Shown piece by piece: positions 1 to 64,000 of a DNA stretch of 64,000 nucleotides. The notes below the pieces were generated by a model. It had not been told where the DNA came from and did not search any database. It was given only the letters and a program-made list of their open reading frames with translations. Position numbers and translations under genes: made by a program. The number at the start of each line of letters is the position of its first letter. Within the stretch, counting starts at the first letter, position 1. The stretch is from Bacteroidota bacterium (GTDB lineage: Bacteria > Bacteroidota > Bacteroidia > NS11-12g > UBA955): positions 37,253 through 101,252 of the forward strand of contig CAUJCT010000001.1 in NCBI GenBank assembly GCA_963169345.1, written 5' to 3'.

Positions 1-220
1 TTCGTCCAGAAACATTGATGGCCTTATCTCTGACCGCATAGAGTTTAGTTGCACTGTCTTCATAATTTGAAAACATTCTGTACAATTCCTGAGCGGTTAT
101 ATGAATTTGTTCCTTTTTAGTAGGGTCGGCGTGTTTGGCCGAAAAAAATTTGATATAGGCAAATACTGCAATTGCAGATACTAAACCTATTACAAACAGC
201 CATATTATTATTTTCTTCAT
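1..220 (-). CDS. Partial CDS (C-terminal part outside the window), signal-anchored protein, possibly OB-fold tRNA_anti-like
   Basis: Own translation of the minus strand from ATG at 220: MKKIIIWLFVIGLVSAIAVFAYIKFFSAKHADPTKKEQIHITAQELYRMFSNYEDSATKLYAVRDKAINVSGR..., open to the window edge; absent from the ORF track. Confidence 0.7.
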   Translation of the reverse strand, partial: MKKIIIWLFVIGLVSAIAVFAYIKFFSAKHADPTKKEQIHITAQELYRMFSNYEDSATKLYAVRDKAINVSGR

Positions 221-233
221 CGTTTTTTTCTAA

Positions 234-623
234 TTAATTATCTTTAGCTCCCCTGTTGATCCAAACTTGTATTTTAGATAAATCACAATCATTGATTTTA
301 GGAGCACTTGGAGGCATATTTTTACTGCTACCAGGAGCGTAAATCTGATTTAAGGCATTCATTAGTTTGTTATTGGTTAATGAATTCTGTACACCTGAAT
401 AATCTTGCAAAGTAATTGATCCATTTGGATTTCCTGAAGTATGACAGGCTAAGTCCGTACAGTTCACTTTAAGAATTGGAAGAATATCCCTTGAGAACAA
501 CACTTCAGTCGTATCGCAAGTCACATTTGGATACAATTTATCGGCCTTATCATAATAACATCCATTGGAAAGTGACAGGATAATGGCTGCTAAACTGCTA
601 AATTTAATTATTCGGAGCACCAT
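234..623 (-). CDS. Lipoprotein, cytochrome c-like domain with CX4CH motif
   Basis: Lipobox-like N-terminus (LSLSNGC); CTDLACH motif; C-terminal IQVWINRGAKDN typical of Bacteroidetes cytochrome c-like lipoproteins. Confidence 0.7.
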   Translation of the reverse strand: MVLRIIKFSSLAAIILSLSNGCYYDKADKLYPNVTCDTTEVLFSRDILPILKVNCTDLACHTSGNPNGSITLQDYSGVQNSLTNNKLMNALNQIYAPGSSKNMPPSAPKINDCDLSKIQVWINRGAKDN

Positions 624-1299
624 CTTTAATCCAGTTTTTTATTTTCGTCATTTGGCAATTACTAATATAAGATGCAGCGTTAGGCATTGGTAAAAAGCCT
701 GAAGTATGACTAAGAGCACCAACTAATCTGCCATTTAAAGCAACGGTTTGCAAAGCAGCATGATTAGTCAATATAAGGTTTCCACCGCCATGACAGGAAG
801 TTGCACCACAATTATTGCTAATAATAGGGGCAATATCAGCAGTGTATTTGAATTTACTTGTATCACATCCCGAGTTACAGGAATTGTTGAGGGCACCCTG
901 ATTGATCCACTTGGCTATTTTATCAATGATATCCTGAGGCAGTTTTGATGAATTATAAGGCATTTTACCTTTGTTTATCTGTTCAAAAAAATCAGAATTC
1001 AGACCTTTATTACCAATTTCATTTTTGACATTATTATAATTATTCAGCTTAACTCCATCTTCAGCTTTAATATCATTGTGGCAATTGACCTGATTAGCAC
1101 CATTGGTGCAATAAGCTGTCATAATAGGCATTATATCATTTACAAAATAGACTGAATCCGGATCACAATTCCCTGAATCATTGGTATTGCCTCCGTTATT
1201 ATTATTTGTTTTACCAATCTGTATAGGCTGATGCTCGCATGCATTCAGGAGAATGACAAGTGTTGACAGACCGGCAAAAAATGATACTTGTTTCAACAT
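604..1299 (-). CDS. Lipoprotein with two cytochrome c-like repeats
   Basis: Lipobox (VILLNAC); two similar halves with CTNGANQVNCH and CGATSCH; overlaps 234..623 by 20 nt. Confidence 0.7.
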   Translation of the reverse strand: MLKQVSFFAGLSTLVILLNACEHQPIQIGKTNNNNGGNTNDSGNCDPDSVYFVNDIMPIMTAYCTNGANQVNCHNDIKAEDGVKLNNYNNVKNEIGNKGLNSDFFEQINKGKMPYNSSKLPQDIIDKIAKWINQGALNNSCNSGCDTSKFKYTADIAPIISNNCGATSCHGGGNLILTNHAALQTVALNGRLVGALSHTSGFLPMPNAASYISNCQMTKIKNWIKDGAPNN

Positions 1300-1534
1300 A
1301 TATTATTTACAAATTTAAGGTTTAACTTTGATTCTTACTGTGACTTATGTCTCAGAGCATACAAAAATCATACATGTTTTTTCAACACATCATAAACGCA
1401 GTTGACTAATATCTTAGTAATAAATACAATATACTTCTGAACTTGAGACATAAAAACAATCATCTGAAATCAGAATATTTCAATATGAGAAATATTACAA
1501 CATTTTGACAATTGACAAAAAACAGTCAAAAAAA

Positions 1535-1557
1535 AGCCCCGGAGGTTCCGGGGCTTT
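1535..1557 (-). terminator. Rho-independent terminator of the E2 gene
   Basis: AGCCCCGG-aggtt-CCGGGGCT stem, A-tract on + strand (T-tract for minus transcript). Confidence 0.8.
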
Positions 1558-1563
1558 CATATA

Positions 1564-2901
1564 TTAAATTTCGCGGTTAATATCCCATTGTTCGAGGTAG
1601 TCAGCTACCCTTCTTACAAATGCACCACCTAAAGCACCATCAACAATTCTGTGGTCGTATGAGTGACTCAGGAACATCATGTGTCTGATGGCAATTACAT
1701 CTCCGTATTCGGTTTCCAGAACAGCAGGTTTCTTTCTGATGGCACCGATCGCTAAAATAGCTACCTGAGGTTGGTTGATGATTGGCGTTCCCATCACATT
1801 ACCGAATGTACCCACATTGGTAATGGTATACGTACCACCAGATATTTCATCCGGTTGTAATTTGTTTTCTCTTGCGCGTTTTGCCAGATCGTTAACATCT
1901 TTAACCAGGCCAAGTAAGTTCTTAGTATCTGCATTTTTGATAACAGGCACGATAAGGTTACCTGAAGGCAAAGCAGCAGCCATTCCAATATTGATGTTTT
2001 TTCTCTTAATGATATTCTGACCATCCAGAGAAATATTGATCATTGGGTAGTCTTTGATAGCTTTTACGACAGCTTCGATAAATATTGGAGTAAAGGTAAT
2101 TTTTTCACCTTCTTTTTTCTCAAATTTCGATTTAATTTTATCTCTCCATTGAACGAGGTTGGTAACATCCACTTCAACAAAAGAGGTAACGTGCGGACTG
2201 GTAGACTTACTCATCACCATGTGATCAGCAATCAATTTGCGCATTCTGTCCATTTCGATGATTTCATCACCAGGCATCATGCTGATTTTAGAAGCAGCTG
2301 GTGCGGCTTTCACAGGAGCAGGAGTTGAAGTGCTCACGTTAACAACCTGACTTGGAGTTGAAACAGCAGGAGCAGCAGATTGTCTGCCATTTTCGAGGTA
2401 TTTCAAAATATCACCTTTGGTCACGCGATTGTCTTTACCAGAACCAGGAATTGCATCCAACTCAGCCATTCCAATACCTTCCGTTCTTGCTATATTGAGA
2501 ACTAGAGGAGAATAAAATCTACCGGCTTCTCCATTAGAAGTTACAGGAGCAGAATGAGAGACAACAGCTTGTTGAGCAATTTTAGATGCATGAATAACAG
2601 TCTCATCCGGTTGTTCTTTTTTGGCAGGAGCAGCTTTTTCAGAAGCAGGAGCAGCAGAAGCATCGGAACCAATGATTGCAATTGGAGCACCAACTGGCAC
2701 AACATCACCTTCATTAAAGAGCTTTTTAATCAAAACACCTTCAGCTGTGGAAGGTACTTCTGAGTCAACCTTATCCGTTGCAATTTCTACAACAGCTTCG
2801 TCCATTTTAATGGTATCACCTTCATTTTTCAACCACTTGGTAATAGTAGCTTCGGCAATACTTTCGCCCATTTTAGGCATTATCAATTCAACTTGAGCCA
2901 T
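1564..2901 (-). CDS. 2-oxo acid dehydrogenase subunit E2 (dihydrolipoamide acyltransferase)
   Basis: Lipoyl domain (EIATDKVDSEVPS), E3-binding domain, catalytic core ending SHSYDHRIVDGALGGAF. Confidence 0.93.
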   Translation of the reverse strand: MAQVELIMPKMGESIAEATITKWLKNEGDTIKMDEAVVEIATDKVDSEVPSTAEGVLIKKLFNEGDVVPVGAPIAIIGSDASAAPASEKAAPAKKEQPDETVIHASKIAQQAVVSHSAPVTSNGEAGRFYSPLVLNIARTEGIGMAELDAIPGSGKDNRVTKGDILKYLENGRQSAAPAVSTPSQVVNVSTSTPAPVKAAPAASKISMMPGDEIIEMDRMRKLIADHMVMSKSTSPHVTSFVEVDVTNLVQWRDKIKSKFEKKEGEKITFTPIFIEAVVKAIKDYPMINISLDGQNIIKRKNINIGMAAALPSGNLIVPVIKNADTKNLLGLVKDVNDLAKRARENKLQPDEISGGTYTITNVGTFGNVMGTPIINQPQVAILAIGAIRKKPAVLETEYGDVIAIRHMMFLSHSYDHRIVDGALGGAFVRRVADYLEQWDINREI

Positions 2902-3131
2902 AGATTAAGGGTGCAAAGATAGTATTTTTTAATATAAGTAGAAATGAACATCATTAGGATGAAATGATAATGAGAATCTTGCTAGATTTAAATGCTAAAT
3001 AAAATGTGCAAAAATCTAACTAATATCAATGAATTAAGGCAGATAGCCTCTAAAACAATCAGACAAATCTTTATGTATAAGAGTTGGTAAATCAGGCAGT
3101 AAAAAATCACAAAAGCCCCTATCTTCGCGCT

Positions 3132-4247
3132 GTGAAATTCAGTGTAGAAAAAGTAGATAATGCTCAACTGGCAGCAGAGTTTCTTGCATTTCCAAAAAGA
3201 TTATACGCCAACGATGCCAATTACATCATGCCATTGGATATTGACATTGAAAATGTATTTAACCGTTCTTACAATCCCGCCTTTAAACTTGGCGATTGCG
3301 AGCGCTGGTTGCTAAAAGAAGGTGGTAAGACAGTAGGAAGAATAGCAGGATTCTATGTTTTTGTTGAAAAACTCCAAATGAAAAATGGCGGATGTGGTTT
3401 TTTTGAGTGTATCGACTCCCAGGAAGCTGCCAATCAGTTATTTGACACCGCAAAAGCTTGGTTAATTGAAAAAGGTTGCCAGTTTATGGATGGTCCAATC
3501 AACTTTGGTGACCGTGACAGTTTTTGGGGTTTAATGGTAGATGGATTTGCTAGTCCGTCGTACCGCGAAAACTACAACTTTCCTTACTATAAAGCTTTAT
3601 TTGAAAACTACGGATTCAAATTTGAAATTGGACAAACCACTTCCTTAATTGAAGAGAATATGTTCAACTTCGAACGATTCAGCAAACTGGCTTCCAGGGT
3701 TTTTAACAATCCTTCTTACACTTTCGAAAATTTTAAAACTTCCAAAATAGATAAGTACGCAGAGGATTTTGTGACCATCTACAACAAAGCCTGGGCATTT
3801 CACGAAGATTTTGTTCCAATGACCAAGGAAAAAATTCTTTTGAGAATGGAAGAAATGAAGCCTATAGTTGTAGAAGACCTCAATATTTTTGCCTATCACG
3901 ATGGCGTTCCGGTTGGATTTTACCTGACAGTTTTGGATGTCAACCAGATTTTCAAACATGTGAACGGGAAAATGAACTGGATTGGTAAATTAAAGTTCCT
4001 GTATTATAAAAGAAAAATAAAAAGGATCAGAGGTATCATTTTCGGTGTGGTGCCTGAGTTCCACAATCTGGGAATTGAAGTTGCTTTGATAATGAAGTTC
4101 AGAGAAGCACTGTTAAGAGGCGGACAATTCACTCAAAATGAACTGGCATGGATTGGCGATTTTAATCCAAAAATGCTCAGTATGTTTGAATCAATGGGCG
4201 CTCAACCTATCAAAAGACACATCACGTACCGCTACACTTTTAACTAA
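3132..4247 (+). CDS. GNAT-like acyltransferase-fold hypothetical protein
   Basis: Long ORF (track starts at TTG 3084); GTG 3132 (VKFSVEKVDNAQLAAEFLAFPKRLY) is a more plausible start, just downstream of TATCTTCG. Confidence 0.7.
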   Translation: MKFSVEKVDNAQLAAEFLAFPKRLYANDANYIMPLDIDIENVFNRSYNPAFKLGDCERWLLKEGGKTVGRIAGFYVFVEKLQMKNGGCGFFECIDSQEAANQLFDTAKAWLIEKGCQFMDGPINFGDRDSFWGLMVDGFASPSYRENYNFPYYKALFENYGFKFEIGQTTSLIEENMFNFERFSKLASRVFNNPSYTFENFKTSKIDKYAEDFVTIYNKAWAFHEDFVPMTKEKILLRMEEMKPIVVEDLNIFAYHDGVPVGFYLTVLDVNQIFKHVNGKMNWIGKLKFLYYKRKIKRIRGIIFGVVPEFHNLGIEVALIMKFREALLRGGQFTQNELAWIGDFNPKMLSMFESMGAQPIKRHITYRYTFN

Positions 4248-4253
4248 ACAAAT

Positions 4254-5438
4254 TTGAAAATTCTTTTCATAGCCAATAGATTTCCATATCCGCCTTTCAG
4301 AGGGGATAAGCTAAAAATTTACAATCTGGCTAAAAGGATTGCTCAACATCACGAATTACATTTAATCACTTTTGCAGAAAACAAAGACGATTTAAAGTAC
4401 CTGCCGGAATTACAAAAGATCTTTACCAAAACCATAATTGTTGATTTGCCTAAATGGAAAAGTGTTCTCAATGTTGGTATTGGTATGTTGGGTTCGAAGC
4501 CATTGCAGGTGAACTATTTTAAATCAGGTAAATTCAAACGGGAGCTTAGTTTATTGTTAAAAAACAATGAATATGATGCCATTCACGTTCAGCATTTGAG
4601 GATGGCACAGTATGCCATGGATTTGAAGTCAGACTTTCGTATTTTAGACTTGCCTGATGCCTTCTCTTTATACTGGCAAAGGCGCAAATCTGTAGCTAGA
4701 AGCTTACCCAGCAGAATCCTGGACAACATTGAATCAGCGAGAGTTTTAAAGTATGAAAAACTGATTTTGCAAGCTTTTAACTTGAATCTGGTTTGTTCAA
4801 TGGAAGACTTAAAATTCCTTAAAGACAAACACAAAATCGAACATATACGATTATTGCCAAATGGAGTTGATACGGATAAATTCCATCCCCAAAATCACGA
4901 TTATACACATGCACATACTTTGCTGTTTACCGGTAATATGGACTATGATCCAAATGTGGATGCAGTTTTGTATTTTGTAGAGCAAATATTTCCTACCATT
5001 GTTAAGACTTTTCCAAATGTGAAGTTTGTTATCGCTGGTCAGCGTCCAATTGATAAGGTGAAGTCATTACATAATGGCAAAAATATAGAGGTTACCGGTT
5101 TTATACCCGAGTTATCCGACATGTACAATCAAGCCTCAGTTGTAGTAGCTCCATTGAGATTTGGAGCGGGTACCCAGAACAAAGTACTGGAAGCAATGTC
5201 TATGGGAATTCCGGTAGTATGTTCACATATAGGATTTGAAGGATTGGGTATTCAGGATGGAGAAGGTGCTTTTATGAGAAAAGATGCCGACACGTTTGCC
5301 CAGCAGGTTATTACACTTCTCAGCGATGAATCGTTAAGATTAAGTACCGGTCAAAAAGGCATTGAAGTGATACAAAACAATTTCAGCTGGGATAAAGTAG
5401 CAGGCATTTTAGAAGCTTATTTAGAGAAGCGTTTTTAA
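4254..5438 (+). CDS. Glycosyltransferase family 4-like
   Basis: ANRFPYPPFRGDKLKIYNLAKRI; LLFTGNMDYDPNVDAV; VVAPLRFGAGTQNKVLEAMSMGIPVV. TTG start. Confidence 0.88.
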   Translation: MKILFIANRFPYPPFRGDKLKIYNLAKRIAQHHELHLITFAENKDDLKYLPELQKIFTKTIIVDLPKWKSVLNVGIGMLGSKPLQVNYFKSGKFKRELSLLLKNNEYDAIHVQHLRMAQYAMDLKSDFRILDLPDAFSLYWQRRKSVARSLPSRILDNIESARVLKYEKLILQAFNLNLVCSMEDLKFLKDKHKIEHIRLLPNGVDTDKFHPQNHDYTHAHTLLFTGNMDYDPNVDAVLYFVEQIFPTIVKTFPNVKFVIAGQRPIDKVKSLHNGKNIEVTGFIPELSDMYNQASVVVAPLRFGAGTQNKVLEAMSMGIPVVCSHIGFEGLGIQDGEGAFMRKDADTFAQQVITLLSDESLRLSTGQKGIEVIQNNFSWDKVAGILEAYLEKRF

Positions 5439-5501
5439 AAATCGTACTTAAGAAAACAGGAAGGCTATTCAGATTGGAAAAATCCTTTTTATATTCGCTG
5501 C

Positions 5502-6722
5502 ATGCAATCCCCTTCTACTCAGAATCGTTCACTGGCATTAATATTTATAACTCTGCTTATTGATGTAATTGGCATAGGCATCATTATACCGGTCATACCA
5601 AAACTATTAGGAGAGCTTGGGAATTACACTGTATCTGAGGCATCAGCAGTCGGAGCCTGGATGACAGTAGCGTTTGCATTACCACAATTCATTTTCTCCC
5701 CGATATTCGGAGGATTAAGTGATATGTATGGCCGAAGACCAATAATTATTTTATCCTTACTGGGCTTAGGAGTTGATTTCGTCATTCATGCTGTGGCACC
5801 GACAATTTCCATCTTATTTATTGGCAGAATACTGGCGGGAATATGTGGTGCCAGCTTTACAACAGCAACATCCTACTTAGCAGATATCAGTACTCCTGAG
5901 AAACGAGCACAGAATTTTGGTTTAATCGGTATGGCATTTGGATTAGGATTCATACTTGGACCAATGATTGGAGGGCTTGTGGGCAATGAAAATGTGCGAA
6001 TGCCATTTTGGATTGCGGCGTGTTTATCATTTCTAAATGCCATTTTGTGTTTGATGGCTTTACCAGAGAGTTTAAATAAAGAGCACAGGCGTTCATTTGA
6101 CATCAAAAGAGCAAATCCATTGGGGACATTGCGACAAATGAGAAAATATCCGGCAGTATTGCGCATGATGGTGCCATTGTTTCTCATATACATTGCTGCA
6201 CATGCAGTTCAATCCAACTGGTCGTTTTACACCAAATACAAATTCAAATGGGATGAAAAGACAATAGGTTTATCATTGACTATGGTTGGATTAATGATTG
6301 CTATTGTACAAGGCGGATTAATACGGGTAATTGTTCCAAAGTTAGGCAACAGAAAATCTATTGAATATGGATTTTTATTATATGCACTAGGCATGTTGTT
6401 GTTTGCATTAGCGGATAAAACATGGATGATGTTTGCAGTGACGATAGTTTATTGTTTAGGAGGCATTGCAGGTCCGGCCTTGCAAGGAGAAATGTCTAAG
6501 GCAGTACCAGCCAATGCACAAGGAGAGCTCAGTGGAGGCATGACAGCATTGATGAGTATCTCATCGGTATTTGGACCATTGATTATGAATTCCATATTTG
6601 CTGTATTTTCGGGCAAGAAAGCGATAATCGAATTACCCGGAGCCCCGATGATGTTAGGAGCATTGTTGATATTGATATCGTATGTGTTGGTGTGGAGGAG
6701 CTATAGGTTAAAGAGTGTGTGA
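5502..6722 (+). CDS. MFS transporter (TetA-like)
   Basis: 12-TM pattern; GGLSDMYGRRPIIILSLLG motif; TPEKRAQNFGLIGMAFGLGFILGP. Confidence 0.88.
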   Translation: MQSPSTQNRSLALIFITLLIDVIGIGIIIPVIPKLLGELGNYTVSEASAVGAWMTVAFALPQFIFSPIFGGLSDMYGRRPIIILSLLGLGVDFVIHAVAPTISILFIGRILAGICGASFTTATSYLADISTPEKRAQNFGLIGMAFGLGFILGPMIGGLVGNENVRMPFWIAACLSFLNAILCLMALPESLNKEHRRSFDIKRANPLGTLRQMRKYPAVLRMMVPLFLIYIAAHAVQSNWSFYTKYKFKWDEKTIGLSLTMVGLMIAIVQGGLIRVIVPKLGNRKSIEYGFLLYALGMLLFALADKTWMMFAVTIVYCLGGIAGPALQGEMSKAVPANAQGELSGGMTALMSISSVFGPLIMNSIFAVFSGKKAIIELPGAPMMLGALLILISYVLVWRSYRLKSV

Positions 6723-6772
6723 GAAATAAAATCAGTATGCATTCTTAATATTCATTATTTTTTTGATTTCCC

Positions 6773-6986
6773 TTTTTTAACGCAGATATCGCAGATTTTT
6801 TATTATCTGTTAATTAAAATATTGACATAATGTTTTTAATATCTTTCCTTTTTTCGAACTATCCGCCATAGGCGGAAGGATGTCGCAGAAAGATTCGCGG
6901 ATGATATAGGTGTTTCTCTAATGAATTGGGGGGATAGCGCAAATGGCTTAGGGACAATAAAGATCTGTGAAATCTGCGTCAAAAAA
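6773..6986 (+). mobile_element. MITE-like module 1 (no ORF), imperfect 23-bp terminal inverted repeats
   Basis: TIR-L 6773-6795 TTTTTTAACGCAGATATCGCAGA; TIR-R 6964-6986 TCTGTGAAATCTGCGTCAAAAAA (20/23 match as inverted repeat); central CCGCCATAGGCGG at 6863-6875. Confidence 0.6.
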
Positions 6987-7032
6987 GTCCTCAACATTCA
7001 CTTACAACTCCATTATCACATCCACCGCGACA

Positions 7033-7078
7033 CAATTCAGCATTTCAGCATATCAGCATATCAGCAGCTTAGCAATTC
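7033..7078 (+). repeat. Degenerate 8-bp tandem repeat (CAGCATNT family)
   Basis: CAGCATTT CAGCATAT CAGCATAT CAGCAGCT; same family at 8410-8443 and, on the opposite strand, 34503-34558. Confidence 0.7.
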
Positions 7079-7106
7079 TGCCATCCCATAAGTGTTAACA
7101 GTTTCG

Positions 7107-7903
7107 TTTTTAAACACAGATATCGCAGAATATTATTTATAGAATATTTAAATTTTATATACAAATGTAGAAGTGATTTTGGAACTGTCCGCCATAGGCG
7201 GAAGGAAGTCGTTGAAAGATTCGCAGATGATTTTGGGATAATCTTTAAAAGTCAGGAACTGCGCAAATAGTTCGTCTTAAAAAAACAAACGTTTATAAAT
7301 GTTTAATTTAAGCATAAATTTAAACGCCCCACTTAATTTTGCTGAGATGATATTAGAGAATAAATTAAGTTTCTTGATAAGAAAAGCCATTTTTGAGGTT
7401 AATAAAAACTTAGGCCCGGGATTGAATGAATCAATATATGAAGAAGCACTCAATTACGAGTTATTAAAAATGAATTTAAACGTTGAAAGACAAGTAGTCT
7501 TTCCTGTTTTTTATAAAGATATATATCTACAAAAGACATTTGCTGTAGATATGGTCATTAATAAAGCAGTAATTATTGAATCAAAATCTGTTGAAAGTAT
7601 TAATGAAATTCACAAAAGTCAATTATTAAACTACCTTAAATTATCAGGTATACAATTGGGAATATTAATAAATTTCAACACAAACTATATCCTCGATAAG
7701 AGAGATATTTTTAGAATTGTCAATTCGATTAATAACAGAATTAAAAAATGAATCGTTCAAAACGAGTTCCCAGGTATTTATAAATCATCTTATACACTCC
7801 ATATACCTTAAAAATTCGTAAGATTATAAGGTGGAAATCGAAGTTAAAAATATTAATAAGCTGTAATAAATCGAAAAATTTCTGTGCAATCTGCGTCAAA
7901 AAA
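7107..7903 (+). mobile_element. MITE-like module 2, long form carrying the GxxExxY gene between the same terminal repeats
   Basis: TIR-L 7107-7129, TIR-R 7881-7903 (17/23 match); CCGCCATAGGCGG at 7189-7201; left part nearly identical to module 3; ORF 7299-7751 lies between. Confidence 0.55.
7299..7751 (+). CDS. GxxExxY family protein (PD-(D/E)XK nuclease-like, PDDEXK_3)
   Basis: GPGLNESIYEEAL (GxxExxY motif), RQVVFPVFYK, FAVDMVI...AVIIESKSV (D...ExK), HKSQLLNYLKLSG. Confidence 0.9.
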   Translation: MFNLSINLNAPLNFAEMILENKLSFLIRKAIFEVNKNLGPGLNESIYEEALNYELLKMNLNVERQVVFPVFYKDIYLQKTFAVDMVINKAVIIESKSVESINEIHKSQLLNYLKLSGIQLGILINFNTNYILDKRDIFRIVNSINNRIKK

Positions 7904-8008
7904 AGTCCTCAACATTCAATTACCACATTGCTGTCAACTCAACCGCCAAACAATTCAGCATTTAAGCAGCGCAACGATATAGACAATTCATAAGTCTTAA
8001 CAGTTCCG

Positions 8009-8214
8009 TTTTTTAACGCAGAAATCGCAGAATGTTATTTATAGAATATTTAAATTTTAAATACAAATATAGAAATGATTTTTGGAACTGTCCGCCATAT
8101 GCGGAAGGATGGCGCTGAAAGATTCGCAGATGATACATTATTTGCTTCTAATAATTTTGTGATAGCACAAATGGATATTGGATAAAAATGTTCTGTGCAA
8201 TCTGTGTCAAAAAA
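8009..8214 (+). mobile_element. MITE-like module 3 (no ORF)
   Basis: TIR-L 8009-8031, TIR-R 8192-8214 (17/23); CCGCCATATGCGG at 8092-8104; left part closely matches module 2. Confidence 0.6.
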
Positions 8215-8338
8215 GTCCTCAACATTTTTGGAAGAAAAACTGTTGCTTTCCTCATAACTTTCTGCGCCATCTGCCGGTATTCTGCAAAGCAGATATACCG
8301 GAAAAATCCTAAAAAATAAATTAAACACAATATAAAGT

Positions 8339-8361
8339 TCTGAGTAATCTGCGTTAAAAAA
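8339..8361 (+). repeat. Decayed solo right terminal repeat (module 4 remnant)
   Basis: TCTGAGTAATCTGCGTTAAAAAA followed by the same GTCCTCAACATTCA flank as modules 1 and 2. Confidence 0.55.
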
Positions 8362-8564
8362 GTCCTCAACATTCAAATACCTCATAGCTGTCAATTCCAC
8401 CGCAAAACAATTCAGCTATTTAGCATTTCAGCTATTCAGCTTTCTCTTAGACTTATGCATCGCGATCTGCTTGAGGCTGACAGGTAACGATGACGCCTAT
8501 GGAAGTGACAATAATGTTTCGAGTCATGAATTATGAGAATCTTTAAGAATATCGACAAGCTCTA

Positions 8565-8620
8565 CGACTTAACGACTTAACAACTTAATAACTTAACAAC
8601 TTAACGACTTAACAACTTCT
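8565..8620 (+). repeat. 8-bp tandem repeat [CT][GA]ACTTAA, 7 copies
   Basis: CGACTTAA CGACTTAA CAACTTAA TAACTTAA CAACTTAA CGACTTAA CAACTTCT. Confidence 0.85.
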
Positions 8621-8647
8621 CTTTCACTTTTCCACTTTTTCTCTATA

Positions 8648-9418
8648 TTGCAAGCCGAAACAATGAAAGACAGACGCTACATTATCAGCGGTGCTGGCAG
8701 TGGTATAGGCCGCGCTATTGCACTTAAACTGGCAAGTGAAGGTGCCGGTATTATTCTTGCCGGTCGCAATATGGAGAAACTTGAAGAGACTATGAAATTG
8801 CTTCCTAAAGGCAACCATCTAATCGTTTCTACCGATATTCGTATAAAGAAAAACTGTGAAGAGGTTTCTGAAATCTTAAATGGCACTCACCTGGATGGTA
8901 TAATTGCTAATGCCGGTGTTGGTGGTGAAAATTATTACGGAGAAAATGATCGCTGGGACGAAATTATTGATACCAATCTCAGTGGAACTTATCATTTTGT
9001 CAGCTCATTTCTCGAACAACTCAAAAACAGCAGAGGCGAACAAAAACATATTTTGGTTACATCATCAGTATTGGCTCGACTGGGTGTTAAAAATTACACT
9101 GCCTACTGTGCCTCAAAGGCAGGACTACTTGGTTTGATGCGTTCATGGGCTATGGAACTTGCAGAACACAATATTTTAGTCAATGCCATCAGTCCCGGAT
9201 GGGTCAATACCAATATGGCAAGAGAAGGCATGGAAGGCATTGCCAAAAGTATGGGCATCAGTTATGACGAATTTAAAAAACTGGCAATGCAAAGTGTACC
9301 ATTGGGCAGAATGGCTGAGCCAAATGAAATAGCCGATTTAGTACATTATCTGCTGACACAAAGTGCCATTACCGGACAGGTTGTAGATATTAATTGCGGA
9401 AGCGTGATGAGCAGTTAA
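8648..9418 (+). CDS. SDR family oxidoreductase
   Basis: GAGSGIGRAIALKLA, NAGVGG, YTAYCASKAGLLGL. Confidence 0.92.
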   Translation: MQAETMKDRRYIISGAGSGIGRAIALKLASEGAGIILAGRNMEKLEETMKLLPKGNHLIVSTDIRIKKNCEEVSEILNGTHLDGIIANAGVGGENYYGENDRWDEIIDTNLSGTYHFVSSFLEQLKNSRGEQKHILVTSSVLARLGVKNYTAYCASKAGLLGLMRSWAMELAEHNILVNAISPGWVNTNMAREGMEGIAKSMGISYDEFKKLAMQSVPLGRMAEPNEIADLVHYLLTQSAITGQVVDINCGSVMSS

Positions 9419-9430
9419 ACTCTGATAAAA

Positions 9431-10165
9431 TTATTTCACAACAACAAATGCTGTTTGATAGTAATTATTAACAGCACCAATCAATTTAAATTCTCTGTAA
9501 AATGTCTTTTGATAAATGCTCAATGCGTAATACTCGTGATTAGGCACATTAAATTCGTCAAAGAAAACAAGGTCACCGGGTTTTATAAATTCGTTAAGTG
9601 TTGAGAGAGCATAAAGAGTAGATGAGAATAAATCGGCATCCAGATGCACGACTTTTTTTCTGCCTTTATCCATGGGATGAGATTTTAAAAAACCCGGTAA
9701 AGTATCCTGAAACAACCCTTTAATAAAGTGTACTCTATTGTCTTCGAAGTTAGGCATATCGGCACTCATGGCACCTTTTTTAAATGCCAGGCCCCAATCT
9801 TCAGGCAAACCTTCGAATGTATCAAAACCGTAGAATCGGGTGGATGGATTTTGGTTATTTTGAATCCACCACTGCATAGATTCACCTCTGCATACACCAA
9901 ATTCGAGATAATCAAATTCCCCTTCCTTCAACCCATGTTTGGACATCACATCCGCGTATAAATTGTACCTGCGTTTATGGTCTCTGGTCCAGGTAAAGAA
10001 GTCATTAAACATTGACTTATCATTGTTTTTGGCAATGAATTTGGTCAGACCAAGAATATTGTGAAAAAACAAGGTAGGATGACTTAAAAATCCAAGCCAG
10101 GTACCTGGTCGTGCGAGTAACACGAGGCCTTTAGCAGTTACATTCAGTGTTTTGAGAAAACTCAT
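9431..10165 (-). CDS. Class I SAM-dependent methyltransferase (TylF/MycF-like)
   Basis: DYLEFGVCRGESMQWW; FYGFDTFEGLPEDWG; VHLDADLFSSTLYAL. Confidence 0.75.
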   Translation of the reverse strand: MSFLKTLNVTAKGLVLLARPGTWLGFLSHPTLFFHNILGLTKFIAKNNDKSMFNDFFTWTRDHKRRYNLYADVMSKHGLKEGEFDYLEFGVCRGESMQWWIQNNQNPSTRFYGFDTFEGLPEDWGLAFKKGAMSADMPNFEDNRVHFIKGLFQDTLPGFLKSHPMDKGRKKVVHLDADLFSSTLYALSTLNEFIKPGDLVFFDEFNVPNHEYYALSIYQKTFYREFKLIGAVNNYYQTAFVVVK

Positions 10166-10201
10166 TATAGTTGCGGGGGTTATGATAAACGTTCAGTTGA
10201 A

Positions 10202-11176
10202 TTACCAGCCTAAAATCCAGGCGAAGATTAAAGGAGCTACAATAGTTGCATCACTTTCAACGATAAATTTAGGTGTATGAATATCCAGTTTTCCCCAGGT
10301 TATTTTTTCGTTAGGAACAGCACCTGAATAAGAGCCATAGCTGGTTGTAGAATCAGAAATCTGGCAGAAATAACTCCAGAAAGGCACATCATGCCATTCT
10401 AAGTCCTGATACATCATTGGTACAACACAAATTGGGAAATCACCTGCTATACCACCACCAATCTGGAAGAAACCTACACCTTTACCGGCACTGTTGTTTC
10501 TGTACCAATCGGCCAGCCATACCATGTATTCGATACCACTTTTCATAGTTGAAGCTTTAAGTTCGCCTTTGATGACATAACTGGCAAATATATTACCCAT
10601 TGTACTGTCTTCCCAGCCTGGAACAACGATAGGGATATTCTTTTCGGCAGCGGCCAGCATCCAGCTGTTTTTCGGATCAATCTCATAGTATTGTTCAAGG
10701 TCGCCACTCAGCAACATTTTATACATGAATTCATGCGGAAAGAACCTTTCACCTTTATCATCCGCATCTTTCCAAACTTTGTGAATGTGTTTTTGCAAAC
10801 GTCTGAATGCTTCTTCTTCAGGAATGCAGGTATCAGTTACTCTGTTGTAATGATTTTCGAGCAAATCCCATTCCTCCTGAGGACTGAGGTCGCGGTAGTT
10901 TGGAACTCTTTTATAGTGACTGTGAGCAACAAGATTCATGATATCCTCTTCGAGATTGGCACCGGTACAGCTGATGATATCTACCTTATCCTGACGAATC
11001 ATTTCAGCAAGTGACAAACCTAATTCAGCAGTACTCATAGCACCTGCAAGAGTAATCATCATTTTACCACCTTCGATTAAGTGGGTTTCATATCCTTTGG
11101 CAGCGTCCATAAGTGCAGCTGCATTAAAATGTCTGTAGTGATGCTCGATGTATTGAGATACAGGTCCTTTGTTCAT
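10202..11176 (-). CDS. Deoxyhypusine synthase family protein
   Basis: GGKMMITLAGAMSTAELGLSLAEMIR; SCTGANLEEDI; conserved lysine motif KITWGKL near the C-terminus. Confidence 0.88.
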   Translation of the reverse strand: MNKGPVSQYIEHHYRHFNAAALMDAAKGYETHLIEGGKMMITLAGAMSTAELGLSLAEMIRQDKVDIISCTGANLEEDIMNLVAHSHYKRVPNYRDLSPQEEWDLLENHYNRVTDTCIPEEEAFRRLQKHIHKVWKDADDKGERFFPHEFMYKMLLSGDLEQYYEIDPKNSWMLAAAEKNIPIVVPGWEDSTMGNIFASYVIKGELKASTMKSGIEYMVWLADWYRNNSAGKGVGFFQIGGGIAGDFPICVVPMMYQDLEWHDVPFWSYFCQISDSTTSYGSYSGAVPNEKITWGKLDIHTPKFIVESDATIVAPLIFAWILGW

Positions 11177-11302
11177 TTCTAAAAAATTTGTCGCGAATAT
11201 AATAGAAATTAATGAGGACTGTATGATGTAAAAACAAGCAAAAAGCAGGGGAAAAACTTACTGGATAAATAAATCAATTATCCAATTAAAATATACGATA
11301 GA

Positions 11303-12673
11303 TTAACCATTCACAGCATCAATCACATCGTATTTTGTAATGATGTGAACATTGCCTCCCAGGTCGGTCATTAAAACTGCCTGATTGTTTTTATTGATTA
11401 ATTTAGAAACTTGTTGAATTTCAGTATCCGGTTTAACCATTGGAAAAGGTTTTTGCATCACCTTGTCAATATTGGCAGATTTCAAATCTGGTTGATCAAC
11501 AAGAGTTTCAAACAAATACGAGTCATTCAGAGAACCCACAAATTCACCGGCATCATTCACTACCGGAATTTGAGAAATATCAAACTTTTTCATCATTTGA
11601 TAGGCGTCGTTTACTGACTGACTGGATTTGACTGTGACCAGTTTTTGGTTCTTATGATTTTGAATCAGGTCGATAGCTGTAGCTGCTTTTTTAGATTCAA
11701 TGAAACCTCTTTCTCTCATCCAGTCTTCATTGAACATTTTACCCAGATATCTTGTACCATGATCGTGAAAAATCACCACAACAACATCGTCTTTTTTGAA
11801 TTTATTTTTCATTTGCAGGAGACCGCCAATAGCAGCTCCGGCACTGTTCCCTACAAATATGCCTTCCATTCTCGGTATGAGTCGGGTGTAAATAGCAGCA
11901 TTTTTATCTGTAACTTTTTCAAAATGATCTATGATACTAAAATCGACATTGGCCGGAAGGAAGTCCTCTCCTATTCCTTCAGTGATGTAAGGGTAAATTT
12001 CCTCTTTATCAAAAACACCTGTTTCCTTGTATTTTTTAAAAACTGAACCGTAAGTATCGATGCCAAATATTTTAATATTGGGATTTTTTTCTTTCAAGTA
12101 TTTTCCTGTACCACATATAGTACCGCCGGTTCCAACACCTACTACCAGATGGGTGATTTTACCTTCAGTTTGTTCCCAGATTTCAGGTCCTGTTGATTCA
12201 TAATGTGCCAAAGAGTTACTAGGATTGTCATATTGATTGGGTTTCCAACTGTTGGGTACTTCGTCCACCAGGCGAGATGAAACAGAATAATATGAACGAG
12301 GGTCTTCGGGTTCAACATCTGTAGGACAAACTATGACTTCGGCTCCAAATGCTTTGAGTGCATCTACCTTTTCACGACTTTGTTTATCAGTAGTAGTGAA
12401 GATACATTTATAGCCTTTAATAACGGCAGCAATTGCCAGCCCCATACCGGTATTACCGCTGGTTCCTTCAATAATGGTTCCACCTGGTTTAAGCTGACCG
12501 GATTTTTCGGCATCTTCAATCATTTTGAGCGCCATTCTATCCTTAATGCTATTGCCAGGATTGGTTGTTTCAATCTTTGCCAAAACAGTACATGGCAAAT
12601 CCGCCACAATTTTATTAAGTTTAACCAATGGCGTATTGCCAATAGTTTCCAGAATATTGTTAAAGTAGGACAT
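11303..12673 (-). CDS. PLP-dependent cystathionine beta-synthase/cysteine synthase with C-terminal CBS pair
   Basis: IGNTPLVKLNKI, TNPGNSIKDRMA, EGTSGNTGMGLA; CBS domain DISQIPVVNDAGEFVGSL. Confidence 0.92.
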   Translation of the reverse strand: MSYFNNILETIGNTPLVKLNKIVADLPCTVLAKIETTNPGNSIKDRMALKMIEDAEKSGQLKPGGTIIEGTSGNTGMGLAIAAVIKGYKCIFTTTDKQSREKVDALKAFGAEVIVCPTDVEPEDPRSYYSVSSRLVDEVPNSWKPNQYDNPSNSLAHYESTGPEIWEQTEGKITHLVVGVGTGGTICGTGKYLKEKNPNIKIFGIDTYGSVFKKYKETGVFDKEEIYPYITEGIGEDFLPANVDFSIIDHFEKVTDKNAAIYTRLIPRMEGIFVGNSAGAAIGGLLQMKNKFKKDDVVVVIFHDHGTRYLGKMFNEDWMRERGFIESKKAATAIDLIQNHKNQKLVTVKSSQSVNDAYQMMKKFDISQIPVVNDAGEFVGSLNDSYLFETLVDQPDLKSANIDKVMQKPFPMVKPDTEIQQVSKLINKNNQAVLMTDLGGNVHIITKYDVIDAVNG

Positions 12674-12779
12674 TGGGGCAAAGATAATGAAAGTTCCGAT
12701 TTGAGTTGGAGTAAAAGGTGTGCTCTAAATTTGGCAGTTTGCCTATTTTTCTATTTATTTGAAGTTTATCCATAAGATT

Positions 12780-14387
12780 ATGAAGCATTTCAAATTACTT
12801 TTCCTATTGCTCTGCGTTTCATTTGGTCGCAACACAGAGGCTCAAAATTTTGACATCCAAAGTTTCGAATTAAAGTACAAATACGTTTATTATACGTTTA
12901 CCATCGGCAATTATTACTACTTCAAAAACTACAACAATGAATTTATCAGGGTAAATAAAAACTCCCCAAGTAAAATTGAAGAATTTACAATAAAACCGGA
13001 TTCAGATGATGAGGCTATGATTTCATTATTTGAAACAAATGGTAAAATTTTTGGTATAGCTACTTACACAGAAGATAAGGTGAAGAGCGTAGCTAAATCA
13101 TCTACCACAAGCTCAACAAAGTCAAGTACAACAACCTCAAATACCAGTACAACCAGTACTGTAAGGTTCAGAACAAAGATTTATTTATACTTATACGATG
13201 AAATGGGTAATAAAGTAAAGAAAGTATTTCAAAAGGTGAATAAAACTGACTCATTTGAAATAGACTATAAATACAATTTTGATGATGAGATTGTTTATAT
13301 CTATCAAAAAGATTCGGTCATTCAGGCTTATGGCTTTGATTTAAACGAAAAATCAAACAAAAAATTACCTAAGTACCACTCAACTGAAGGTTCTACATAT
13401 AATTTCCTGGATGCTTTTAAAGTCCTTTTCAAAAATTTAAACATCAATTTCGGTTTGGATGCAGATTTATCATTTCTGAATACGGGTCTTTTTGACACTA
13501 CTAAATTTGAGCATTACGCTGTGAGTTATATGAAGAATGAGAAGGAAATGGCTCATTTTGATAAGTATTACACCAATTTAACCGTTCATACCAATAATGA
13601 AGGTAAATTAGGTAAAGAAATAGAAGTTGATTTAGGCTCTGATAAGTTAATTGTTGAAGCGGAATACAGAATTCTAAAAAACACCAATATACTTATATTT
13701 GGTAAATACATGGAAAAAACCACCTCAGCAAATCCAATGTATGGTATCTTCTCCTGTGTTTTAAATAAGAGTCTCGATTTTGTAAAAGATGTACAGACTC
13801 AGGAATTGACCAGGGTCAACAATGAAGGTCCTGTTGTTTTAAACAGATATGTTGGTTTTATTTTAACTAAACTGCACATGCCAAAGAAAGCCTTTCATAT
13901 TAAAAAATCTGAAGAGGAAATGTTTATTAGCACCCATCAGGTGACATTTAAAAACTTTGTTGACCATATTTACGTTTTAAGAGTAAGTGAGACAGGCGAA
14001 ATGGATATCAATCAAATTGGCACAAACACTGCCACTTCAAAAAGCGCACCTGACTATCACGCTGCATTCAAACTTAAAAATAAAATCATCTTTTATTTCT
14101 ACGATAACCCTGAAAACATCAATAACAAAGCGACTGACATGACTTGCAAGATGACAAAACCAGGTAAAAAAAGCAATTTATTAGTAGCCTGTTATTACGA
14201 TTATGTCAATAATGAATTCAGTCAGAAGTTCACCGTATCCGACAGAAAAACGCTTAAAGTTTGTCCTGTTTTAAGTGATAGTTATATCAATACAGATGAG
14301 GAGAATGGCGTATACACCAGTTTCTTCCTTGGCAAAGACAAAAAAGGTAATATTAAAAAGATGTATTTGATTAAATACGGCGAATAA
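12780..14387 (+). CDS. Secreted hypothetical protein with Ser/Thr-rich tract
   Basis: Signal peptide MKHFKLLFLLLCVSFGRNTEAQ from ATG 12780; long ORF to 14387. Confidence 0.75.
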   Translation: MKHFKLLFLLLCVSFGRNTEAQNFDIQSFELKYKYVYYTFTIGNYYYFKNYNNEFIRVNKNSPSKIEEFTIKPDSDDEAMISLFETNGKIFGIATYTEDKVKSVAKSSTTSSTKSSTTTSNTSTTSTVRFRTKIYLYLYDEMGNKVKKVFQKVNKTDSFEIDYKYNFDDEIVYIYQKDSVIQAYGFDLNEKSNKKLPKYHSTEGSTYNFLDAFKVLFKNLNINFGLDADLSFLNTGLFDTTKFEHYAVSYMKNEKEMAHFDKYYTNLTVHTNNEGKLGKEIEVDLGSDKLIVEAEYRILKNTNILIFGKYMEKTTSANPMYGIFSCVLNKSLDFVKDVQTQELTRVNNEGPVVLNRYVGFILTKLHMPKKAFHIKKSEEEMFISTHQVTFKNFVDHIYVLRVSETGEMDINQIGTNTATSKSAPDYHAAFKLKNKIIFYFYDNPENINNKATDMTCKMTKPGKKSNLLVACYYDYVNNEFSQKFTVSDRKTLKVCPVLSDSYINTDEENGVYTSFFLGKDKKGNIKKMYLIKYGE

Positions 14388-14425
14388 TTTCAGCCATACA
14401 TTTTGTTCAACAGAATGAATAAAAT

Positions 14426-14460
14426 AAAAAAGCACTTAATATTGATTAAGTGCTTTTTTG
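14426..14460. terminator. Bidirectional terminator between convergent genes
   Basis: AAAAAAGCACTTAAT-attg-ATTAAGTGCTTTTTT. Confidence 0.85.
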
Positions 14461-14491
14461 TTTTAAGACTATTTTAATAAAGTATTGAACC

Positions 14492-15907
14492 TTACTTAGT
14501 CAGTATTTCTTTAGTGCCATTCAACTGATACAATTTTTGAGCAATTTCAGCTTGTTCATCACTCCATGCATTGTATTTGCGAACAGTTTCGCTAATTTCA
14601 CTTAAGTATCTGTTGCGTGAAGGCGGTATGATAAAGACTTTCTCACTCATTTCATCAGAAGCCTGGTAATGTGAATTGAATCCTGCCCCTGTTTTACTAT
14701 CAATTAAGTCGAGCAGATTGCGGTAAAGGGTATTCATTCCCGGATCGTTGAACTGAGAAGCAATCGTTCCATAAACCGGCATTTGATCAGGATCAACATC
14801 AAAACGTTTATGATTGCGTTGGTACTGCTTCTTAACATCTCTCAATGCATCTGCAGCTCCTTTTTTATCGAATTTATTGACAGCAATGATATCAGCAAAA
14901 TCGAGCATGTCAATTTTTTCCAGCTGAGTTGCAGCGCCATATTCAGGAGTCATTACATACATAGCCACATTGCTGTGTTCTGTTATTTCAGTATCACTTT
15001 GACCAATACCGCTGGTTTCCAGAATAATCAAATCAAATCCTGCAGCTTTGAGAATTAAAATGGCATCATCCACATGTTTACTCAAAGCCAGATTACTTTG
15101 TCTTGTAGCGAGCGAACGCATGTAAACTCTGTTATTTCTGATGCTGTTCATACGAATTCTGTCGCCCAATAAAGCGCCACCTGTTTTTCTTTTGCTAGGG
15201 TCAACGGATATGATAGCGATGGTTTTATCTTTCATATCAAACAGGAATCTTCTGACAAACTCGTCAACAAGACTACTTTTACCAGCGCCACCGGTACCAG
15301 TAATACCTAATACAGGAACATTTTTATTAGATGCTGCGATATGGTCGTTTATGGTATTGCGGTATTTGGCAAATTCCTCCGGATTATTTTCAGCACAGGA
15401 AATGGTTTTGGCAATATAAGTAGGATTTTTGGCCAATATTTCTTCCAGTTTGAAATCGATGTTCTGACCAGTAGCAAAATCGGCTTTTTGAACCAGATCA
15501 TTGATCATACCTTGCAATCCAAGAGCACGGCCATCGTCTGGGTGATAGAGTTTCGTAATACCATAAGCTTCGAGGTCACTGATTTCTTCGGGAAGAATAG
15601 TACCTCCACCACCACCAAATATTTTAATATGACCGGCACCTTTTTGCTGCAATAAATCGTACATATATTTAAAGTACTCATTATGCCCGCCCTGATAGCT
15701 TGTCATAGCAATGGCATTGGCATCTTCCTGAATAGCGGTATCCACTACTTCTTCGGCACTGCGGTCGTGACCAAGGTGAATGACTTCGCAGCCTGTGGAC
15801 TGGATGATACGTCTCATAACATTGATGGCAGCATCGTGACCATCGAAAAGAGAAGCGGCAGTTACTATTCTGACTTTGTGCTTAGGTTGGTATACAGTAT
15901 CTTGCAT
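14492..15907 (-). CDS. B12-binding domain fused to MeaB/ArgK-like G-protein (IcmF N-terminal two-thirds without mutase domain)
   Basis: [51 protein letters not shown]-loop; ends at the domain boundary ...GTKEILTK*. Confidence 0.85.
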
Positions 15908-16042
15908 GGATTAAGAATGTACGCCGCAAAAGTACAAAATTATAGGCAAAGAGGACAACATTCCTCTTCAGATAAAAAAATGTAAAATTTTTAAGCTTAT
16001 TTGAAACTTTTTAAGCTTTCATGGAACTTATAGACAAGCTGA

Positions 16043-16549
16043 TTGGATAAAGAAACAAAAGATAGCGTTTTTAAAGGATTGTATTTACAGCATTACAAAG
16101 AACTGGAGCGGTATTGCAGAGCCATGTTCCCGGATGATGATTTAGCTAAAGACCTGCTATCGGAAACCATATCCAAAGCTTACCAGAATTTTGAGAGAAT
16201 CAAAGATGTTAACAGTTTTAAAGCTTATGTATTTGGCATTTGTCGGAATCTGTTCAAAAAGCATATTCGAGACAGAAAGTACTTTGAGAATCTAGCTATT
16301 GCAGAACATATTCCGGCTGAAATGCCCGGAGATAAAGCTGAAATAGACAGATTATACAAAGCACTGGCAATGCTGGATGATAAGCAGAGAGAGATCATTA
16401 CTTTATTTGAACTGACAGGTTTTAAACTGCAGGAAATCGCCGACATGTTGGAAATGCCCGTCAATACAGTAAAAACTCATCTCAGTAGAGGAAAGGAAAA
16501 ACTTCGATTGATTCTTAAAGAAGAAAACATTTCAACCAGTAAAACATGA
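16043..16549 (+). CDS. RNA polymerase sigma factor (ECF, sigma-70 family)
   Basis: ECF architecture: DLAKDLLSETISKAYQNF; LQEIADMLEMPVNTVKTHLSRGKEKL; TTG start. Confidence 0.9.
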   Translation: MDKETKDSVFKGLYLQHYKELERYCRAMFPDDDLAKDLLSETISKAYQNFERIKDVNSFKAYVFGICRNLFKKHIRDRKYFENLAIAEHIPAEMPGDKAEIDRLYKALAMLDDKQREIITLFELTGFKLQEIADMLEMPVNTVKTHLSRGKEKLRLILKEENISTSKT

Positions 16550-18213
16550 AAGAACAAAATTTTTTAGACGAACTCTTTGACAAAGCCAGAAATGAAAAGA
16601 ATCGATTTGATCCGGATGAGGTTTTAAAAGCCGCAACTGATCCAAAACCTTCATTTAAGATGCCATTCAAACAACTGTGGATTGCCGCAGCGGCTAGTTT
16701 GCTTATTATTTTAGGTATTGTTGGTTTTGAAAACCTTAAACAATCCAGGCAAAACAATCCGGAGTCAGTTGTCATAACCGATTCAGTCAGTAATACATTG
16801 GCCGTGAATGAACATAATGACTCAGCTTCTCAAGTTAACTCCTCTGATTTTGATGCTTCAATGGATAATAGTCAGGCTATTCCTTTAGATGAAGATAGCA
16901 TTCACCGGATTCCATCTGTTAATTCTCAACACGAAGTTCCCCTTAACAATTCAAAACAAATTTCCACAGCAACAACAAAAGTGGAGGTATTAAGTGGTGA
17001 GCCGGAAAAACTGAGACTTTTGCAACAAGTGCCGGTACAACACTTCGAAATTTTGGCCAACAGAGACACTATGATTATGACAGAGGACGGTTTAAGATTG
17101 TATTTTGAAGGTCAGGGCATAATCAACAAGCAAAATCAGGTTGTTCAGGGATTGGTTCAGGTGGATGTTAAAAATTGCTTTGGATTGAATCAATATGTAA
17201 GAGAAGATTTGAGCACCTTTTCGAATGGTAACTTATTGGAAACTGCAGGTATGTTCAGAATTGAATTAACGCAAGGCAAAGACACCTTGCAAATCAGACA
17301 GGGCTATGATTATGGAGTAGGGTTAAACAGAGAAATTCCTGAACGTATGCAATTGTATTACGGAAATGCAGATATCAAAAACGGTATCAACTGGAAACTG
17401 GATCCGGTAGGGAAAACTCCGGCGCCGATAGTAGTAGTAACAGGTGGTAAATATGAAAAAGTAACAGACCCGTTTTTTTACAAGAATTACCGCTTCAAGA
17501 AAAGTGATATGCTTCAACTGTTGGATAGTTCATGGTTAGCGCATTTTACATCGGATAACAGACAAATCATTGGTCGACGCTCCTGCAATGGAGAAACAGA
17601 TGCCTACCTATCAGCGTGCCTGACCTTTAATGAGCAATTGGCCCCGGAGCTGGCAAAAATGGAAATGTTTAACATTAACAGCCGAATGACAGAATTTACT
17701 TTCACTTGTTATTCGAAAGACAAATACGCCTATGCTATAACTAAAGGTGCTATAGACAGTGTCAAATCCTACGTACCACCAAGTGATTTCAATTATTTAT
17801 CCATGCCAATGTTGTTTCCAATTACAACAGGATGGATCAACGTGGATTGTGTGCCAAGACTGGAAGTCAAATGGAGAAAACTGAATCGGGTTGAAAAAAC
17901 AGATGTTAAGGTAGTGCTTCCGGAAGCATTAAAAGTTAAAGCCTACTTGTACATACCTGAGACAAATTCCATAGCCAGATTAATGAACACTGATAGCAGG
18001 GTATTAATATTTAAAAACATTCCGGCTGGTTATGATGTCAGACTGATTATAACCTCCTTTGATAAAGAACAGTTCATCGTTTATTCAGGCGATTTTAATG
18101 TAAACGGACAAGCCTTAGAAGTTGATGCCTTTACCCGCTTGAATGGGTTGGATGAATATCTGGACTGGTTGAAAAAAGTATGTGCAGAGGTAGATGCTGC
18201 AAAATCACTATAG
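16546..18213 (+). CDS. Single-TM protein translationally coupled to the sigma factor, probable anti-sigma-like
   Basis: ATGA overlap with the sigma gene; cytoplasmic N-terminus then TM (LWIAAAASLLIILGIVGF). Confidence 0.7.
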   Translation: MKEQNFLDELFDKARNEKNRFDPDEVLKAATDPKPSFKMPFKQLWIAAAASLLIILGIVGFENLKQSRQNNPESVVITDSVSNTLAVNEHNDSASQVNSSDFDASMDNSQAIPLDEDSIHRIPSVNSQHEVPLNNSKQISTATTKVEVLSGEPEKLRLLQQVPVQHFEILANRDTMIMTEDGLRLYFEGQGIINKQNQVVQGLVQVDVKNCFGLNQYVREDLSTFSNGNLLETAGMFRIELTQGKDTLQIRQGYDYGVGLNREIPERMQLYYGNADIKNGINWKLDPVGKTPAPIVVVTGGKYEKVTDPFFYKNYRFKKSDMLQLLDSSWLAHFTSDNRQIIGRRSCNGETDAYLSACLTFNEQLAPELAKMEMFNINSRMTEFTFTCYSKDKYAYAITKGAIDSVKSYVPPSDFNYLSMPMLFPITTGWINVDCVPRLEVKWRKLNRVEKTDVKVVLPEALKVKAYLYIPETNSIARLMNTDSRVLIFKNIPAGYDVRLIITSFDKEQFIVYSGDFNVNGQALEVDAFTRLNGLDEYLDWLKKVCAEVDAAKSL

Positions 18214-18220
18214 TTATAAC

Positions 18221-20044
18221 TTATCGTAAAACTGTCAAAGAACCAGATTCGTTATGCAGTTTATTGTGAATGTCTTTAGCAAAAATTCTGTAGACATATA
18301 CATCTTGCTGCACCAATTCATCCTTATAAGTGCCATCCCAGCCAATATCCGGATCATCCGTTCTGAAAAGCAATTCACCCCATCTGTTGTATATTTCTAA
18401 AGTATAGCTGATGATGTGATTGGTGTAAGGTTTAAATTCGGAAGTTTTTGGATTGAAAGCATTAGGCACAAACAGAAAAACTTCGTTGTTATAAATCACT
18501 AAAACAGAATCGCTGTAACAACCTTTATCGTTATACACCCTAAGTCGCACCTGATAAGCAGAGGTATCTAAAATGATTCTTTGAAGTTGTTTGGCCCAAA
18601 GACTATCTGTTTCATAAAACCATTGATACCGGTATGTCAAATTAAAATTAACTGGAAAAAATTGGTATTCATTTTTACCAGTGACAAGTACAGAAAAAAA
18701 CGGGTCCGGTTTTAAATAAGAGGAAATTGTTCCGTAAAAGGTATCTTTACATGAATTGGAATCGATCGAAAATAAACCAATTGAATAAATTCTTTCAGAT
18801 TCAGGTATTAGCACCAGTTCTTTTTCGATGTGTAAGACAGTATCAACACGCCATGTGTACGAACTATTTTTAGTAAGATGTGCCGGGACTATTGTTAAAG
18901 TATCTCCAATACATACCTGAGTTTCCTTAAAACTGACACCATGTTTATGATTGACAATATTTAAGTTCTGAATTATTGAATCAATACAAAATGAATCTTT
19001 TGAGAGGAGTTTTACATTGTAGGTACCCGGTTGATTAAATTTGTGGTAAATACCTGGCGTATTGTTACTGACAACCGAGGCTCCATCATCAAAATCCCAT
19101 TCATACTTATTGAATCCGACACTAAAGTTTTTGAAAAAAATGGTTTCGTATAAACAGTATTTTGACTGCACCTGATAATCAACAAATCTGTCATCTTCAC
19201 TTACCGGGATAGTATATTCAGTTGCGCAGCTTTTATCATCTCTATAGATTAGTTTTAAGTTCTGTCTTTCATTCAATTTAACATAAAATCTATCTGTATC
19301 ACCCTGAGTTAAAAGTTTTGATTTGTAATCATAAACATTAAAGCTATAGCGATTATTCAACAATACATTGATATCATCGTTGCATTGATACACATTTGGG
19401 TGCGTATTCAGATTCTGACATTCAAAATCAATCCACATGAGTGCAGTATGTCCCCCTTCAGAACAACCCTTGACTTCGAATTTAAGTGTAACTGTTTTAC
19501 CTTTCAGATTCAGCAATTTTATGACTGCAGGTTTCCATTTAATAAACCGGTTATATAAATTTCCTTTGACAAAAAAACTATAACCCTGAAAGCTAAAATC
19601 GAGAGTACTTGAATTCTGATAATAAACATCAGAGCTATCGTAAACACTGATACTATAATAAGCATCATGAATTTCATAGTACATAGCATACCAGTATGGC
19701 AATTGAAAAGTATCGCTGTCTATATATAACTCTCGTTCTATACTGTATAAATTGTGTGTATAGCTATTTCTTAAAAAAGTACCTAATCTGAGAGAATACA
19801 AGCCTCCACTAGGGCAAACAGCTGGTTCATTAACATCTGCATGGATTTTATCTGTATCGCCAGTTATATAAAAGCCCGAATAATTGACACCTAAATTTGG
19901 GCTAACTACTGCCCCATTCAACCTGGCAGTCCAGGCACCTAAGTCAGCATTCTCAAACCCATAGTTATTTTGAGCATGCACGACATGACTGCACACAAAC
20001 ATTAAGAAAGCAAGGCAACAATACTTTGTCCTTGAATACTTCAT
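18221..20044 (-). CDS. PKD domain / gliding motility-associated C-terminal domain protein
   Basis: YEWDFDDGASVVSNNTPGIYHKFNQPGTY; C-terminus FVPNAFNPKTSEFKPY...LEIYNRWGELLFRTDDPDIGWDGTYKDELVQQDVYVY. Confidence 0.85.
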   Translation of the reverse strand: MKYSRTKYCCLAFLMFVCSHVVHAQNNYGFENADLGAWTARLNGAVVSPNLGVNYSGFYITGDTDKIHADVNEPAVCPSGGLYSLRLGTFLRNSYTHNLYSIERELYIDSDTFQLPYWYAMYYEIHDAYYSISVYDSSDVYYQNSSTLDFSFQGYSFFVKGNLYNRFIKWKPAVIKLLNLKGKTVTLKFEVKGCSEGGHTALMWIDFECQNLNTHPNVYQCNDDINVLLNNRYSFNVYDYKSKLLTQGDTDRFYVKLNERQNLKLIYRDDKSCATEYTIPVSEDDRFVDYQVQSKYCLYETIFFKNFSVGFNKYEWDFDDGASVVSNNTPGIYHKFNQPGTYNVKLLSKDSFCIDSIIQNLNIVNHKHGVSFKETQVCIGDTLTIVPAHLTKNSSYTWRVDTVLHIEKELVLIPESERIYSIGLFSIDSNSCKDTFYGTISSYLKPDPFFSVLVTGKNEYQFFPVNFNLTYRYQWFYETDSLWAKQLQRIILDTSAYQVRLRVYNDKGCYSDSVLVIYNNEVFLFVPNAFNPKTSEFKPYTNHIISYTLEIYNRWGELLFRTDDPDIGWDGTYKDELVQQDVYVYRIFAKDIHNKLHNESGSLTVLR

Positions 20045-20174
20045 AACATAGTTTTAATGCTTGGATTGATTTATCACCAACACAATAATTCAAATATAAC
20101 TATTTAAAGTTTAATATAAAAACAAAGAAACGAGAATAAAGGCCAGATTCAGCCTGTTTGCAAATTTTAGATTA

Positions 20175-22511
20175 TCAGAATGATGCGCTATAACTTAAAG
20201 CAGGCATGATTGGCAGCTGATTAACGCGGGTAAAATTCACTCGGTCAAAATAGAATATGTTTTGTCTGTTGTAGATATTGGTAACCGATAAAACGACATG
20301 ACTTTTGAACTCTTTGGTATTTCTAATGTTGTATCTCACAGATGCATCTAATCTGTGATAGGCAGGCAATCGACCGCCATTTAATTCACCGTAGAGAATA
20401 CCCAGCTGACCATTGGACTGCATATAATTGAAACTTGGTCCACTTTGGAAATCAAATTTCTCGTAGAATCCTGTGGTTTGGGTAAAAGGAAATCCTGAAC
20501 CAAAATTCCAGCGCAGGTTTGCAGATAATTTATTTTTCTTATCAAGGACATAATCAATGACAAAATTGGCATTGTGTCTTCTGTCCCAGTGAGGATTATA
20601 TGAAACTATACCATCCGTTCTGGTGACATAAGTCAAAGAATAAACAGCCCAGATAAATAATTTCTTTCCATCATCATATTTAAATTTAAAATCACCACCG
20701 TATGCATTACCCTTTTCTATAAGAAAATCTTTTTTCAATCTTTCTGAGAATACAGAATAGTCACCATCATCATCAAACAATTTATCTCTGTTGATATTGG
20801 TAATCTGGTCGAAGGATTTGAAAAAACCTTCAATACCAAAATCCATATATTTATTGATATCGTAATCGAAACCCAATACAGCCTGTCGTGCAAGTTGCAA
20901 TCTGCTTTTAACTTCTTTACCATCAAATTTTTTAGGTAAATTATCAGGACCACTTAAAAATCCGTAAAACAAGTTGACTACATCTCTATCGCTAAAAGCT
21001 GAAAGTAAATTTTGAGAGTATTTACCAATACCGCCTTTAAGTGTTAGTTTTTTATTGATAAGGTATTTACCATTGATGCGGGGTTCAAGAGAAGTATTTC
21101 CCAGGGAAGCGTAATACTGCAATCTTGTTCCTGCCTCCAGAGCAAATTTATTCCTCACCCATTTATATAAGGCAAATCCACAAATTTCAGTGGTAAACTG
21201 TTCCTGGGAAATATAGCGGTTATTGGAATTATAGATATTGAAATAGGTACTGAAAGCATTGATTTCAAAACCGTATTTAATTTCGTCTTTATTATTATAG
21301 CCGAGAGCACTTACCCCCATATTTAAACCTGAGATAGAACTTTGTCTTGGTTTTAAATCAATTTCTTTTTGTTGAATATCGTAATCTGAATAAGCGATGA
21401 AGGCATCAATTTTAGATTGCTTTCCTTCCGGAATGAGTGTGAAACGGGCACTTGCACCAGTCTGATTCCAACTATATTTTGTGGAGCCAGGGAAGTTAAC
21501 ATTGTCTCTGAAATTAAAACCAAACAATCGAATACTACTTCCATTTGGAGAGTTAAAAGTAATTTTACCATATATATCGTTGAAATTATATGGCAGTTTA
21601 TCCGGATCAGCATACTGATAAAACACTTTGGAGCTTCTGTCAAGAAATGAATTTTTAATTGAAAGTATAAAACTTGAACTACCTCTGCCCGGTATAAATT
21701 TCTTTAATGGACCTTCAAGTGAGAGTTTACCGAGAAATGGACTTAAACTAAAATTACCACTGAGCTTATTTCTGTTCCCGTCTCTGGTTTTAACATCAAC
21801 AATTGCAGACACCCTTCCACCGTGTTCAGCTCCAAATGCAGCAGAATATACATCTGCTGATTTCATAAGGTCGGCATCAAATATGGAGAATAATCCAATA
21901 GAATGAAACGGATTGTAAATGGTCATCCCATCCAACAAAATCTTATTCATTACCGGACTTCCACCTCTTATGTACAATTGACCACCCTGGTCACCACTAA
22001 AAACAACGCCAGGCAAAATCTGCAGGTATTGAACTAAATCGGGAGTGCCACCAACAGTCGGAATTTTGAATAAATGTGCAGGTTTAATTTTTGTATTCCC
22101 TATCTCTATATCTTCCTTTTTATGTTTGCGAATGACTGTTTTTCGGGCCTCATCAAAACTATTGACATTGGGATTTAAAAAGATATTATGAACAGAAATG
22201 GTTCCACTTAATATGGTAAATTTAAAGGTATCTGTTTCGTAACCGGCGAGAGAAACAATAAAGGTGTATTTCTGAGGCTCAAGTCCATTGACTATATAAT
22301 AACCTTCCGCATTAGAATTTGAACTCTTATCGGTTCCTTTAACGGTAATCAGAACATTATCCAGCTCAACACCAGATACGGCATCTTTAATAAAACCTTT
22401 CAATCCGCCCGTTTGGGCATTCGAATTAAAAATAATTGAAACAAATAAAAACAGCAGCAAAAAACGCAAAAACATAAATGCAAACTTAGGGAAATGTAAA
22501 CGCAATACCAT
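20175..22511 (-). CDS. TonB-dependent receptor with N-terminal carboxypeptidase regulatory-like domain
   Basis: GGLKGFIKDAVSGVELDNVLITVKG; plug GDQGGQLYIRGGSPVMNKILLDGMTIYNP. Confidence 0.9.
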   Translation of the reverse strand: MVLRLHFPKFAFMFLRFLLLFLFVSIIFNSNAQTGGLKGFIKDAVSGVELDNVLITVKGTDKSSNSNAEGYYIVNGLEPQKYTFIVSLAGYETDTFKFTILSGTISVHNIFLNPNVNSFDEARKTVIRKHKKEDIEIGNTKIKPAHLFKIPTVGGTPDLVQYLQILPGVVFSGDQGGQLYIRGGSPVMNKILLDGMTIYNPFHSIGLFSIFDADLMKSADVYSAAFGAEHGGRVSAIVDVKTRDGNRNKLSGNFSLSPFLGKLSLEGPLKKFIPGRGSSSFILSIKNSFLDRSSKVFYQYADPDKLPYNFNDIYGKITFNSPNGSSIRLFGFNFRDNVNFPGSTKYSWNQTGASARFTLIPEGKQSKIDAFIAYSDYDIQQKEIDLKPRQSSISGLNMGVSALGYNNKDEIKYGFEINAFSTYFNIYNSNNRYISQEQFTTEICGFALYKWVRNKFALEAGTRLQYYASLGNTSLEPRINGKYLINKKLTLKGGIGKYSQNLLSAFSDRDVVNLFYGFLSGPDNLPKKFDGKEVKSRLQLARQAVLGFDYDINKYMDFGIEGFFKSFDQITNINRDKLFDDDGDYSVFSERLKKDFLIEKGNAYGGDFKFKYDDGKKLFIWAVYSLTYVTRTDGIVSYNPHWDRRHNANFVIDYVLDKKNKLSANLRWNFGSGFPFTQTTGFYEKFDFQSGPSFNYMQSNGQLGILYGELNGGRLPAYHRLDASVRYNIRNTKEFKSHVVLSVTNIYNRQNIFYFDRVNFTRVNQLPIMPALSYSASF

Positions 22512-22532
22512 ATTTCTTTTACCTTTACTGGC

Positions 22533-23942
22533 TTATGATTGGAAATTAGAGGAATGCAATTTCTGTCTTCCTGATGTAAGCAGGTTAATAATAAAATAGG
22601 TACTGAAAAATACCACTAAAAATAAACAGAGTTCAAGAGCAAAGGTTTCGTTTGCCCAATCATATACAGGAAGATGCATCACCAATTTAGACAAAAACAA
22701 TGAGCAAAACGCTGCGACCAATGAAAAAGCTGCTATATAAATATGCCATCTCACATTGTAATGACCGATATTTTGCCAATAATAGACAAAAATAAAAGCT
22801 GTCATTGAGCAAGATAATCCAATACTCCAGGCATTGGCAGCACCCTGAATGCCATTTTCCGGAATTAAAACTAAAGCAGATATTCCTCCACAAATCAGAC
22901 CAATTAAATTACAAACTAAAATGGTTTTAAATTTATTGGCAGCATGTAAACCATGACTGATAATATTTGTAACACTAAATGCTAATACCCCCGAAGCAAG
23001 ATTTAAAAACAATGGTCTTACCTCTTCAAATCCATTACCGAATAAAAATGACCAGAAATCAGTTGGCAACAACATCATCAACAGCATGGCCAGCAATGTA
23101 CCGAAGAAATTGATTGTCATTATTTTTTCAGTAATTTTAAAATGTTGGCTCTCTCCTACTGTGTTGAGAATTTTCATGTGCTGCATTTGCGCCATACTAT
23201 GACCTAAAATCCAGATAGACTCACACAAAATAACAGCATTGTTGTAGACGCCCAAAGCAGCTTCACTTATAAAAAATGCGACCAGAAAAAAGTTGAGTCT
23301 GTAGTTTAAAAACTGAATGGCCTGTGCACTCTGAATCCATACGCCACTTCTAAGTATCTCCGGTTCAAATACAAAAGTACTGTCTCCAAATTTTAAATGA
23401 GATTGAACCATCCTGTAAGACACCATTACACTAATTAAGAGCGCTAAAAAAAACGCAAGGATATAATTACGAGAATGATAATCACCCAGCAGACCACTAA
23501 GAAAAAACCCAATCAGTAATAAAACTGGAACAACCAGAAGAGATATGTTTCTTTTATGTACTTCCTGTTTGCCCATCAATAAAAGATGATGGAGATTTAC
23601 AACGGATAGTAATAAAGCCGCAGGAGCAATGAAATATTTATAAGGTAATTGAGTAAATACCAATATTGGTAAAGACAAGAGACAAACTCCGGTAATCCAT
23701 AGCAAACTGCTGTTCCAAAGTCTTCTTTGTGCATATTTATAAGACAAATTTATAATAGCAGTGCTGTTTCCGAAATCACAAAACAATTGTAAGAGCGCAA
23801 CAGAAGACATAAAAAGACCAATTTCTCCGCGACCTTCCGGTCCAAGATATCGGGAAACCAGGATAACAGTCAGCAGCCCGATAACTGCAACTAAAGTTTT
23901 AGAAACAAAATTGGATAATATGCCTTTGACAAATGCAGTCAA
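22533..23942 (-). CDS. Polysaccharide biosynthesis / oligosaccharide flippase family membrane protein
   Basis: SRYLGPEGRGEIGLFMS motif, multiple TMs. Confidence 0.8.
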   Translation of the reverse strand: MTAFVKGILSNFVSKTLVAVIGLLTVILVSRYLGPEGRGEIGLFMSSVALLQLFCDFGNSTAIINLSYKYAQRRLWNSSLLWITGVCLLSLPILVFTQLPYKYFIAPAALLLSVVNLHHLLLMGKQEVHKRNISLLVVPVLLLIGFFLSGLLGDYHSRNYILAFFLALLISVMVSYRMVQSHLKFGDSTFVFEPEILRSGVWIQSAQAIQFLNYRLNFFLVAFFISEAALGVYNNAVILCESIWILGHSMAQMQHMKILNTVGESQHFKITEKIMTINFFGTLLAMLLMMLLPTDFWSFLFGNGFEEVRPLFLNLASGVLAFSVTNIISHGLHAANKFKTILVCNLIGLICGGISALVLIPENGIQGAANAWSIGLSCSMTAFIFVYYWQNIGHYNVRWHIYIAAFSLVAAFCSLFLSKLVMHLPVYDWANETFALELCLFLVVFFSTYFIINLLTSGRQKLHSSNFQS

Positions 23943-23944
23943 GA

Positions 23945-24283
23945 CTAAATATTATTGGTTTTATAACCTTTAGAAACCAGGTAATCCTTTACCTTTTTTA
24001 CATTGTCGCCCTGAATCAGGATTTCGCCATCAACAATGCTGCCACCGGTTCCACAAAAGTTTTTGAGCTGTTTGGCAAGCGCTTCCATATCAGATAATTT
24101 TCCAACAAAACCTTTTATTAGAGTAGCTTTTTTACCGCCTCTTTGTTTGGTTTCCAATCTGATGATTAGTTTTTGTAAACGGGGTTCCAGTGTTTCAGAT
24201 TCTTCAAATTCAGAGTTAAATTCAAAATCTGAATCGGTGCTGTAGACCATTCCATCTGATTCGCGTTTCACTTTTTTACTCAT
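23945..24283 (-). CDS. SUI1/eIF1-like translation initiation factor (YciH-like)
   Basis: RLETKQRGGKKATLIKGFVG...LAKQLKNFCGTGGSIVDGEILIQGD. Confidence 0.9.
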   Translation of the reverse strand: MSKKVKRESDGMVYSTDSDFEFNSEFEESETLEPRLQKLIIRLETKQRGGKKATLIKGFVGKLSDMEALAKQLKNFCGTGGSIVDGEILIQGDNVKKVKDYLVSKGYKTNNI

Positions 24284-25211
24284 AACAAAGGATTTTCAAA
24301 CTTGATGGTTCAATATTAACATTTATTTCCTTACCCAGCCAAATCGGTTCACCATCAACATGCACCGGACCTTCATTTTCACGTCTGATTACAAAATCGG
24401 AACCTACAAACACTTCGCTGTGTTTGTTTTTATGAAGATTTCCTTTCATGAGACTGCTGACAATAAACGGCAAATCAATTGAGGTGAATTTTTTTAGCAC
24501 CACTACATTGAATTCGCCATCATCAGGCAATGCTCCCGGATGCACCATAACATTATTGCCCCATTGAGTTGCATTGGCAATAGCAATCATAAAAGCATTG
24601 CCCTCCCATACCCTTTTACCATTTTTATAGACCTGATAAAACTGGCTTTTGTAGTTAAGCTGACCAATAATGGTTTTGACATAACCCTGTAGCCCTCTTT
24701 TCTTTTTATTTGCAAAAGCTGAACTAATGTGTGCATCAAAACCTATTCCCCCAATATTGATCATACAATGCCTGTTGAACCACACAGTATCAATTGGCTT
24801 AACCTTGTATTTACCAATCTCACTGATGGCTTTTGCTGTATCCAATGGCATTTTAAAATGTCTGGCAAAACCATTGCCGGAGCCAAGTGGAATAACGCCA
24901 AGTGCTATACCTGTATTGACCAGCCTGGATGCAATCTGATTGATAGTACCATCTCCACCTGCACCCATTACTATGTCTGCTTTTTCTTTGATAGCCTTCT
25001 CTGTTAACAACAGCACATCATCAGCTTTTTCAGTAGGCCAAATCGAAACATCAAAAAGCGAATGGTCAATATGGCGTTCTATAAGTTTAGGCAAATCCTT
25101 TACTTTTTTTCGCCCTGAAAACGGATTATATATGACGACTAATTTATGCAATCTGAATTTGAAAACTATTAGAAGACCTACCGCTTTTAAAATAAATACA
25201 GGAATGGCCAA
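24276..25211 (-). CDS. Diacylglycerol kinase catalytic domain lipid kinase (YegS-like)
   Basis: VVIYNPFSGRKK; VMGAGGDGTINQIASRL; LGVIPLGSGNGFARHF. Confidence 0.92.
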   Translation of the reverse strand: MAIPVFILKAVGLLIVFKFRLHKLVVIYNPFSGRKKVKDLPKLIERHIDHSLFDVSIWPTEKADDVLLLTEKAIKEKADIVMGAGGDGTINQIASRLVNTGIALGVIPLGSGNGFARHFKMPLDTAKAISEIGKYKVKPIDTVWFNRHCMINIGGIGFDAHISSAFANKKKRGLQGYVKTIIGQLNYKSQFYQVYKNGKRVWEGNAFMIAIANATQWGNNVMVHPGALPDDGEFNVVVLKKFTSIDLPFIVSSLMKGNLHKNKHSEVFVGSDFVIRRENEGPVHVDGEPIWLGKEINVNIEPSSLKILCYE

Positions 25212-25313
25212 AATAAATTAAGCTCACATCTACATTCAATGCAGGCTTATTCAACCTATCAAATATTTTTTGTAGTAAAACTTTAAATTTAAATATGGAA
25301 AAGTTGGACACGT

Positions 25314-25970
25314 TTATTTATTGAATGCAAACTGAATAATGTTGGCGCCCATTTTTAAAGCCTCCTGCCTTTTCTCCTCAGGGTCGTTGTATACAGACTG
25401 ATCTTCCCAACCATTTCCAAGGTCACACTCGTAAGAGAAAAAACAAACCAGACGACCTTCGTATATCAAACCGAAACCCTGAGGCGCCTTACCTTCGTGT
25501 TCGTGTATTTTTGGAAGACCTTTGTCGAAGTTGTAAGACTGGTGGTATATAGCATGAGAAAAAGGCAATTCAATAAATTCCAGTTCCGGGAAAACCTTTT
25601 TCATTTGAGGCACTATAAATGGTTTTAAACCATAGTTATCGTCAATATGAAGAAATCCACCTGCTACCAGATATTTTCTAAGATTGTTGGCTTCAGCATC
25701 AGAAAAAACTACATTGCCATGACCGGTTAGATACAGCCAGGGGTAATTAAAAATTTCAGGAGAACCAATTTCTACAACAGCATCAGAAGGATTGATAGAT
25801 GTTTTGATGTTTCTATTGCAGAAGTTAATAAGATTTGGCAAAGCAGTTTTATTGGCATACCAATCGCCTCCGCCTTTGTATTTAACTTTTGCTATTTTAA
25901 ATCCATAATCGGTTGTTGCAGAAGAGAACAACATCACTATTAAAACAAGAGGTAAAAAAGTCTTTAACAT
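25314..25970 (-). CDS. DUF4159 domain protein
   Basis: KYKGGGDWYANKTALPNLINFCN; YLTGHGNVVFSDAEANNLRKYLVAGGFLHIDDNYG. Confidence 0.85.
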   Translation of the reverse strand: MLKTFLPLVLIVMLFSSATTDYGFKIAKVKYKGGGDWYANKTALPNLINFCNRNIKTSINPSDAVVEIGSPEIFNYPWLYLTGHGNVVFSDAEANNLRKYLVAGGFLHIDDNYGLKPFIVPQMKKVFPELEFIELPFSHAIYHQSYNFDKGLPKIHEHEGKAPQGFGLIYEGRLVCFFSYECDLGNGWEDQSVYNDPEEKRQEALKMGANIIQFAFNK

Positions 25971-26010
25971 AGCTATACAATTTTAAGCAATAGGATTCAA
26001 TTTTAGAAAT

Positions 26011-26850
26011 TTATTCGTTACCCGGAAAATTGAATTCAGATAAACCTTCATGTCTGATCCACTTGCCTTTCTTCTTTAGTTCGTAATAATCTATGCGACC
26101 ATCGGGAATATAATACTGGTACATCCCCATTTTTTCGGGGTTACTTGGAACCAGATTAGAAAAGGTGATTAATTTTTCGGTGGGCTCAAATCTCAGTACC
26201 ATAGTGCCTTCATCCGCGTATTCAAAGAACACTCTGTATTGAGGCGTATAATCTCTTTCGTTAGAATAGAACACTGGAGCGCCGATATGCAATTCTTCTT
26301 CTTTATCCACCCATAACACATCAATTATTTTCCTGTTGGAAAAACTGGTTTTACCATTGAAACCCAGTACACAATAGTAAGTTTTTCCTTTCTTTTTAAA
26401 CTGATACATTTGGTAATACAAGGCTCCTGGCCAAAAATCAGAAGTGAAATCTTCATAAAGTGAATCCGATTTTGGTTCTATTTTATCTCTTAGCCAATAG
26501 GATTTGTGCGGCTTCCCGGGTTTACTTCTGTACATAACGAGACAATGATTAATGTACTCCTGCATATCCGTCAGGCAAATCCAGGATATGACTTTCATTT
26601 TGCCGTCCTCTGAATTTAATACAGAAATAGTCGATTTAACAGAATCCAAAGACAAGTCAAATCCATTGTCCTCATCCGCTAAAGTTAAAAGTAAATTTTT
26701 GAAAGAGTCGTTGTAAGTAAAACGAACTGACTGTGATTTACTATATCTCAGACTGTCTGAATAATGTTTAAGCAAACGCGTTGAATCGTTGGCATAAACA
26801 TTTAATGCAGAAAATAAAAACAGGCTAATACACAATCTCAGAGCACTCAT
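26011..26850 (-). CDS. Hypothetical secreted protein
   Basis: Signal peptide and long ORF. Confidence 0.65.
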   Translation of the reverse strand: MSALRLCISLFLFSALNVYANDSTRLLKHYSDSLRYSKSQSVRFTYNDSFKNLLLTLADEDNGFDLSLDSVKSTISVLNSEDGKMKVISWICLTDMQEYINHCLVMYRSKPGKPHKSYWLRDKIEPKSDSLYEDFTSDFWPGALYYQMYQFKKKGKTYYCVLGFNGKTSFSNRKIIDVLWVDKEEELHIGAPVFYSNERDYTPQYRVFFEYADEGTMVLRFEPTEKLITFSNLVPSNPEKMGMYQYYIPDGRIDYYELKKKGKWIRHEGLSEFNFPGNE

Positions 26851-26897
26851 ATGTATTCTTAATACAAAACTGTACCAAAATATTGTGTCAGAAAAAA

Positions 26898-28076
26898 TTA
26901 CATTAATTCAATGACCATAGCACTGGCACCACCACCACCATTACAAATGGCTGCACCACCAATTTTAGCATTGTTTTGTTTCAATACATTGATAAGCGTA
27001 ACAATGATTCTTGCGCCACTGGCACCAAGCGGGTGACCTAAAGCCACTGCTCCGCCATTGACATTGATTTTATTAGGATCAAGTTTCATCAGTTGAGTGT
27101 TAACCAATCCTACAACAGAGAAAGCTTCATTAAATTCGAAGTACTCAATATCTTCCATTTTAACACCTGCGTGCTGAGCTGCTTTTGGCATTGCTTTAGA
27201 AGGTGCTGTAGTAAACCATTCAGGTTCATGTTCAGCATCAGCAAACCCTTTTATTTTTGCAATTGGTTTTAAACCAAGAGCATCCATTTTTTCTTTACTC
27301 ATTAAGATAAGTGCTGCTGCACCATCATTCATAGTAGAGGCATTAGCTGCAGTAACTGTACCGTCTTTGCTGAAAGCAGGTTTTAAAGCAGGGATTTTGT
27401 CAAAAAATACATTCTTGTATTCTTCATCATGGTTAAACTGAGTAACATTGCCTTTTCTGTCCACCAATTCAACCGGAACAATCTCCTCATTGAATTTTCC
27501 TTCAGCCCACGCTGCAGCAGCTTTTTTATAAGAGCTAATTGCAAACTCATCCTGAGCTTCACGTGAAAAAGCATATTCTTTGGCACAAAGGTCGGCACAC
27601 CATCCCATCATTTGCTGGTTGTATGCATCCATTAAACCATCATTAGACAAACCATCCACCATATTGAAGTTGCCATATTTATAGCCGGTACGACTACCCA
27701 TCATATAATGAGGTACCATACTCATATTTTCCATACCACCTGCCACAACCACATCTGCCATACCAAGCATAATTTGCTGAGCAGCCAGACTAATAGATTT
27801 CATACCACTGGCACAAACTTTATTGACAGTCGTACACTGAACAGTGTTAGGCAGTCCTGCATATTTAGCAGCTTGTCTTGCAGGAGCCTGACCCAGTCCG
27901 GCTTGCAGAACGCTTCCAAAGTACACTTCCTGAACTTCTTCAGGATTTAGACTTATTTTTTCAATCGCACCTTTAATGGCTGCTGCACCTAATTTTGTTG
28001 CAGGTACTGAAGATAAGGCACCCATAAAACTTCCCATTGCGGTTCTGACTGCTGAAACTACGTATACGTCTTTCAT
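26898..28076 (-). CDS. Acetyl-CoA C-acyltransferase (thiolase)
   Basis: NKVCASGMKSISLAAQQI; NGGAVALGHPLGASGARI; CNGGGGASAMVIE. Confidence 0.95.
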   Translation of the reverse strand: MKDVYVVSAVRTAMGSFMGALSSVPATKLGAAAIKGAIEKISLNPEEVQEVYFGSVLQAGLGQAPARQAAKYAGLPNTVQCTTVNKVCASGMKSISLAAQQIMLGMADVVVAGGMENMSMVPHYMMGSRTGYKYGNFNMVDGLSNDGLMDAYNQQMMGWCADLCAKEYAFSREAQDEFAISSYKKAAAAWAEGKFNEEIVPVELVDRKGNVTQFNHDEEYKNVFFDKIPALKPAFSKDGTVTAANASTMNDGAAALILMSKEKMDALGLKPIAKIKGFADAEHEPEWFTTAPSKAMPKAAQHAGVKMEDIEYFEFNEAFSVVGLVNTQLMKLDPNKINVNGGAVALGHPLGASGARIIVTLINVLKQNNAKIGGAAICNGGGGASAMVIELM

Positions 28077-28155
28077 TTTTCTTAATAAAATTTGCGCGAA
28101 ATTAAGTCATTTTTTGCAACCGATTAAGTAAATTTTAAGTTTAATTTGCGAACGA

Positions 28156-29259
28156 ATGAAATACTATCTGATTGCCGGAGAAGCCAGCGGTGACTTACAT
28201 GGATCCAATCTCATGAAACACATCTTGAATTTTGATCCAAAGGCTGAATTTCGTTTCTGGGGCGGTGATTTAATGAAGGAACAAGGCGGAACGATGGAAA
28301 AACACTATAGAGAAACCGCTTTCATGGGATTAACAGATGTCCTTTTAAACATTGGCAAAATTTTCAAATTCCTGAAAATATGTAAAGCCGATATCCTTCA
28401 ATTTAAGCCTGATGCCTTAATACTGATTGATTATCCAGGATTCAATTTAAAAATGGCAGCTTTCGCTAAGGAAAACGGAATTCCAACGCATTATTACATT
28501 TCACCTAAAGTTTGGGCATGGAATACTAAAAGAGCCTATAAAATTAAAAAGAATGTCGATTATCTTTACTCCATCTTACCTTTCGAAACTGAATTTTACA
28601 AACCATTCGGTGTTCGACCGGATTATATAGGGAATCCATTATGCGACGCTATTGAATCGTATCCGTTCGATACAGAATTTAAGGCTAATAATGCTTTGAG
28701 TAAACCTTTTATAGCCCTTTTACCCGGCAGCAGAATGAGTGAATTAAAGCATGTTTTGCCTACAATGATTGCCACAAGAAAACTTTTCAAAGATTACGAT
28801 TTTGTATTGGCTGGTGCCGCACATATAAGTGATGATATTTATCAATCGTATATTAAAGATGAAAATATACGACTAATAAAAGGTAAAACTTATGATGTGT
28901 TAAACAATGCCCATGCAGCCTTGGTTTGCAGTGGTACGGCAACTTTAGAAACTGCCTTGCTGAATTGCCCTCAGGTGGTATGCTATAAATTCAGTCGTTT
29001 GAGTTACGAAATTGGAAAACTCGTCATAAAAGTTAAGTTCATTTCTCTGGTCAATTTAATCATGGACCGAAAACTGGTAAACGAGTTGATTCAAGTAGAT
29101 TATACCCCTGAAACTACAGCAAGAGAATTAAAAAAGATATTGGATGGTCCTGAAAGGGAAGCCATGTTGAAATCGTATGCTGCATTGCGAATAAAAGTTG
29201 GGGAGCCAGGCGCGAGTAAGAGGGCTGCTCAGCTGATAGTTAATCGCACTATTAAATAA
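28156..29259 (+). CDS. lpxB: Lipid-A-disaccharide synthase
   Basis: YYLIAGEASGDLHGSNLM; YYISPKVWAWNTKRAYKIKKNVD; LLPGSRMSEL. Confidence 0.94.
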   Translation: MKYYLIAGEASGDLHGSNLMKHILNFDPKAEFRFWGGDLMKEQGGTMEKHYRETAFMGLTDVLLNIGKIFKFLKICKADILQFKPDALILIDYPGFNLKMAAFAKENGIPTHYYISPKVWAWNTKRAYKIKKNVDYLYSILPFETEFYKPFGVRPDYIGNPLCDAIESYPFDTEFKANNALSKPFIALLPGSRMSELKHVLPTMIATRKLFKDYDFVLAGAAHISDDIYQSYIKDENIRLIKGKTYDVLNNAHAALVCSGTATLETALLNCPQVVCYKFSRLSYEIGKLVIKVKFISLVNLIMDRKLVNELIQVDYTPETTARELKKILDGPEREAMLKSYAALRIKVGEPGASKRAAQLIVNRTIK

Positions 29260-29277
29260 TCTATCGCAGAAGTACAA

Positions 29278-29958
29278 TCAGGATTTTGGTCTCAAATGGA
29301 ATCGAATACAGAGTATATGAGAGAGCAAAACCAAAGGCACAATCATACAAGGTAACCAAATAAAAGGAAAATAGAATACCCCTTTATTGGGATGATCAAA
29401 TTCGATTTGCTGCAGGGGTGTTGGCGCACTTAATATAGCAGTGGTGACAATATTGATTAATAATACCAGACAAATTACATTCCACAGAATAATCCATTTT
29501 CTGTCTAAATTGCGTTTGACATAAGCCCAATAAGCAATGAATGGTGCTGATAAACCTGACAGAATATCAAAATTCCTTCCTTCGAAAGTCATGACTTCCG
29601 GAATTTGATTGTAAATAAACAACCAATACAAAACCAATTCTACAGGAAATCTTACAATGTGCAAAAATGTGAGCCAACCCGGGTCAAAATTATCCATGAC
29701 TTTTCTGGTATTAGGGACGAGCATCACTAATATTATTAACAACATGGAAGGTGCCAGTAAAATTGGAAACCTCATTGGATGTTCTTCAAATTGCACATAG
29801 AAATCAGAGAATGCCAATACGCCCTGTATAAAGACGATAAAAAGAGGCATAATAAGAATTTTCCAATTATTTCCGGAGGCGCGGTAGAAACAAAAAAGTG
29901 CCAGAGCAAGGCATAATATAAGTAGTAAGCCTATAAATGCCGGCAAGTGTAGATTCAT
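29278..29958 (-). CDS. Hypothetical multi-TM membrane protein
   Basis: Hydrophobic segments throughout. Confidence 0.65.
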   Translation of the reverse strand: MNLHLPAFIGLLLILCLALALFCFYRASGNNWKILIMPLFIVFIQGVLAFSDFYVQFEEHPMRFPILLAPSMLLIILVMLVPNTRKVMDNFDPGWLTFLHIVRFPVELVLYWLFIYNQIPEVMTFEGRNFDILSGLSAPFIAYWAYVKRNLDRKWIILWNVICLVLLINIVTTAILSAPTPLQQIEFDHPNKGVFYFPFIWLPCMIVPLVLLSHILCIRFHLRPKS

Positions 29959-30052
29959 GTATGCTTTGTTTTTAGTTGGGCAAACATAGTGGAATTTTTA
30001 AATAAAACGAACGCTTTAAATGAATTCCGTACCTACAGATAGTCTGTAAATA

Positions 30053-30082
30053 AAAATAGCCCGCATTGGTAGCGGGCTATAG
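30053..30082 (-). terminator. Terminator of small membrane-protein cassette A
   Basis: TAGCCCGC-attggta-GCGGGCTA with T-run on the minus strand. Confidence 0.75.
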
Positions 30083-30156
30083 TCTCTAGTGTTTGTGTAT
30101 TTGTGTATTTGTGTGTGTGTCTAAATTGAGTTGTGTGTGTAAAAGGTGAAGACGGT

Positions 30157-30363
30157 TTATTCACTAGCTATATCCATCGAGCATACCTTATAGTTATAGT
30201 CGTCTTTCATCTGCTTAATTTCATGATTGGAAGCTTGCATTTCATTGAGCAGGAAAAACGTTAGAATGAGCAATGCGATAATTGACTTAAGCATAAGGAT
30301 TTCTGTAAAATAGTAGCTCCTTTTTGCTGGTTTTGTGTTGGTGGTTGAGGCGGCAGTATTCAT
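30157..30363 (-). CDS. Small single-TM protein (cassette A)
   Basis: 68 aa with one TM (LKSIIALLILTFFLLNEM), own promoter and terminator. Confidence 0.55.
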   Translation of the reverse strand: MNTAASTTNTKPAKRSYYFTEILMLKSIIALLILTFFLLNEMQASNHEIKQMKDDYNYKVCSMDIASE

Positions 30364-30400
30364 ATTATATTTATTTTTTTTAAGTTCTTTTTTTGTAAGT

Positions 30401-30458
30401 TTTTCTACCTAAGGTGTATTAATACTTAAATTGTTTTAACTTGCTATACCCAAATATA
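30401..30458 (-). promoter_or_regulatory. Promoter and 5'UTR palindrome of cassette A
   Basis: Minus strand: TATATTTG (30458-30451), GGTATAG, 18 nt, GTATTAATAC (30425-30416), ACCTTAGGTAGAAAA. Confidence 0.65.
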
Positions 30459-30630
30459 AAAAACCCTTTAAATAAAAATTCATTTTGAGAAAAAAATGCG
30501 ATAATTTTTCCTATATTATTGATATTCAGCTATATTAATTTATTATCACATGTGTCATTTTGCTATAAAATGTTAAAGGGGGGATACCAATGATTGCCAA
30601 TAAGGAGTCCAAAATGCTGTATAAACTAAA

Positions 30631-30667
30631 AAACGACACCTGTATTTTAAACAAGTGTCGTTTTTGT
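30631..30667. terminator. Terminator downstream of SRPBCC gene
   Basis: AAACGACACCTGT-attttaa-ACAAGTGTCGTTT. Confidence 0.8.
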
Positions 30668-30681
30668 AAAATTAAATACGT

Positions 30682-31179
30682 TTAAATCTGAGTTAATAGC
30701 TCATCAAGATTTTCGAGAGCAGCAGTGAATCCTTCCTTGAATCCCATTTCAATGATTTGATTCAAAGTTTCTTCAGAAGGATAAACGACTTTAACATGAA
30801 CTATGGTTTGTTGACCACTTTCCTCGAACGAATTGTGCCAGTCGTGCATAGGCATTTCCTTATTAAAGACGCCATTTTCATCGCAGAAACCATCCAGGCC
30901 GGCGTAACTTGATTTAGGTTGTATGTCTGTAAACTCATTTTTACACCAAAATAACTCCCCATTAGGACCTTTCATTGCGTAGAGCCAATGACCTCCAACT
31001 TTGAAGTCCATAGATATTGTTTCTGTTTTGAAAGGCTTTGGCGCCCACCACTGATCGAGTAATTCAGGATTTGTCCAGGCTTCCCAAACTGTTTCGATTG
31101 GGGCATTGAAAGAGCGATTAACTCTGATTTCCTTGTTTTCTTTGTCGACAATAAAGTCGAATAATAATGCATTGTTCAT
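30682..31179 (-). CDS. SRPBCC/AHSA1 family protein
   Basis: RSFNAPIETVWEAWTNPELLDQWWAPKPF. Confidence 0.92.
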   Translation of the reverse strand: MNNALLFDFIVDKENKEIRVNRSFNAPIETVWEAWTNPELLDQWWAPKPFKTETISMDFKVGGHWLYAMKGPNGELFWCKNEFTDIQPKSSYAGLDGFCDENGVFNKEMPMHDWHNSFEESGQQTIVHVKVVYPSEETLNQIIEMGFKEGFTAALENLDELLTQI

Positions 31180-31526
31180 TTTTTTGAATTGTTTTTAATT
31201 TGATTTAATAAGGTATCCAATTGATTAAAGCGTGTCTCCCAGATTTTTCTGAACTGTTCGAGCCACTTGTCTATTTGTTTCATTTTTTCTATTTCTAATA
31301 TATAGTGTATTTCTCTGCCTTTATGTTCTGCCTTAACCAGTTCGCACTCACTTAAAATACCGATGTGTTTTGAAACTGCCTGTCGTGAAATATCAAAATG
31401 TTCGGCTAAGGCATTTGGAGTCATTGCCTGAAGAGCTATCATACTTAATATAGCCCGGCGGGTTGGATCTGCTATTGCCTGGAATATATCTCTCCTCGGT
31501 TGTTTTTCTTTTATGGCTTTACTCAT
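31176..31526 (-). CDS. ArsR family HTH transcriptional regulator
   Basis: IADPTRRAILSMI; LAEHFDISRQAVSKHIGILSECELV. Confidence 0.93.
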   Translation of the reverse strand: MSKAIKEKQPRRDIFQAIADPTRRAILSMIALQAMTPNALAEHFDISRQAVSKHIGILSECELVKAEHKGREIHYILEIEKMKQIDKWLEQFRKIWETRFNQLDTLLNQIKNNSKK

Positions 31527-31530
31527 ATAT

Positions 31531-31572
31531 GCAACTTTATGGTTGCAAATATATATGCAACTTTTTAGTTGC
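31531..31572. promoter_or_regulatory. Two tandem GCAAC-N6-GTTGC palindromes, putative ArsR autoregulatory operator
   Basis: GCAACTTTATGGTTGC (31531-31546) and GCAACTTTTTAGTTGC (31557-31572), 26 bp apart, directly upstream of the regulator start. Confidence 0.7.
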
Positions 31573-31851
31573 GCAAATTATTTTTGATATTTTTTTTGAC
31601 ATCCTATAAATAGAACTCGATAAGTTAATCCAGAGTTTATTTTACTATAAAAACAAGTTATTAAAATTAAATGGGATTAAAAACTAATTTCAAGCAGAAA
31701 ATTTAGTTTAATTTTGAGAAAACAGATTTTAACTCGTGTCTTTAAGCGAATAAATAAGCTTTGTTTTTAATTTTTTCTATCTGAAAATCTGAAAGATATA
31801 AATCTTTTGAAATTTTTTTGAGAAAATTTAGTTCACAGAAATTCTACTTTC

Positions 31852-31908
31852 TATATTTGGGTATAGGCGTATTGAAAAAACTGAGTATTAATACATTTTA
31901 GGTAAAAA
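31852..31908 (+). promoter_or_regulatory. Promoter and 5'UTR palindrome of cassette B
   Basis: TATATTTG (31852-31859), GGTATAG, 18 nt, GTATTAATAC (31885-31894), ATTTTAGGTAAAAA; same layout and spacing as cassette A. Confidence 0.65.
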
Positions 31909-31945
31909 ATCTCAATCAATACCCTGAAAAAAACACATACACAAA

Positions 31946-32173
31946 ATGGAAATGAGACATATTACAAACTTCAGTTCGGCTCGCGGTTTAGAGCTACCAA
32001 AACAAGGTGAGTTCAATGTGATGCCAACTGAATTTTTAACACACATACATCAACGTAGCGTTCAGTCGCACAAACCGTTCCTTATCTCAGCGGCAGCAGC
32101 CGACAGAATAGTAAAGGGCATTGCCGTTGCTTCACTGTTCTGCGCATTATTCCTGATAGGATTAAATGCCTGA
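31946..32173 (+). CDS. Small single-TM protein (cassette B)
   Basis: 75 aa with C-terminal TM (IVKGIAVASLFCALFLIGLNA), own promoter and terminator. Confidence 0.55.
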   Translation: MEMRHITNFSSARGLELPKQGEFNVMPTEFLTHIHQRSVQSHKPFLISAAAADRIVKGIAVASLFCALFLIGLNA

Positions 32174-32228
32174 GATAGGAATTTACAACACAGCACACAC
32201 ACACAAATACAAATACACAAACTCTAGA

Positions 32229-32262
32229 GATTATAGCCCGTCAAAAAACGGGCTATTTTTAT
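32229..32262 (+). terminator. Terminator of cassette B
   Basis: ATAGCCCGT-caaaaa-ACGGGCTAT followed by TTTT. Confidence 0.8.
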
Positions 32263-32307
32263 GCGCTTAATTTGGCAAATAGGTAATAATTCAGGCATAT
32301 TTGCACT

Positions 32308-34077
32308 ATGAGACTTTATCTTCTCCTTTTTAGTTTAATCATGTTATCAGAAACTTCAGCATTTATACTCAATTACAAAATTGAAATTACCGATCCTAAT
32401 TCACATTATGCGAATGTTCAAATGGAATTCACTCAGTATGAACAAGGCTCAATATCACTTAAGATGCCTGTTTGGACACCTGGCAGTTATATGGTAAGGG
32501 AATTTGAAAAAAACATTGATCGTGTCAGTGCGAGTGCAGATAATAACCCCATCCAAATTTCAAAAACAAATAAAAACACCTGGCATTGTGTAATTCCCAA
32601 AGGCAGTAAAACCATACGCATCTCCTACCCTGTTTATTGCTTTGAACAGTCGGTGAGAACTTCCTATATTGATGATGACCACGCCTTTCTTTTGCTCACC
32701 AGTTGTTTGATGCATGTAGCCTATAATAAAATGGGCTATAACGGCAACCTCGAATTAAAATATCCAGGCAAATGGACGCAAGTTTCTACCACTCTTAAAA
32801 GTGTTTCAAAGAATGTTTATTCATATAATAGCTATGACGAGTTGGTCGATTCTCCAATAGAAATCGGCACACACGAAGAAATCAGTTTTGATGTTGCCGG
32901 TGTAACACACAAAGCAGCTTTGGTTGGAAGAAACAATTGCGATAAAACAAAATTCACTGCCGATCTTCAGAAAGTCTGCCAAACCATGTACAACATCATT
33001 GGAGAGCATCCCTGCGAATCCTATTTGTTTATCATACATCATGTCGATGAAGGCGGAGGCGGACTCGAGCACGCCAATAGTTGTGTGGTTCAAATGCCGC
33101 GTTTTAATTACAGTAACACCGACAGATACAAAGCCTTTCTTGGATTGTGTGCTCACGAGTATTTTCATCTATGGAATGTGAAGCGCATTCGTCCGTTCGA
33201 ACTGGGACCATTTAACTACAGTAAAGAAAATCACACTAATTTGCTGTGGGTTGCAGAAGGCATAACCAGCTACTACGACGAATTAGGTATGTACAGAGCA
33301 GGATTCACTACCCAACCTGACTATTTGAGGTCACTGGCATCCGGTTTTGGAGCCACTTTAAATCGTCAGGGTGGCAAGGTTCAAAGTATGCACGAAGCCT
33401 CTTTTGACGCATGGATAAAAGAATACAGAAGTACAGAAAACAGCATCAACAATAATATTTCCTATTATTTAAAGGGTCAGACACTGGCAGCCTTACTGGA
33501 CATCGAAATTTTATCAGCTACAGGAGGTAAAAAACGACTCGATCATTTGATGCAGCATTTATACAATACCTTTTACAAGAAATTAGGCAGAGGGTTTACT
33601 GATGATGAATTTTATGCTGCTATAGATGAAGTGGCGGGTAAGCCTTTAAACTTCAGAGCATGGGCCGAAGGATTAAATGATGAAAACACCTTCACTAAAA
33701 TAGCAGAGATTGTAAAGAAAGCCGGATGTTCGCTTTCGGACAGAAACAAAGGGCTCATCAATTATTCGGGTTTTACTACTGAAATAAAAGATTCAAAACA
33801 ACTGATTCGCAATATTGAATTTGGTTCACCAGCTATGACAGCAGGGTTGCAGGTTGGCGATGAGATTATAGCCATCAATGGAGTAAGAGTGAAAGGCAAT
33901 ATTGATGATATGTACAAGCAGATAACAGGACCTTATACTTTCTTAATTTCACGCGGAGGATTGATTAGGTCAGTAGAATTGACCTTAGCAAAAAATCCGA
34001 AGTACGATTTGCTTTTAAGTATAGACAATTCTGAGGACCCAATAATGAAGGAATGGTTAAAGACCAATCAAGGTTAA
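32308..34077 (+). CDS. M61 family peptidase with C-terminal PDZ domain
   Basis: AHEYFHLWNVKRIRP; LWVAEGITSYYDEL; PDZ segment GSPAMTAGLQVGDEIIAINGVRV. Confidence 0.93.
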   Translation: MRLYLLLFSLIMLSETSAFILNYKIEITDPNSHYANVQMEFTQYEQGSISLKMPVWTPGSYMVREFEKNIDRVSASADNNPIQISKTNKNTWHCVIPKGSKTIRISYPVYCFEQSVRTSYIDDDHAFLLLTSCLMHVAYNKMGYNGNLELKYPGKWTQVSTTLKSVSKNVYSYNSYDELVDSPIEIGTHEEISFDVAGVTHKAALVGRNNCDKTKFTADLQKVCQTMYNIIGEHPCESYLFIIHHVDEGGGGLEHANSCVVQMPRFNYSNTDRYKAFLGLCAHEYFHLWNVKRIRPFELGPFNYSKENHTNLLWVAEGITSYYDELGMYRAGFTTQPDYLRSLASGFGATLNRQGGKVQSMHEASFDAWIKEYRSTENSINNNISYYLKGQTLAALLDIEILSATGGKKRLDHLMQHLYNTFYKKLGRGFTDDEFYAAIDEVAGKPLNFRAWAEGLNDENTFTKIAEIVKKAGCSLSDRNKGLINYSGFTTEIKDSKQLIRNIEFGSPAMTAGLQVGDEIIAINGVRVKGNIDDMYKQITGPYTFLISRGGLIRSVELTLAKNPKYDLLLSIDNSEDPIMKEWLKTNQG

Positions 34078-34099
34078 AGAAACGACAAGATAATAAACA

Positions 34100-34131
34100 A
34101 CAGAAAGGGAGCAAAAGAGCTCCCTTTCTGT
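34100..34131. terminator. Bidirectional terminator between the M61 peptidase gene and rnpB
   Basis: ACAGAAAGGGAGC-aaaaga-GCTCCCTTTCTGT. Confidence 0.8.
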
Positions 34132-34138
34132 TTAGGTA

Positions 34139-34483
34139 ATCTATAAGCCAGGTTCTGTATTCGCCTAAGGCGAACGCTTGTCATTTATCTAGTGCAGTCT
34201 ACCCTCCGGGGCTGGGAGCAAGCTCCTGTTCGGACGGGCCATCCTTATACCCCGGTATATTTGACCTTACAACCCACAAGGTTTATCCCCTTTGCACATT
34301 ACTGAACAAAGATGTAGGCTCTTACCCCACATTTTCACCCTTACCAACCAAAGGCTGGCGGTAATTTTCTGCGACCCTTTCTGTCGATACGCATCACTTT
34401 GTATCTCCCATCCTTTCAAATGGTGTGGTGCCCTTTGTTGCCCGGACTTTCCTCTCCTTACGGAGCGACAAGCCGAATACCTG
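34139..34483 (-). ncRNA. rnpB: RNase P RNA (bacterial class A)
   Basis: Minus strand has GAGAGGAAAGTCCGGGCAACAAAGGGC... and 3' ACAGAACCTGGCTTATAGAT; promoter TATCTTTG at 34494-34487. Confidence 0.93.
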
Positions 34484-34502
34484 AGGCAAAGATAAGGGGA
34501 AA

Positions 34503-34630
34503 GGCTGAATTGCTGAAAGGGGAAAGGCTGAATTGCTGAAAGGCTGAATAGCTGAATTGTGTCGAGGTAGAGTTGTTAAGTCGCAGAGCTTCGCTGTTAA
34601 GTTGTTAAGTCGTTAAGTTGTTAAGTCGTA
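34503..34630 (+). repeat. 8-bp tandem repeats: GCTGAANN family then GTTAAGT[CT] family
   Basis: GCTGAATT GCTGAAAG GGGAAAG GCTGAATT GCTGAAAG GCTGAATA GCTGAATT; GTTAAGTT GTTAAGTC GTTAAGTT GTTAAGTC. Confidence 0.75.
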
Positions 34631-34663
34631 TAGTTTGTCGATTAGCTAAAATATTGTGCACAA

Positions 34664-35070
34664 TCAAAGTCCCGGAGGGACGACAGTTTCATAGTCGTTA
34701 ACGTTATCGATAAGCTTTAAGATTTTTCACAATCAAAGTCTCAGCGGGACGACGGTTTCATAGAAACAAACAGGAACGCGATCAAAGTCCCGAAGGGGCG
34801 GCGGTTTCATAGTCGTTAACGTTATCGATAAGCTTTAAGATTTTCCACAATCAAAGTCCCAGAGGGACGACGGTTTCATAGAAACAAACAAGAACGCGAT
34901 CAAAGTCCCGGAGGGACGACAGTTTCATAGTCGTTAACGTTATTGATAAGCTTTAAGATTTTTCACAATCAAAGTCCCAGCGGGACGACTCCCGTACAAA
35001 ACGGGATAAAAGTTTCATAGAAAGCATCATGGAGCACGAAACAAAGTCCCAGAGGGGCGGCGGTTTCATG
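34664..35070 (+). repeat. Hairpin array: seven (T)CAAAGTCCC-NNN-GGGACG units, alternating 69/49-bp spacing
   Basis: Unit starts at 34664, 34733, 34782, 34851, 34900, 34969, 35042. Confidence 0.9.
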
Positions 35071-35219
35071 TAAATATTTTAAGTCGTTAAGTCGTTAAGT
35101 CACAGGGGAAAGTGAAAAAACCTGAAATTTCCTTATATTTAAATTATTAAACTTTCGTTGTGTGCTGCCGCATGCAGCAGCGTCCTTTGAAACTGATGCT
35201 AATTAATGTTTAATGAGTG

Positions 35220-35750
35220 CTAGTAATTAGTACTTTGTCTGGCGAAATTCATCAAATACCTGTTAAAAAGAAGTATCACAAATAATGCAATTAGACCGAT
35301 GAACCAATACCAGGACTTCATATTTAACCATGAGAAAACAGATGAATTTAAGTCTTTGCTGTTATCAAACTTATCGAAGTCAAGAAACAAAATGCCAGGT
35401 TGAGCTTTTTTAAGAGAATCCAGATTGTATTGAAGGCCAAACATAGGGTGATCTTTAATGGCCATTTTAGATTGGTGATTAGACTTATCGGCATGCACCC
35501 AGATTTCCATCATTGAGTCATTTGAAATGCGAACGCAAGCTGCCATCTTGTTTGGCAAACCGCTTCCTTTCATCTTGAGCCCGGAAGCCAAGATTTCAGA
35601 GGATTTCAAATTGTTATTAGCTTGACTGGCAGATACCTGACTTACACACAAAAAGGAAATGGAAAACAGTACCTGCGTCAAAAAATGACGAAACACACAC
35701 ACGAGGCAAAAATATCTACTTTTTTGCATAAATACAAGAAAATCCGACAA
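35220..35750 (-). CDS. Hypothetical membrane-anchored protein
   Basis: N-terminal signal segment and C-terminal TM (WYWFIGLIALFVILLFNRY). Confidence 0.55.
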   Translation of the reverse strand: MSDFLVFMQKSRYFCLVCVFRHFLTQVLFSISFLCVSQVSASQANNNLKSSEILASGLKMKGSGLPNKMAACVRISNDSMMEIWVHADKSNHQSKMAIKDHPMFGLQYNLDSLKKAQPGILFLDFDKFDNSKDLNSSVFSWLNMKSWYWFIGLIALFVILLFNRYLMNFARQSTNY

Positions 35751-35840
35751 ATACGTAAAACAAGCGCATTTAAACGAAAGGGTTTGTATATGCAGCTTAA
35801 ATATCGGTAATTCGCGACACCAAAAAAAGTATCATAGAAT

Positions 35841-38054
35841 ATGAAAAGAATTTACGCACTGTTCACTTTCGCACTCCTGATGATTCAGGTTGCCAAAGCT
35901 GATGAAGGCATGTGGCTCTTGTCAATGCTCGACAAGATGAACTTCAAAGACATGGAGGCCAAGGGTCTCAGATTAACTAAAGAGCAATTATACAGCATTA
36001 ACAACTCCAGTTTAAAGGACGCGTCTATTTGGTTCAACAATGGTTGTACAGGTGAGTTTGTATCCTCTGAAGGTTTGGTTCTTACCAATCACCACTGTGG
36101 TTACGATGCCATTGCAGAACTCAGCACAACTCAGGATAATATCCTGGATAATGGATTTTGGGCCAAAGACAGAGCTTCTGAGAGAGTTCCAAAAACTCCT
36201 ATGGTTGTTACACGTGTAGTAAGAGTAGATGATATTACAGATCAGGTTTTGGCTAAATTAGCCGGTGTAGCAGAAAAAGACAGAGCCAGAAAGCTGACAG
36301 AAATATACAAAGAGCTTGAAAAGAAAGCAACTGAAGGCTCTCATTTCACAGCTACTAGTCGCGAGATGTTTAAAGGCAACGCTTACTACCTTTTTGTATT
36401 GGAAAAATTCACCGATATCCGTCTGGTTGGAACTCCGCCACAAAACATCGGTAAATTCGGTGGTGAAACTGACAACTGGATGTGGCCTAGACACACAGGT
36501 GATTTTAGCATGTTCAGAGTATATTCTGGTGCCGATAACAAACCTGCCAAATACAGTCCAAGCAATGTTGCATATAAACCGCTTAAACATTTAAGTATTT
36601 CTTTAAAAGGATACAAAGAAGGCGATTTTGCTATGATTATAGGATTCCCTGGTCGTACCAATCGCTACGAATTCTCACAAGGTGTTGCAATGGCTACCGA
36701 CATTGTTGACCCAAGCATCGTGAATCTTCGTGACATCAGATTAAAAGCCTGGAAAGAACAAATGATTCAGGATGAAGCAACGAGATTGTTATTGTCCAGC
36801 GATTATGCTTCAGTAGCCAATTACTGGAAGTTTTTTGATGGCGAGGCTGAACAATTGAAACGCAATAAAGTATTTGAAAAGAAAGCTGCTGAAGAAAAAG
36901 CATTTGGTCAGTGGGCTGCAAACAGAGAAGAATACAAATCTCTTCTTTACGATATAGATCAGGTATACACTCTGTACAAACCGTATGCACTTCAAGCCAC
37001 CTACATGAGAGAGTGTATTGGTGCTCCTACCATTATGCAATTGGCCAGCCTTGGTTTTTCGCTTGATGCCTTGTATTTTGAAAGAGATACCATCATGAAA
37101 AACAAAACCATGAGCAAAGCAGATAAAGCTAAGCGTTTGGCAGATATTGACTCCAACATTGCCAAAACATGTCAGCTTACACTGGTAGCTTTGGATGAAT
37201 TTAACTACACAGACAGAATTATTGCTGCTGATAAAAAAATCTTTTTAGGTATGTTAAGTATGTACTATAAAAACATTCCATCCAGTCAGTGGCCTGAAGT
37301 ATTCAAGAAAATTGCCTCAAAGATTAAGAACGGTAACTCTGAAATGGTTTTTGCCAAATACACCGACATGGTATTCAGCAAAAGTATATTTGCATCAAAA
37401 GAAAAAATTGCAGCATTCCTTAAAAAGCCAAGTTATTCAAAATTATTGGCTGACCCTGCATTCTCTTTATATAAAGCACACAGAGAAAATTACCTGACCA
37501 ATTTCAAACCAAAGGTTGATGAATTCATGTCACAATCACTGGCATTGGGCAGAAAGTACATCAAAGGTTTAATGGAAATGTATCCAAACCGTTATTTCTA
37601 TCCAGATGCCAACTCATGTCAGAGATTGACTTACGGAACAATTCGTTCATACAACCCTAAAGATGGTGTTCATTACGATTACATCACCACTATTGATGGT
37701 GTTATGGAAAAATATATTCCTGGTGATTACGAATTCGATTTACCAATGCGTTTGGTTGATCTTTATAAATCAAAAGACTTTGGTCGCTATGCAATGTCAA
37801 ACGGCAAATTGCCTGTTGCTTTCTTGTCAGACAATGATATAACAGGAGGTAACAGTGGTAGTCCGGTTATGGATGGAGATGGCAATTTGATTGGTATTGC
37901 ATTTGATGGCAACTGGGAAGCAATGAGTGGAAACATAGATTTTGATCAGACCTACAAACGCACTATCAGTGTAGATATTCGTTATGTATTGTGGTTGATA
38001 GACAAATTCGGTGGAGCCAGTCATATTGTTGCAGAAATGACGATTATCGAATAA
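35841..38054 (+). CDS. S46 family dipeptidyl-peptidase (DPP7/DPP11-like)
   Basis: GCTGEFVSSEGLVLTNHHCGYDAI; DNDITGGNSGSPVMDGDGNLIGIAFDGNWEAMSGNI. Confidence 0.95.
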   Translation: MKRIYALFTFALLMIQVAKADEGMWLLSMLDKMNFKDMEAKGLRLTKEQLYSINNSSLKDASIWFNNGCTGEFVSSEGLVLTNHHCGYDAIAELSTTQDNILDNGFWAKDRASERVPKTPMVVTRVVRVDDITDQVLAKLAGVAEKDRARKLTEIYKELEKKATEGSHFTATSREMFKGNAYYLFVLEKFTDIRLVGTPPQNIGKFGGETDNWMWPRHTGDFSMFRVYSGADNKPAKYSPSNVAYKPLKHLSISLKGYKEGDFAMIIGFPGRTNRYEFSQGVAMATDIVDPSIVNLRDIRLKAWKEQMIQDEATRLLLSSDYASVANYWKFFDGEAEQLKRNKVFEKKAAEEKAFGQWAANREEYKSLLYDIDQVYTLYKPYALQATYMRECIGAPTIMQLASLGFSLDALYFERDTIMKNKTMSKADKAKRLADIDSNIAKTCQLTLVALDEFNYTDRIIAADKKIFLGMLSMYYKNIPSSQWPEVFKKIASKIKNGNSEMVFAKYTDMVFSKSIFASKEKIAAFLKKPSYSKLLADPAFSLYKAHRENYLTNFKPKVDEFMSQSLALGRKYIKGLMEMYPNRYFYPDANSCQRLTYGTIRSYNPKDGVHYDYITTIDGVMEKYIPGDYEFDLPMRLVDLYKSKDFGRYAMSNGKLPVAFLSDNDITGGNSGSPVMDGDGNLIGIAFDGNWEAMSGNIDFDQTYKRTISVDIRYVLWLIDKFGGASHIVAEMTIIE

Positions 38055-38074
38055 TCATTAAAATATTAAAACAG

Positions 38075-38103
38075 AGCCGTGTTAAAAGACACGGCTTTTT
38101 TTG
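38075..38103 (+). terminator. Rho-independent terminator
   Basis: AGCCGTGT-taaaag-ACACGGCTTTTTTTG. Confidence 0.85.
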
Positions 38104-38153
38104 TTTTACATTGTAACGTAATTCAAACGAATTCGAGTAATTTCGCAAAGAGA

Positions 38154-38591
38154 ATGAATGAGTTTACAGAAATAGCCATGTGGTTTTTGCTTTCGGGTGT
38201 GAAATATCTTTTTGCAGCCGGACCATTGCTATTAAAATCGAGCAGAGCATGGTATTTTGATATGATAATTGTTTCTGGAGGTGGTATCCTTGGTGTGTTT
38301 GTATTCACCTATCTGGGTGCAGCATTATCCAAGTATTTTGCCCAATTTCATTTATTTAAAATCAAATACAAGAAGCTAAAAAAGTTTGTTAGAATAAAAA
38401 ACAGTTATGGTTTAATTGGTATTGCAGCTATTAGTCCTGTATTAATTAGTATTCCTGTTGGATGCATTATCAGTGCTTCATTCGAACATGACAAGACAAA
38501 AATCATACGTTATCAGGTAATTTCAGTTGTTTTTTGGAGTCTTCTTTTATTTGGCTTAAAAGGCATATTCCATATTACTCTCATACATTAA
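38154..38591 (+). CDS. Small multi-TM membrane protein
   Basis: ATG 38154 (MNEFTEIAMWFLLSGVKYLFAAGPLLL...); stop overlaps the next start (TAATG). Confidence 0.7.
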   Translation: MNEFTEIAMWFLLSGVKYLFAAGPLLLKSSRAWYFDMIIVSGGGILGVFVFTYLGAALSKYFAQFHLFKIKYKKLKKFVRIKNSYGLIGIAAISPVLISIPVGCIISASFEHDKTKIIRYQVISVVFWSLLLFGLKGIFHITLIH

Positions 38592-39271
38592 TGTCAGGTA
38601 AACTCATACTGGTTCCAACACCAATTGGCAATTTAAAAGATATAACGATGCGCGCACTGGAAGCGTTGCAAACCTGCGATATCATTCTGGCAGAAGATAC
38701 CCGAAATACCGGTCAGTTGCTGAAGCATTACGAGATTGACAAACCAATGCAAAGTTATCATGCGCACAACGAGCATGATAAATATAAAGATGTATTGAAT
38801 CAGCTTGAAGCCGGCAAAAACATGTGCCTGGTTACTGATGCAGGTACTCCAGGAATATCAGACCCCGGATTTCTTGTTGTGAGAGCCTGTCTGAAAGCTG
38901 AAATAGCTGTTGAGTGTTTGCCGGGTGCTACTGCATTTGTTCCTGCTTTGGTAAAAAGTGGTTTACCAAGTGACAGATTTAGTTTTGAAGGTTTTCTTCC
39001 GGTTAAAAAAGGCCGAAAAACCAGACTGGAAGCGTTATCCAATGAAAGCAGAACTATGATATTTTATGAAAGTCCTTATAAACTGAAAGGAACACTTGAA
39101 GACTTCATTCAATATTTTGGAGAGGAAAGACAAGTCTCCGTCAGTCGTGAGATTACCAAGATGTTTGAAGAAACCATTAACGGTACATTAAAAGAAGTAT
39201 TGGCACATTTTGAAATTAAAGCACCCAAAGGAGAATTTGTAATTGTATTAGAAGGAAACAAAGATGAATAA
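38591..39271 (+). CDS. rsmI: 16S rRNA (cytidine-2'-O)-methyltransferase
   Basis: GKLILVPTPIGNLKDITMRALEAL; AEDTRNTGQLLKHY; VTDAGTPGISDPGFLVVRA. Confidence 0.95.
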   Translation: MSGKLILVPTPIGNLKDITMRALEALQTCDIILAEDTRNTGQLLKHYEIDKPMQSYHAHNEHDKYKDVLNQLEAGKNMCLVTDAGTPGISDPGFLVVRACLKAEIAVECLPGATAFVPALVKSGLPSDRFSFEGFLPVKKGRKTRLEALSNESRTMIFYESPYKLKGTLEDFIQYFGEERQVSVSREITKMFEETINGTLKEVLAHFEIKAPKGEFVIVLEGNKDE

Positions 39272-40865
39272 AATAAAGCCTGTTTATTTAAGTTTAATAT
39301 CAGCCATTATTTTGGTTGCAGGATGGCCGCCATTACCAACGGCTTTCTTACTTTTTGTAGGATTTGTTCCCATATTTATTTTAAGAGAGCAATTAAGCAG
39401 TCAATCTAAAAAACATCTGAAATTTTGGGCCTGGGTTTATCTCAGTCTATTTGTTTTCAATACCGGAACAACCTGGTGGGTTTGGAATGCCAGCGCAGGA
39501 GGTTCGATTGCAATGCTCATATTTAATAGTTTGCTGATGAGTTTGCCATTTTTGTTTTACTCCTATTTAAGAGAAAGAACACCTCAAATTGCATTAACAG
39601 GATTTGTTATTACTTATCTCGCATTCGAATACTGGCATTTTAACTGGAGTGCAGCCTGGCCATGGCTTACATTGGGAAAAGGAATGGCGAGTTTGCCAAG
39701 TTTGATTCAATGGTATGAGTACACAGGAGAACTGGGAGGAACGGCTTTGATTTTAACTGTAAATGTATGGATTGCCAATAGTATCATTAAAAACAAACTC
39801 AGTAAACTCTGGCAACCGGCTGTTTTATTTTCGGCAATGGCACTCTTTTCTTATACACTGGCTTATCTTGAATTGAGAAAAGAAAAAACATCAAAGACAA
39901 GAAGTGTTACTACCGTCATTTCTCAGCCCAATATTGACCCTTATGAAGAAAAATTCGGAGACGGAGATGGTTATCTCTATCCGGAAATTCAATTGGATTA
40001 TGCTATAGAACCAACGGAGAAGCTGCTTGACAGTACGACAGATATTTTGCTCATGCCTGAAACTGCAATTGTAGGCAATAACGATGAAGCAGATTTAAAC
40101 GACAATTTCTTATTTCAGCCATTGCGTCAAATGACACAAAATTCGAAACTATGTGTAATAGCAGGAGCCGAAACATTTGGAGTATATAAAAGCAAACAAC
40201 GACCGACTTCAACTGCACGTTACGATTCTTTTGATGGCAGATGGTTTGACTATTTTAACACAGCCATCAACATTAAAAACGGAGATGTGGCAGAGAAATA
40301 TCACAAATCGAAGCTGGTACCCGGAGTTGAGAAGATGCCCTTCCCTATTTTAGAAAAACTTAGTATCAATTTAGGTGGCACTTCGGGTAGTTTGGGTATT
40401 AGCGACCGAGCTGTTAATTTTCAATTAAACAATGGAGCCAAAGTTGCCCCATTGATTTGTTATGAATCGGTATTTGGGGATTATGCCTGCGAATATGTTA
40501 GAGACGGGGCTCAATTACTCTCTGTAGTTACAAACGACGGCTGGTGGGGAGAAACGCCGGGTTACAGACAGCATTTGCTATATGGTGCCATCAGATGTAT
40601 TGAAACCAGAAGGGATATGATAAGAAGTGCGAATACCGGTGTATCAGCATATATCAATAAATTCGGCAGCATACTTCATCAGACAAAATACAATGAAAGG
40701 ATTGCGTTTAAGTGCCAGGCAAAACTTTATACAGATCAAACTTTCTACGTGAGGTATGGCAATATCATTGGCCTGTTGTCGTACCTGGGTTTTGTGATTG
40801 TATTTGTCTATTACTTTTACAAAAAAATAAGGAGTCGGAAGCTCGACGATCAACCAATCAGTTAA
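39264..40865 (+). CDS. lnt: Apolipoprotein N-acyltransferase
   Basis: Multi-TM N-terminus plus nitrilase domain: LLMPETAIVGN, YHKSKLVPGVEKMPF, PLICYESVFG, VTNDGWWGETPGYRQHL. Confidence 0.93.
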   Translation: MNKIKPVYLSLISAIILVAGWPPLPTAFLLFVGFVPIFILREQLSSQSKKHLKFWAWVYLSLFVFNTGTTWWVWNASAGGSIAMLIFNSLLMSLPFLFYSYLRERTPQIALTGFVITYLAFEYWHFNWSAAWPWLTLGKGMASLPSLIQWYEYTGELGGTALILTVNVWIANSIIKNKLSKLWQPAVLFSAMALFSYTLAYLELRKEKTSKTRSVTTVISQPNIDPYEEKFGDGDGYLYPEIQLDYAIEPTEKLLDSTTDILLMPETAIVGNNDEADLNDNFLFQPLRQMTQNSKLCVIAGAETFGVYKSKQRPTSTARYDSFDGRWFDYFNTAINIKNGDVAEKYHKSKLVPGVEKMPFPILEKLSINLGGTSGSLGISDRAVNFQLNNGAKVAPLICYESVFGDYACEYVRDGAQLLSVVTNDGWWGETPGYRQHLLYGAIRCIETRRDMIRSANTGVSAYINKFGSILHQTKYNERIAFKCQAKLYTDQTFYVRYGNIIGLLSYLGFVIVFVYYFYKKIRSRKLDDQPIS

Positions 40866-41160
40866 TTAACTCTGCTGCATTTTTTGCAAATATTGCCCAA
40901 ACACTTGCATGTTGAAAGGGTAATTGCACCCAGGCTTTCATAGGTCTTTTTTTACCAGAGGGGTCAAACAATTGAGCTCCTTCAAGAAGCATAGCATTAG
41001 TGTGGGCGGCTCCGTCTAACTTAAACACCATTTCATTCTGAAAAAAACAAATAAACGCTTTGCCATTGAGTTTAAAGCAAGGTTTACCAAACATTTGACT
41101 TTGCACAGCATTGGGGATGTTGTTACCAATTTCAAGATACAATTTTTCAGCAGCAGACAT
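40858..41160 (-). CDS. TfoX/Sxy N-terminal-like small protein
   Basis: QSQMFGKPCFKLNGKAFICFFQNEMVFKLDG. Confidence 0.6.
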   Translation of the reverse strand: MSAAEKLYLEIGNNIPNAVQSQMFGKPCFKLNGKAFICFFQNEMVFKLDGAAHTNAMLLEGAQLFDPSGKKRPMKAWVQLPFQHASVWAIFAKNAAELIN

Positions 41161-41265
41161 AGGGCAAAAATAGTTACTTTTTTGAATGCAAAAATTTGTG
41201 AATTGAATGGGAGCTATTGGATGGAGAGAGTAAAAGTAATTTGACAGATAAAATATTTACTCTCC

Positions 41266-42246
41266 TCAGCGCCTAAATTTATCTCTGTACTCAGCAGGTG
41301 ATATTCCGCAGTATTTCTTAAACACTTCTCTGAAAGCTTTTGGATCGGTATAACCAACTTCGTACATGATTTCAGATACATTTTTATGACCCAGTTCCAT
41401 TTGCTTCTTAGCTGCCTCTACACGGATGCGCTGAATATATTCTACTATAGTATTGCTGGTCGCTTTCTTAAATCTTCTCTCAAATGTTCGTCTTCCAATG
41501 GCATACTTTTCAGATAAATCATCTATCCCCAGCTTCAATTGATAATTGTCTTCCAAAAAACACTGAACTTCCAAAATCAGTTCATCACCGTGTAATTTCT
41601 GCCACTTGAATATACTGAACGGCAATTGAGAAGCTTTCGCTGTATCGAGTAAAAAAAACTTAGAGGCCATAATAGCCATTTCCTTAGTGGTATATTTTTC
41701 TACCAGGTAAAGCAATAAATTCCAGTAAGAAGAGGCGCCTCCGCTCGAATAGATGCCATTTTGTTCGGTAATAACCCTATCGTCACTTAAGAGTACATTG
41801 GGATATTGCTGTTTAAAATCGTTGACAAACAACCAATGTGTTGAACAGGTTTTTCCATCGAGCAATCCGGTTGATGCTAACAAAAAAGCCCCGACACACA
41901 GACTAGCTACTTCAGCTCCATTATTGTATTGCTTAACAATCCAATCCTTATATACTTCATTTAATTTTACCGATTGAGCCATATTAACTGTAATAGCCGG
42001 AACAATAATCAAATCTGTTTTTGAAACCTCACTTAATAATTTTTCGGGCTTAATAACTACTGAACCTCCATTTAATACGACTTCGGGGCTATGTCCAACC
42101 AGATTCACTTTGAAAAAAGGCTGATGACCGGCTGACTTATAAAACTCGTTTACAGCATTGAACATGTACGATGGATCAACGATAGCTGCTGGAACTGCAG
42201 TTTCAGGAACCAGAATGGAAACATGCTTCATCTTACAAATTAACAC
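41266..42246 (-). CDS. GlxA family transcriptional regulator (DJ-1/PfpI + AraC HTH)
   Basis: SLCVGAFLLASTGLLDGKTCSTHW; C-terminal VSEIMYEVGYTDPKAFREVFKKYCGISPAEYR. Confidence 0.9.
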   Translation of the reverse strand: MLICKMKHVSILVPETAVPAAIVDPSYMFNAVNEFYKSAGHQPFFKVNLVGHSPEVVLNGGSVVIKPEKLLSEVSKTDLIIVPAITVNMAQSVKLNEVYKDWIVKQYNNGAEVASLCVGAFLLASTGLLDGKTCSTHWLFVNDFKQQYPNVLLSDDRVITEQNGIYSSGGASSYWNLLLYLVEKYTTKEMAIMASKFFLLDTAKASQLPFSIFKWQKLHGDELILEVQCFLEDNYQLKLGIDDLSEKYAIGRRTFERRFKKATSNTIVEYIQRIRVEAAKKQMELGHKNVSEIMYEVGYTDPKAFREVFKKYCGISPAEYRDKFRR

Positions 42247-42325
42247 AATAAACCTGTCGCAAACAACCCTCTGAAATGTCGTTTTTCATTCGGTGTATTC
42301 ATTTGCAATATCCTAAATTTGATTC

Positions 42326-42739
42326 ATGAATTCATACGACTTTCAACTCGAATCGCCATTGATATGCTATTATGTGAGAGCACAAAACTTTCCAGCAGAT
42401 GCAAAAGCCAGTCATGTTGCTTTGCATGCGCAAGTGTCTTATAGTAACGAGAGACAATATTTTGGATTCTCGAAGTTTAAAAAAGATGGGAGTTTAGAAT
42501 ATCTGGCAGCCTGCACGGAACTATTTGATGGTGAATTAAGCAACACAAGATTAGAAAGAATTGCAATTCCATCCGGACTGTATTTATGTACTGAGCTCGA
42601 AAATTACATGGAACAAATTGATAAAATCGGGGTGTTATTTGCTGAATTGGTTAAAGATACTCGATTTGATGCAGAAGCCTGGGCGATAGAATGGTATAAG
42701 CAGCAAGTATGTGTTTGTATGGTGCCATTAAAAAGTTGA
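42326..42739 (+). CDS. GyrI-like small-molecule-binding domain protein (tentative)
   Basis: Length and pattern resemble GyrI/effector-binding proteins; divergent from the GlxA regulator. Confidence 0.45.
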   Translation: MNSYDFQLESPLICYYVRAQNFPADAKASHVALHAQVSYSNERQYFGFSKFKKDGSLEYLAACTELFDGELSNTRLERIAIPSGLYLCTELENYMEQIDKIGVLFAELVKDTRFDAEAWAIEWYKQQVCVCMVPLKS

Positions 42740-42787
42740 TGAAAACACTTTCCTGAATCATTAATAAAGTTTAAAATTGTAAAGATT

Positions 42788-43171
42788 ATGGCGATGAACA
42801 ATGCAGATATAAAAAGTATAGATGATTATATTGCTTTATGGCCTAAGCAACAGCAAAAGATTTTAAAGGAAATCAGGGCATGTATAAAAACAATTGTTCC
42901 TGAAGCAGAAGAAACCATCAGTTACCAGATGCCAACATATAAATTGGACGGACTCTTGATGCATTTTGCTGTATTTAAAGAACATTACAGTTTATTTCCG
43001 GGGCCTGAACCAATTGAATATTTTGCAACAGATTTAAAATCTTATGAGACTTCAAAAGGTACTATTAAGATACCCATGGAAACAGCAGTACCTGTTCAAT
43101 TAATTGAAAAAATCGTGCTGCATAATTTGGAAAAAAACAGACTAAAGAAATCACTTAGCAAGAAAAAGTAA
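42788..43171 (+). CDS. DUF1801/YdhG-like protein
   Basis: IDDYIALWPKQQQKILKEIRACIKTIVPEAEETISYQMPTYKLDGLLMHFAVFKEHYSLFPG. Confidence 0.9.
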   Translation: MAMNNADIKSIDDYIALWPKQQQKILKEIRACIKTIVPEAEETISYQMPTYKLDGLLMHFAVFKEHYSLFPGPEPIEYFATDLKSYETSKGTIKIPMETAVPVQLIEKIVLHNLEKNRLKKSLSKKK

Positions 43172-43173
43172 TT

Positions 43174-43782
43174 ATGGGATTTTTAGACGCAATAAAGAAA
43201 GCCGCCATGGCATTACTGGGTACCGGCAGTAGTTATACTGCTGATGATTATCTGGAACATATAAAAAGTATTCCAACACTTAAATCTTTAACTCCAGAGG
43301 TGATTGATCAAACAGAGGAAGATGATTTTGGAGTACTTATATACAATCACGTATTTGCACTTGCAGAGGCAGACTCAAACGAAGCTTTCAACCGCAATCT
43401 GACCAAATTAAACGAACCGAGAAAAACTGCCTATATCCTATCTACTGTTTGTGATCAGTTTGTAACAGACATTGATGAAATTGTGGCTGAACATTTTTCA
43501 CTGTTACCGGATTTCCCAAGGACTATGGAGATTGTCAACTGTCCGAGTTTAAAAAGATACTACGAGCAGGTTATTGATTTCATATCTACCAATTACAATG
43601 GTCAATTGCCATTTGACAACAATCCTGAAAATGATTTTGAATCGACACCGGAATATCAATCATTTTCGAAAGCAATGGCACCATTCAACAAAGCGTTTCA
43701 AGATATTTTAGAAGCAGAGAATATCGACAATTATCAAATATTTGTTCGATATGTGAAAGAGAATAAGCACCGCTTTGCTTAA
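43174..43782 (+). CDS. Hypothetical protein
   Basis: Long ORF immediately downstream of 42788..43171. Confidence 0.65.
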   Translation: MGFLDAIKKAAMALLGTGSSYTADDYLEHIKSIPTLKSLTPEVIDQTEEDDFGVLIYNHVFALAEADSNEAFNRNLTKLNEPRKTAYILSTVCDQFVTDIDEIVAEHFSLLPDFPRTMEIVNCPSLKRYYEQVIDFISTNYNGQLPFDNNPENDFESTPEYQSFSKAMAPFNKAFQDILEAENIDNYQIFVRYVKENKHRFA

Positions 43783-45038
43783 TCCAGAATCACAATTTTT
43801 TCCATTCTGATTTCCTTATTGGTTTCATCATAAACCCGAAGAAAATAAGTACCCGGACATAAATCAAATTGTATTTCACATTCACCGGAAGGGACTGTAA
43901 AATCCTTGAGGTGTCGACCAGACAGGTCAAACAATTGGGCTGAATATACTTCAACATTATAATTAAAAATCCTCATGTAACCTAAGTTTGGATTTGGTCC
44001 GATTAACAATGGGATATATCCTGCAATTTGAGTAGAATTGATTTGAGTGGTATAAAGATGGATTCTCAGTTCGAGCAGAGTTCTTCGCATCAATTCTATT
44101 TGCTTAATTGTAAAACTCGACCGACAGGCATCATCCGAATAGTCCATGAAATTTTCGAGCATATCAGGCATATCGAGATGGGTTTCTATACAAGTATTCA
44201 GAGAATAATCACAAGTAAAATAATTTTGACCATTGACCATTGGTGTATCATCAAGGCCATCATCATATTTGCAAGAATCAGCTAAAACAACTTGTGGATC
44301 GCCTGAAACATGTCGTAAGCCAAGGTAATGACCCACTTCATGTGATAAAGTAGAACTATAATATTGATTAATAAGCAAAGAATAATTAATTACAATACCA
44401 TCCGTTAAGCTATCTCCCCAGTATTCGCTATTCCAGTTACCTGCACCCGGAGGCGCTGTTGCAAATCCGCCGAGATAGACCTGACCATCACTAGCTGCCA
44501 AATTGCATATCCAAATGTTCAGATACTTTTTAGTATTCCATGCATTAAATCCTTCAAGAGAATCAAACTTCATTGTATGTCTTGAAGCATAAGGAGCAGA
44601 TAATTTTGTACCAAAGGTTTTACTGGATTTTCTAATCTCATAACCCAGACTGGGATTGCCTTGTGGATCTTCATCTGCCAGATAAAATTCAATTTTAGTA
44701 TCCCCTACTCTGTTTCTGAAAATTGATCTCATAGATGCTGTATCTGCATTTCTTCTTCTGAAATCTTTATTGATTTCGTTTAATGCCCAGAAAATATTAT
44801 CTGGACTAACGCCCTTTGCGGTACCTGTTGGATTAATAACATGAAAGACTACAGGTATTCTATAAATTGTATCGTAAGTATAGGCGCTGCGTTTAGATGT
44901 ATTGCTGATTTCCAGACAAACCTTTTGATACCAGGCGTCGAAACCCGGTAAAATAGAGTTTCTGTCGTAACCACAAGACTGCGCTGTTAAATAACAGTAA
45001 AAAGCAAATGCACAGTTCAGCAGTACGACCCTTTTCAT
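43779..45038 (-). CDS. M43 (pappalysin-like) zinc metalloprotease with T9SS-type C-terminal domain
   Basis: LSHEVGHYLGLRH; MPDMLENFMDYSDDACRSSFTIKQIELM; C-terminal sorting-like FDLCPGTYFLRVYDE. Confidence 0.9.
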   Translation of the reverse strand: MKRVVLLNCAFAFYCYLTAQSCGYDRNSILPGFDAWYQKVCLEISNTSKRSAYTYDTIYRIPVVFHVINPTGTAKGVSPDNIFWALNEINKDFRRRNADTASMRSIFRNRVGDTKIEFYLADEDPQGNPSLGYEIRKSSKTFGTKLSAPYASRHTMKFDSLEGFNAWNTKKYLNIWICNLAASDGQVYLGGFATAPPGAGNWNSEYWGDSLTDGIVINYSLLINQYYSSTLSHEVGHYLGLRHVSGDPQVVLADSCKYDDGLDDTPMVNGQNYFTCDYSLNTCIETHLDMPDMLENFMDYSDDACRSSFTIKQIELMRRTLLELRIHLYTTQINSTQIAGYIPLLIGPNPNLGYMRIFNYNVEVYSAQLFDLSGRHLKDFTVPSGECEIQFDLCPGTYFLRVYDETNKEIRMEKIVILD

Positions 45039-45148
45039 AGTTATACGAAAATACTCTTTTTAAAGATACGATGCACTTATAATTATATAAAAGTGAATTC
45101 GAATTTTGCGCTAAGGGCTTTTCTATATAACTGTCAAAAGCAATCAAA

Positions 45149-45703
45149 TTAGAATTTAAACCCTATATGCACGGTTGGAAAAATACTCCACTTCGCCTGT
45201 TTATAGCCCGTGTTTTCAAATTGAACTGAATTTAACTTATTATTATAATCTAAGCTTGCCCATGGAGTCAGATAAAGACCTTTGGGAAATAATGAATCAG
45301 ACTTTTTAAAAGGAAACCATCTGTAACCTGCATGAATTCCAATACTTCCAACTTTAGATACGGCAGTTTCACCGGATTGAACATGACATATTTTATTCTC
45401 GACATAACCCATTCCGATTCCTGCAAACACAGTTTCTTTTGCATTAACAAGACGATTGAATTTCAAACCTAATCCAGATGAATAAATAGAGTATCCATCA
45501 TTAGGTCCATATCCCTTAGGTTGTTCTATAGCAAATACACCAAGATCAGTTCTCCATTTTTGTTTTACATAAATTAAATGCAGTGAATACCCTTTTAAGG
45601 CATAAGCAATTGGATCCACTTCAAGTTCAATGCGCTGATTTTTCTGAGCAAACGCTTCCCCGGTCATCATCAAACTGATGATTAAAATTATCAAATGTTT
45701 CAT
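45149..45703 (-). CDS. Hypothetical outer-membrane beta-barrel-like protein
   Basis: Signal peptide and C-terminal HIGFKF. Confidence 0.65.
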   Translation of the reverse strand: MKHLIILIISLMMTGEAFAQKNQRIELEVDPIAYALKGYSLHLIYVKQKWRTDLGVFAIEQPKGYGPNDGYSIYSSGLGLKFNRLVNAKETVFAGIGMGYVENKICHVQSGETAVSKVGSIGIHAGYRWFPFKKSDSLFPKGLYLTPWASLDYNNKLNSVQFENTGYKQAKWSIFPTVHIGFKF

Positions 45704-45716
45704 TTAAATTAATTAA

Positions 45717-46154
45717 TTATTTTTCTGCAAGTCGTTTGATGGCCTGATTCATCAGAATGAATTTCTCCTTAGTTTCTTCACCAATTTTTTTAAATATAAT
45801 ACCTGCCAAAATCCCTTTAAATCTTTCGCCATGAGACAATTTAACGAATCCTTCACCGGCATATTCAATTTTAAAATAGTGATTCCCATCAAATATACCA
45901 GGCATCCACAAGTGCCCCAGCCAGTCGAAATACTGATGTTCTATGACGGTCTTAACAGTTGGTTTAAATGTGATTGTACCTTTGCCATTTTTCATCACAT
46001 TGATCAGCTTTTCACCCACTGCAATTTTGCCGGTCATGCTCACTATGAAAGGATTCCAGTCTTTGTAATTTGCAGTATCCGTTAAAATATTCCAAACGGT
46101 TTGTTTATCAGATTGAATGATAATTTCAGTATGTATTTCCAGTTGTTTTTTCAT
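45717..46154 (-). CDS. SRPBCC domain protein
   Basis: DKQTVWNILTDTANYKDWNPFIVSMTGKIAVGEKL. Confidence 0.88.
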   Translation of the reverse strand: MKKQLEIHTEIIIQSDKQTVWNILTDTANYKDWNPFIVSMTGKIAVGEKLINVMKNGKGTITFKPTVKTVIEHQYFDWLGHLWMPGIFDGNHYFKIEYAGEGFVKLSHGERFKGILAGIIFKKIGEETKEKFILMNQAIKRLAEK

Positions 46155-46199
46155 GATGCAAAACTAGAATCATCTGTTGAATCAAAACGTTAACAATTG

Positions 46200-46781
46200 T
46201 TAAGATTTTTCATCTTTCAGTCTTTTTCTGATTCTGCTCAATGATACATGGGTGATCCCCAGATATGATGCTATGATATGCTGAGGCACTCTTTGCAACA
46301 AGTCTTTATTCTGCATTTCAAATTTCCTGTAGCGTTCTTCAGGACTATCTAAAATGAAAGAAGACAGGATCATTTGTGAATTAATAAACCTCTGCTCGGC
46401 GACTTTCCTTGTCAGTACATTCACTTTTGGCACCGTTTCATAAAGCATTTCCATTTTCTCTTTTGTTATGACCAATATTTCGCTGTCCTCGAGAGTTTCC
46501 AATGTTTGAATGCTTGGCGTTTGTCTGAGAAAGCTATCATAACTCGACCCAAATAAATTTTCTTTAAAAATAAATCCAGTGATTTCCTCGCCATCTTTAG
46601 TGTAATACAGTCGAATCAGACCTTTTAAAACGAAGTACAGTTCATTTGCAATCTTTCCTTCTTCAACCAGTTTATATTTTTTAGGAACTTGCCGAAACAC
46701 AAATTGACTTTCGACCATATCCAGTTCCTTTTCAGTAAAAGGCACAATTTGGCTGAGTAATTGTCTAAATGCTGGATACAT
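46200..46781 (-). CDS. Crp/Fnr family transcriptional regulator
   Basis: cNMP-binding segment and C-terminal HTH (VPQHIIASYLGITHVSLSRIRKRL). Confidence 0.9.
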   Translation of the reverse strand: MYPAFRQLLSQIVPFTEKELDMVESQFVFRQVPKKYKLVEEGKIANELYFVLKGLIRLYYTKDGEEITGFIFKENLFGSSYDSFLRQTPSIQTLETLEDSEILVITKEKMEMLYETVPKVNVLTRKVAEQRFINSQMILSSFILDSPEERYRKFEMQNKDLLQRVPQHIIASYLGITHVSLSRIRKRLKDEKS

Positions 46782-46811
46782 TGAAACAAATTAAATATAA
46801 AAAAATCAAAA

Positions 46812-47213
46812 TTAAAGTATCGGCTGAGCAAAAGCAATGATGTGTCCGTCAGGATCAGCAAAATAACAGACCTTATCTCCCCAATCTCTATCCTCAAGCG
46901 GACTAATCAATTGCGCGCCCATTGCCCGAGCATGCTGGTATTCGGATTCTATATCATCCACCAGACAATACAATTCACAGCGAGGAATTCCATTTCCAAT
47001 AGCAGGATGAGGTAAATGCTCTGAAAGTATTTTCGCCATCCCATCATTCGTCATAAGACCGAGTTTAAGTCCGGAGGACAATACAAATTCTGTCATTCCC
47101 GGAACATTTAAAACAGGTTCCATTCTAAACAGTTTAGAATAAAACTCTGTGCTTCTGTTCTGAATCTGCACATATAAAATGCACAAAGCAGAATGGATTT
47201 GAATGGCTTTCAT
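46812..47213 (-). CDS. VOC family (glyoxalase/bleomycin-resistance-like) protein
   Basis: FYSKLFRMEPVLNVPGMTEFVLSSG; WGDKVCYFADPDGHIIAFAQP. Confidence 0.9.
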   Translation of the reverse strand: MKAIQIHSALCILYVQIQNRSTEFYSKLFRMEPVLNVPGMTEFVLSSGLKLGLMTNDGMAKILSEHLPHPAIGNGIPRCELYCLVDDIESEYQHARAMGAQLISPLEDRDWGDKVCYFADPDGHIIAFAQPIL

Positions 47214-47253
47214 TGTGTCATACAGATTTAAACCTATTCGGTTTTAACCATTA

Positions 47254-48486
47254 TCAGAGTTCTATTTCAACCTGATTTCTGAGCAAATCATCAATGGTTT
47301 CACGTTTTCTTATCAGATGCGCTTTGCCATTATAGATAAAGACTTCTGCAGGACGGAAACGCGAGTTATAGTTGGATGACATACTGAAACCATAGGCACC
47401 GGCATTGTGGAAAGCCAGTATATCACCTTCTCTTACTTCATTGAGTTTGCGGTCCCATCCAAAAGTATCGGTTTCACATATATAACCCACAACTGCATAA
47501 ATTCTCTCAATACCTCCCGGGTTGCTTAAATTGGTAATTTTGTGATAAGCATCGTACAACATAGGACGAATCAGGTGATTCAATCCGCTGTCGACACCGG
47601 CAAACATAGTACTGGTGGTTTGTTTCACCACATTGGTCTTTACCAGGAAATAACCAGATTCACTGACTAAAAATTTACCTGGTTCAAACCACAATTCAAG
47701 TTCACGCCCGTATTGCTTGCAAAAATCTTTAAATCTTTCTGCTATTTTACTTCCAATATCATTGATATCAGTAGTTACATCGGCTTCTTTATAACCAACT
47801 TTAAAGCCACTGCCAAAATCCATATAGCGCAAATCCTTGAAATCCTGAGCAGCTTCAAAGAGCAATTCAGCTCCGCGAATAAATACTTCAGCATCCAGGA
47901 TATCGCTGCCGGTATGCATGTGCAAGCCTTCAACATTGATATCGTATAGTTTTACAACACGTGCTACATGACGCAACTGGTAATAAGAAATTCCAAATTT
48001 TGAGTCGATATGACCGGTAGAAATTTTGTGGTTACCACCTGCTAAAATATGAGGATTTACGCGAATGCAAACTGGAATACTCTTACCGTATTTTGCTCCA
48101 AATTGTTCCAGTATAGAGATGTTGTCAATATTGATTTTGACACCCTCTTTAACTGCCATATCAATTTCTTCCATGCTAACACCATTAGGTGTATATAGTA
48201 TTTGCGAAGGTTCGAAGCCAGCTTTTAGTCCAAGCCAAACTTCCTGAATAGACACTGCATCCAAACCTGCACCGAGTTTCTTCATGTACTTGAGAACAGT
48301 CAGGTTAGAAAGCGCCTTACAAGCGTAATGCAAACCTAATTTAACACCAGGAAAGGCATTGTTGAGCCTTTCGTACTGTTCGCGCATCTTATCTGCACTG
48401 TAGACATAAAGAGGCGAACCAAATTCTTCGACGGTATTCAAAACATCTACGCCGTCTAATTGGTATCTTCCGTTAATCAATTCCAT
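47254..48486 (-). CDS. lysA: Diaminopimelate decarboxylase
   Basis: FGSPLYVYSADKMREQY; GLHYACKALSN; GLHMHTGSDI; CETDTFGWDRKL; GAYGFSMSSNYNSRFRPAEV. Confidence 0.93.
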   Translation of the reverse strand: MELINGRYQLDGVDVLNTVEEFGSPLYVYSADKMREQYERLNNAFPGVKLGLHYACKALSNLTVLKYMKKLGAGLDAVSIQEVWLGLKAGFEPSQILYTPNGVSMEEIDMAVKEGVKINIDNISILEQFGAKYGKSIPVCIRVNPHILAGGNHKISTGHIDSKFGISYYQLRHVARVVKLYDINVEGLHMHTGSDILDAEVFIRGAELLFEAAQDFKDLRYMDFGSGFKVGYKEADVTTDINDIGSKIAERFKDFCKQYGRELELWFEPGKFLVSESGYFLVKTNVVKQTTSTMFAGVDSGLNHLIRPMLYDAYHKITNLSNPGGIERIYAVVGYICETDTFGWDRKLNEVREGDILAFHNAGAYGFSMSSNYNSRFRPAEVFIYNGKAHLIRKRETIDDLLRNQVEIEL

Positions 48487-48601
48487 GATGTCGCGAAAAT
48501 AAAGAATTAAAGTGAAAGAAATTAAAATGTTGAGTCGTTGAGAGGTTAAGTCGTTAAGGCGTTAAGATTATCGAAAATCTTTAAGCTTTCCTTTATCTCA
48601 G

Positions 48602-48615
48602 ACCCAGAGGGACAA
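48602..48615 (+). repeat. Solitary copy of the CCC-NNN-GGGAC hairpin unit
   Basis: GACCCAGAGGGACAACAGTTTCATAGAAATAAACAA matches the units of the 34.66-kb array. Confidence 0.75.
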
Positions 48616-48681
48616 CAGTTTCATAGAAATAAACAAACGGAATAAATCACACCAAACAACAAATTTGTCCCATTCCGCGCC

Positions 48682-49159
48682 TTCCGTTTGCGCAAGTAAA
48701 CCCTTGCAGTGTCAAAGAAACGGGTTAAGTCGTTGAGTTGTTAAGTCGTTAAGTCGTAATGCTTATCGATAGCATTATAATTTTCCTCAACCCATCTGTG
48801 GGTTCCGTTTGCGCAAGCAAACATTTGCCGTGATGAAAACAAATAATTTTCTGTGTATTTTGCGTGTTCTTTCCTTGTTCTGCGACCTACCAAACGTTGA
48901 CATCTGTGAATTCCGTTTGCACAAGTAAACCCTTGCCGTGTCAAAGAAACGGGTTAAGTCGTTGAGTTGTTAAGTCGTTAAGTCGTAATGCTTATCGATA
49001 GCATTATAATTTTCCTCAACTCATCTGTGGGTTCCGTTTGCGCAAGCAAACAATTGCCGTGACGAAAACAAATAATTTTCTGTGTATTTTGCGTGTTCTT
49101 TCCTTGTTCTGCGACCTACCAAACGTTGACATCTGTGAATTCCGTTTGCGCAAGCAAAC
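48682..49159 (+). repeat. 229-bp tandem repeat (2 full copies plus a partial third) with five GTTTGC-GCAA-GCAAAC hairpins
   Basis: TTCCGTTTGC at 48682, 48911, 49140 (exactly 229 bp); hairpins at 48686, 48807, 48915, 49036, 49144. Confidence 0.92.
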
Positions 49160-49387
49160 CCTTACCGTGTCAAAGGCAAAACTTTTTCTGTGTGATCAGC
49201 GTGTTCTCTCCTTGTTCTGCGTTCTACAACCTAACTTTTATGATGTAATAATCCAAAGAAATGGGGGTAATAACAATGAAAGTTTATTCCATTATACCTG
49301 ATATTGATCAAGAAATTTATCAGGTTTTAATGCTGTAAAATACCTCATAGTTTTACCATAAAAATTACCGAAATTGCGACTGATTTG

Positions 49388-49798
49388 ATGAAGCGAATAC
49401 TTGCGATTGATTATGGCATGCGAAGAGTTGGGCTGGCGGTTACTGACCTTATGCAAATGATTGCTCAACCTCTGGATACCATCGATAACCGAAATATCAT
49501 CGATTATCTTAAAGCCTACATGCAAAAAGAACCGGTAGAGACCATTGTCTTAGGCGAACCGAAAGATTTAAGCGGAATGGATACTGATTCCAGTGAAGGG
49601 GTCAGACAATTTAAAACAAAACTTCAGGAATTATTTCCTGCTATTCCTGTGGTTATGGTGGATGAAAGATTAACCAGTCGCATGGCTAAACAAACACTCA
49701 TAGATGCCGGTTATAAAAAAAGCGACAGAAGAAATAAAAAACTTGTGGATACAGTTGCTGCGGCATTAATTTTGCAAACTTATTTGGAAACGAAATGA
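49388..49798 (+). CDS. ruvX: Putative pre-16S rRNA nuclease / Holliday junction resolvase YqgF
   Basis: [40 protein letters not shown]. Confidence 0.93.
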
Positions 49799-50346
49799 TT
49801 CTACCGATATACGCATACGGAAGTCCGGTTTTAAGAAAAGTAGGACAAGATATAACTCCCGACTATCCGGGCTTAAAGGAACTGATAGACAACATGTACG
49901 AAACCATGTATGAAAGCGATGGCATTGGTCTGGCTGCTCCTCAGATAGGTTTACCAATTCGATTGTTTGTTATAGATGGTAGTCCGATTGAAGATATAGA
50001 ACCAAAAGGATTCAAGCAGACTTTTATCAATGCCCGCATTGTTGAAGAATGGGGAGAGCCCTGGAAATATGAAGAAGGTTGTCTGAGTATACCCAATATC
50101 AGAGAAAGTGTGTCGCGTATGCCCGAACTCACCATTCGTTTTATGGATGAGAATTTTAAAGAGCATGAGAAGACCTATAAAGGCATGGCTGCTCGTATTA
50201 TTCAGCACGAGTACGACCATATTGAAGGTAAATTATTTGTCGACCATATCAATCCTTTAAAGCGCAATTTGCTCAAGGGTAAGCTCAACAATATCAGTAT
50301 TGGAAAAGTTGAACATCATTATAAGATGAGATTCCCTAAAAAATGA
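49795..50346 (+). CDS. def: Peptide deformylase
   Basis: [44 protein letters not shown]. Confidence 0.95.
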
Positions 50347-50705
50347 TACCTAATCATCAAAGCGACCCTGACAGAAAACAGAGATGGCAGGACATACTCG
50401 AATTTATGAGGCAGAGGTTTGGCAAAAACCCTTCCATGGATGCCCTGTTATTTGTCATTGGCATGAGAGAATTAGGCCATTTAAAGGAAAAACCTTTTAA
50501 AAAAGACGAAAAAGTTGGATTAATGCACATTGCCACCTGCAAAATACTCAGCTATTCCGGGCATTATGAATTGCGAGGAATGGATGAAGATGGCTGGCCA
50601 CATTGGGATTTGGTAAAACCATTGCCGGATATGTCATTATTGGAACAAGAAACTTATATTCGCGAACACATCATAGAATATTTCATTAACGAACAGATCA
50701 TATGA
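50343..50705 (+). CDS. Conserved hypothetical protein
   Basis: ATGA overlaps with def upstream and the peptidylprolyl isomerase downstream. Confidence 0.75.
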
Positions 50706-51466
50706 AACTCTTTTTAAATCAAATCGGCATTGCATCAATTGCCATTCTTTTTGCCACTGCTACCTGTAACAACAGCGCCAGTACTGAAACCGAAACTACT
50801 GAAGCAACAGCAACTTCAGAAGAAATGACCGCTATGGAAATGGCTGCCCCCGCTCCTGCTCCCACCGATTCAGTTTCAAAAGTTCAACTGGATACAGTAG
50901 CTATAGAAACATCTTTGGGTACCATTACACTTGTATTGTTTGAAGAAACACCATTGCACAAAGCCAATTTTTTAAAGCTTTGCAAAGAAAAATATTATGA
51001 TGGCTTGTTGTTTCACAGAGTCATTCCTGGTTTCATGATTCAAGGTGGTGACCCAAACAGCAAAACAGCTAAACCTGGTCAAATGCTGGGCAATGGTGGT
51101 CCAAACTACACCATTCCAGCAGAATTCAATTCAAATTTACATCATAAAAGAGGTGCATTAGCTGCTGCCAGAACTGAAAATCCTGCAAAAGCCAGCTCTG
51201 GTTCTCAATTCTATATTTGCCATGGCTCACCATTTGAACTGGACATGAATTATACTGTCTATGGACAGACTATTGCCGGTTTCGAAGTTATTGACGCTAT
51301 TGCCAATGCTCAAAGAGACAGATTTGACCGTCCTTTAAATGATATCAAAATCATCAAAACTACGATCAAACCAAAGCATACAGATGCTCCGGCTAAAACT
51401 GACAAAACTGCTTCTGACAGCACTTCAAAGTCAAAGCCTGCTAAGAAATCCAAAAAATCTAAGTAA
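50702..51466 (+). CDS. Cyclophilin-type peptidylprolyl isomerase lipoprotein
   Basis: FHRVIPGFMIQGGDPNSK; LAAARTENPAKASSGSQFYI; lipobox. Confidence 0.92.
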   Translation: MKLFLNQIGIASIAILFATATCNNSASTETETTEATATSEEMTAMEMAAPAPAPTDSVSKVQLDTVAIETSLGTITLVLFEETPLHKANFLKLCKEKYYDGLLFHRVIPGFMIQGGDPNSKTAKPGQMLGNGGPNYTIPAEFNSNLHHKRGALAAARTENPAKASSGSQFYICHGSPFELDMNYTVYGQTIAGFEVIDAIANAQRDRFDRPLNDIKIIKTTIKPKHTDAPAKTDKTASDSTSKSKPAKKSKKSK

Positions 51467-51477
51467 TCTTTAATAAG

Positions 51478-52116
51478 ATGAAACATTTATTAACGCTTTT
51501 TGCTGCATCAGTTCTATTGGTAACAGCATGTAAAGAAAAGAATGACCCGTCACCTAAGACCAACAGCGACCCTACTTTTCCTGTTATAGAAATGGAAACT
51601 GCTTATGGTAGCATGTACATCTGGTTGTATGATTCGACACCTTTACACAAGCAAAATTTCATCACGTTAACAGAGCAAAAATATTTTGATTCCACAACTT
51701 TTCACAGAGTCATACCCGGCTTTATGATACAAGGTGGAGACCCAAACAGTAAAGATTCGGATACCACCAACGACGGGTCTGGTGGTCCGGGTTACACCAT
51801 TCCGGCTGAAATCAAAAGTTACATCTCACACAAACGCGGTGTATTAGCTGCTGCCAGAACCAATAATCCGGCAAAGGCATCCAGCGGATCTCAGTTTTAT
51901 ATCAGTGTAAGTACTTCAGGCACACAACATCTCAATGGCTTGTATACAGTATTTGGGTATGTGATGAAAGGAATGGAGTATGCTGATGCTATAGTTTCAC
52001 AACCAAGAAATAAAACCAATGACAGACCATTTTCAAATCAATATCTCAAAACCAGAGTGCTGCAAAAAACATTGCAACAGATTAAAGATGAATTTGCTTA
52101 TGTCCCTGAGTTTTAA
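51478..52116 (+). CDS. Cyclophilin-type peptidylprolyl isomerase lipoprotein (tandem paralogue)
   Basis: FHRVIPGFMIQGGDPNSKDSD; LAAARTNNPAKASSGSQFYI; lipobox. Confidence 0.92.
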   Translation: MKHLLTLFAASVLLVTACKEKNDPSPKTNSDPTFPVIEMETAYGSMYIWLYDSTPLHKQNFITLTEQKYFDSTTFHRVIPGFMIQGGDPNSKDSDTTNDGSGGPGYTIPAEIKSYISHKRGVLAAARTNNPAKASSGSQFYISVSTSGTQHLNGLYTVFGYVMKGMEYADAIVSQPRNKTNDRPFSNQYLKTRVLQKTLQQIKDEFAYVPEF

Positions 52117-52158
52117 TTTAAGTTTTAGTTCGAAATAAGTTGTTTTCCGAACATCCTG

Positions 52159-53358
52159 TTAATTGACATTTTTACTCCCTTTGATTGCAGGATAAATTCC
52201 GGTAATCAGTCCCAGGCCAATCGCAGTAGATGCGACTAAAGCAACATCGCTCCAAAGCAATCTGACAGGGTAGTTGTCTATGATGGCCCCTTTCATTTTT
52301 ATTAAGCCATAATGCTGCTGCAATAACACCAGTGTAATTCCAATTATTAGTCCAGCCAGAGTTCCTAATGCCGAAATCATAAACCCGTTTGTAAAAAAAA
52401 TATTGCGTATTGTCGCTTTAGAGGCGCCCATACCAACCAGTGTTTTAATGTCTGATTTCTTTTCAATCACAAGCATGGTAAGACTTCCCAATGCATTAAA
52501 TGCAGCAATCATTAAAATAAAAGTAAGGATAGCAAAGCTTGCCCATTTTTCGCTTTTAAACATTTTAAATAAAGAAGCCTGCTGCGACATTCTGTTTTGA
52601 ATTTTAAAACCCTTTCCCATCACAGAAGAAATTTTTTCAATGACCTCTTCCTCATCGGTACCTGATTTTAACCTGATTTCAAGCGTTGAAACTTCATTAT
52701 TTCTCTCAAACAATTTTTGAGCAAAATCTATTGGCACAAATACATAACGGTTATTAATAATATCGTCCATAGTTACAATTCCAGAGGGTTCGATATCCAT
52801 ATCCATTATGGCATCCGGGTCGCTGACATTGTAGTCGCCCCTGCGAGGTGTTATTAAAGACAGCATACTAAATGGTCCACCTATTGAACTATTTATTTTA
52901 ACAGCTATGCCGGCTCCCAACAACATAAAATTATACGGACCTGATTTTAATATTGGTTCACCATCGTTTACCAGTTGACTTAATCCATTGGCGTCGAAAT
53001 AATTTGTATCTACACCTTTAACAGTACAAACTGTTTGATAATCGCCATTTCTGATAGCTGCATTATCTTCCATAACAGGCCAGACATGTTTAACCCCCTC
53101 GAGTTTAGAGAGTTTATCGGCATAGTTGGCATATTCGAACACTTTCCCATGAACCGGTACAATTTTAATATCAGGATTAAAGCGGTTATAAAGAGATACA
53201 ATGAGCTGTTCGAAGCCGTTCATTGTACTTAATATAATGATTAAGGCAGCGGTACAAACTGCAAAGGCCAGTACAGCGATAGATGAAATGATATTGATTG
53301 CATTGCGTTTTTTACGGGCAAACAAATATCTTTTCGCTATGAAGAAAGTAAAATTCAC
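52159..53358 (-). CDS. FtsX-like ABC transporter permease (LolC/E-like)
   Basis: FFIAKRYLFARKKRNAINIISSIAVLAFAVCTAALIIILSTMNGFE; C-terminal FtsX TMs. Confidence 0.9.
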   Translation of the reverse strand: MNFTFFIAKRYLFARKKRNAINIISSIAVLAFAVCTAALIIILSTMNGFEQLIVSLYNRFNPDIKIVPVHGKVFEYANYADKLSKLEGVKHVWPVMEDNAAIRNGDYQTVCTVKGVDTNYFDANGLSQLVNDGEPILKSGPYNFMLLGAGIAVKINSSIGGPFSMLSLITPRRGDYNVSDPDAIMDMDIEPSGIVTMDDIINNRYVFVPIDFAQKLFERNNEVSTLEIRLKSGTDEEEVIEKISSVMGKGFKIQNRMSQQASLFKMFKSEKWASFAILTFILMIAAFNALGSLTMLVIEKKSDIKTLVGMGASKATIRNIFFTNGFMISALGTLAGLIIGITLVLLQQHYGLIKMKGAIIDNYPVRLLWSDVALVASTAIGLGLITGIYPAIKGSKNVN

Positions 53359-53360
53359 GC

Positions 53361-54167
53361 TTATTTAAATGCTTTAACAACAATGCATTTACCTTTTTTA
53401 TGATTGAAGTTAATATCCAAAAGATTTAGAATAAAGACAAAAGGAATCGTAATAAGCGTGTATATTGGAAGGAAAACAAAAAATAATTTTGATGTTTTAA
53501 TCATATTGGAAGGCCAGGCGGTAGTCAGTTTCCAGCTTAAAATACCAGGAGTGCCGTATACATAACGCGCTTTGACCTTTGAAAATCCAATACCTTTTAA
53601 TTTGTGCTTTAATTCGAGAATACCATATCCATCCCGGTACTTCCTATCTTTATAAACACCAATATTGAGTTTACTTGCCTTATCATCGGCATAGTTACTT
53701 GAATTAAAAATAATCAGAATACCTGGCTTCTTAAGTGCATGATACATATTGGTGAGCGCTTCGGTGTCATTTTCAACATAATTAAGCAGATTGATAGCCA
53801 GACTCAAATCGTAGACTTCCTTCTCATGCAGATCGAGCACATCCGTTGTTCTGCAATAGATGTTGTTGATGTGTTCCTGAAGAAAGTAATTAGAAGACTG
53901 GGTCACCATGTTGGTATCCTTATCGATAGCAGTTACAGTGTATTTAGAAGGGTTTCGTGCAAACAAACCGAGCAATTGCCCCATACCAAAACCAGGATAA
54001 AGTACATGTTGTGAGCGTTTCTTACGACGACCACACAATTTAATTTCCCTTTTTATGATATTATTTTTCAATAACAAAGAATGGGTGAGCAAAATATAAA
54101 ATTTACGCGCCCAGGAATGTCTGCTTAAGACATCTGTAAAAATTTCGTTATTGATTCTGGCAGGCAT
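53361..54167 (-). CDS. Class I SAM-dependent methyltransferase
   Basis: VLYPGFGMGQLLGLFARNPSKYTVTAIDKD; INLLNYVENDTEALTNMYHALKKPGILIIFN. Confidence 0.75.
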   Translation of the reverse strand: MPARINNEIFTDVLSRHSWARKFYILLTHSLLLKNNIIKREIKLCGRRKKRSQHVLYPGFGMGQLLGLFARNPSKYTVTAIDKDTNMVTQSSNYFLQEHINNIYCRTTDVLDLHEKEVYDLSLAINLLNYVENDTEALTNMYHALKKPGILIIFNSSNYADDKASKLNIGVYKDRKYRDGYGILELKHKLKGIGFSKVKARYVYGTPGILSWKLTTAWPSNMIKTSKLFFVFLPIYTLITIPFVFILNLLDINFNHKKGKCIVVKAFK

Positions 54168-54541
54168 TACGAATCTTTCTTCTCTCGGGATTCTCTTTCT
54201 TCTTTGAGTTGATCAAAAATTTTATCAAACTTCATGGCATTCTCCAAACTTTTATCTTCAAAGAAGGTCAGTTCGGGAATAACTCTCACTAAATGTTTGA
54301 TTTTGTTGGCCAAATCTTTCCTGATGTGCTTGTTGTAGAGATTGACCAAATCCATAATGGCTTGTCTGTTTTTGGTATTATAAATACTGAGATAAGCTTT
54401 CACATATCCGAGGTCAGGACTTGAAGCGACTTCTGTTACAGTAATAAAAGCGCCTTCAAACCAGTCGTGCATGCGGGCTTGAAATATGACCCCAAGCTCT
54501 CTTTGCATTTCTTTATTGAATTTTTCGGTACGTGTACTCAT
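54167..54541 (-). CDS. rbfA: Ribosome-binding factor A
   Basis: MSTRTEKFNKEMQRELGVIFQ; VTEVASSPDLGYVKAYLSIY; IPELTFFEDKSLE. Confidence 0.92.
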   Translation of the reverse strand: MSTRTEKFNKEMQRELGVIFQARMHDWFEGAFITVTEVASSPDLGYVKAYLSIYNTKNRQAIMDLVNLYNKHIRKDLANKIKHLVRVIPELTFFEDKSLENAMKFDKIFDQLKEERESREKKDS

Positions 54542-54615
54542 GATTATCCGCTGCAAAGTTATAATTTGCGCCTCTTATTTAATTGTATTTTTAGAATTAA
54601 TTTATAAATATTTCG

Positions 54616-55227
54616 ATGCAAATGCTGAATTGTATATGGGAAGGGCTTTTAACTGGCTTTGTATTAAGCATGATGCTGGGGACAGTCTTCTTTGCACTTA
54701 TTAAAAACAGTCTGGCTTTTGGTCCAAAAACCGGCGTATTTATAGCTACAGGAGTAATTATCTGCGATATCATGTTTATCTCTTTGGCTTTGCTCAGTCA
54801 ACCTTTTGCCGACTTTTTAAAACAATACAAACATGAAGTCTCGATTGGAGGCGGCATTTTACTTTTAATCTTTGGAATCTTTATGATGGCTCAATCCAAA
54901 CCAAACATGGAAGCAGGCAAAGTTTTTGGACAGGGTTCTAATTGGTTTTATATTGGCAATGGATTTTTGCTGAATGTTGTCAATCCAGTTAATTTTTTTG
55001 TATGGCTGGGCATCAGCTCTTCATTGACCATACAGTTTCAATACGATATCAACGATAAAATCATTTTCTTTACTGCCAGTTTGTTTAGTATTTTCTTTGC
55101 TGAAATTGGTATTGCCTTGTTTGCATCCAAATTGCGAAAATGGGTAACACCAACTATCCTTCAGAGAGTCAATCAGATTTCAGGACTGGTGTTTATTGGT
55201 GTCGGATTGAAGTTGATTTTCTTTTAA
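54616..55227 (+). CDS. LysE family transporter
   Basis: LTGFVLSMMLGTVFFALIKNSLAFGPKTGVFIATGVIICD. Confidence 0.85.
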   Translation: MQMLNCIWEGLLTGFVLSMMLGTVFFALIKNSLAFGPKTGVFIATGVIICDIMFISLALLSQPFADFLKQYKHEVSIGGGILLLIFGIFMMAQSKPNMEAGKVFGQGSNWFYIGNGFLLNVVNPVNFFVWLGISSSLTIQFQYDINDKIIFFTASLFSIFFAEIGIALFASKLRKWVTPTILQRVNQISGLVFIGVGLKLIFF

Positions 55228-55896
55228 CATTTCATCTGACCATTTTCTTCTGGCCCAATAAGAGAAAACAGCAAGCAACAACATTAAAGCCGAATAAAAA
55301 TACATGCTTTCTCCCTGGAAAGACTGATAGATATACAATGCCGTGTAACCCAAATTACAGGCAATCCAGTAGTCCCAGCATACTATGTCTTTTTTTGTTT
55401 CCAACTGAGTTGCCCAAATACTGCCCAGTGCAAATAAAATATCAAAATAATTGTACCCTTTATAAGCACCAAATGAACTGCTTTTAATAAAGAAATATAT
55501 TCCTACACTAACAGACAGTATGACTAACAATGCAATTACATGATAAGTGAAGGAATACCTTCTGGATGCCTTGCGATTGGATTCAAAATACAACCAGGTG
55601 AAAAAACCATTTAGTCCCTGAAGGATATAAAACCACTGTAAAACAGAACTCCCATAAAGTTGAAGTTGCCAAAAGTAAATGGCGCTTAATACAGACGCCA
55701 ATACCCCAAATATCCACGCTAAAGGTTTTTGCATCGAGGCATAGTACAGATAAACGAGTACAAAAGCGACAGATAGTATTTCCAGTAAACTCAACACCTG
55801 TGGCAAAGATAGACTTAGCAGCTTGATATAATGAATTAATTTTGCATCAATTGTGAAGAAGTATTTGCTGTTTTTTTTCCTGATGATTAGCCTCAA
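55180..55896 (-). CDS. pnuC: Nicotinamide riboside/mononucleotide transporter PnuC (true start probably internal)
   Basis: LVYLYYASMQKPLAWIFGVLASVLSAIYFWQLQLYG...NGFFTWLYF; DYWIACNLGYTALYIYQS; overlaps both neighbours. Confidence 0.8.
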   Translation of the reverse strand: MRLIIRKKNSKYFFTIDAKLIHYIKLLSLSLPQVLSLLEILSVAFVLVYLYYASMQKPLAWIFGVLASVLSAIYFWQLQLYGSSVLQWFYILQGLNGFFTWLYFESNRKASRRYSFTYHVIALLVILSVSVGIYFFIKSSSFGAYKGYNYFDILFALGSIWATQLETKKDIVCWDYWIACNLGYTALYIYQSFQGESMYFYSALMLLLAVFSYWARRKWSDEMLKENQLQSDTNKHQS

Positions 55897-56521
55897 CAGT
55901 TATGCCCAGTTAAAGGGAATAATTGATAGTATCCGTTATGATTTAAAAATGGATAAGAGCTGGTTCATTTGTCTGGACGGCAAAAACAGTATCATCAGAG
56001 ATTTAAATATCAAATTGTTTGGACTGCAAACAGGATATACTTTTAATGGAAGAACTAATTTGTATGTTGGGTATTACGGCAGTTACAACAACGAACGTAT
56101 ATTGCTTGAAAACCCAACGGCAAAGACAGGAACTTCTGACAGCAATTCAGTATTTGCAAGATATAAATTATCCTACTTCAACTTAGGGTGTGAGTATTAT
56201 TTTATCAATTCCAGAAAATGGCGCATGTCACTTCCTGTAGCTTTCGGAATAGGTAAAGGCAGTGATTATAAATTTAAAGTACTCAACAACAAGGAACATA
56301 TATTTGAGAGTTCGAGCAGCACTGTTATGCCGCTTGAATTAGGCTTCTATATCAACTATAAAATTAAATGGTGGATTTGGGCCGGAGCCGGATTAGGCAC
56401 CAGGTTTTCTTTAAATGCCAGTCAGTACAGCGGCTCCTATTATACATTTGGTTTATCCTTAAGATTTGGAGAAATATATTACAGGGCACGAGCCTGGTAC
56501 AGAGATAAATCTATTCAATAA
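55853..56521 (+). CDS. Hypothetical outer-membrane protein
   Basis: GTG start; signal peptide; beta-barrel-like pattern. Confidence 0.65.
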   Translation: MKKYLLFFFLMISLNSYAQLKGIIDSIRYDLKMDKSWFICLDGKNSIIRDLNIKLFGLQTGYTFNGRTNLYVGYYGSYNNERILLENPTAKTGTSDSNSVFARYKLSYFNLGCEYYFINSRKWRMSLPVAFGIGKGSDYKFKVLNNKEHIFESSSSTVMPLELGFYINYKIKWWIWAGAGLGTRFSLNASQYSGSYYTFGLSLRFGEIYYRARAWYRDKSIQ

Positions 56522-56553
56522 AAAAGGCGGACTTTAAACAGACCGCCTTTTTT
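56519..56553. terminator. Bidirectional terminator between convergent genes
   Basis: AAAAAGGCGGacttt...agaCCGCCTTTTTT. Confidence 0.85.
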
Positions 56554-56571
56554 AAAATATTCAGAATGATA

Positions 56572-58257
56572 TTAATTTTCTTTTAATGTTCCTTCAGTAT
56601 TGTTGTCTGAATGACTTTCCTCTTCAGGTTTTTCTTTTGGTGGTTCAGGTTTTTCTTTAATCAAACCTTTTTCAAACAATAATGAACCAAGGAAGAAATC
56701 CAATTGATGTTCATCTATTTTTTTCCCTAGAATCTTAGCATTCTCATCCAATATAATGATGGTCGGATTGGTTTGAATGTTATAATAATATCTGTTGTAA
56801 GGCCAAGGATAGTTCTCATTGGTTTTACATACGTTCAGCCAATCATGCAGATCTTTGTTTTCTTTAACCATTTTCTTCCATTCTGTATATTTACCTTCAG
56901 AAGAAACTGCATAAATTTTCACACCTGCTGATTTGTATTTTTGGTAAACAGCATTGACAATAGGTATGGATGCTTTACAGTGACCACAAGTTGGATCATA
57001 GAAGAATACAATAGTAAACTTACCCATGTTCTGATACAATCTGTGGAACTTACCTGCAGTATCCGCCAAATATAAATCCGGTGCAGTTTTACCACACATT
57101 GTAGGAATTGCCTTAGTGGCCTCTTCACACATTTTCTTTTTACCGGTTGTATCATCGTACCACCAGGCTTGACCAGTGCAATAATATTTGGAAATCAAAT
57201 GAATCGTAACATTGTCCTGGCACATGATTTTTCTGTCCTGAAATTTCTGAGTTAAATATTGAACAAAGTATTTCTGAATCTCAGTATATGGTTTAGTTTT
57301 AGAGATAGCCACATCTACTGCTCTGGTTAAGCTATCATAATCCTGAATGGTAATTTTATCAATAAAATCATCCAGCTTTTTTGTGAGCAAACCCTGAGGT
57401 GCGCGAATTAAACCAGATTCATTGAAATCTATATTATCCCAGTAGTGATTTTTATAGTAGAAGTATTCATACATTGAATCATTAGGGTTAGGATTAGTTG
57501 GAATCTTAACATTGGTAAAGGCTTTAAAAATCTTTGTCAGGAGGTGATTAGGATTTTGAGCTATATAATCTTCTCTGTATTTAGAATCAAATTTATCGAT
57601 AGAATCTCTTTGGGCGATGAGTGATTTTTTCAATTCCTCATTTCCGGTATTGTTCAACATTTTAATTTGCTGATCCAGTTCATAACGTTTTCTGCCATTG
57701 ATGGCTCTTTGAGTTTGGTATTTAACAAAGGCTTCATTTTCCAAACTTCCGGTTACTTTAATTTTGGTTTCATCCATTGAAGTATCTGCTTCAAAATAGA
57801 AAGCCTGATCGTCTGTAACTGGCAACTCAAACCAAAAATTCAGTTCAGGGAAAACAATCATATACATTCCTCTTTGAAGTTTAGGTGCGCCGGTAAAAGT
57901 ACCGGTACCAGTGGCATCTAAAAGGCAGGTATCTCTGAAGTATTGCTTATCGGCAAAATTGTCAGCCAGATAAAGCTTAACATTTTTAAACCCTTTGATA
58001 CGAACTTTAATGGCATAATTTCCTGGTTCACGACCAATATTTTTAACATTTATCTTTTGAGCACCAACGTTAACTGAGGTACTTGAGCCTGCACTTGCAC
58101 CCTGAACAGGAACATTTGTTCTTGGTTTTGGGGCTGGTTTAGGTGCTGGCTTAGGAGTAGGTTTCTGAGCCCAGCCATTCATACTGATTGTTAAGCCCAA
58201 AATGGCCAGCAATACGGATTTTAGCAAAAATTTATTGTTCATTTCGTTATAACGCAA
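56572..58257 (-). CDS. Thioredoxin-like (TlpA/DUF5106-type) protein
   Basis: GKFTIVFFYDPTCGHCKASIPIVNAVYQKYKSAGVKIYAVSSEG; Pro/Lys-rich N-terminus. Confidence 0.88.
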   Translation of the reverse strand: MRYNEMNNKFLLKSVLLAILGLTISMNGWAQKPTPKPAPKPAPKPRTNVPVQGASAGSSTSVNVGAQKINVKNIGREPGNYAIKVRIKGFKNVKLYLADNFADKQYFRDTCLLDATGTGTFTGAPKLQRGMYMIVFPELNFWFELPVTDDQAFYFEADTSMDETKIKVTGSLENEAFVKYQTQRAINGRKRYELDQQIKMLNNTGNEELKKSLIAQRDSIDKFDSKYREDYIAQNPNHLLTKIFKAFTNVKIPTNPNPNDSMYEYFYYKNHYWDNIDFNESGLIRAPQGLLTKKLDDFIDKITIQDYDSLTRAVDVAISKTKPYTEIQKYFVQYLTQKFQDRKIMCQDNVTIHLISKYYCTGQAWWYDDTTGKKKMCEEATKAIPTMCGKTAPDLYLADTAGKFHRLYQNMGKFTIVFFYDPTCGHCKASIPIVNAVYQKYKSAGVKIYAVSSEGKYTEWKKMVKENKDLHDWLNVCKTNENYPWPYNRYYYNIQTNPTIIILDENAKILGKKIDEHQLDFFLGSLLFEKGLIKEKPEPPKEKPEEESHSDNNTEGTLKEN

Positions 58258-58341
58258 ATTTATTGTCTTCGAATTGAATTATAGACAATAATTTTGCCAA
58301 AATAGTTTACTGACACAATAAAAAAGTTTAGTGACAGAATT

Positions 58342-58686
58342 ATGACAGAAAATAACTTCTTTGGAATGGTCTATGAAGTCGTCAAACTGATACCCTACGG
58401 CCGAGTGACGAGCTATGGGGCCATTGCGGCATATTTAGGTGCTAAGTCATCCAGCCGAATGGTTGGCTGGGCTTTGAATGTCTCACACGGACCCTTTTCA
58501 GAAATTCCTGCTCACAGAGTTGTGAACAGAAACGGGATCTTAAGTGGAAAAGCACATTTTGGTGGTGACAGAATGCAGACTTTACTCGAACAAGAAGGCA
58601 TACTTGTTAACAATGACAAAATTGTGAACTTCAAAGAAGTTTTTTGGGATCCAAAGGAGTTGGAAAAAGAAATGCTTAAAGGGTAA
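58342..58686 (+). CDS. Alkyltransferase-like (ATL) / MGMT DNA-binding domain protein
   Basis: IPYGRVTSYGAIAAYLGAKSSSRMVGWALN; PAHRV in place of the MGMT PCHRV. Confidence 0.92.
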   Translation: MTENNFFGMVYEVVKLIPYGRVTSYGAIAAYLGAKSSSRMVGWALNVSHGPFSEIPAHRVVNRNGILSGKAHFGGDRMQTLLEQEGILVNNDKIVNFKEVFWDPKELEKEMLKG

Positions 58687-60088
58687 ATTCCTGTTCCATT
58701 TCAGGAATCACAGCCGAATCGAGACCTATTCTTTCTTTAAATTTTGTCAGACTATCGGGGTCTCCATGAACCAGAAATATCTGCTTTAATTTTTTATAAT
58801 CGGAAGCTTCCAGATATTTCATCAGACCTTCCTGGTCGGGATGTGCACTGAATGCATCGGTTCTTTCAATTTTTGCATACACCTGTCTTTCCTTTTTATT
58901 GATGCTAACCGAAGGACGACCTTTCAGAAGCTCGGCTCCAAGCGTACCTTCAGCGCAATAACCAGCAATTAAGATTGTACTGTATGCATCTCCTATATTG
59001 TGTCGTATATGCTCCTGAATACGTCCGCCTTCAACCATACCTGCTGCAGAAATTATAACAGCCGGTTCTGGCATGGCACTCACCATTTTACTGTCAAAGT
59101 CTTCGTCGATGGTATATAAATTCGGGAAAGTAAATAATTTGCCATTTGCTTTAAAAAAAGTCTTGGCTTCATCATTCAGTTGTTCGATAAATTCGGTGTA
59201 GAGTCGGGTAGTTTTAATGGCCAGAGGACTATCTGTATAAACTTTCACAGGTGGCAAAAGTCCCTTTGTATGCAACTGATTGAGCGTAAAAATAATCGAT
59301 TGGGTTCTTCCCACACTAAATGCCGGAATGACCAGCTTGCCTTTATATTTGACACAAGTATCCTCGATGTATTTCAGCATCAAATTTTCTGCATTACTGG
59401 TATGAAGGTGCATTCGACCGCCATAAGTACTTTCAGTAATCAGATAATCCAGACCGGGCATTGCATGTGGGTCGACTACCAGTTTAGAATTATAATTCCC
59501 CAAATCTCCTGTAAAACCTACAGACTTGGTTTGACCATGTTCTTTGACTGTCAACTTAACCGATGCAGCACCCAGAATATGACCAGCAGGAAAAAACTCA
59601 ATAGTGAGTTGATCATTGACCTCAAATACCCTGTTGAATTGAATGCCGACCATTGCATCATGCGTCAATTCGATGTGATGTTTGGTGTAAAGAGTTGCTA
59701 TTTGTTCAGATTTTGCCGGGCGTTTTGATTTTTTTCTGGATTTTCGAGCCGAGTTTTTGCGATTGCTTTCAATTCTCTGGACATTAAGAGAATCGAGCAA
59801 TAAATTTTTAGCCAGTTCAACTGTAGGGTCGGTGCAAAGTATCTGACCTTTGAAACCCTGCCGGATAAGATTTGGCAGATTTCCGGAGTGGTCGATATGA
59901 GCATGTGTAAGAATTACCAAATGAATATCCTCGGGCATAAAAGGGAAATACCGGTTATTAGCTTCAAAATCATCCCGATTTTCGTAATCCAATCCGCAAT
60001 CAATTAGCACAGTGTAACCGCTGTCCAATTTCAGCATATGCATACTGCCGGTCACTTGCCCTGCTGCACCCCAAAACGTTAACTTCAT
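58676..60088 (-). CDS. MBL-fold beta-CASP RNA-processing exonuclease-like protein
   Basis: LTHAHIDHSGNLPNL; PAFSVGRTQSIIFTL; ISAAGMVEGGRIQEHIRHN; DAFSAHPDQEGL. Confidence 0.93.
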   Translation of the reverse strand: MKLTFWGAAGQVTGSMHMLKLDSGYTVLIDCGLDYENRDDFEANNRYFPFMPEDIHLVILTHAHIDHSGNLPNLIRQGFKGQILCTDPTVELAKNLLLDSLNVQRIESNRKNSARKSRKKSKRPAKSEQIATLYTKHHIELTHDAMVGIQFNRVFEVNDQLTIEFFPAGHILGAASVKLTVKEHGQTKSVGFTGDLGNYNSKLVVDPHAMPGLDYLITESTYGGRMHLHTSNAENLMLKYIEDTCVKYKGKLVIPAFSVGRTQSIIFTLNQLHTKGLLPPVKVYTDSPLAIKTTRLYTEFIEQLNDEAKTFFKANGKLFTFPNLYTIDEDFDSKMVSAMPEPAVIISAAGMVEGGRIQEHIRHNIGDAYSTILIAGYCAEGTLGAELLKGRPSVSINKKERQVYAKIERTDAFSAHPDQEGLMKYLEASDYKKLKQIFLVHGDPDSLTKFKERIGLDSAVIPEMEQEFTL

Positions 60089-60195
60089 CTTTCCTATTAC
60101 TTGAAATTTACCACAATTGTCATTTAGTCATTAAAAAAACATAACTCAAATAATAAGAATATGTTTTTAACGTTGGATGGATTAGTTGGTAAAAA

Positions 60196-60705
60196 ATGCA
60201 CACAAAACTATTAATAAGGCCTGACACTTTCACTTCACGTTATCAACAATGGAGAGAACTCCGACGTCCTCTTCAGTTGGCTGCATTTAAATCGAGTTTT
60301 GAAGCCGAACTTTTTGGAATGGGTGCAGTCGACATGAGGTTTGAACAGGATATACACCATACCCGCTTACTTTGGCAGCCTGAAGATATTTCAAAAGAAG
60401 ATATGAGTTTTTGGCTGGATGATTTCAGGAATACACTCCTCTCCCAGCGTTACTTTAATCAGTTCAGCGATGAACGAACGGAACATTTTGACTCAGGATT
60501 GAAAATGACTGTTCACCGTCATTACATGAAACCACAAATCAGTTTCAAGGAAATTATTACACCTGAAACTTCACATCTTTATGGAAACATATTTTTAGAA
60601 CATCACTTCAACGATAATTTTAATTCGTTGACCATCCAAATTCATTACTACAGCCACAAATTGTATTTAAGTTTCGAAAAACTCATGGAGATCATGTTAA
60701 AATAA
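60196..60705 (+). CDS. Conserved hypothetical protein
   Basis: ORF with coding-like composition between other genes. Confidence 0.65.
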   Translation: MHTKLLIRPDTFTSRYQQWRELRRPLQLAAFKSSFEAELFGMGAVDMRFEQDIHHTRLLWQPEDISKEDMSFWLDDFRNTLLSQRYFNQFSDERTEHFDSGLKMTVHRHYMKPQISFKEIITPETSHLYGNIFLEHHFNDNFNSLTIQIHYYSHKLYLSFEKLMEIMLK

Positions 60706-60846
60706 ACTAATTCCGCCTTGCCAACTTACTATATTACAACACATTAATCTTTATGATATTAATTTGACAAATTAATACAAATTAATATATTATATTTACA
60801 CACAATAAGGCAGCGAAAGGGTGTATTTGGTGTCTTATTGTGTAAG

Positions 60847-63800
60847 TTGAAAAAACTATTATTAATATGGAGCCTGTTATGTGTGAGTAATACCTTTGGT
60901 CTTACTGCTTCATTTAACAGCACCACCGTCTCAGGATGTGCTCCATTAGTCGTAGATTTTACAGACGCATCCACAGGTGGACCAACATCCTGGAGTTACG
61001 ATTTTGGGGATGGCGGAAGCAGCAGCGTACAAAATCCCCGTTATACTTTTACAAAACCTGGCAAGTACACTGTCCGATTAACAGTCTCTGACGGCAGCAG
61101 CACAAGTTCTGCGACCATGGTTATCCATGTCAGGAAATTACCAGTTGCAGATTTCAAAGTAACTAAATTTGAATATTGTCCCGGAGATGTGGTCAGTTTT
61201 TTAAATGCCACTGTTGCCGGAGACACAACGATTAAAAGCACTTCATGGGATTTTGGAGACGGCAATGTTGCCAGTTCTAATGGCAATGTCACCAAGACTT
61301 ATAACAATGCAGGAAATTTTACTGTTAAGATGACAGTGCGGGACAATCACAACTGTGTTAGCACTGTTAGTAAATCCAATTTTATAACTGTCAATACCAA
61401 ACCCAATCCAGTTTTTGCATTCAATGCCAAGTACAGCTGCCAGGCGCCTCAAAGAGTTAATCTCATCAACAATTCGAGCAACAGTGTTTCGTTTCTGTGG
61501 GATTTAGGTGATGGCACAACCAGCACACAGGCAACACCAATTGTGTTTTACAACGATGCCAAAACATATACCATCAAATTAACTGCGACCAGTGACAAAG
61601 GTTGTGTTGCAAGTACAACTCAGAATCTGGTTGTACAATTTGGAAAGGTCAAAGCAGATTTTTCTGCAGATGCTTTCACAGGATGCATACCTTATAATCC
61701 GAAGTTTAAAAACAATACACAACCAGTTGGAGCCAAGCTCGATTACACGTGGGATTTTGGTGATGGCACAAAATCGACACTAGAAACACCGAATAAAACC
61801 TACATGAAAACCGGGTCATTTACGGTAAAACTTAAAGCAGTGGGAAGTGGTGCCGGGTGTTTGGACAGTATAGTAAAAACTGTACTAATGTCGGACAAAC
61901 CAAAAGCTACATTGAGTCAAAAAGACACTTTGAATTGTCAGGGGCTTTTATTTAATACTTTTAAAGCCAGTTCATCAAGTACAATCAACAAATACACCTG
62001 GTTTATAGATGGTAAAAACATCGATACAAAAGTGGATACGATAGACTATGTATTCAATAAACCAGGTATTTACAATGTGGTCGTTTTGCTTTCAGACAAT
62101 GCAGGTTGTCAGCAGACATTTGCATTTAAAAAAGTAGTTGTACAACATTTACTTGGAGGGTTTTGGTCGAATTCACTTGGTGGATGTATACCCTATCTTC
62201 ACGATATTATAGACACCACAAACAGTAAACTTGCATCTACATATACATATACATGGGATGACGGACAGGGCAATATTTCAAACAGCCCAATACCCAGATT
62301 GTATTACAAAGACACAGGTGTGTTTGAAATTAAGCTAAAAGTTAAAGATCAGTATGGCTGTGAAGATGAGAGTTGGAATATCATTTCTACTGGTACGAAA
62401 ATCAAACCAAGTTTTACTATTAATAAAAAAAGCATTTGTAACAACGAGCCAATAAAAATGGTGAATACCACAGCTGATTCACTCAAAAAGCAAGTTGAGA
62501 AATGGATTTGGGAATTTGGGAATGCAAAAGGCACAGATCCTGATGATTTTACAGCCAGTATAAGAGATTATCCAAAGACGTATTCTGCATTGCTGATTAG
62601 TAATAACAATGAATGTAAGGATACTTGCCTGAAAGAAGATTCTGTAACCATAAAGCCTACATTGGCAGATTTTGTCATTTCATTTGATACCTGCTTCAGC
62701 AATACCGGAAAATTAAGACATACCAGTGTTCTCGCAACCGATTTCAAATGGATTTTACCTAATGGAAGCACTTCTAAGGACAGCATTATTTACCACAAAT
62801 TTAAACCGGGTACCAAAGAGGATTTTAAAGTTGTTGCTGTAAACAATTTGACAGGATGTGTAGATACATTAAAACAGGAAATCAGTCCACCTAACAGTAC
62901 TTCCAACATCAAAGCTTACAAGTTGAGTGGCTGCACACCTCAGGTATTTAAATTGGAAAATTATATGACGCGTGCCTATCGCAGTCATTGGGATTTTGGC
63001 AACGGAGATACATCAGCGGTCAATGATTCATTCAGATACACCTATTTTGTTCCGGGCACATATACTATTAAACATACCGGTTGGGACATACGCAGTTGTC
63101 CATATACTTCGCAGGTTAAACTAGTTGTAGATGGCCCTACAGCAGGAGCGCAGATTTGGCCATTAAAGGGTTGCTTGCCTTTAACAATACACCTGATTGA
63201 TTCAGTTTCTTCTGGTAAAGTAAAACGAAAATACTGGAAATTTGAAGATGACCCACAATGGATAAAAGCTACCAATAAAAATGACACATTTGTTTACACC
63301 ATTAATTCAATGCCGGTAAGTGGTGATACTTTTTTCCATATTGAGTTATATGTTGAAGACAGCAATGGGTGTAAAACAAGCAAGATTTTTAAAGTAAGAC
63401 CATCCGGTCCTAAGGCTGGAATACAGGCAACACCTGAATTGAGATGTGATGCTATGGAGTATTATTTTAAAGCCAGTCTGGATTCGGCTTCGGCCAGTTA
63501 TCCTGTCAGCATATCCTGGGATATGGGTGACGGGCAAACCAAGACTACAGATGAATTTAAATATATTTATGAAAAAGGGGGTAAATACAAAGTAAAAGTC
63601 AAACTACTGGATGGCATGGGTTGCAGCTTGAATGAGGAAATGACTATAGTCACTCAAGATCCGGCAATACTGGCTAAATTCAGTGCCAATAACACGACAG
63701 CTGTTTGTCCTCCGCTGGTTGTCAATTTCACAGAATCATCCATAACTGATCCAAACAGGCCAGCCATTAGTTTCTTTTGGAATTTTGGTGATGGAACTAC

Positions 63801-64000
63801 TTCAACATTGAGAAACCCTTCTAAGATATATACCAATCCGGGCGTTTATGATGTGACCTTAACCGTACAAAATATGTTTGGTTGCAGCAATACCACAGTT
63901 GTTAAGTCGTATATTAAAATAGGTGGGCCAACAGCAATTTACTCATTTACGCCTAAAGATGGATGCTGGCCGGTTCAGGCTAGTTATAAATCGACCCCAA
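60847..64000 (+). CDS. Large PKD-repeat surface/secreted protein (3' end outside the window)
   Basis: Own translation from TTG 60847: LKKLLLIWSLLCVSNTFGLTASFNSTTVSGCAPLVVDFTDASTGGPTSWSYDFGDGGSS...; repeated WDFGDG-type motifs; open to the window edge, so absent from the ORF track. Confidence 0.9.
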   Translation, partial: MKKLLLIWSLLCVSNTFGLTASFNSTTVSGCAPLVVDFTDASTGGPTSWSYDFGDGGSSSVQNPRYTFTKPGKYTVRLTVSDGSSTSSATMVIHVRKLPVADFKVTKFEYCPGDVVSFLNATVAGDTTIKSTSWDFGDGNVASSNGNVTKTYNNAGNFTVKMTVRDNHNCVSTVSKSNFITVNTKPNPVFAFNAKYSCQAPQRVNLINNSSNSVSFLWDLGDGTTSTQATPIVFYNDAKTYTIKLTATSDKGCVASTTQNLVVQFGKVKADFSADAFTGCIPYNPKFKNNTQPVGAKLDYTWDFGDGTKSTLETPNKTYMKTGSFTVKLKAVGSGAGCLDSIVKTVLMSDKPKATLSQKDTLNCQGLLFNTFKASSSSTINKYTWFIDGKNIDTKVDTIDYVFNKPGIYNVVVLLSDNAGCQQTFAFKKVVVQHLLGGFWSNSLGGCIPYLHDIIDTTNSKLASTYTYTWDDGQGNISNSPIPRLYYKDTGVFEIKLKVKDQYGCEDESWNIISTGTKIKPSFTINKKSICNNEPIKMVNTTADSLKKQVEKWIWEFGNAKGTDPDDFTASIRDYPKTYSALLISNNNECKDTCLKEDSVTIKPTLADFVISFDTCFSNTGKLRHTSVLATDFKWILPNGSTSKDSIIYHKFKPGTKEDFKVVAVNNLTGCVDTLKQEISPPNSTSNIKAYKLSGCTPQVFKLENYMTRAYRSHWDFGNGDTSAVNDSFRYTYFVPGTYTIKHTGWDIRSCPYTSQVKLVVDGPTAGAQIWPLKGCLPLTIHLIDSVSSGKVKRKYWKFEDDPQWIKATNKNDTFVYTINSMPVSGDTFFHIELYVEDSNGCKTSKIFKVRPSGPKAGIQATPELRCDAMEYYFKASLDSASASYPVSISWDMGDGQTKTTDEFKYIYEKGGKYKVKVKLLDGMGCSLNEEMTIVTQDPAILAKFSANNTTAVCPPLVVNFTESSITDPNRPAISFFWNFGDGTTSTLRNPSKIYTNPGVYDVTLTVQNMFGCSNTTVVKSYIKIGGPTAIYSFTPKDGCWPVQASYKSTP

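Follow-up and report, generated by a model that had tools for sequence, protein, structure and literature searches.

The GxxExxY gene of the window (the whole 64-kb stretch of DNA analysed here) lies within one of three intergenic modules bounded by inverted ends. With modest confidence, we read these modules as copies of a minimal mobile element and its non-autonomous derivatives, in which the GxxExxY protein would bind, pair and cut the element ends. The anatomy of the elements, the association of gene and repeat, the motif and its spacing, the co-variation of repeat class with protein clade, the dispersal, the empty sites, the deletion derivatives and the conserved catalytic residues are direct observations; we infer that GxxExxY itself drives the movement. 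A first-pass annotation of the window had already proposed a mobile element with ORF-less copies. The gene-repeat association, the dispersal and the empty sites, deletion derivatives and solo ends found in Flavobacterium all support this proposal; the observation behind it was right and understated.

The window array and its copies in the genome

The three modules lie in the intergenic DNA that separates a transporter gene (5502–6722) from an SDR gene (8648–9418), at exactly the coordinates given by the first-pass annotation (Table 1). In each module end, a T-rich cap precedes two CGCAGA(T) heptads, which are spaced 9 bp apart. Comparison of the left end with the reverse-complemented right end gave 20/23, 17/23 and 17/23 identical positions for modules 1, 2 and 3, respectively, the same counts as had been made by hand. 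At a threshold of at least 17/23 to the left-end consensus, the window contains left ends at the three modules only and right ends at four positions (6964, 7881, 8192 and a solo end at 8339), compared to a mean of 0.6 ends at 17/23 in shuffled windows.

Table 1. Features of the repeat array, in window positions.
Feature	Position	Strand	Basis or remark
Module 1, full-length ORF-less copy, putatively non-autonomous	6773–6986	+	Ends complementary at 20/23; aligned with 12 other genome copies
Module 1 left end: cap TTTTTTAA and two CGCAGAt heptads, 9 bp apart	6773–6795	+	
Conserved core: CCGCCATAGGCGG hairpin and internal CGCAGAT (CGCGGAT in module 1)	6860–6902	+	Again at ~7188–7228 and ~8091–8131
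Module 1 right end, inverted	6964–6986	-	End comparison
Module 2, GxxExxY-bearing, putative autonomous copy	7107–7903	+	Sole family copy in the genome with the ORF
Module 2 left end	7107–7129	+	End comparison
Near-palindrome AAACGTTTATAAATGTTT just 5' of the GxxExxY gene	7287–7304	+	Comparison of the genome's two loci
GxxExxY gene, 150 aa, predicted PD-(D/E)XK fold and catalytic D84, E94, K96	7299–7751	+	TIGR04256/PF13366, alignments, AlphaFold2, Foldseek
Module 2 right end, inverted	7881–7903	-	End comparison
Module 3, ORF-less	8009–8214	+	End comparison and copy alignment
Module 3 tail: GGAAGA..CTTTCC segment, closing with a second right end, which is solo (8339–8361), and AGTCCTCAACATT	8215–8374	+	

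Between the ends, the CCGCCATAGGCGG hairpin and the GCGCAAAT block, which had been noted in all three modules, are conserved across the 13 full ORF-less copies of the genome. The insert with the GxxExxY ORF in module 2, put at ~0.6 kb in the first-pass annotation, amounts to ~0.61 kb of DNA that the ORF-less copies do not have (7271–7880) and lies between the GCGCAAAT block and the right end. Beyond the right end the sequence is still conserved (AGTCCTCAACATT), and several copies, including module 3, carry a tail of ~147 bp that ends in a second right end; this tail was also found on copies in contigs C27, C52, C19 and C6. Elsewhere in the genome, at C30:10824, there is another GxxExxY gene, which is 55% identical and has its own, different inverted repeat, GTAGATCRCAGAA. 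The near-palindrome AAACGTTTATAAATGTTT is found upstream of this gene as well, and is a possible operator or promoter.

Modules 2 and 3 are 83% identical across 128 bp, flank included, and the array has therefore probably grown in part by local duplication. It is very improbable that this similarity accounts for the whole array, i.e., that the modules are merely tandem duplicates of one immobile intergenic segment, and such an origin is already contradicted by the full-length copies found on 8 contigs, at about ten places outside the array. The copies are dispersed, as the mobile-element reading had supposed, and not just local. Examined as stretches around matches, the genome holds, in addition to the 13 full ORF-less copies, the one GxxExxY-bearing copy, ~8 diverged copies and several solo right ends. 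The full ORF-less copies are ~210 bp long, have a mean pairwise identity of 74% (range 68–90%) and lie between different neighbour genes at each of these intergenic places. As no full-length copy was found in 16 congeneric genomes, one of which has a marginal left-half match, the 210-bp family has spread within this lineage.

A conserved RNA structure was considered for the copies and rejected. Rfam yielded a chance match only, and RNAalifold paired both ends and a CCGCC hairpin. As none of the 27 pairs is compensatory, there is no evidence of selection at the RNA level.

Other repeats and a change in gene order were seen near the array. A separate repeat of ~142 bp (8457–8598) occurs in at least nine other places in the genome, often just 3' of the 210-bp element, and a ACTTAACGACTTAAC tract with an 8-bp period (8564–8618) is seen again at G000:C30 near 12310. 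The glycosyltransferase-like and MFS genes (4254–6722) are co-oriented here and have opposite orientations in congeners. This orientation change appears to be a rearrangement adjoining the repeat array.

Inverted arrays around GxxExxY genes in other genomes

To score inverted repeats, we took the best local alignment between upstream DNA and reverse-complemented downstream DNA, used other genes from the same loci as controls and considered scores of at least 30 strong. In GxxExxY genes from 60 related genomes, 34 of 70 had a strong inverted repeat (49%), against 2.5% of 238 neighbours (Fisher 9e-20); one antisense hit (L073 +) is counted twice in this set and was dropped from later analyses. 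A second set was drawn from 80 named genomes of Bacteroidota, Ignavibacteria, Desulfobacterota, Nitrospirota, Planctomycetota, Cloacimonadota, Lentisphaerota and Proteobacteria, many of them metagenome bins, so that individual phylum labels may err. Strong repeats were found there at 40 of 72 GxxExxY genes (56%) and at none of 143 neighbours (6e-24), in a sample that was gathered with a subfamily alignment and is biased to that GxxExxY subfamily. In a comparison of 140 genes, each with 40 dinucleotide shuffles of its flanking DNA, 78 scored above every shuffle, where 3.4 were expected. The first-pass annotation had fixed this flanking of GxxExxY genes elsewhere in advance as a point on which its reading would stand or fall, and it is above chance in both sets.

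The window gene itself scores 27, under the threshold, with below-average ends (17/23). The case for it is made by the family copies described above. A strong inverted repeat is missing at about half of the GxxExxY genes, which counts against the element reading. Presence and absence are unclustered on the protein tree (43 changes versus 46.9 when shuffled, p 0.14), and this patchiness fits frequent decay.

Without a preset motif, the 7-mers enriched around GxxExxY genes were ACGCAGA, CGCAAAG, CGCAGAG and their relatives. The CRCARAK heptad is 6.2-fold denser in GxxExxY flanks than 1.5–2.3 kb away; the spacing between neighbouring heptads peaks at 9 bp (93 cases, with 29 at 8 and 26 at 10) and their orientation is inward on both sides (476:237). 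Outermost caps (e.g., TTTAACC, TCTCAC, GTCTGAAT) are common to both arms of one element. Junctions were also read for target-site duplications; the element ends are fuzzy, and because the TTAA of the cap is palindromic in itself, such a duplication is not callable. Arm-to-arm distances have a median of 585 bp, and as fewer than 300 bp of non-coding DNA lie between arms and gene in 58 of 73 units, there is usually no room for a second gene. The exact 23-bp ends of the modules are specific to the window genome, yet they follow a shared rule of a cap and phased CRCARAK heptads ~9 bp apart. The conserved core of the window family was not found in the other GxxExxY elements examined. Other small genes seemingly can sit inside CRCARAK arrays: in L246 (1245–3002), a VapBC-like ORF pair, recognised from reading frames only, lies between them.

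As the congeners of the window genome are rearranged, we chose Flavobacterium for a comparison of orthologous sites, in which junctions were read in 81 genomes. In Flavobacterium fluvii (L203), GxxExxY lies between two genes that are conserved throughout the genus. The site is filled in L259, L260, L261, L262 and L264, and it is empty in L268, L272, L274, L279, L282 and L283, where the two genes are 11–24 bp apart with no trace of an element. In L277, an internal deletion has removed the gene and left both ends of the copy; the left end stands alone in L276, a right-end remnant is left in L278, and L266 carries an ORF-less inverted element of another kind, with CAGAT repeats, in the same place. 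Related genes of the same clade, with TTTAACCGCAAAG ends, lie behind another gene (L281, L285). Empty sites, which the first-pass annotation had proposed looking for in relatives, were thus found at this orthologous site; for the window array, there was no clean one in the congeners, in which the flanking genes are present with their order and orientation rearranged. Genes that are 76–81% identical at the nucleotide level also occur in other genera amid unrelated flanks (L170/L179, L180/L198, L202/L219), which points to horizontal spread.

The arrays are intergenic, often directly past stop codons, and nearby repeats that co-vary with a gene's product are also what one would expect of an operator. 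GxxExxY could accordingly be a chromosomal DNA-processing or gene-regulating protein whose binding sites are the arrays, used for autoregulation and as dispersed functional sites, like the host functions proposed for REP/BIME, with the gene spreading by ordinary horizontal transfer. We consider this quite unlikely, as there are inverted arms on both sides of the gene, and the empty sites and deletion derivatives are the behaviour of an inserted unit. The species-specific bursts of whole 210-bp copies and the horizontal spread with unrelated flanks also speak for mobile elements rather than regulatory sites.

Repeat class, defined by the dominant heptad (AAG, GAT, GAG or GAA), follows the GxxExxY clade. 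There are 17 class changes on the protein tree versus 45.5 when shuffled (minimum 38 in 2000). This tree is short, its resolution is weak, and part of the signal comes from vertical descent. Considering only tips that are more than 0.9 substitutions per site apart, we counted 10 class changes versus 15.7 when shuffled (p about 0.001). As non-coding DNA is otherwise not alignable over such distances, this suggests constraint on the arms.

Arrays without a gene are associated with GxxExxY as well. The doubled heptad pattern occurs 312 times in the 60 genomes, versus 57 for the reversed control. Its counts, which include a part from the GxxExxY genes' own flanks, correlate with GxxExxY copy number (rho 0.60, p 3e-7; rho -0.07 for the reversed pattern), and genomes without GxxExxY average 1.1, the background level. 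Many doubled heptads lie elsewhere, where they form short inverted arrays in the DNA between ordinary genes (L240, L245, L250, L251, L258), and one planctomycete genome contains 134 versus 1 for the control.

The GxxExxY protein and the proposed mechanism

GxxExxY genes are common across bacterial genomes and often multicopy. The window protein matches the TIGR04256 GxxExxY profile with 131.2 bits (cut-off 35) and Pfam PDDEXK_3 (PF13366) with 126.5 bits (cut-off 22); these are its sole profile matches, and no recognised transposase domain was found in it. Placement in the PD-(D/E)XK clan, part of the first-pass annotation, is borne out by these matches, by D84, E94 and K96, which are aligned in 139 of 149 homologues and occur in the window gene, and by the AlphaFold2 model, which has a PD-(D/E)XK fold (pLDDT 90.7). 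The nearest structures to this model in Foldseek are Cas4 SSO0001 (4ic1) and lambda exonuclease (3slp), with E-values of 1e-4 to 1e-2 and TM-scores of 0.4–0.5. Cas4 profiles match GxxExxY weakly, and a search of solved structures by sequence gave no match. Judging from sequence and model, the predicted PD-(D/E)XK active site of the protein is intact, and the protein falls outside known transposase families.

Nine genes form a clade that has lost the catalytic lysine (L109, L111–L118). None of the nine has an inverted repeat with a score of at least 30, versus 72 of 130 genes with the canonical triad, and the clade probably consists of domesticated, inactive paralogues. The flanks of L111 and L112 are 76% identical across several kb.

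In the mechanism that we propose, the autonomous form would be a GxxExxY gene between inverted arrays, each with a cap (e.g., TTTAACC or TTTTTTAA) and two to four CRCARAK heptads at a 9–10 bp period, and non-autonomous forms would have retained the ends and lost the gene. As the heptads recur every 9–10 bp, their binding sites would lie on one face of the helix. GxxExxY would bind the phased heptads on this face and pair the two ends, and its PD-(D/E)XK site would nick or cut at the termini or caps. Any DNA between matching ends, whether or not it includes the gene, could then be cut out or be copied into another intergenic site, and host replication or repair would finish the joining through a strand-transfer or repair route. 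We know of no case of strand transfer by PD-(D/E)XK enzymes alone.

The main rival to movement driven by GxxExxY is that other, possibly host, machinery moves the repeats and that GxxExxY is a passenger, or an addiction-type nuclease adapted to the arms. It is the main rival because the S23/IVP genes show a parallel inverted-repeat association: in the same genomes, 19 of 32 score at least 30, with inverted phased repeats of other sequences, so outside machinery may be shared. A passenger role would also agree with the VapBC-like ORF pair in L246 and with the patchy presence of repeats on the protein tree. However, CRCARAK is specific to GxxExxY, with 2.39 sites per window at GxxExxY, 0.47 at S23 and a background of 0.38. 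Repeat class tracks the GxxExxY clade, loss of the catalytic lysine accompanies loss of the repeats and genomes without GxxExxY have doubled heptads at background counts only. We therefore regard a passenger role as doubtful, and continue to favour movement by GxxExxY itself.

No GxxExxY relative was found in IMG/VR or phage records. Distant relatives are present on eight plasmid or secondary-replicon records, one of them within a radA gene row. In this record, a Bacteroides finegoldii plasmid (L228, NZ_OY725952.1), the GxxExxY gene stands in a tight row after radA and is possibly a settled form.

Relation to known systems

By analogy, the GxxExxY element resembles RAYT/REP in its logic and would employ an unrelated enzyme. 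RAYT genes are always flanked by two inverted REPs, and the repeats and the protein co-evolve (PMC2817692). Like the IS200/IS605-like RAYT/REP/BIME/REPIN systems (PMC2817692, PMC3116915), GxxExxY elements have one small enzyme gene and two inverted copies of a short repeat, the repeat co-varies with the protein and dispersed gene-less repeats, often in inverted pairs, occur in the same genomes. Unlike RAYT, which is a Y1/HUH transposase, GxxExxY is a PD-(D/E)XK nuclease-like protein; the Y1/HUH tyrosine transposase domain is absent from the window protein, which is thus not a RAYT. A REP consists of a tetranucleotide (GTAG-type) head and a palindrome, whereas GxxExxY arms consist of caps and phased CRCARAK heptads, and a genome often has several GxxExxY genes and moderate repeat numbers. 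The loose RAYT/REP analogy drawn in the first-pass annotation fits in the inverted flanking repeats, the co-variation and the dispersed gene-less copies, while the enzyme and the repeat architecture differ.

As in IS/MITE pairs, terminal inverted repeats are common to gene-bearing copies and ORF-less copies of 200–210 bp, and empty sites are found (in Flavobacterium). GxxExxY elements differ in that they have no DDE, HUH, tyrosine or serine recombinase, with GxxExxY as the sole gene. The Cas4/lambda-type exonucleases are the nearest solved folds and have the same D-E-K site; GxxExxY is smaller than these enzymes, and there was no CRISPR context at the loci read. A literature search on GxxExxY and the repeat sequences, with subscription journals mostly outside its reach, gave no description of the element; GxxExxY was mentioned only in a gene-table entry and as a passing domain hit, with nothing on repeats.

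These observations place the GxxExxY family in a testable setting: CRCARAK arrays are its candidate substrate, each clade has a partner sequence, and the genes that lost the catalytic lysine are controls supplied by nature. A class of dispersed intergenic repeats in Bacteroidota, Planctomycetota and other groups may also find an explanation here. Should the nuclease indeed move the element, one more enzyme fold would count among those that can drive a minimal mobile element.

The S23/IVP genes (23S rRNA intervening-sequence proteins, TIGR02436) resemble GxxExxY in that a gene of ~120 aa lies between inverted repeats with phased arms, free-standing and in the same bacteria, and differ from it in protein fold and repeat sequences. 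Known S23 elements interrupt 23S rRNA (PMC4990558). The S23/IVP loci examined here (L289–L318, L077 and L078), which encode four-helix bundles, have repeats such as GTACAGAGTACAGAG, TAAACCGTAAAC and TTATTGGTTATTG rather than CRCARAK, and are possibly a parallel element class. Tentatively, we suggest that GxxExxY elements might be a new class of transposable elements over many phyla, in which a lone PD-(D/E)XK nuclease of ~130 aa would recognise the phased heptad arrays at the element ends and mobilise its gene along with derivatives that lack it; S23/IVP elements would then be a second, parallel class on the same phased-repeat architecture. In the window, TTCAGC tracts between the modules (7041–7075 and 8405–8440) resemble the arms of an S23 gene at G000:C13:32341 (L078). 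Because of this resemblance, the intergenic region of the window may be a mosaic of GxxExxY and S23 element types.

Follow-up and report, generated by a model that had tools for sequence, protein, structure and literature searches.

Cassettes A and B, two small-gene units pointing apart with 1.4 kb between them, were found to share a 33-bp double-palindrome site. In related uncultured freshwater bacteria, dozens of genes for surface proteins have the same site in front of them, and this suggests a common, so far undescribed regulator acting on the cell surface. We consider it likely that A and B belong to a conserved regulon, in which a DNA operator downstream of the promoter would be bound by a two-dimer repressor and surface genes would be switched on jointly. 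The element, its position, the symmetry of its half-sites, its spacing and the set of genes behind it were observed directly, in the window (the whole stretch of DNA analysed, 64,000 nucleotides of a Bacteroidota bacterium), in the rest of its genome and in its relatives.

Both cassettes consisted of a −7 box, an 18-nt gap, a 5′ element, a small ORF, a 3′ block and a terminator (Table 1). The 15-mer TATATTTGGGTATAG was located at 30458-30444 (minus) in A and at 31852-31866 (plus) in B, and these were its only exact matches in the window. Exactly 18 nt after it came GTATTAATAC (30425-30416 in A, 31885-31894 in B), followed by ACCTTAGGTAGAAAA in A and ATTTTAGGTAAAAAA in B. In whole-genome searches, the A and B leaders were aligned over 65 nt with 75-79% identity (E 1.3e-6 for the B leader against the A leader), and the 3′ blocks matched at 89% over 47 nt (E 5.4e-15). 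The preliminary description of these twin cassettes was accurate in every detail checked, including the positions, the 18-nt gap, the palindrome, the 3′ block and the terminators. Between A and B lay an AHSA1-domain gene and an ArsR-type regulator gene. In the genomes G003 and G015, A and B were arranged head to head without these two genes, which therefore have the appearance of a later insertion. In addition, a hairpin of 15 bp was observed at 30629-30665.

Table 1. Positions of the cassette features in the window and of related features elsewhere (C, contig; G, genome; L, locus).
Feature	Position	Strand	Remarks
Cassette A	30458-30053	minus	small membrane-protein ORF with shared flanks
−7 promoter box of A, TATATTTG	30451-30458	minus	fits TAnnTTTG; then conserved GGTATAG, 30450-30444
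Putative operator of A, TAAGTATTAATACACCTTAGGTAGAAAAACTTA	30396-30428	minus	model match 50.8 bits; position-weight matrix score 37.1; tandem 16-bp palindromes 30428-30413 and 30411-30396 (half-site analysis)
ORF A, 68 aa	30157-30363	minus	one TM helix, about residues 22-40
3′ block of A, ACACACACAAATACACAAATACACAAAC...TATAGCCCG	30073-30119	minus	common to B, 89%
Intrinsic terminator of A	30056-30080	minus	9-bp stem and T tail
AHSA1-domain and ArsR-type genes	30682-31526		ArsR-type gene, 31176-31526
Cassette B	31852-32262	plus	small membrane-protein ORF with shared flanks
−7 promoter box of B, TATATTTG	31852-31859	plus	then conserved GGTATAG, 31860-31866
Putative operator of B, TGAGTATTAATACATTTTAGGTAAAAAATCTCA	31882-31914	plus	model match 50.5 bits; tandem 16-bp palindromes 31882-31897 and 31899-31914 (half-site analysis)
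ORF B, 75 aa	31946-32173	plus	TM helix at C-terminal end, about residues 55-73
3′ block of B	32194-32240	plus	common to A
Intrinsic terminator of B	32233-32256	plus	9-bp stem and T tail
Sites in the window's genome besides A and B	C36; C19; C9; C53; C21; C18; C16; C55		PorG-like gene; T9SS protein; 29-aa peptide; large secreted protein; WcaJ-type gene; two adhesins; large secreted protein of the L142/L143 family; 172-aa protein (weak, 14.7 bits; gene family has good sites elsewhere)
D peptides, 29-30 aa	L074:2564-2653; L129; L132; L137; L138		one hydrophobic helix
F peptides, 36 aa	L085; L086; L087; L096; L097		one hydrophobic helix; A-rich leader of roughly 270-310 nt
C-type 3′ arrays	L179:1280-1550 (G000:C19); L181:550-1250 (G011:C40); L182:560-960 (G010:C39); L180 (G009:C164); L183/L184 (G013)

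The products of the two ORFs were compared by hhalign, and the profile-profile probability was 0.3%. The proteins are non-homologous, in agreement with the lack of similarity first reported for them, and the possibility that A and B are paralogues was rejected on this value. The dN/dS values were 0.07-0.13 for the ORF A family and 0.10-0.11 for the ORF B family, which shows that purifying selection acts strongly on each ORF. It had been suggested, as one option, that the coding inserts diverge rapidly. This was not supported, A and B being members of separate families with a dN/dS of about 0.1 in each. The family of ORF A was found in this genus only, and neither ORF matched a Pfam, PHROGs or NCBIfam family.

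The site was defined from 60 unique scored sites, which include those used to build the position-weight matrix. Its consensus over 33 positions, in a gapless alignment, was TRRGTA-W4-TACYYA-N-TRRGTA-W4-WACYYA. When the four half-sites were tallied separately, each gave the identical consensus TRRGTA, and dyad symmetry with equal half-sites is a property of operators. The palindrome GTATTAATAC, regarded at first as the unit, turned out to cover only the inner positions of the first palindrome in a tandem pair, each 16 bp long, and the TTAGGTA behind it includes the first half-site of the second. From one palindrome to the other the distance is 17 bp, which is not an integral number of helical turns, and two bound dimers would thus face different sides of the helix. 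In the literature search, no description of the site was found, and TRRGTA with a 17-bp period matched no named operator.

The A/B form of the leader was present in two copies only in the 3.63-Mb genome, even when two mismatches were allowed. Diverged copies of the 5′ element occurred at nine or so other places, giving about eleven sites in total. The first model, built from eight sequences, found more diverged copies, and every strong match lay within the genus. With the second, sequence-only model of 40 sequences, strong matches were obtained in 13 of the 17 genomes of the genus, although neither site nor genome counts are independent: the sequences share a common ancestry, and arguments from numbers are weaker for it. 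The genomes G001, G002, G005 and G016 contained no strong sites at all. Moreover, the best site within the genus scored 58.6 bits, and nothing comparable was found in 395 genomes of the class, where the best match had 25.4 bits (G241) and the others at most about 22 bits. The G241 match (L140, C80:34304-34374, another family) was preceded by TATATTTG and followed by an FAD-type oxygenase-like ORF. It may reflect chance, or a comparable site that has come into use independently. In the simulated control, 0 sites above 14 bits were obtained in 541 kb on both strands. The E-values of the models were rough and looked too optimistic, the model being structure-free and the DNA AT-rich; the conclusions therefore rest on bit scores, the simulated control and orthologous placement. 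The relatives that could be named were MAGs, and several of the genomes were incomplete. The many further copies of the 5′ element bore out the proposal of a shared regulatory system. Furthermore, the site stood before unrelated genes and was kept at orthologues across species, as is characteristic of the operator of a regulon.

A TAnnTTTG −7 box was located upstream of nearly every site. The boxes of A and B fit this Bacteroidetes consensus, as had been noted, and accordingly the palindrome would lie within the transcribed leader, in agreement with the original proposal. In flavobacteria (Flavobacterium psychrophilum), the TAnnTTTG box spans −12 to −5 (PMC9723704), which places the site at about +18 to +50. 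The spacer between box and site was 20, 21 or 22 nt in 47 sites and 12 or 13 nt in 4, and spacers of 14-19 nt were not found. Such a constant or helically phased distance from the promoter is a further property of operators. The spacing step of 9-10 nt is about one helical turn, which fits the need of a DNA-bound protein to face RNA polymerase. Some sites without an exact box had, by eye, a near-consensus TAnnATTG that fits a spacing of 21 or 12 nt. In addition, a −33 TTG was found 18-21 nt upstream of the −7 box in 24 of 47 sites, compared with 5.8 expected; A and B themselves were without a clear one. Directly after the −7 box, the GTATAAG start region was strongly conserved, but it was missing in the inspected members of the 12-nt class. 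This region looks like a further half-site overlapping the −7 box. The promoters of the A/B type would be ordinary sigma-A-type promoters with TAnnTTTG.

Many of the genes behind the site encode surface components. T9SS-sorted surface proteins were recognized by TIGR04183 or PF18962 above cut-off in six proteins. The PorG-like barrel protein scored 74.5 bits with NF052316, below the cut-off of 130, and was above cut-off with DUF6089; in G011, G010 and G008, the site precedes a DUF6089 protein of 297-298 aa. The PorG-like gene was present in 17 of 17 genomes (in G009 as a distant homologue only), and its gene order was identical wherever inspected. It carried the site in 12 genomes and lacked it in G001, G002, G005 and G016. 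In a tree of the PorG-like gene, which gave no resolved order of gain or loss of the site, two of the four genomes lacking the operator were missing because of the sequence filter. Other genes with the site encode a WcaJ-type undecaprenyl-phosphate glucose phosphotransferase, which is an EPS-initiating glycosyltransferase (TIGR03023 above cut-off), and a 7TM-PAS histidine kinase in four species (L190, L191, L192, L193), followed in G004 and G012 by a receiver-type protein. The site was also found at the gene of an H1-histone-like protein, about 105 aa long and rich in lysine and alanine, in G009 (L076:2624-2941) and G013 (L079).

Six families of small proteins were found behind the site: A (49-75 aa), B (69-75 aa), C (74-82 aa), D (29-30 aa), E (40 aa) and F (36 aa). 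Five of the six possess one hydrophobic helix. The dN/dS of A-F was 0.03-0.19 wherever dS was measurable, indicating purifying selection, and no known protein family was accepted for any of them. Family C was also found as the N-terminal part of longer T9SS proteins: the C-type N-terminus (QTKEGFIKSMILFIVLLGICFAPFFAFS) starts T9SS-sorted proteins of 210-550 aa (L089:2649-3281, L113:932-2584, L122), as if it were one signal segment common to different cargo. The family E peptide, which is basic and conserved, has about 40 aa (MENTRMTYKLTNLSTRNRKISAKLEKL.., L090, L100, L102, L114), and its genes have a conserved ACTAAAA-rich 3′ sequence.

Based on these features, A and B would be transcribed from a normal sigma-A-type promoter (TAnnTTTG). 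The candidate DNA operator at about +18 to +50, with two tandem 16-bp palindromes and four TRRGTA half-sites, would be occupied by a putative transcription factor, probably as two dimers. Judging from its position alone, the bound factor would most likely repress by blocking initiation or early elongation. A repressor site is the best reading because the element lies just downstream of an otherwise normal promoter. Relief of repression would then lead to the joint switch-on of A-F, the T9SS surface proteins, the PorG-like protein, the EPS glycosyltransferase and the histidine kinase. We infer protein binding, the repressor nature of the protein and its physiological role; judging by the genes concerned, the protein may control surface structure or biofilm state. 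No regulator gene was found beside the sites, and no site was found upstream of any transcription factor gene. The ArsR-type gene was rejected as the general regulator, since G003 and G015 lack it in the interval from A to B.

It is improbable that the site serves an activator, a nucleoid protein or an anti-silencer instead of a repressor. The H1-like protein gene is itself in the gene set, and the conserved GTATAAG start region might also agree with such a role. However, activators seldom bind solely at +18 to +50, and the good −7 boxes, often with a −33 TTG, should make an activator needless.

Another possibility, to which we give an equally small chance, is that the 5′ element acts as RNA, as a leader hairpin controlling mRNA stability or translation. 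As a part of the transcript, the element can form a hairpin of 33 nt (outer stem TRRGT/ACYYA, inner WTAC/GTAW), and in B and in the B of G003, TGAG..CTCA replaces the TAAG..CTTA found elsewhere, which is a compensatory change. The hairpin as the functional form was suggested by two to eight sequences, but did not hold with 40: pair cells were formed at 78.7% compared with 78.3% in shuffles, no covariation beyond column composition was found in the 40 sequences, and A-C mispairs were about as frequent as independent columns predict. Furthermore, the minimum energies were weak (−3 to −9 kcal/mol), and the step between spacings of 12-13 and 20-22 nt has no obvious RNA meaning. The symmetry is real, yet as read from these sequences it is not visibly maintained as RNA pairing. 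A DNA operator is preferred to an RNA element because covariation was lacking in 40 sequences and the spacing fits helix phasing. No RNA-family match was obtained in the A/B region at the curated gathering score. The idea that the UTRs are the functional unit was right in that the 5′ regulatory element is shared; RNA structure in the 5′ part did not stand up to the covariation check, and the 3′ blocks could act as RNA.

It is very improbable that the flanks of A and B represent a duplicated cassette with a replaced ORF and without shared regulation. A and B do have common 5′ and 3′ flanks in one genome, and their 3′ block is private to the A/B pair in G000. However, a large number of other, unrelated genes in the genus have the element in front of them, and it is retained at A and B even where a species has the two in another arrangement. 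Duplication is largely refuted for the 5′ element, and it may account for the common 3′ block. Just as remote is an invertible-promoter (phase variation) system with the palindromes as recombination sites. In its favour, the sites are inverted repeats placed between the promoter and genes for surface proteins, and the copy in A has the opposite orientation to that in B. Against it, loci typically have a single site with no pair flanking the promoter, the central bases differ among sites, and promoter distances are fixed and phased.

Conserved sequences were also found at the 3′ ends. A block ACACACAAATACAC leading into a TAGCC..GGCTA terminator was present behind A in all seven species and behind B in G000, G003 and G015, and a looser version was seen behind B in G010 and G011. 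C and D have conserved 3′ modules different from the A/B block. Behind C-type N-termini, the modules were present in two to four copies in G000, G009, G010, G011 and G013. The unit of these tandem arrays was 100-160 bp, comprising AGATATNAAGTG..GATATTCATAGTGCGTTTGTTGATTTTCA and its own terminator in each copy. No promoter was seen by eye within the arrays, and comparison of the arrays with Rfam gave nothing at E≤0.5. The conserved 3′ blocks could be regulatory RNAs or sites for an RNA-binding protein. A two-layer unit, in which the shared operator sets transcription and the 3′ module is a regulatory RNA or the target of an RNA-binding protein, is conceivable, but we regard it as rather doubtful.

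Repressor operators with two adjacent palindromes downstream of a sigma-A promoter occur with the controller proteins of restriction-modification systems and with ArgR boxes. The present site is similar in that palindromes of a dimeric half-site are neighbours near the transcription start, but it differs in its TRRGTA half-site, its 17-bp period and its restriction to one genus. PorXY/SigP regulons control T9SS and surface genes in Bacteroidetes. Likewise, T9SS cargo and a PorG-like protein are among the targets here, whereas an ordinary TAnnTTTG promoter and a separate downstream site are used. D (29-30 aa) and F (36 aa) resemble type I toxins and small single-TM peptides in size and hydrophobicity only; unlike type I toxins, they have the same operator as large surface-protein genes, and A and B are longer. 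The surface polysaccharide loci of Bacteroides have invertible promoters, also with inverted repeats between promoter and surface-structure genes. In our sites, by contrast, there was mostly one site per gene, the spacing was phased, and no partner repeat lay across the promoter.

An odd pair of look-alike UTRs has led to a regulon of uncultured freshwater Bacteroidota that is defined and can be searched for. As a caution, an apparently conserved RNA hairpin, drawn from few copies, behaved as paired DNA half-sites once 40 were compared. The precise putative binding site could serve to fish for the regulator. The regulon joins T9SS cargo, a PorG-like protein, exopolysaccharide initiation, a sensor kinase and unannotated proteins of 29-75 aa, and the small unannotated proteins gain a first context. 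If the units do have two layers, tiny membrane proteins and 3′-UTR RNAs would be made together as a programme of surface control.
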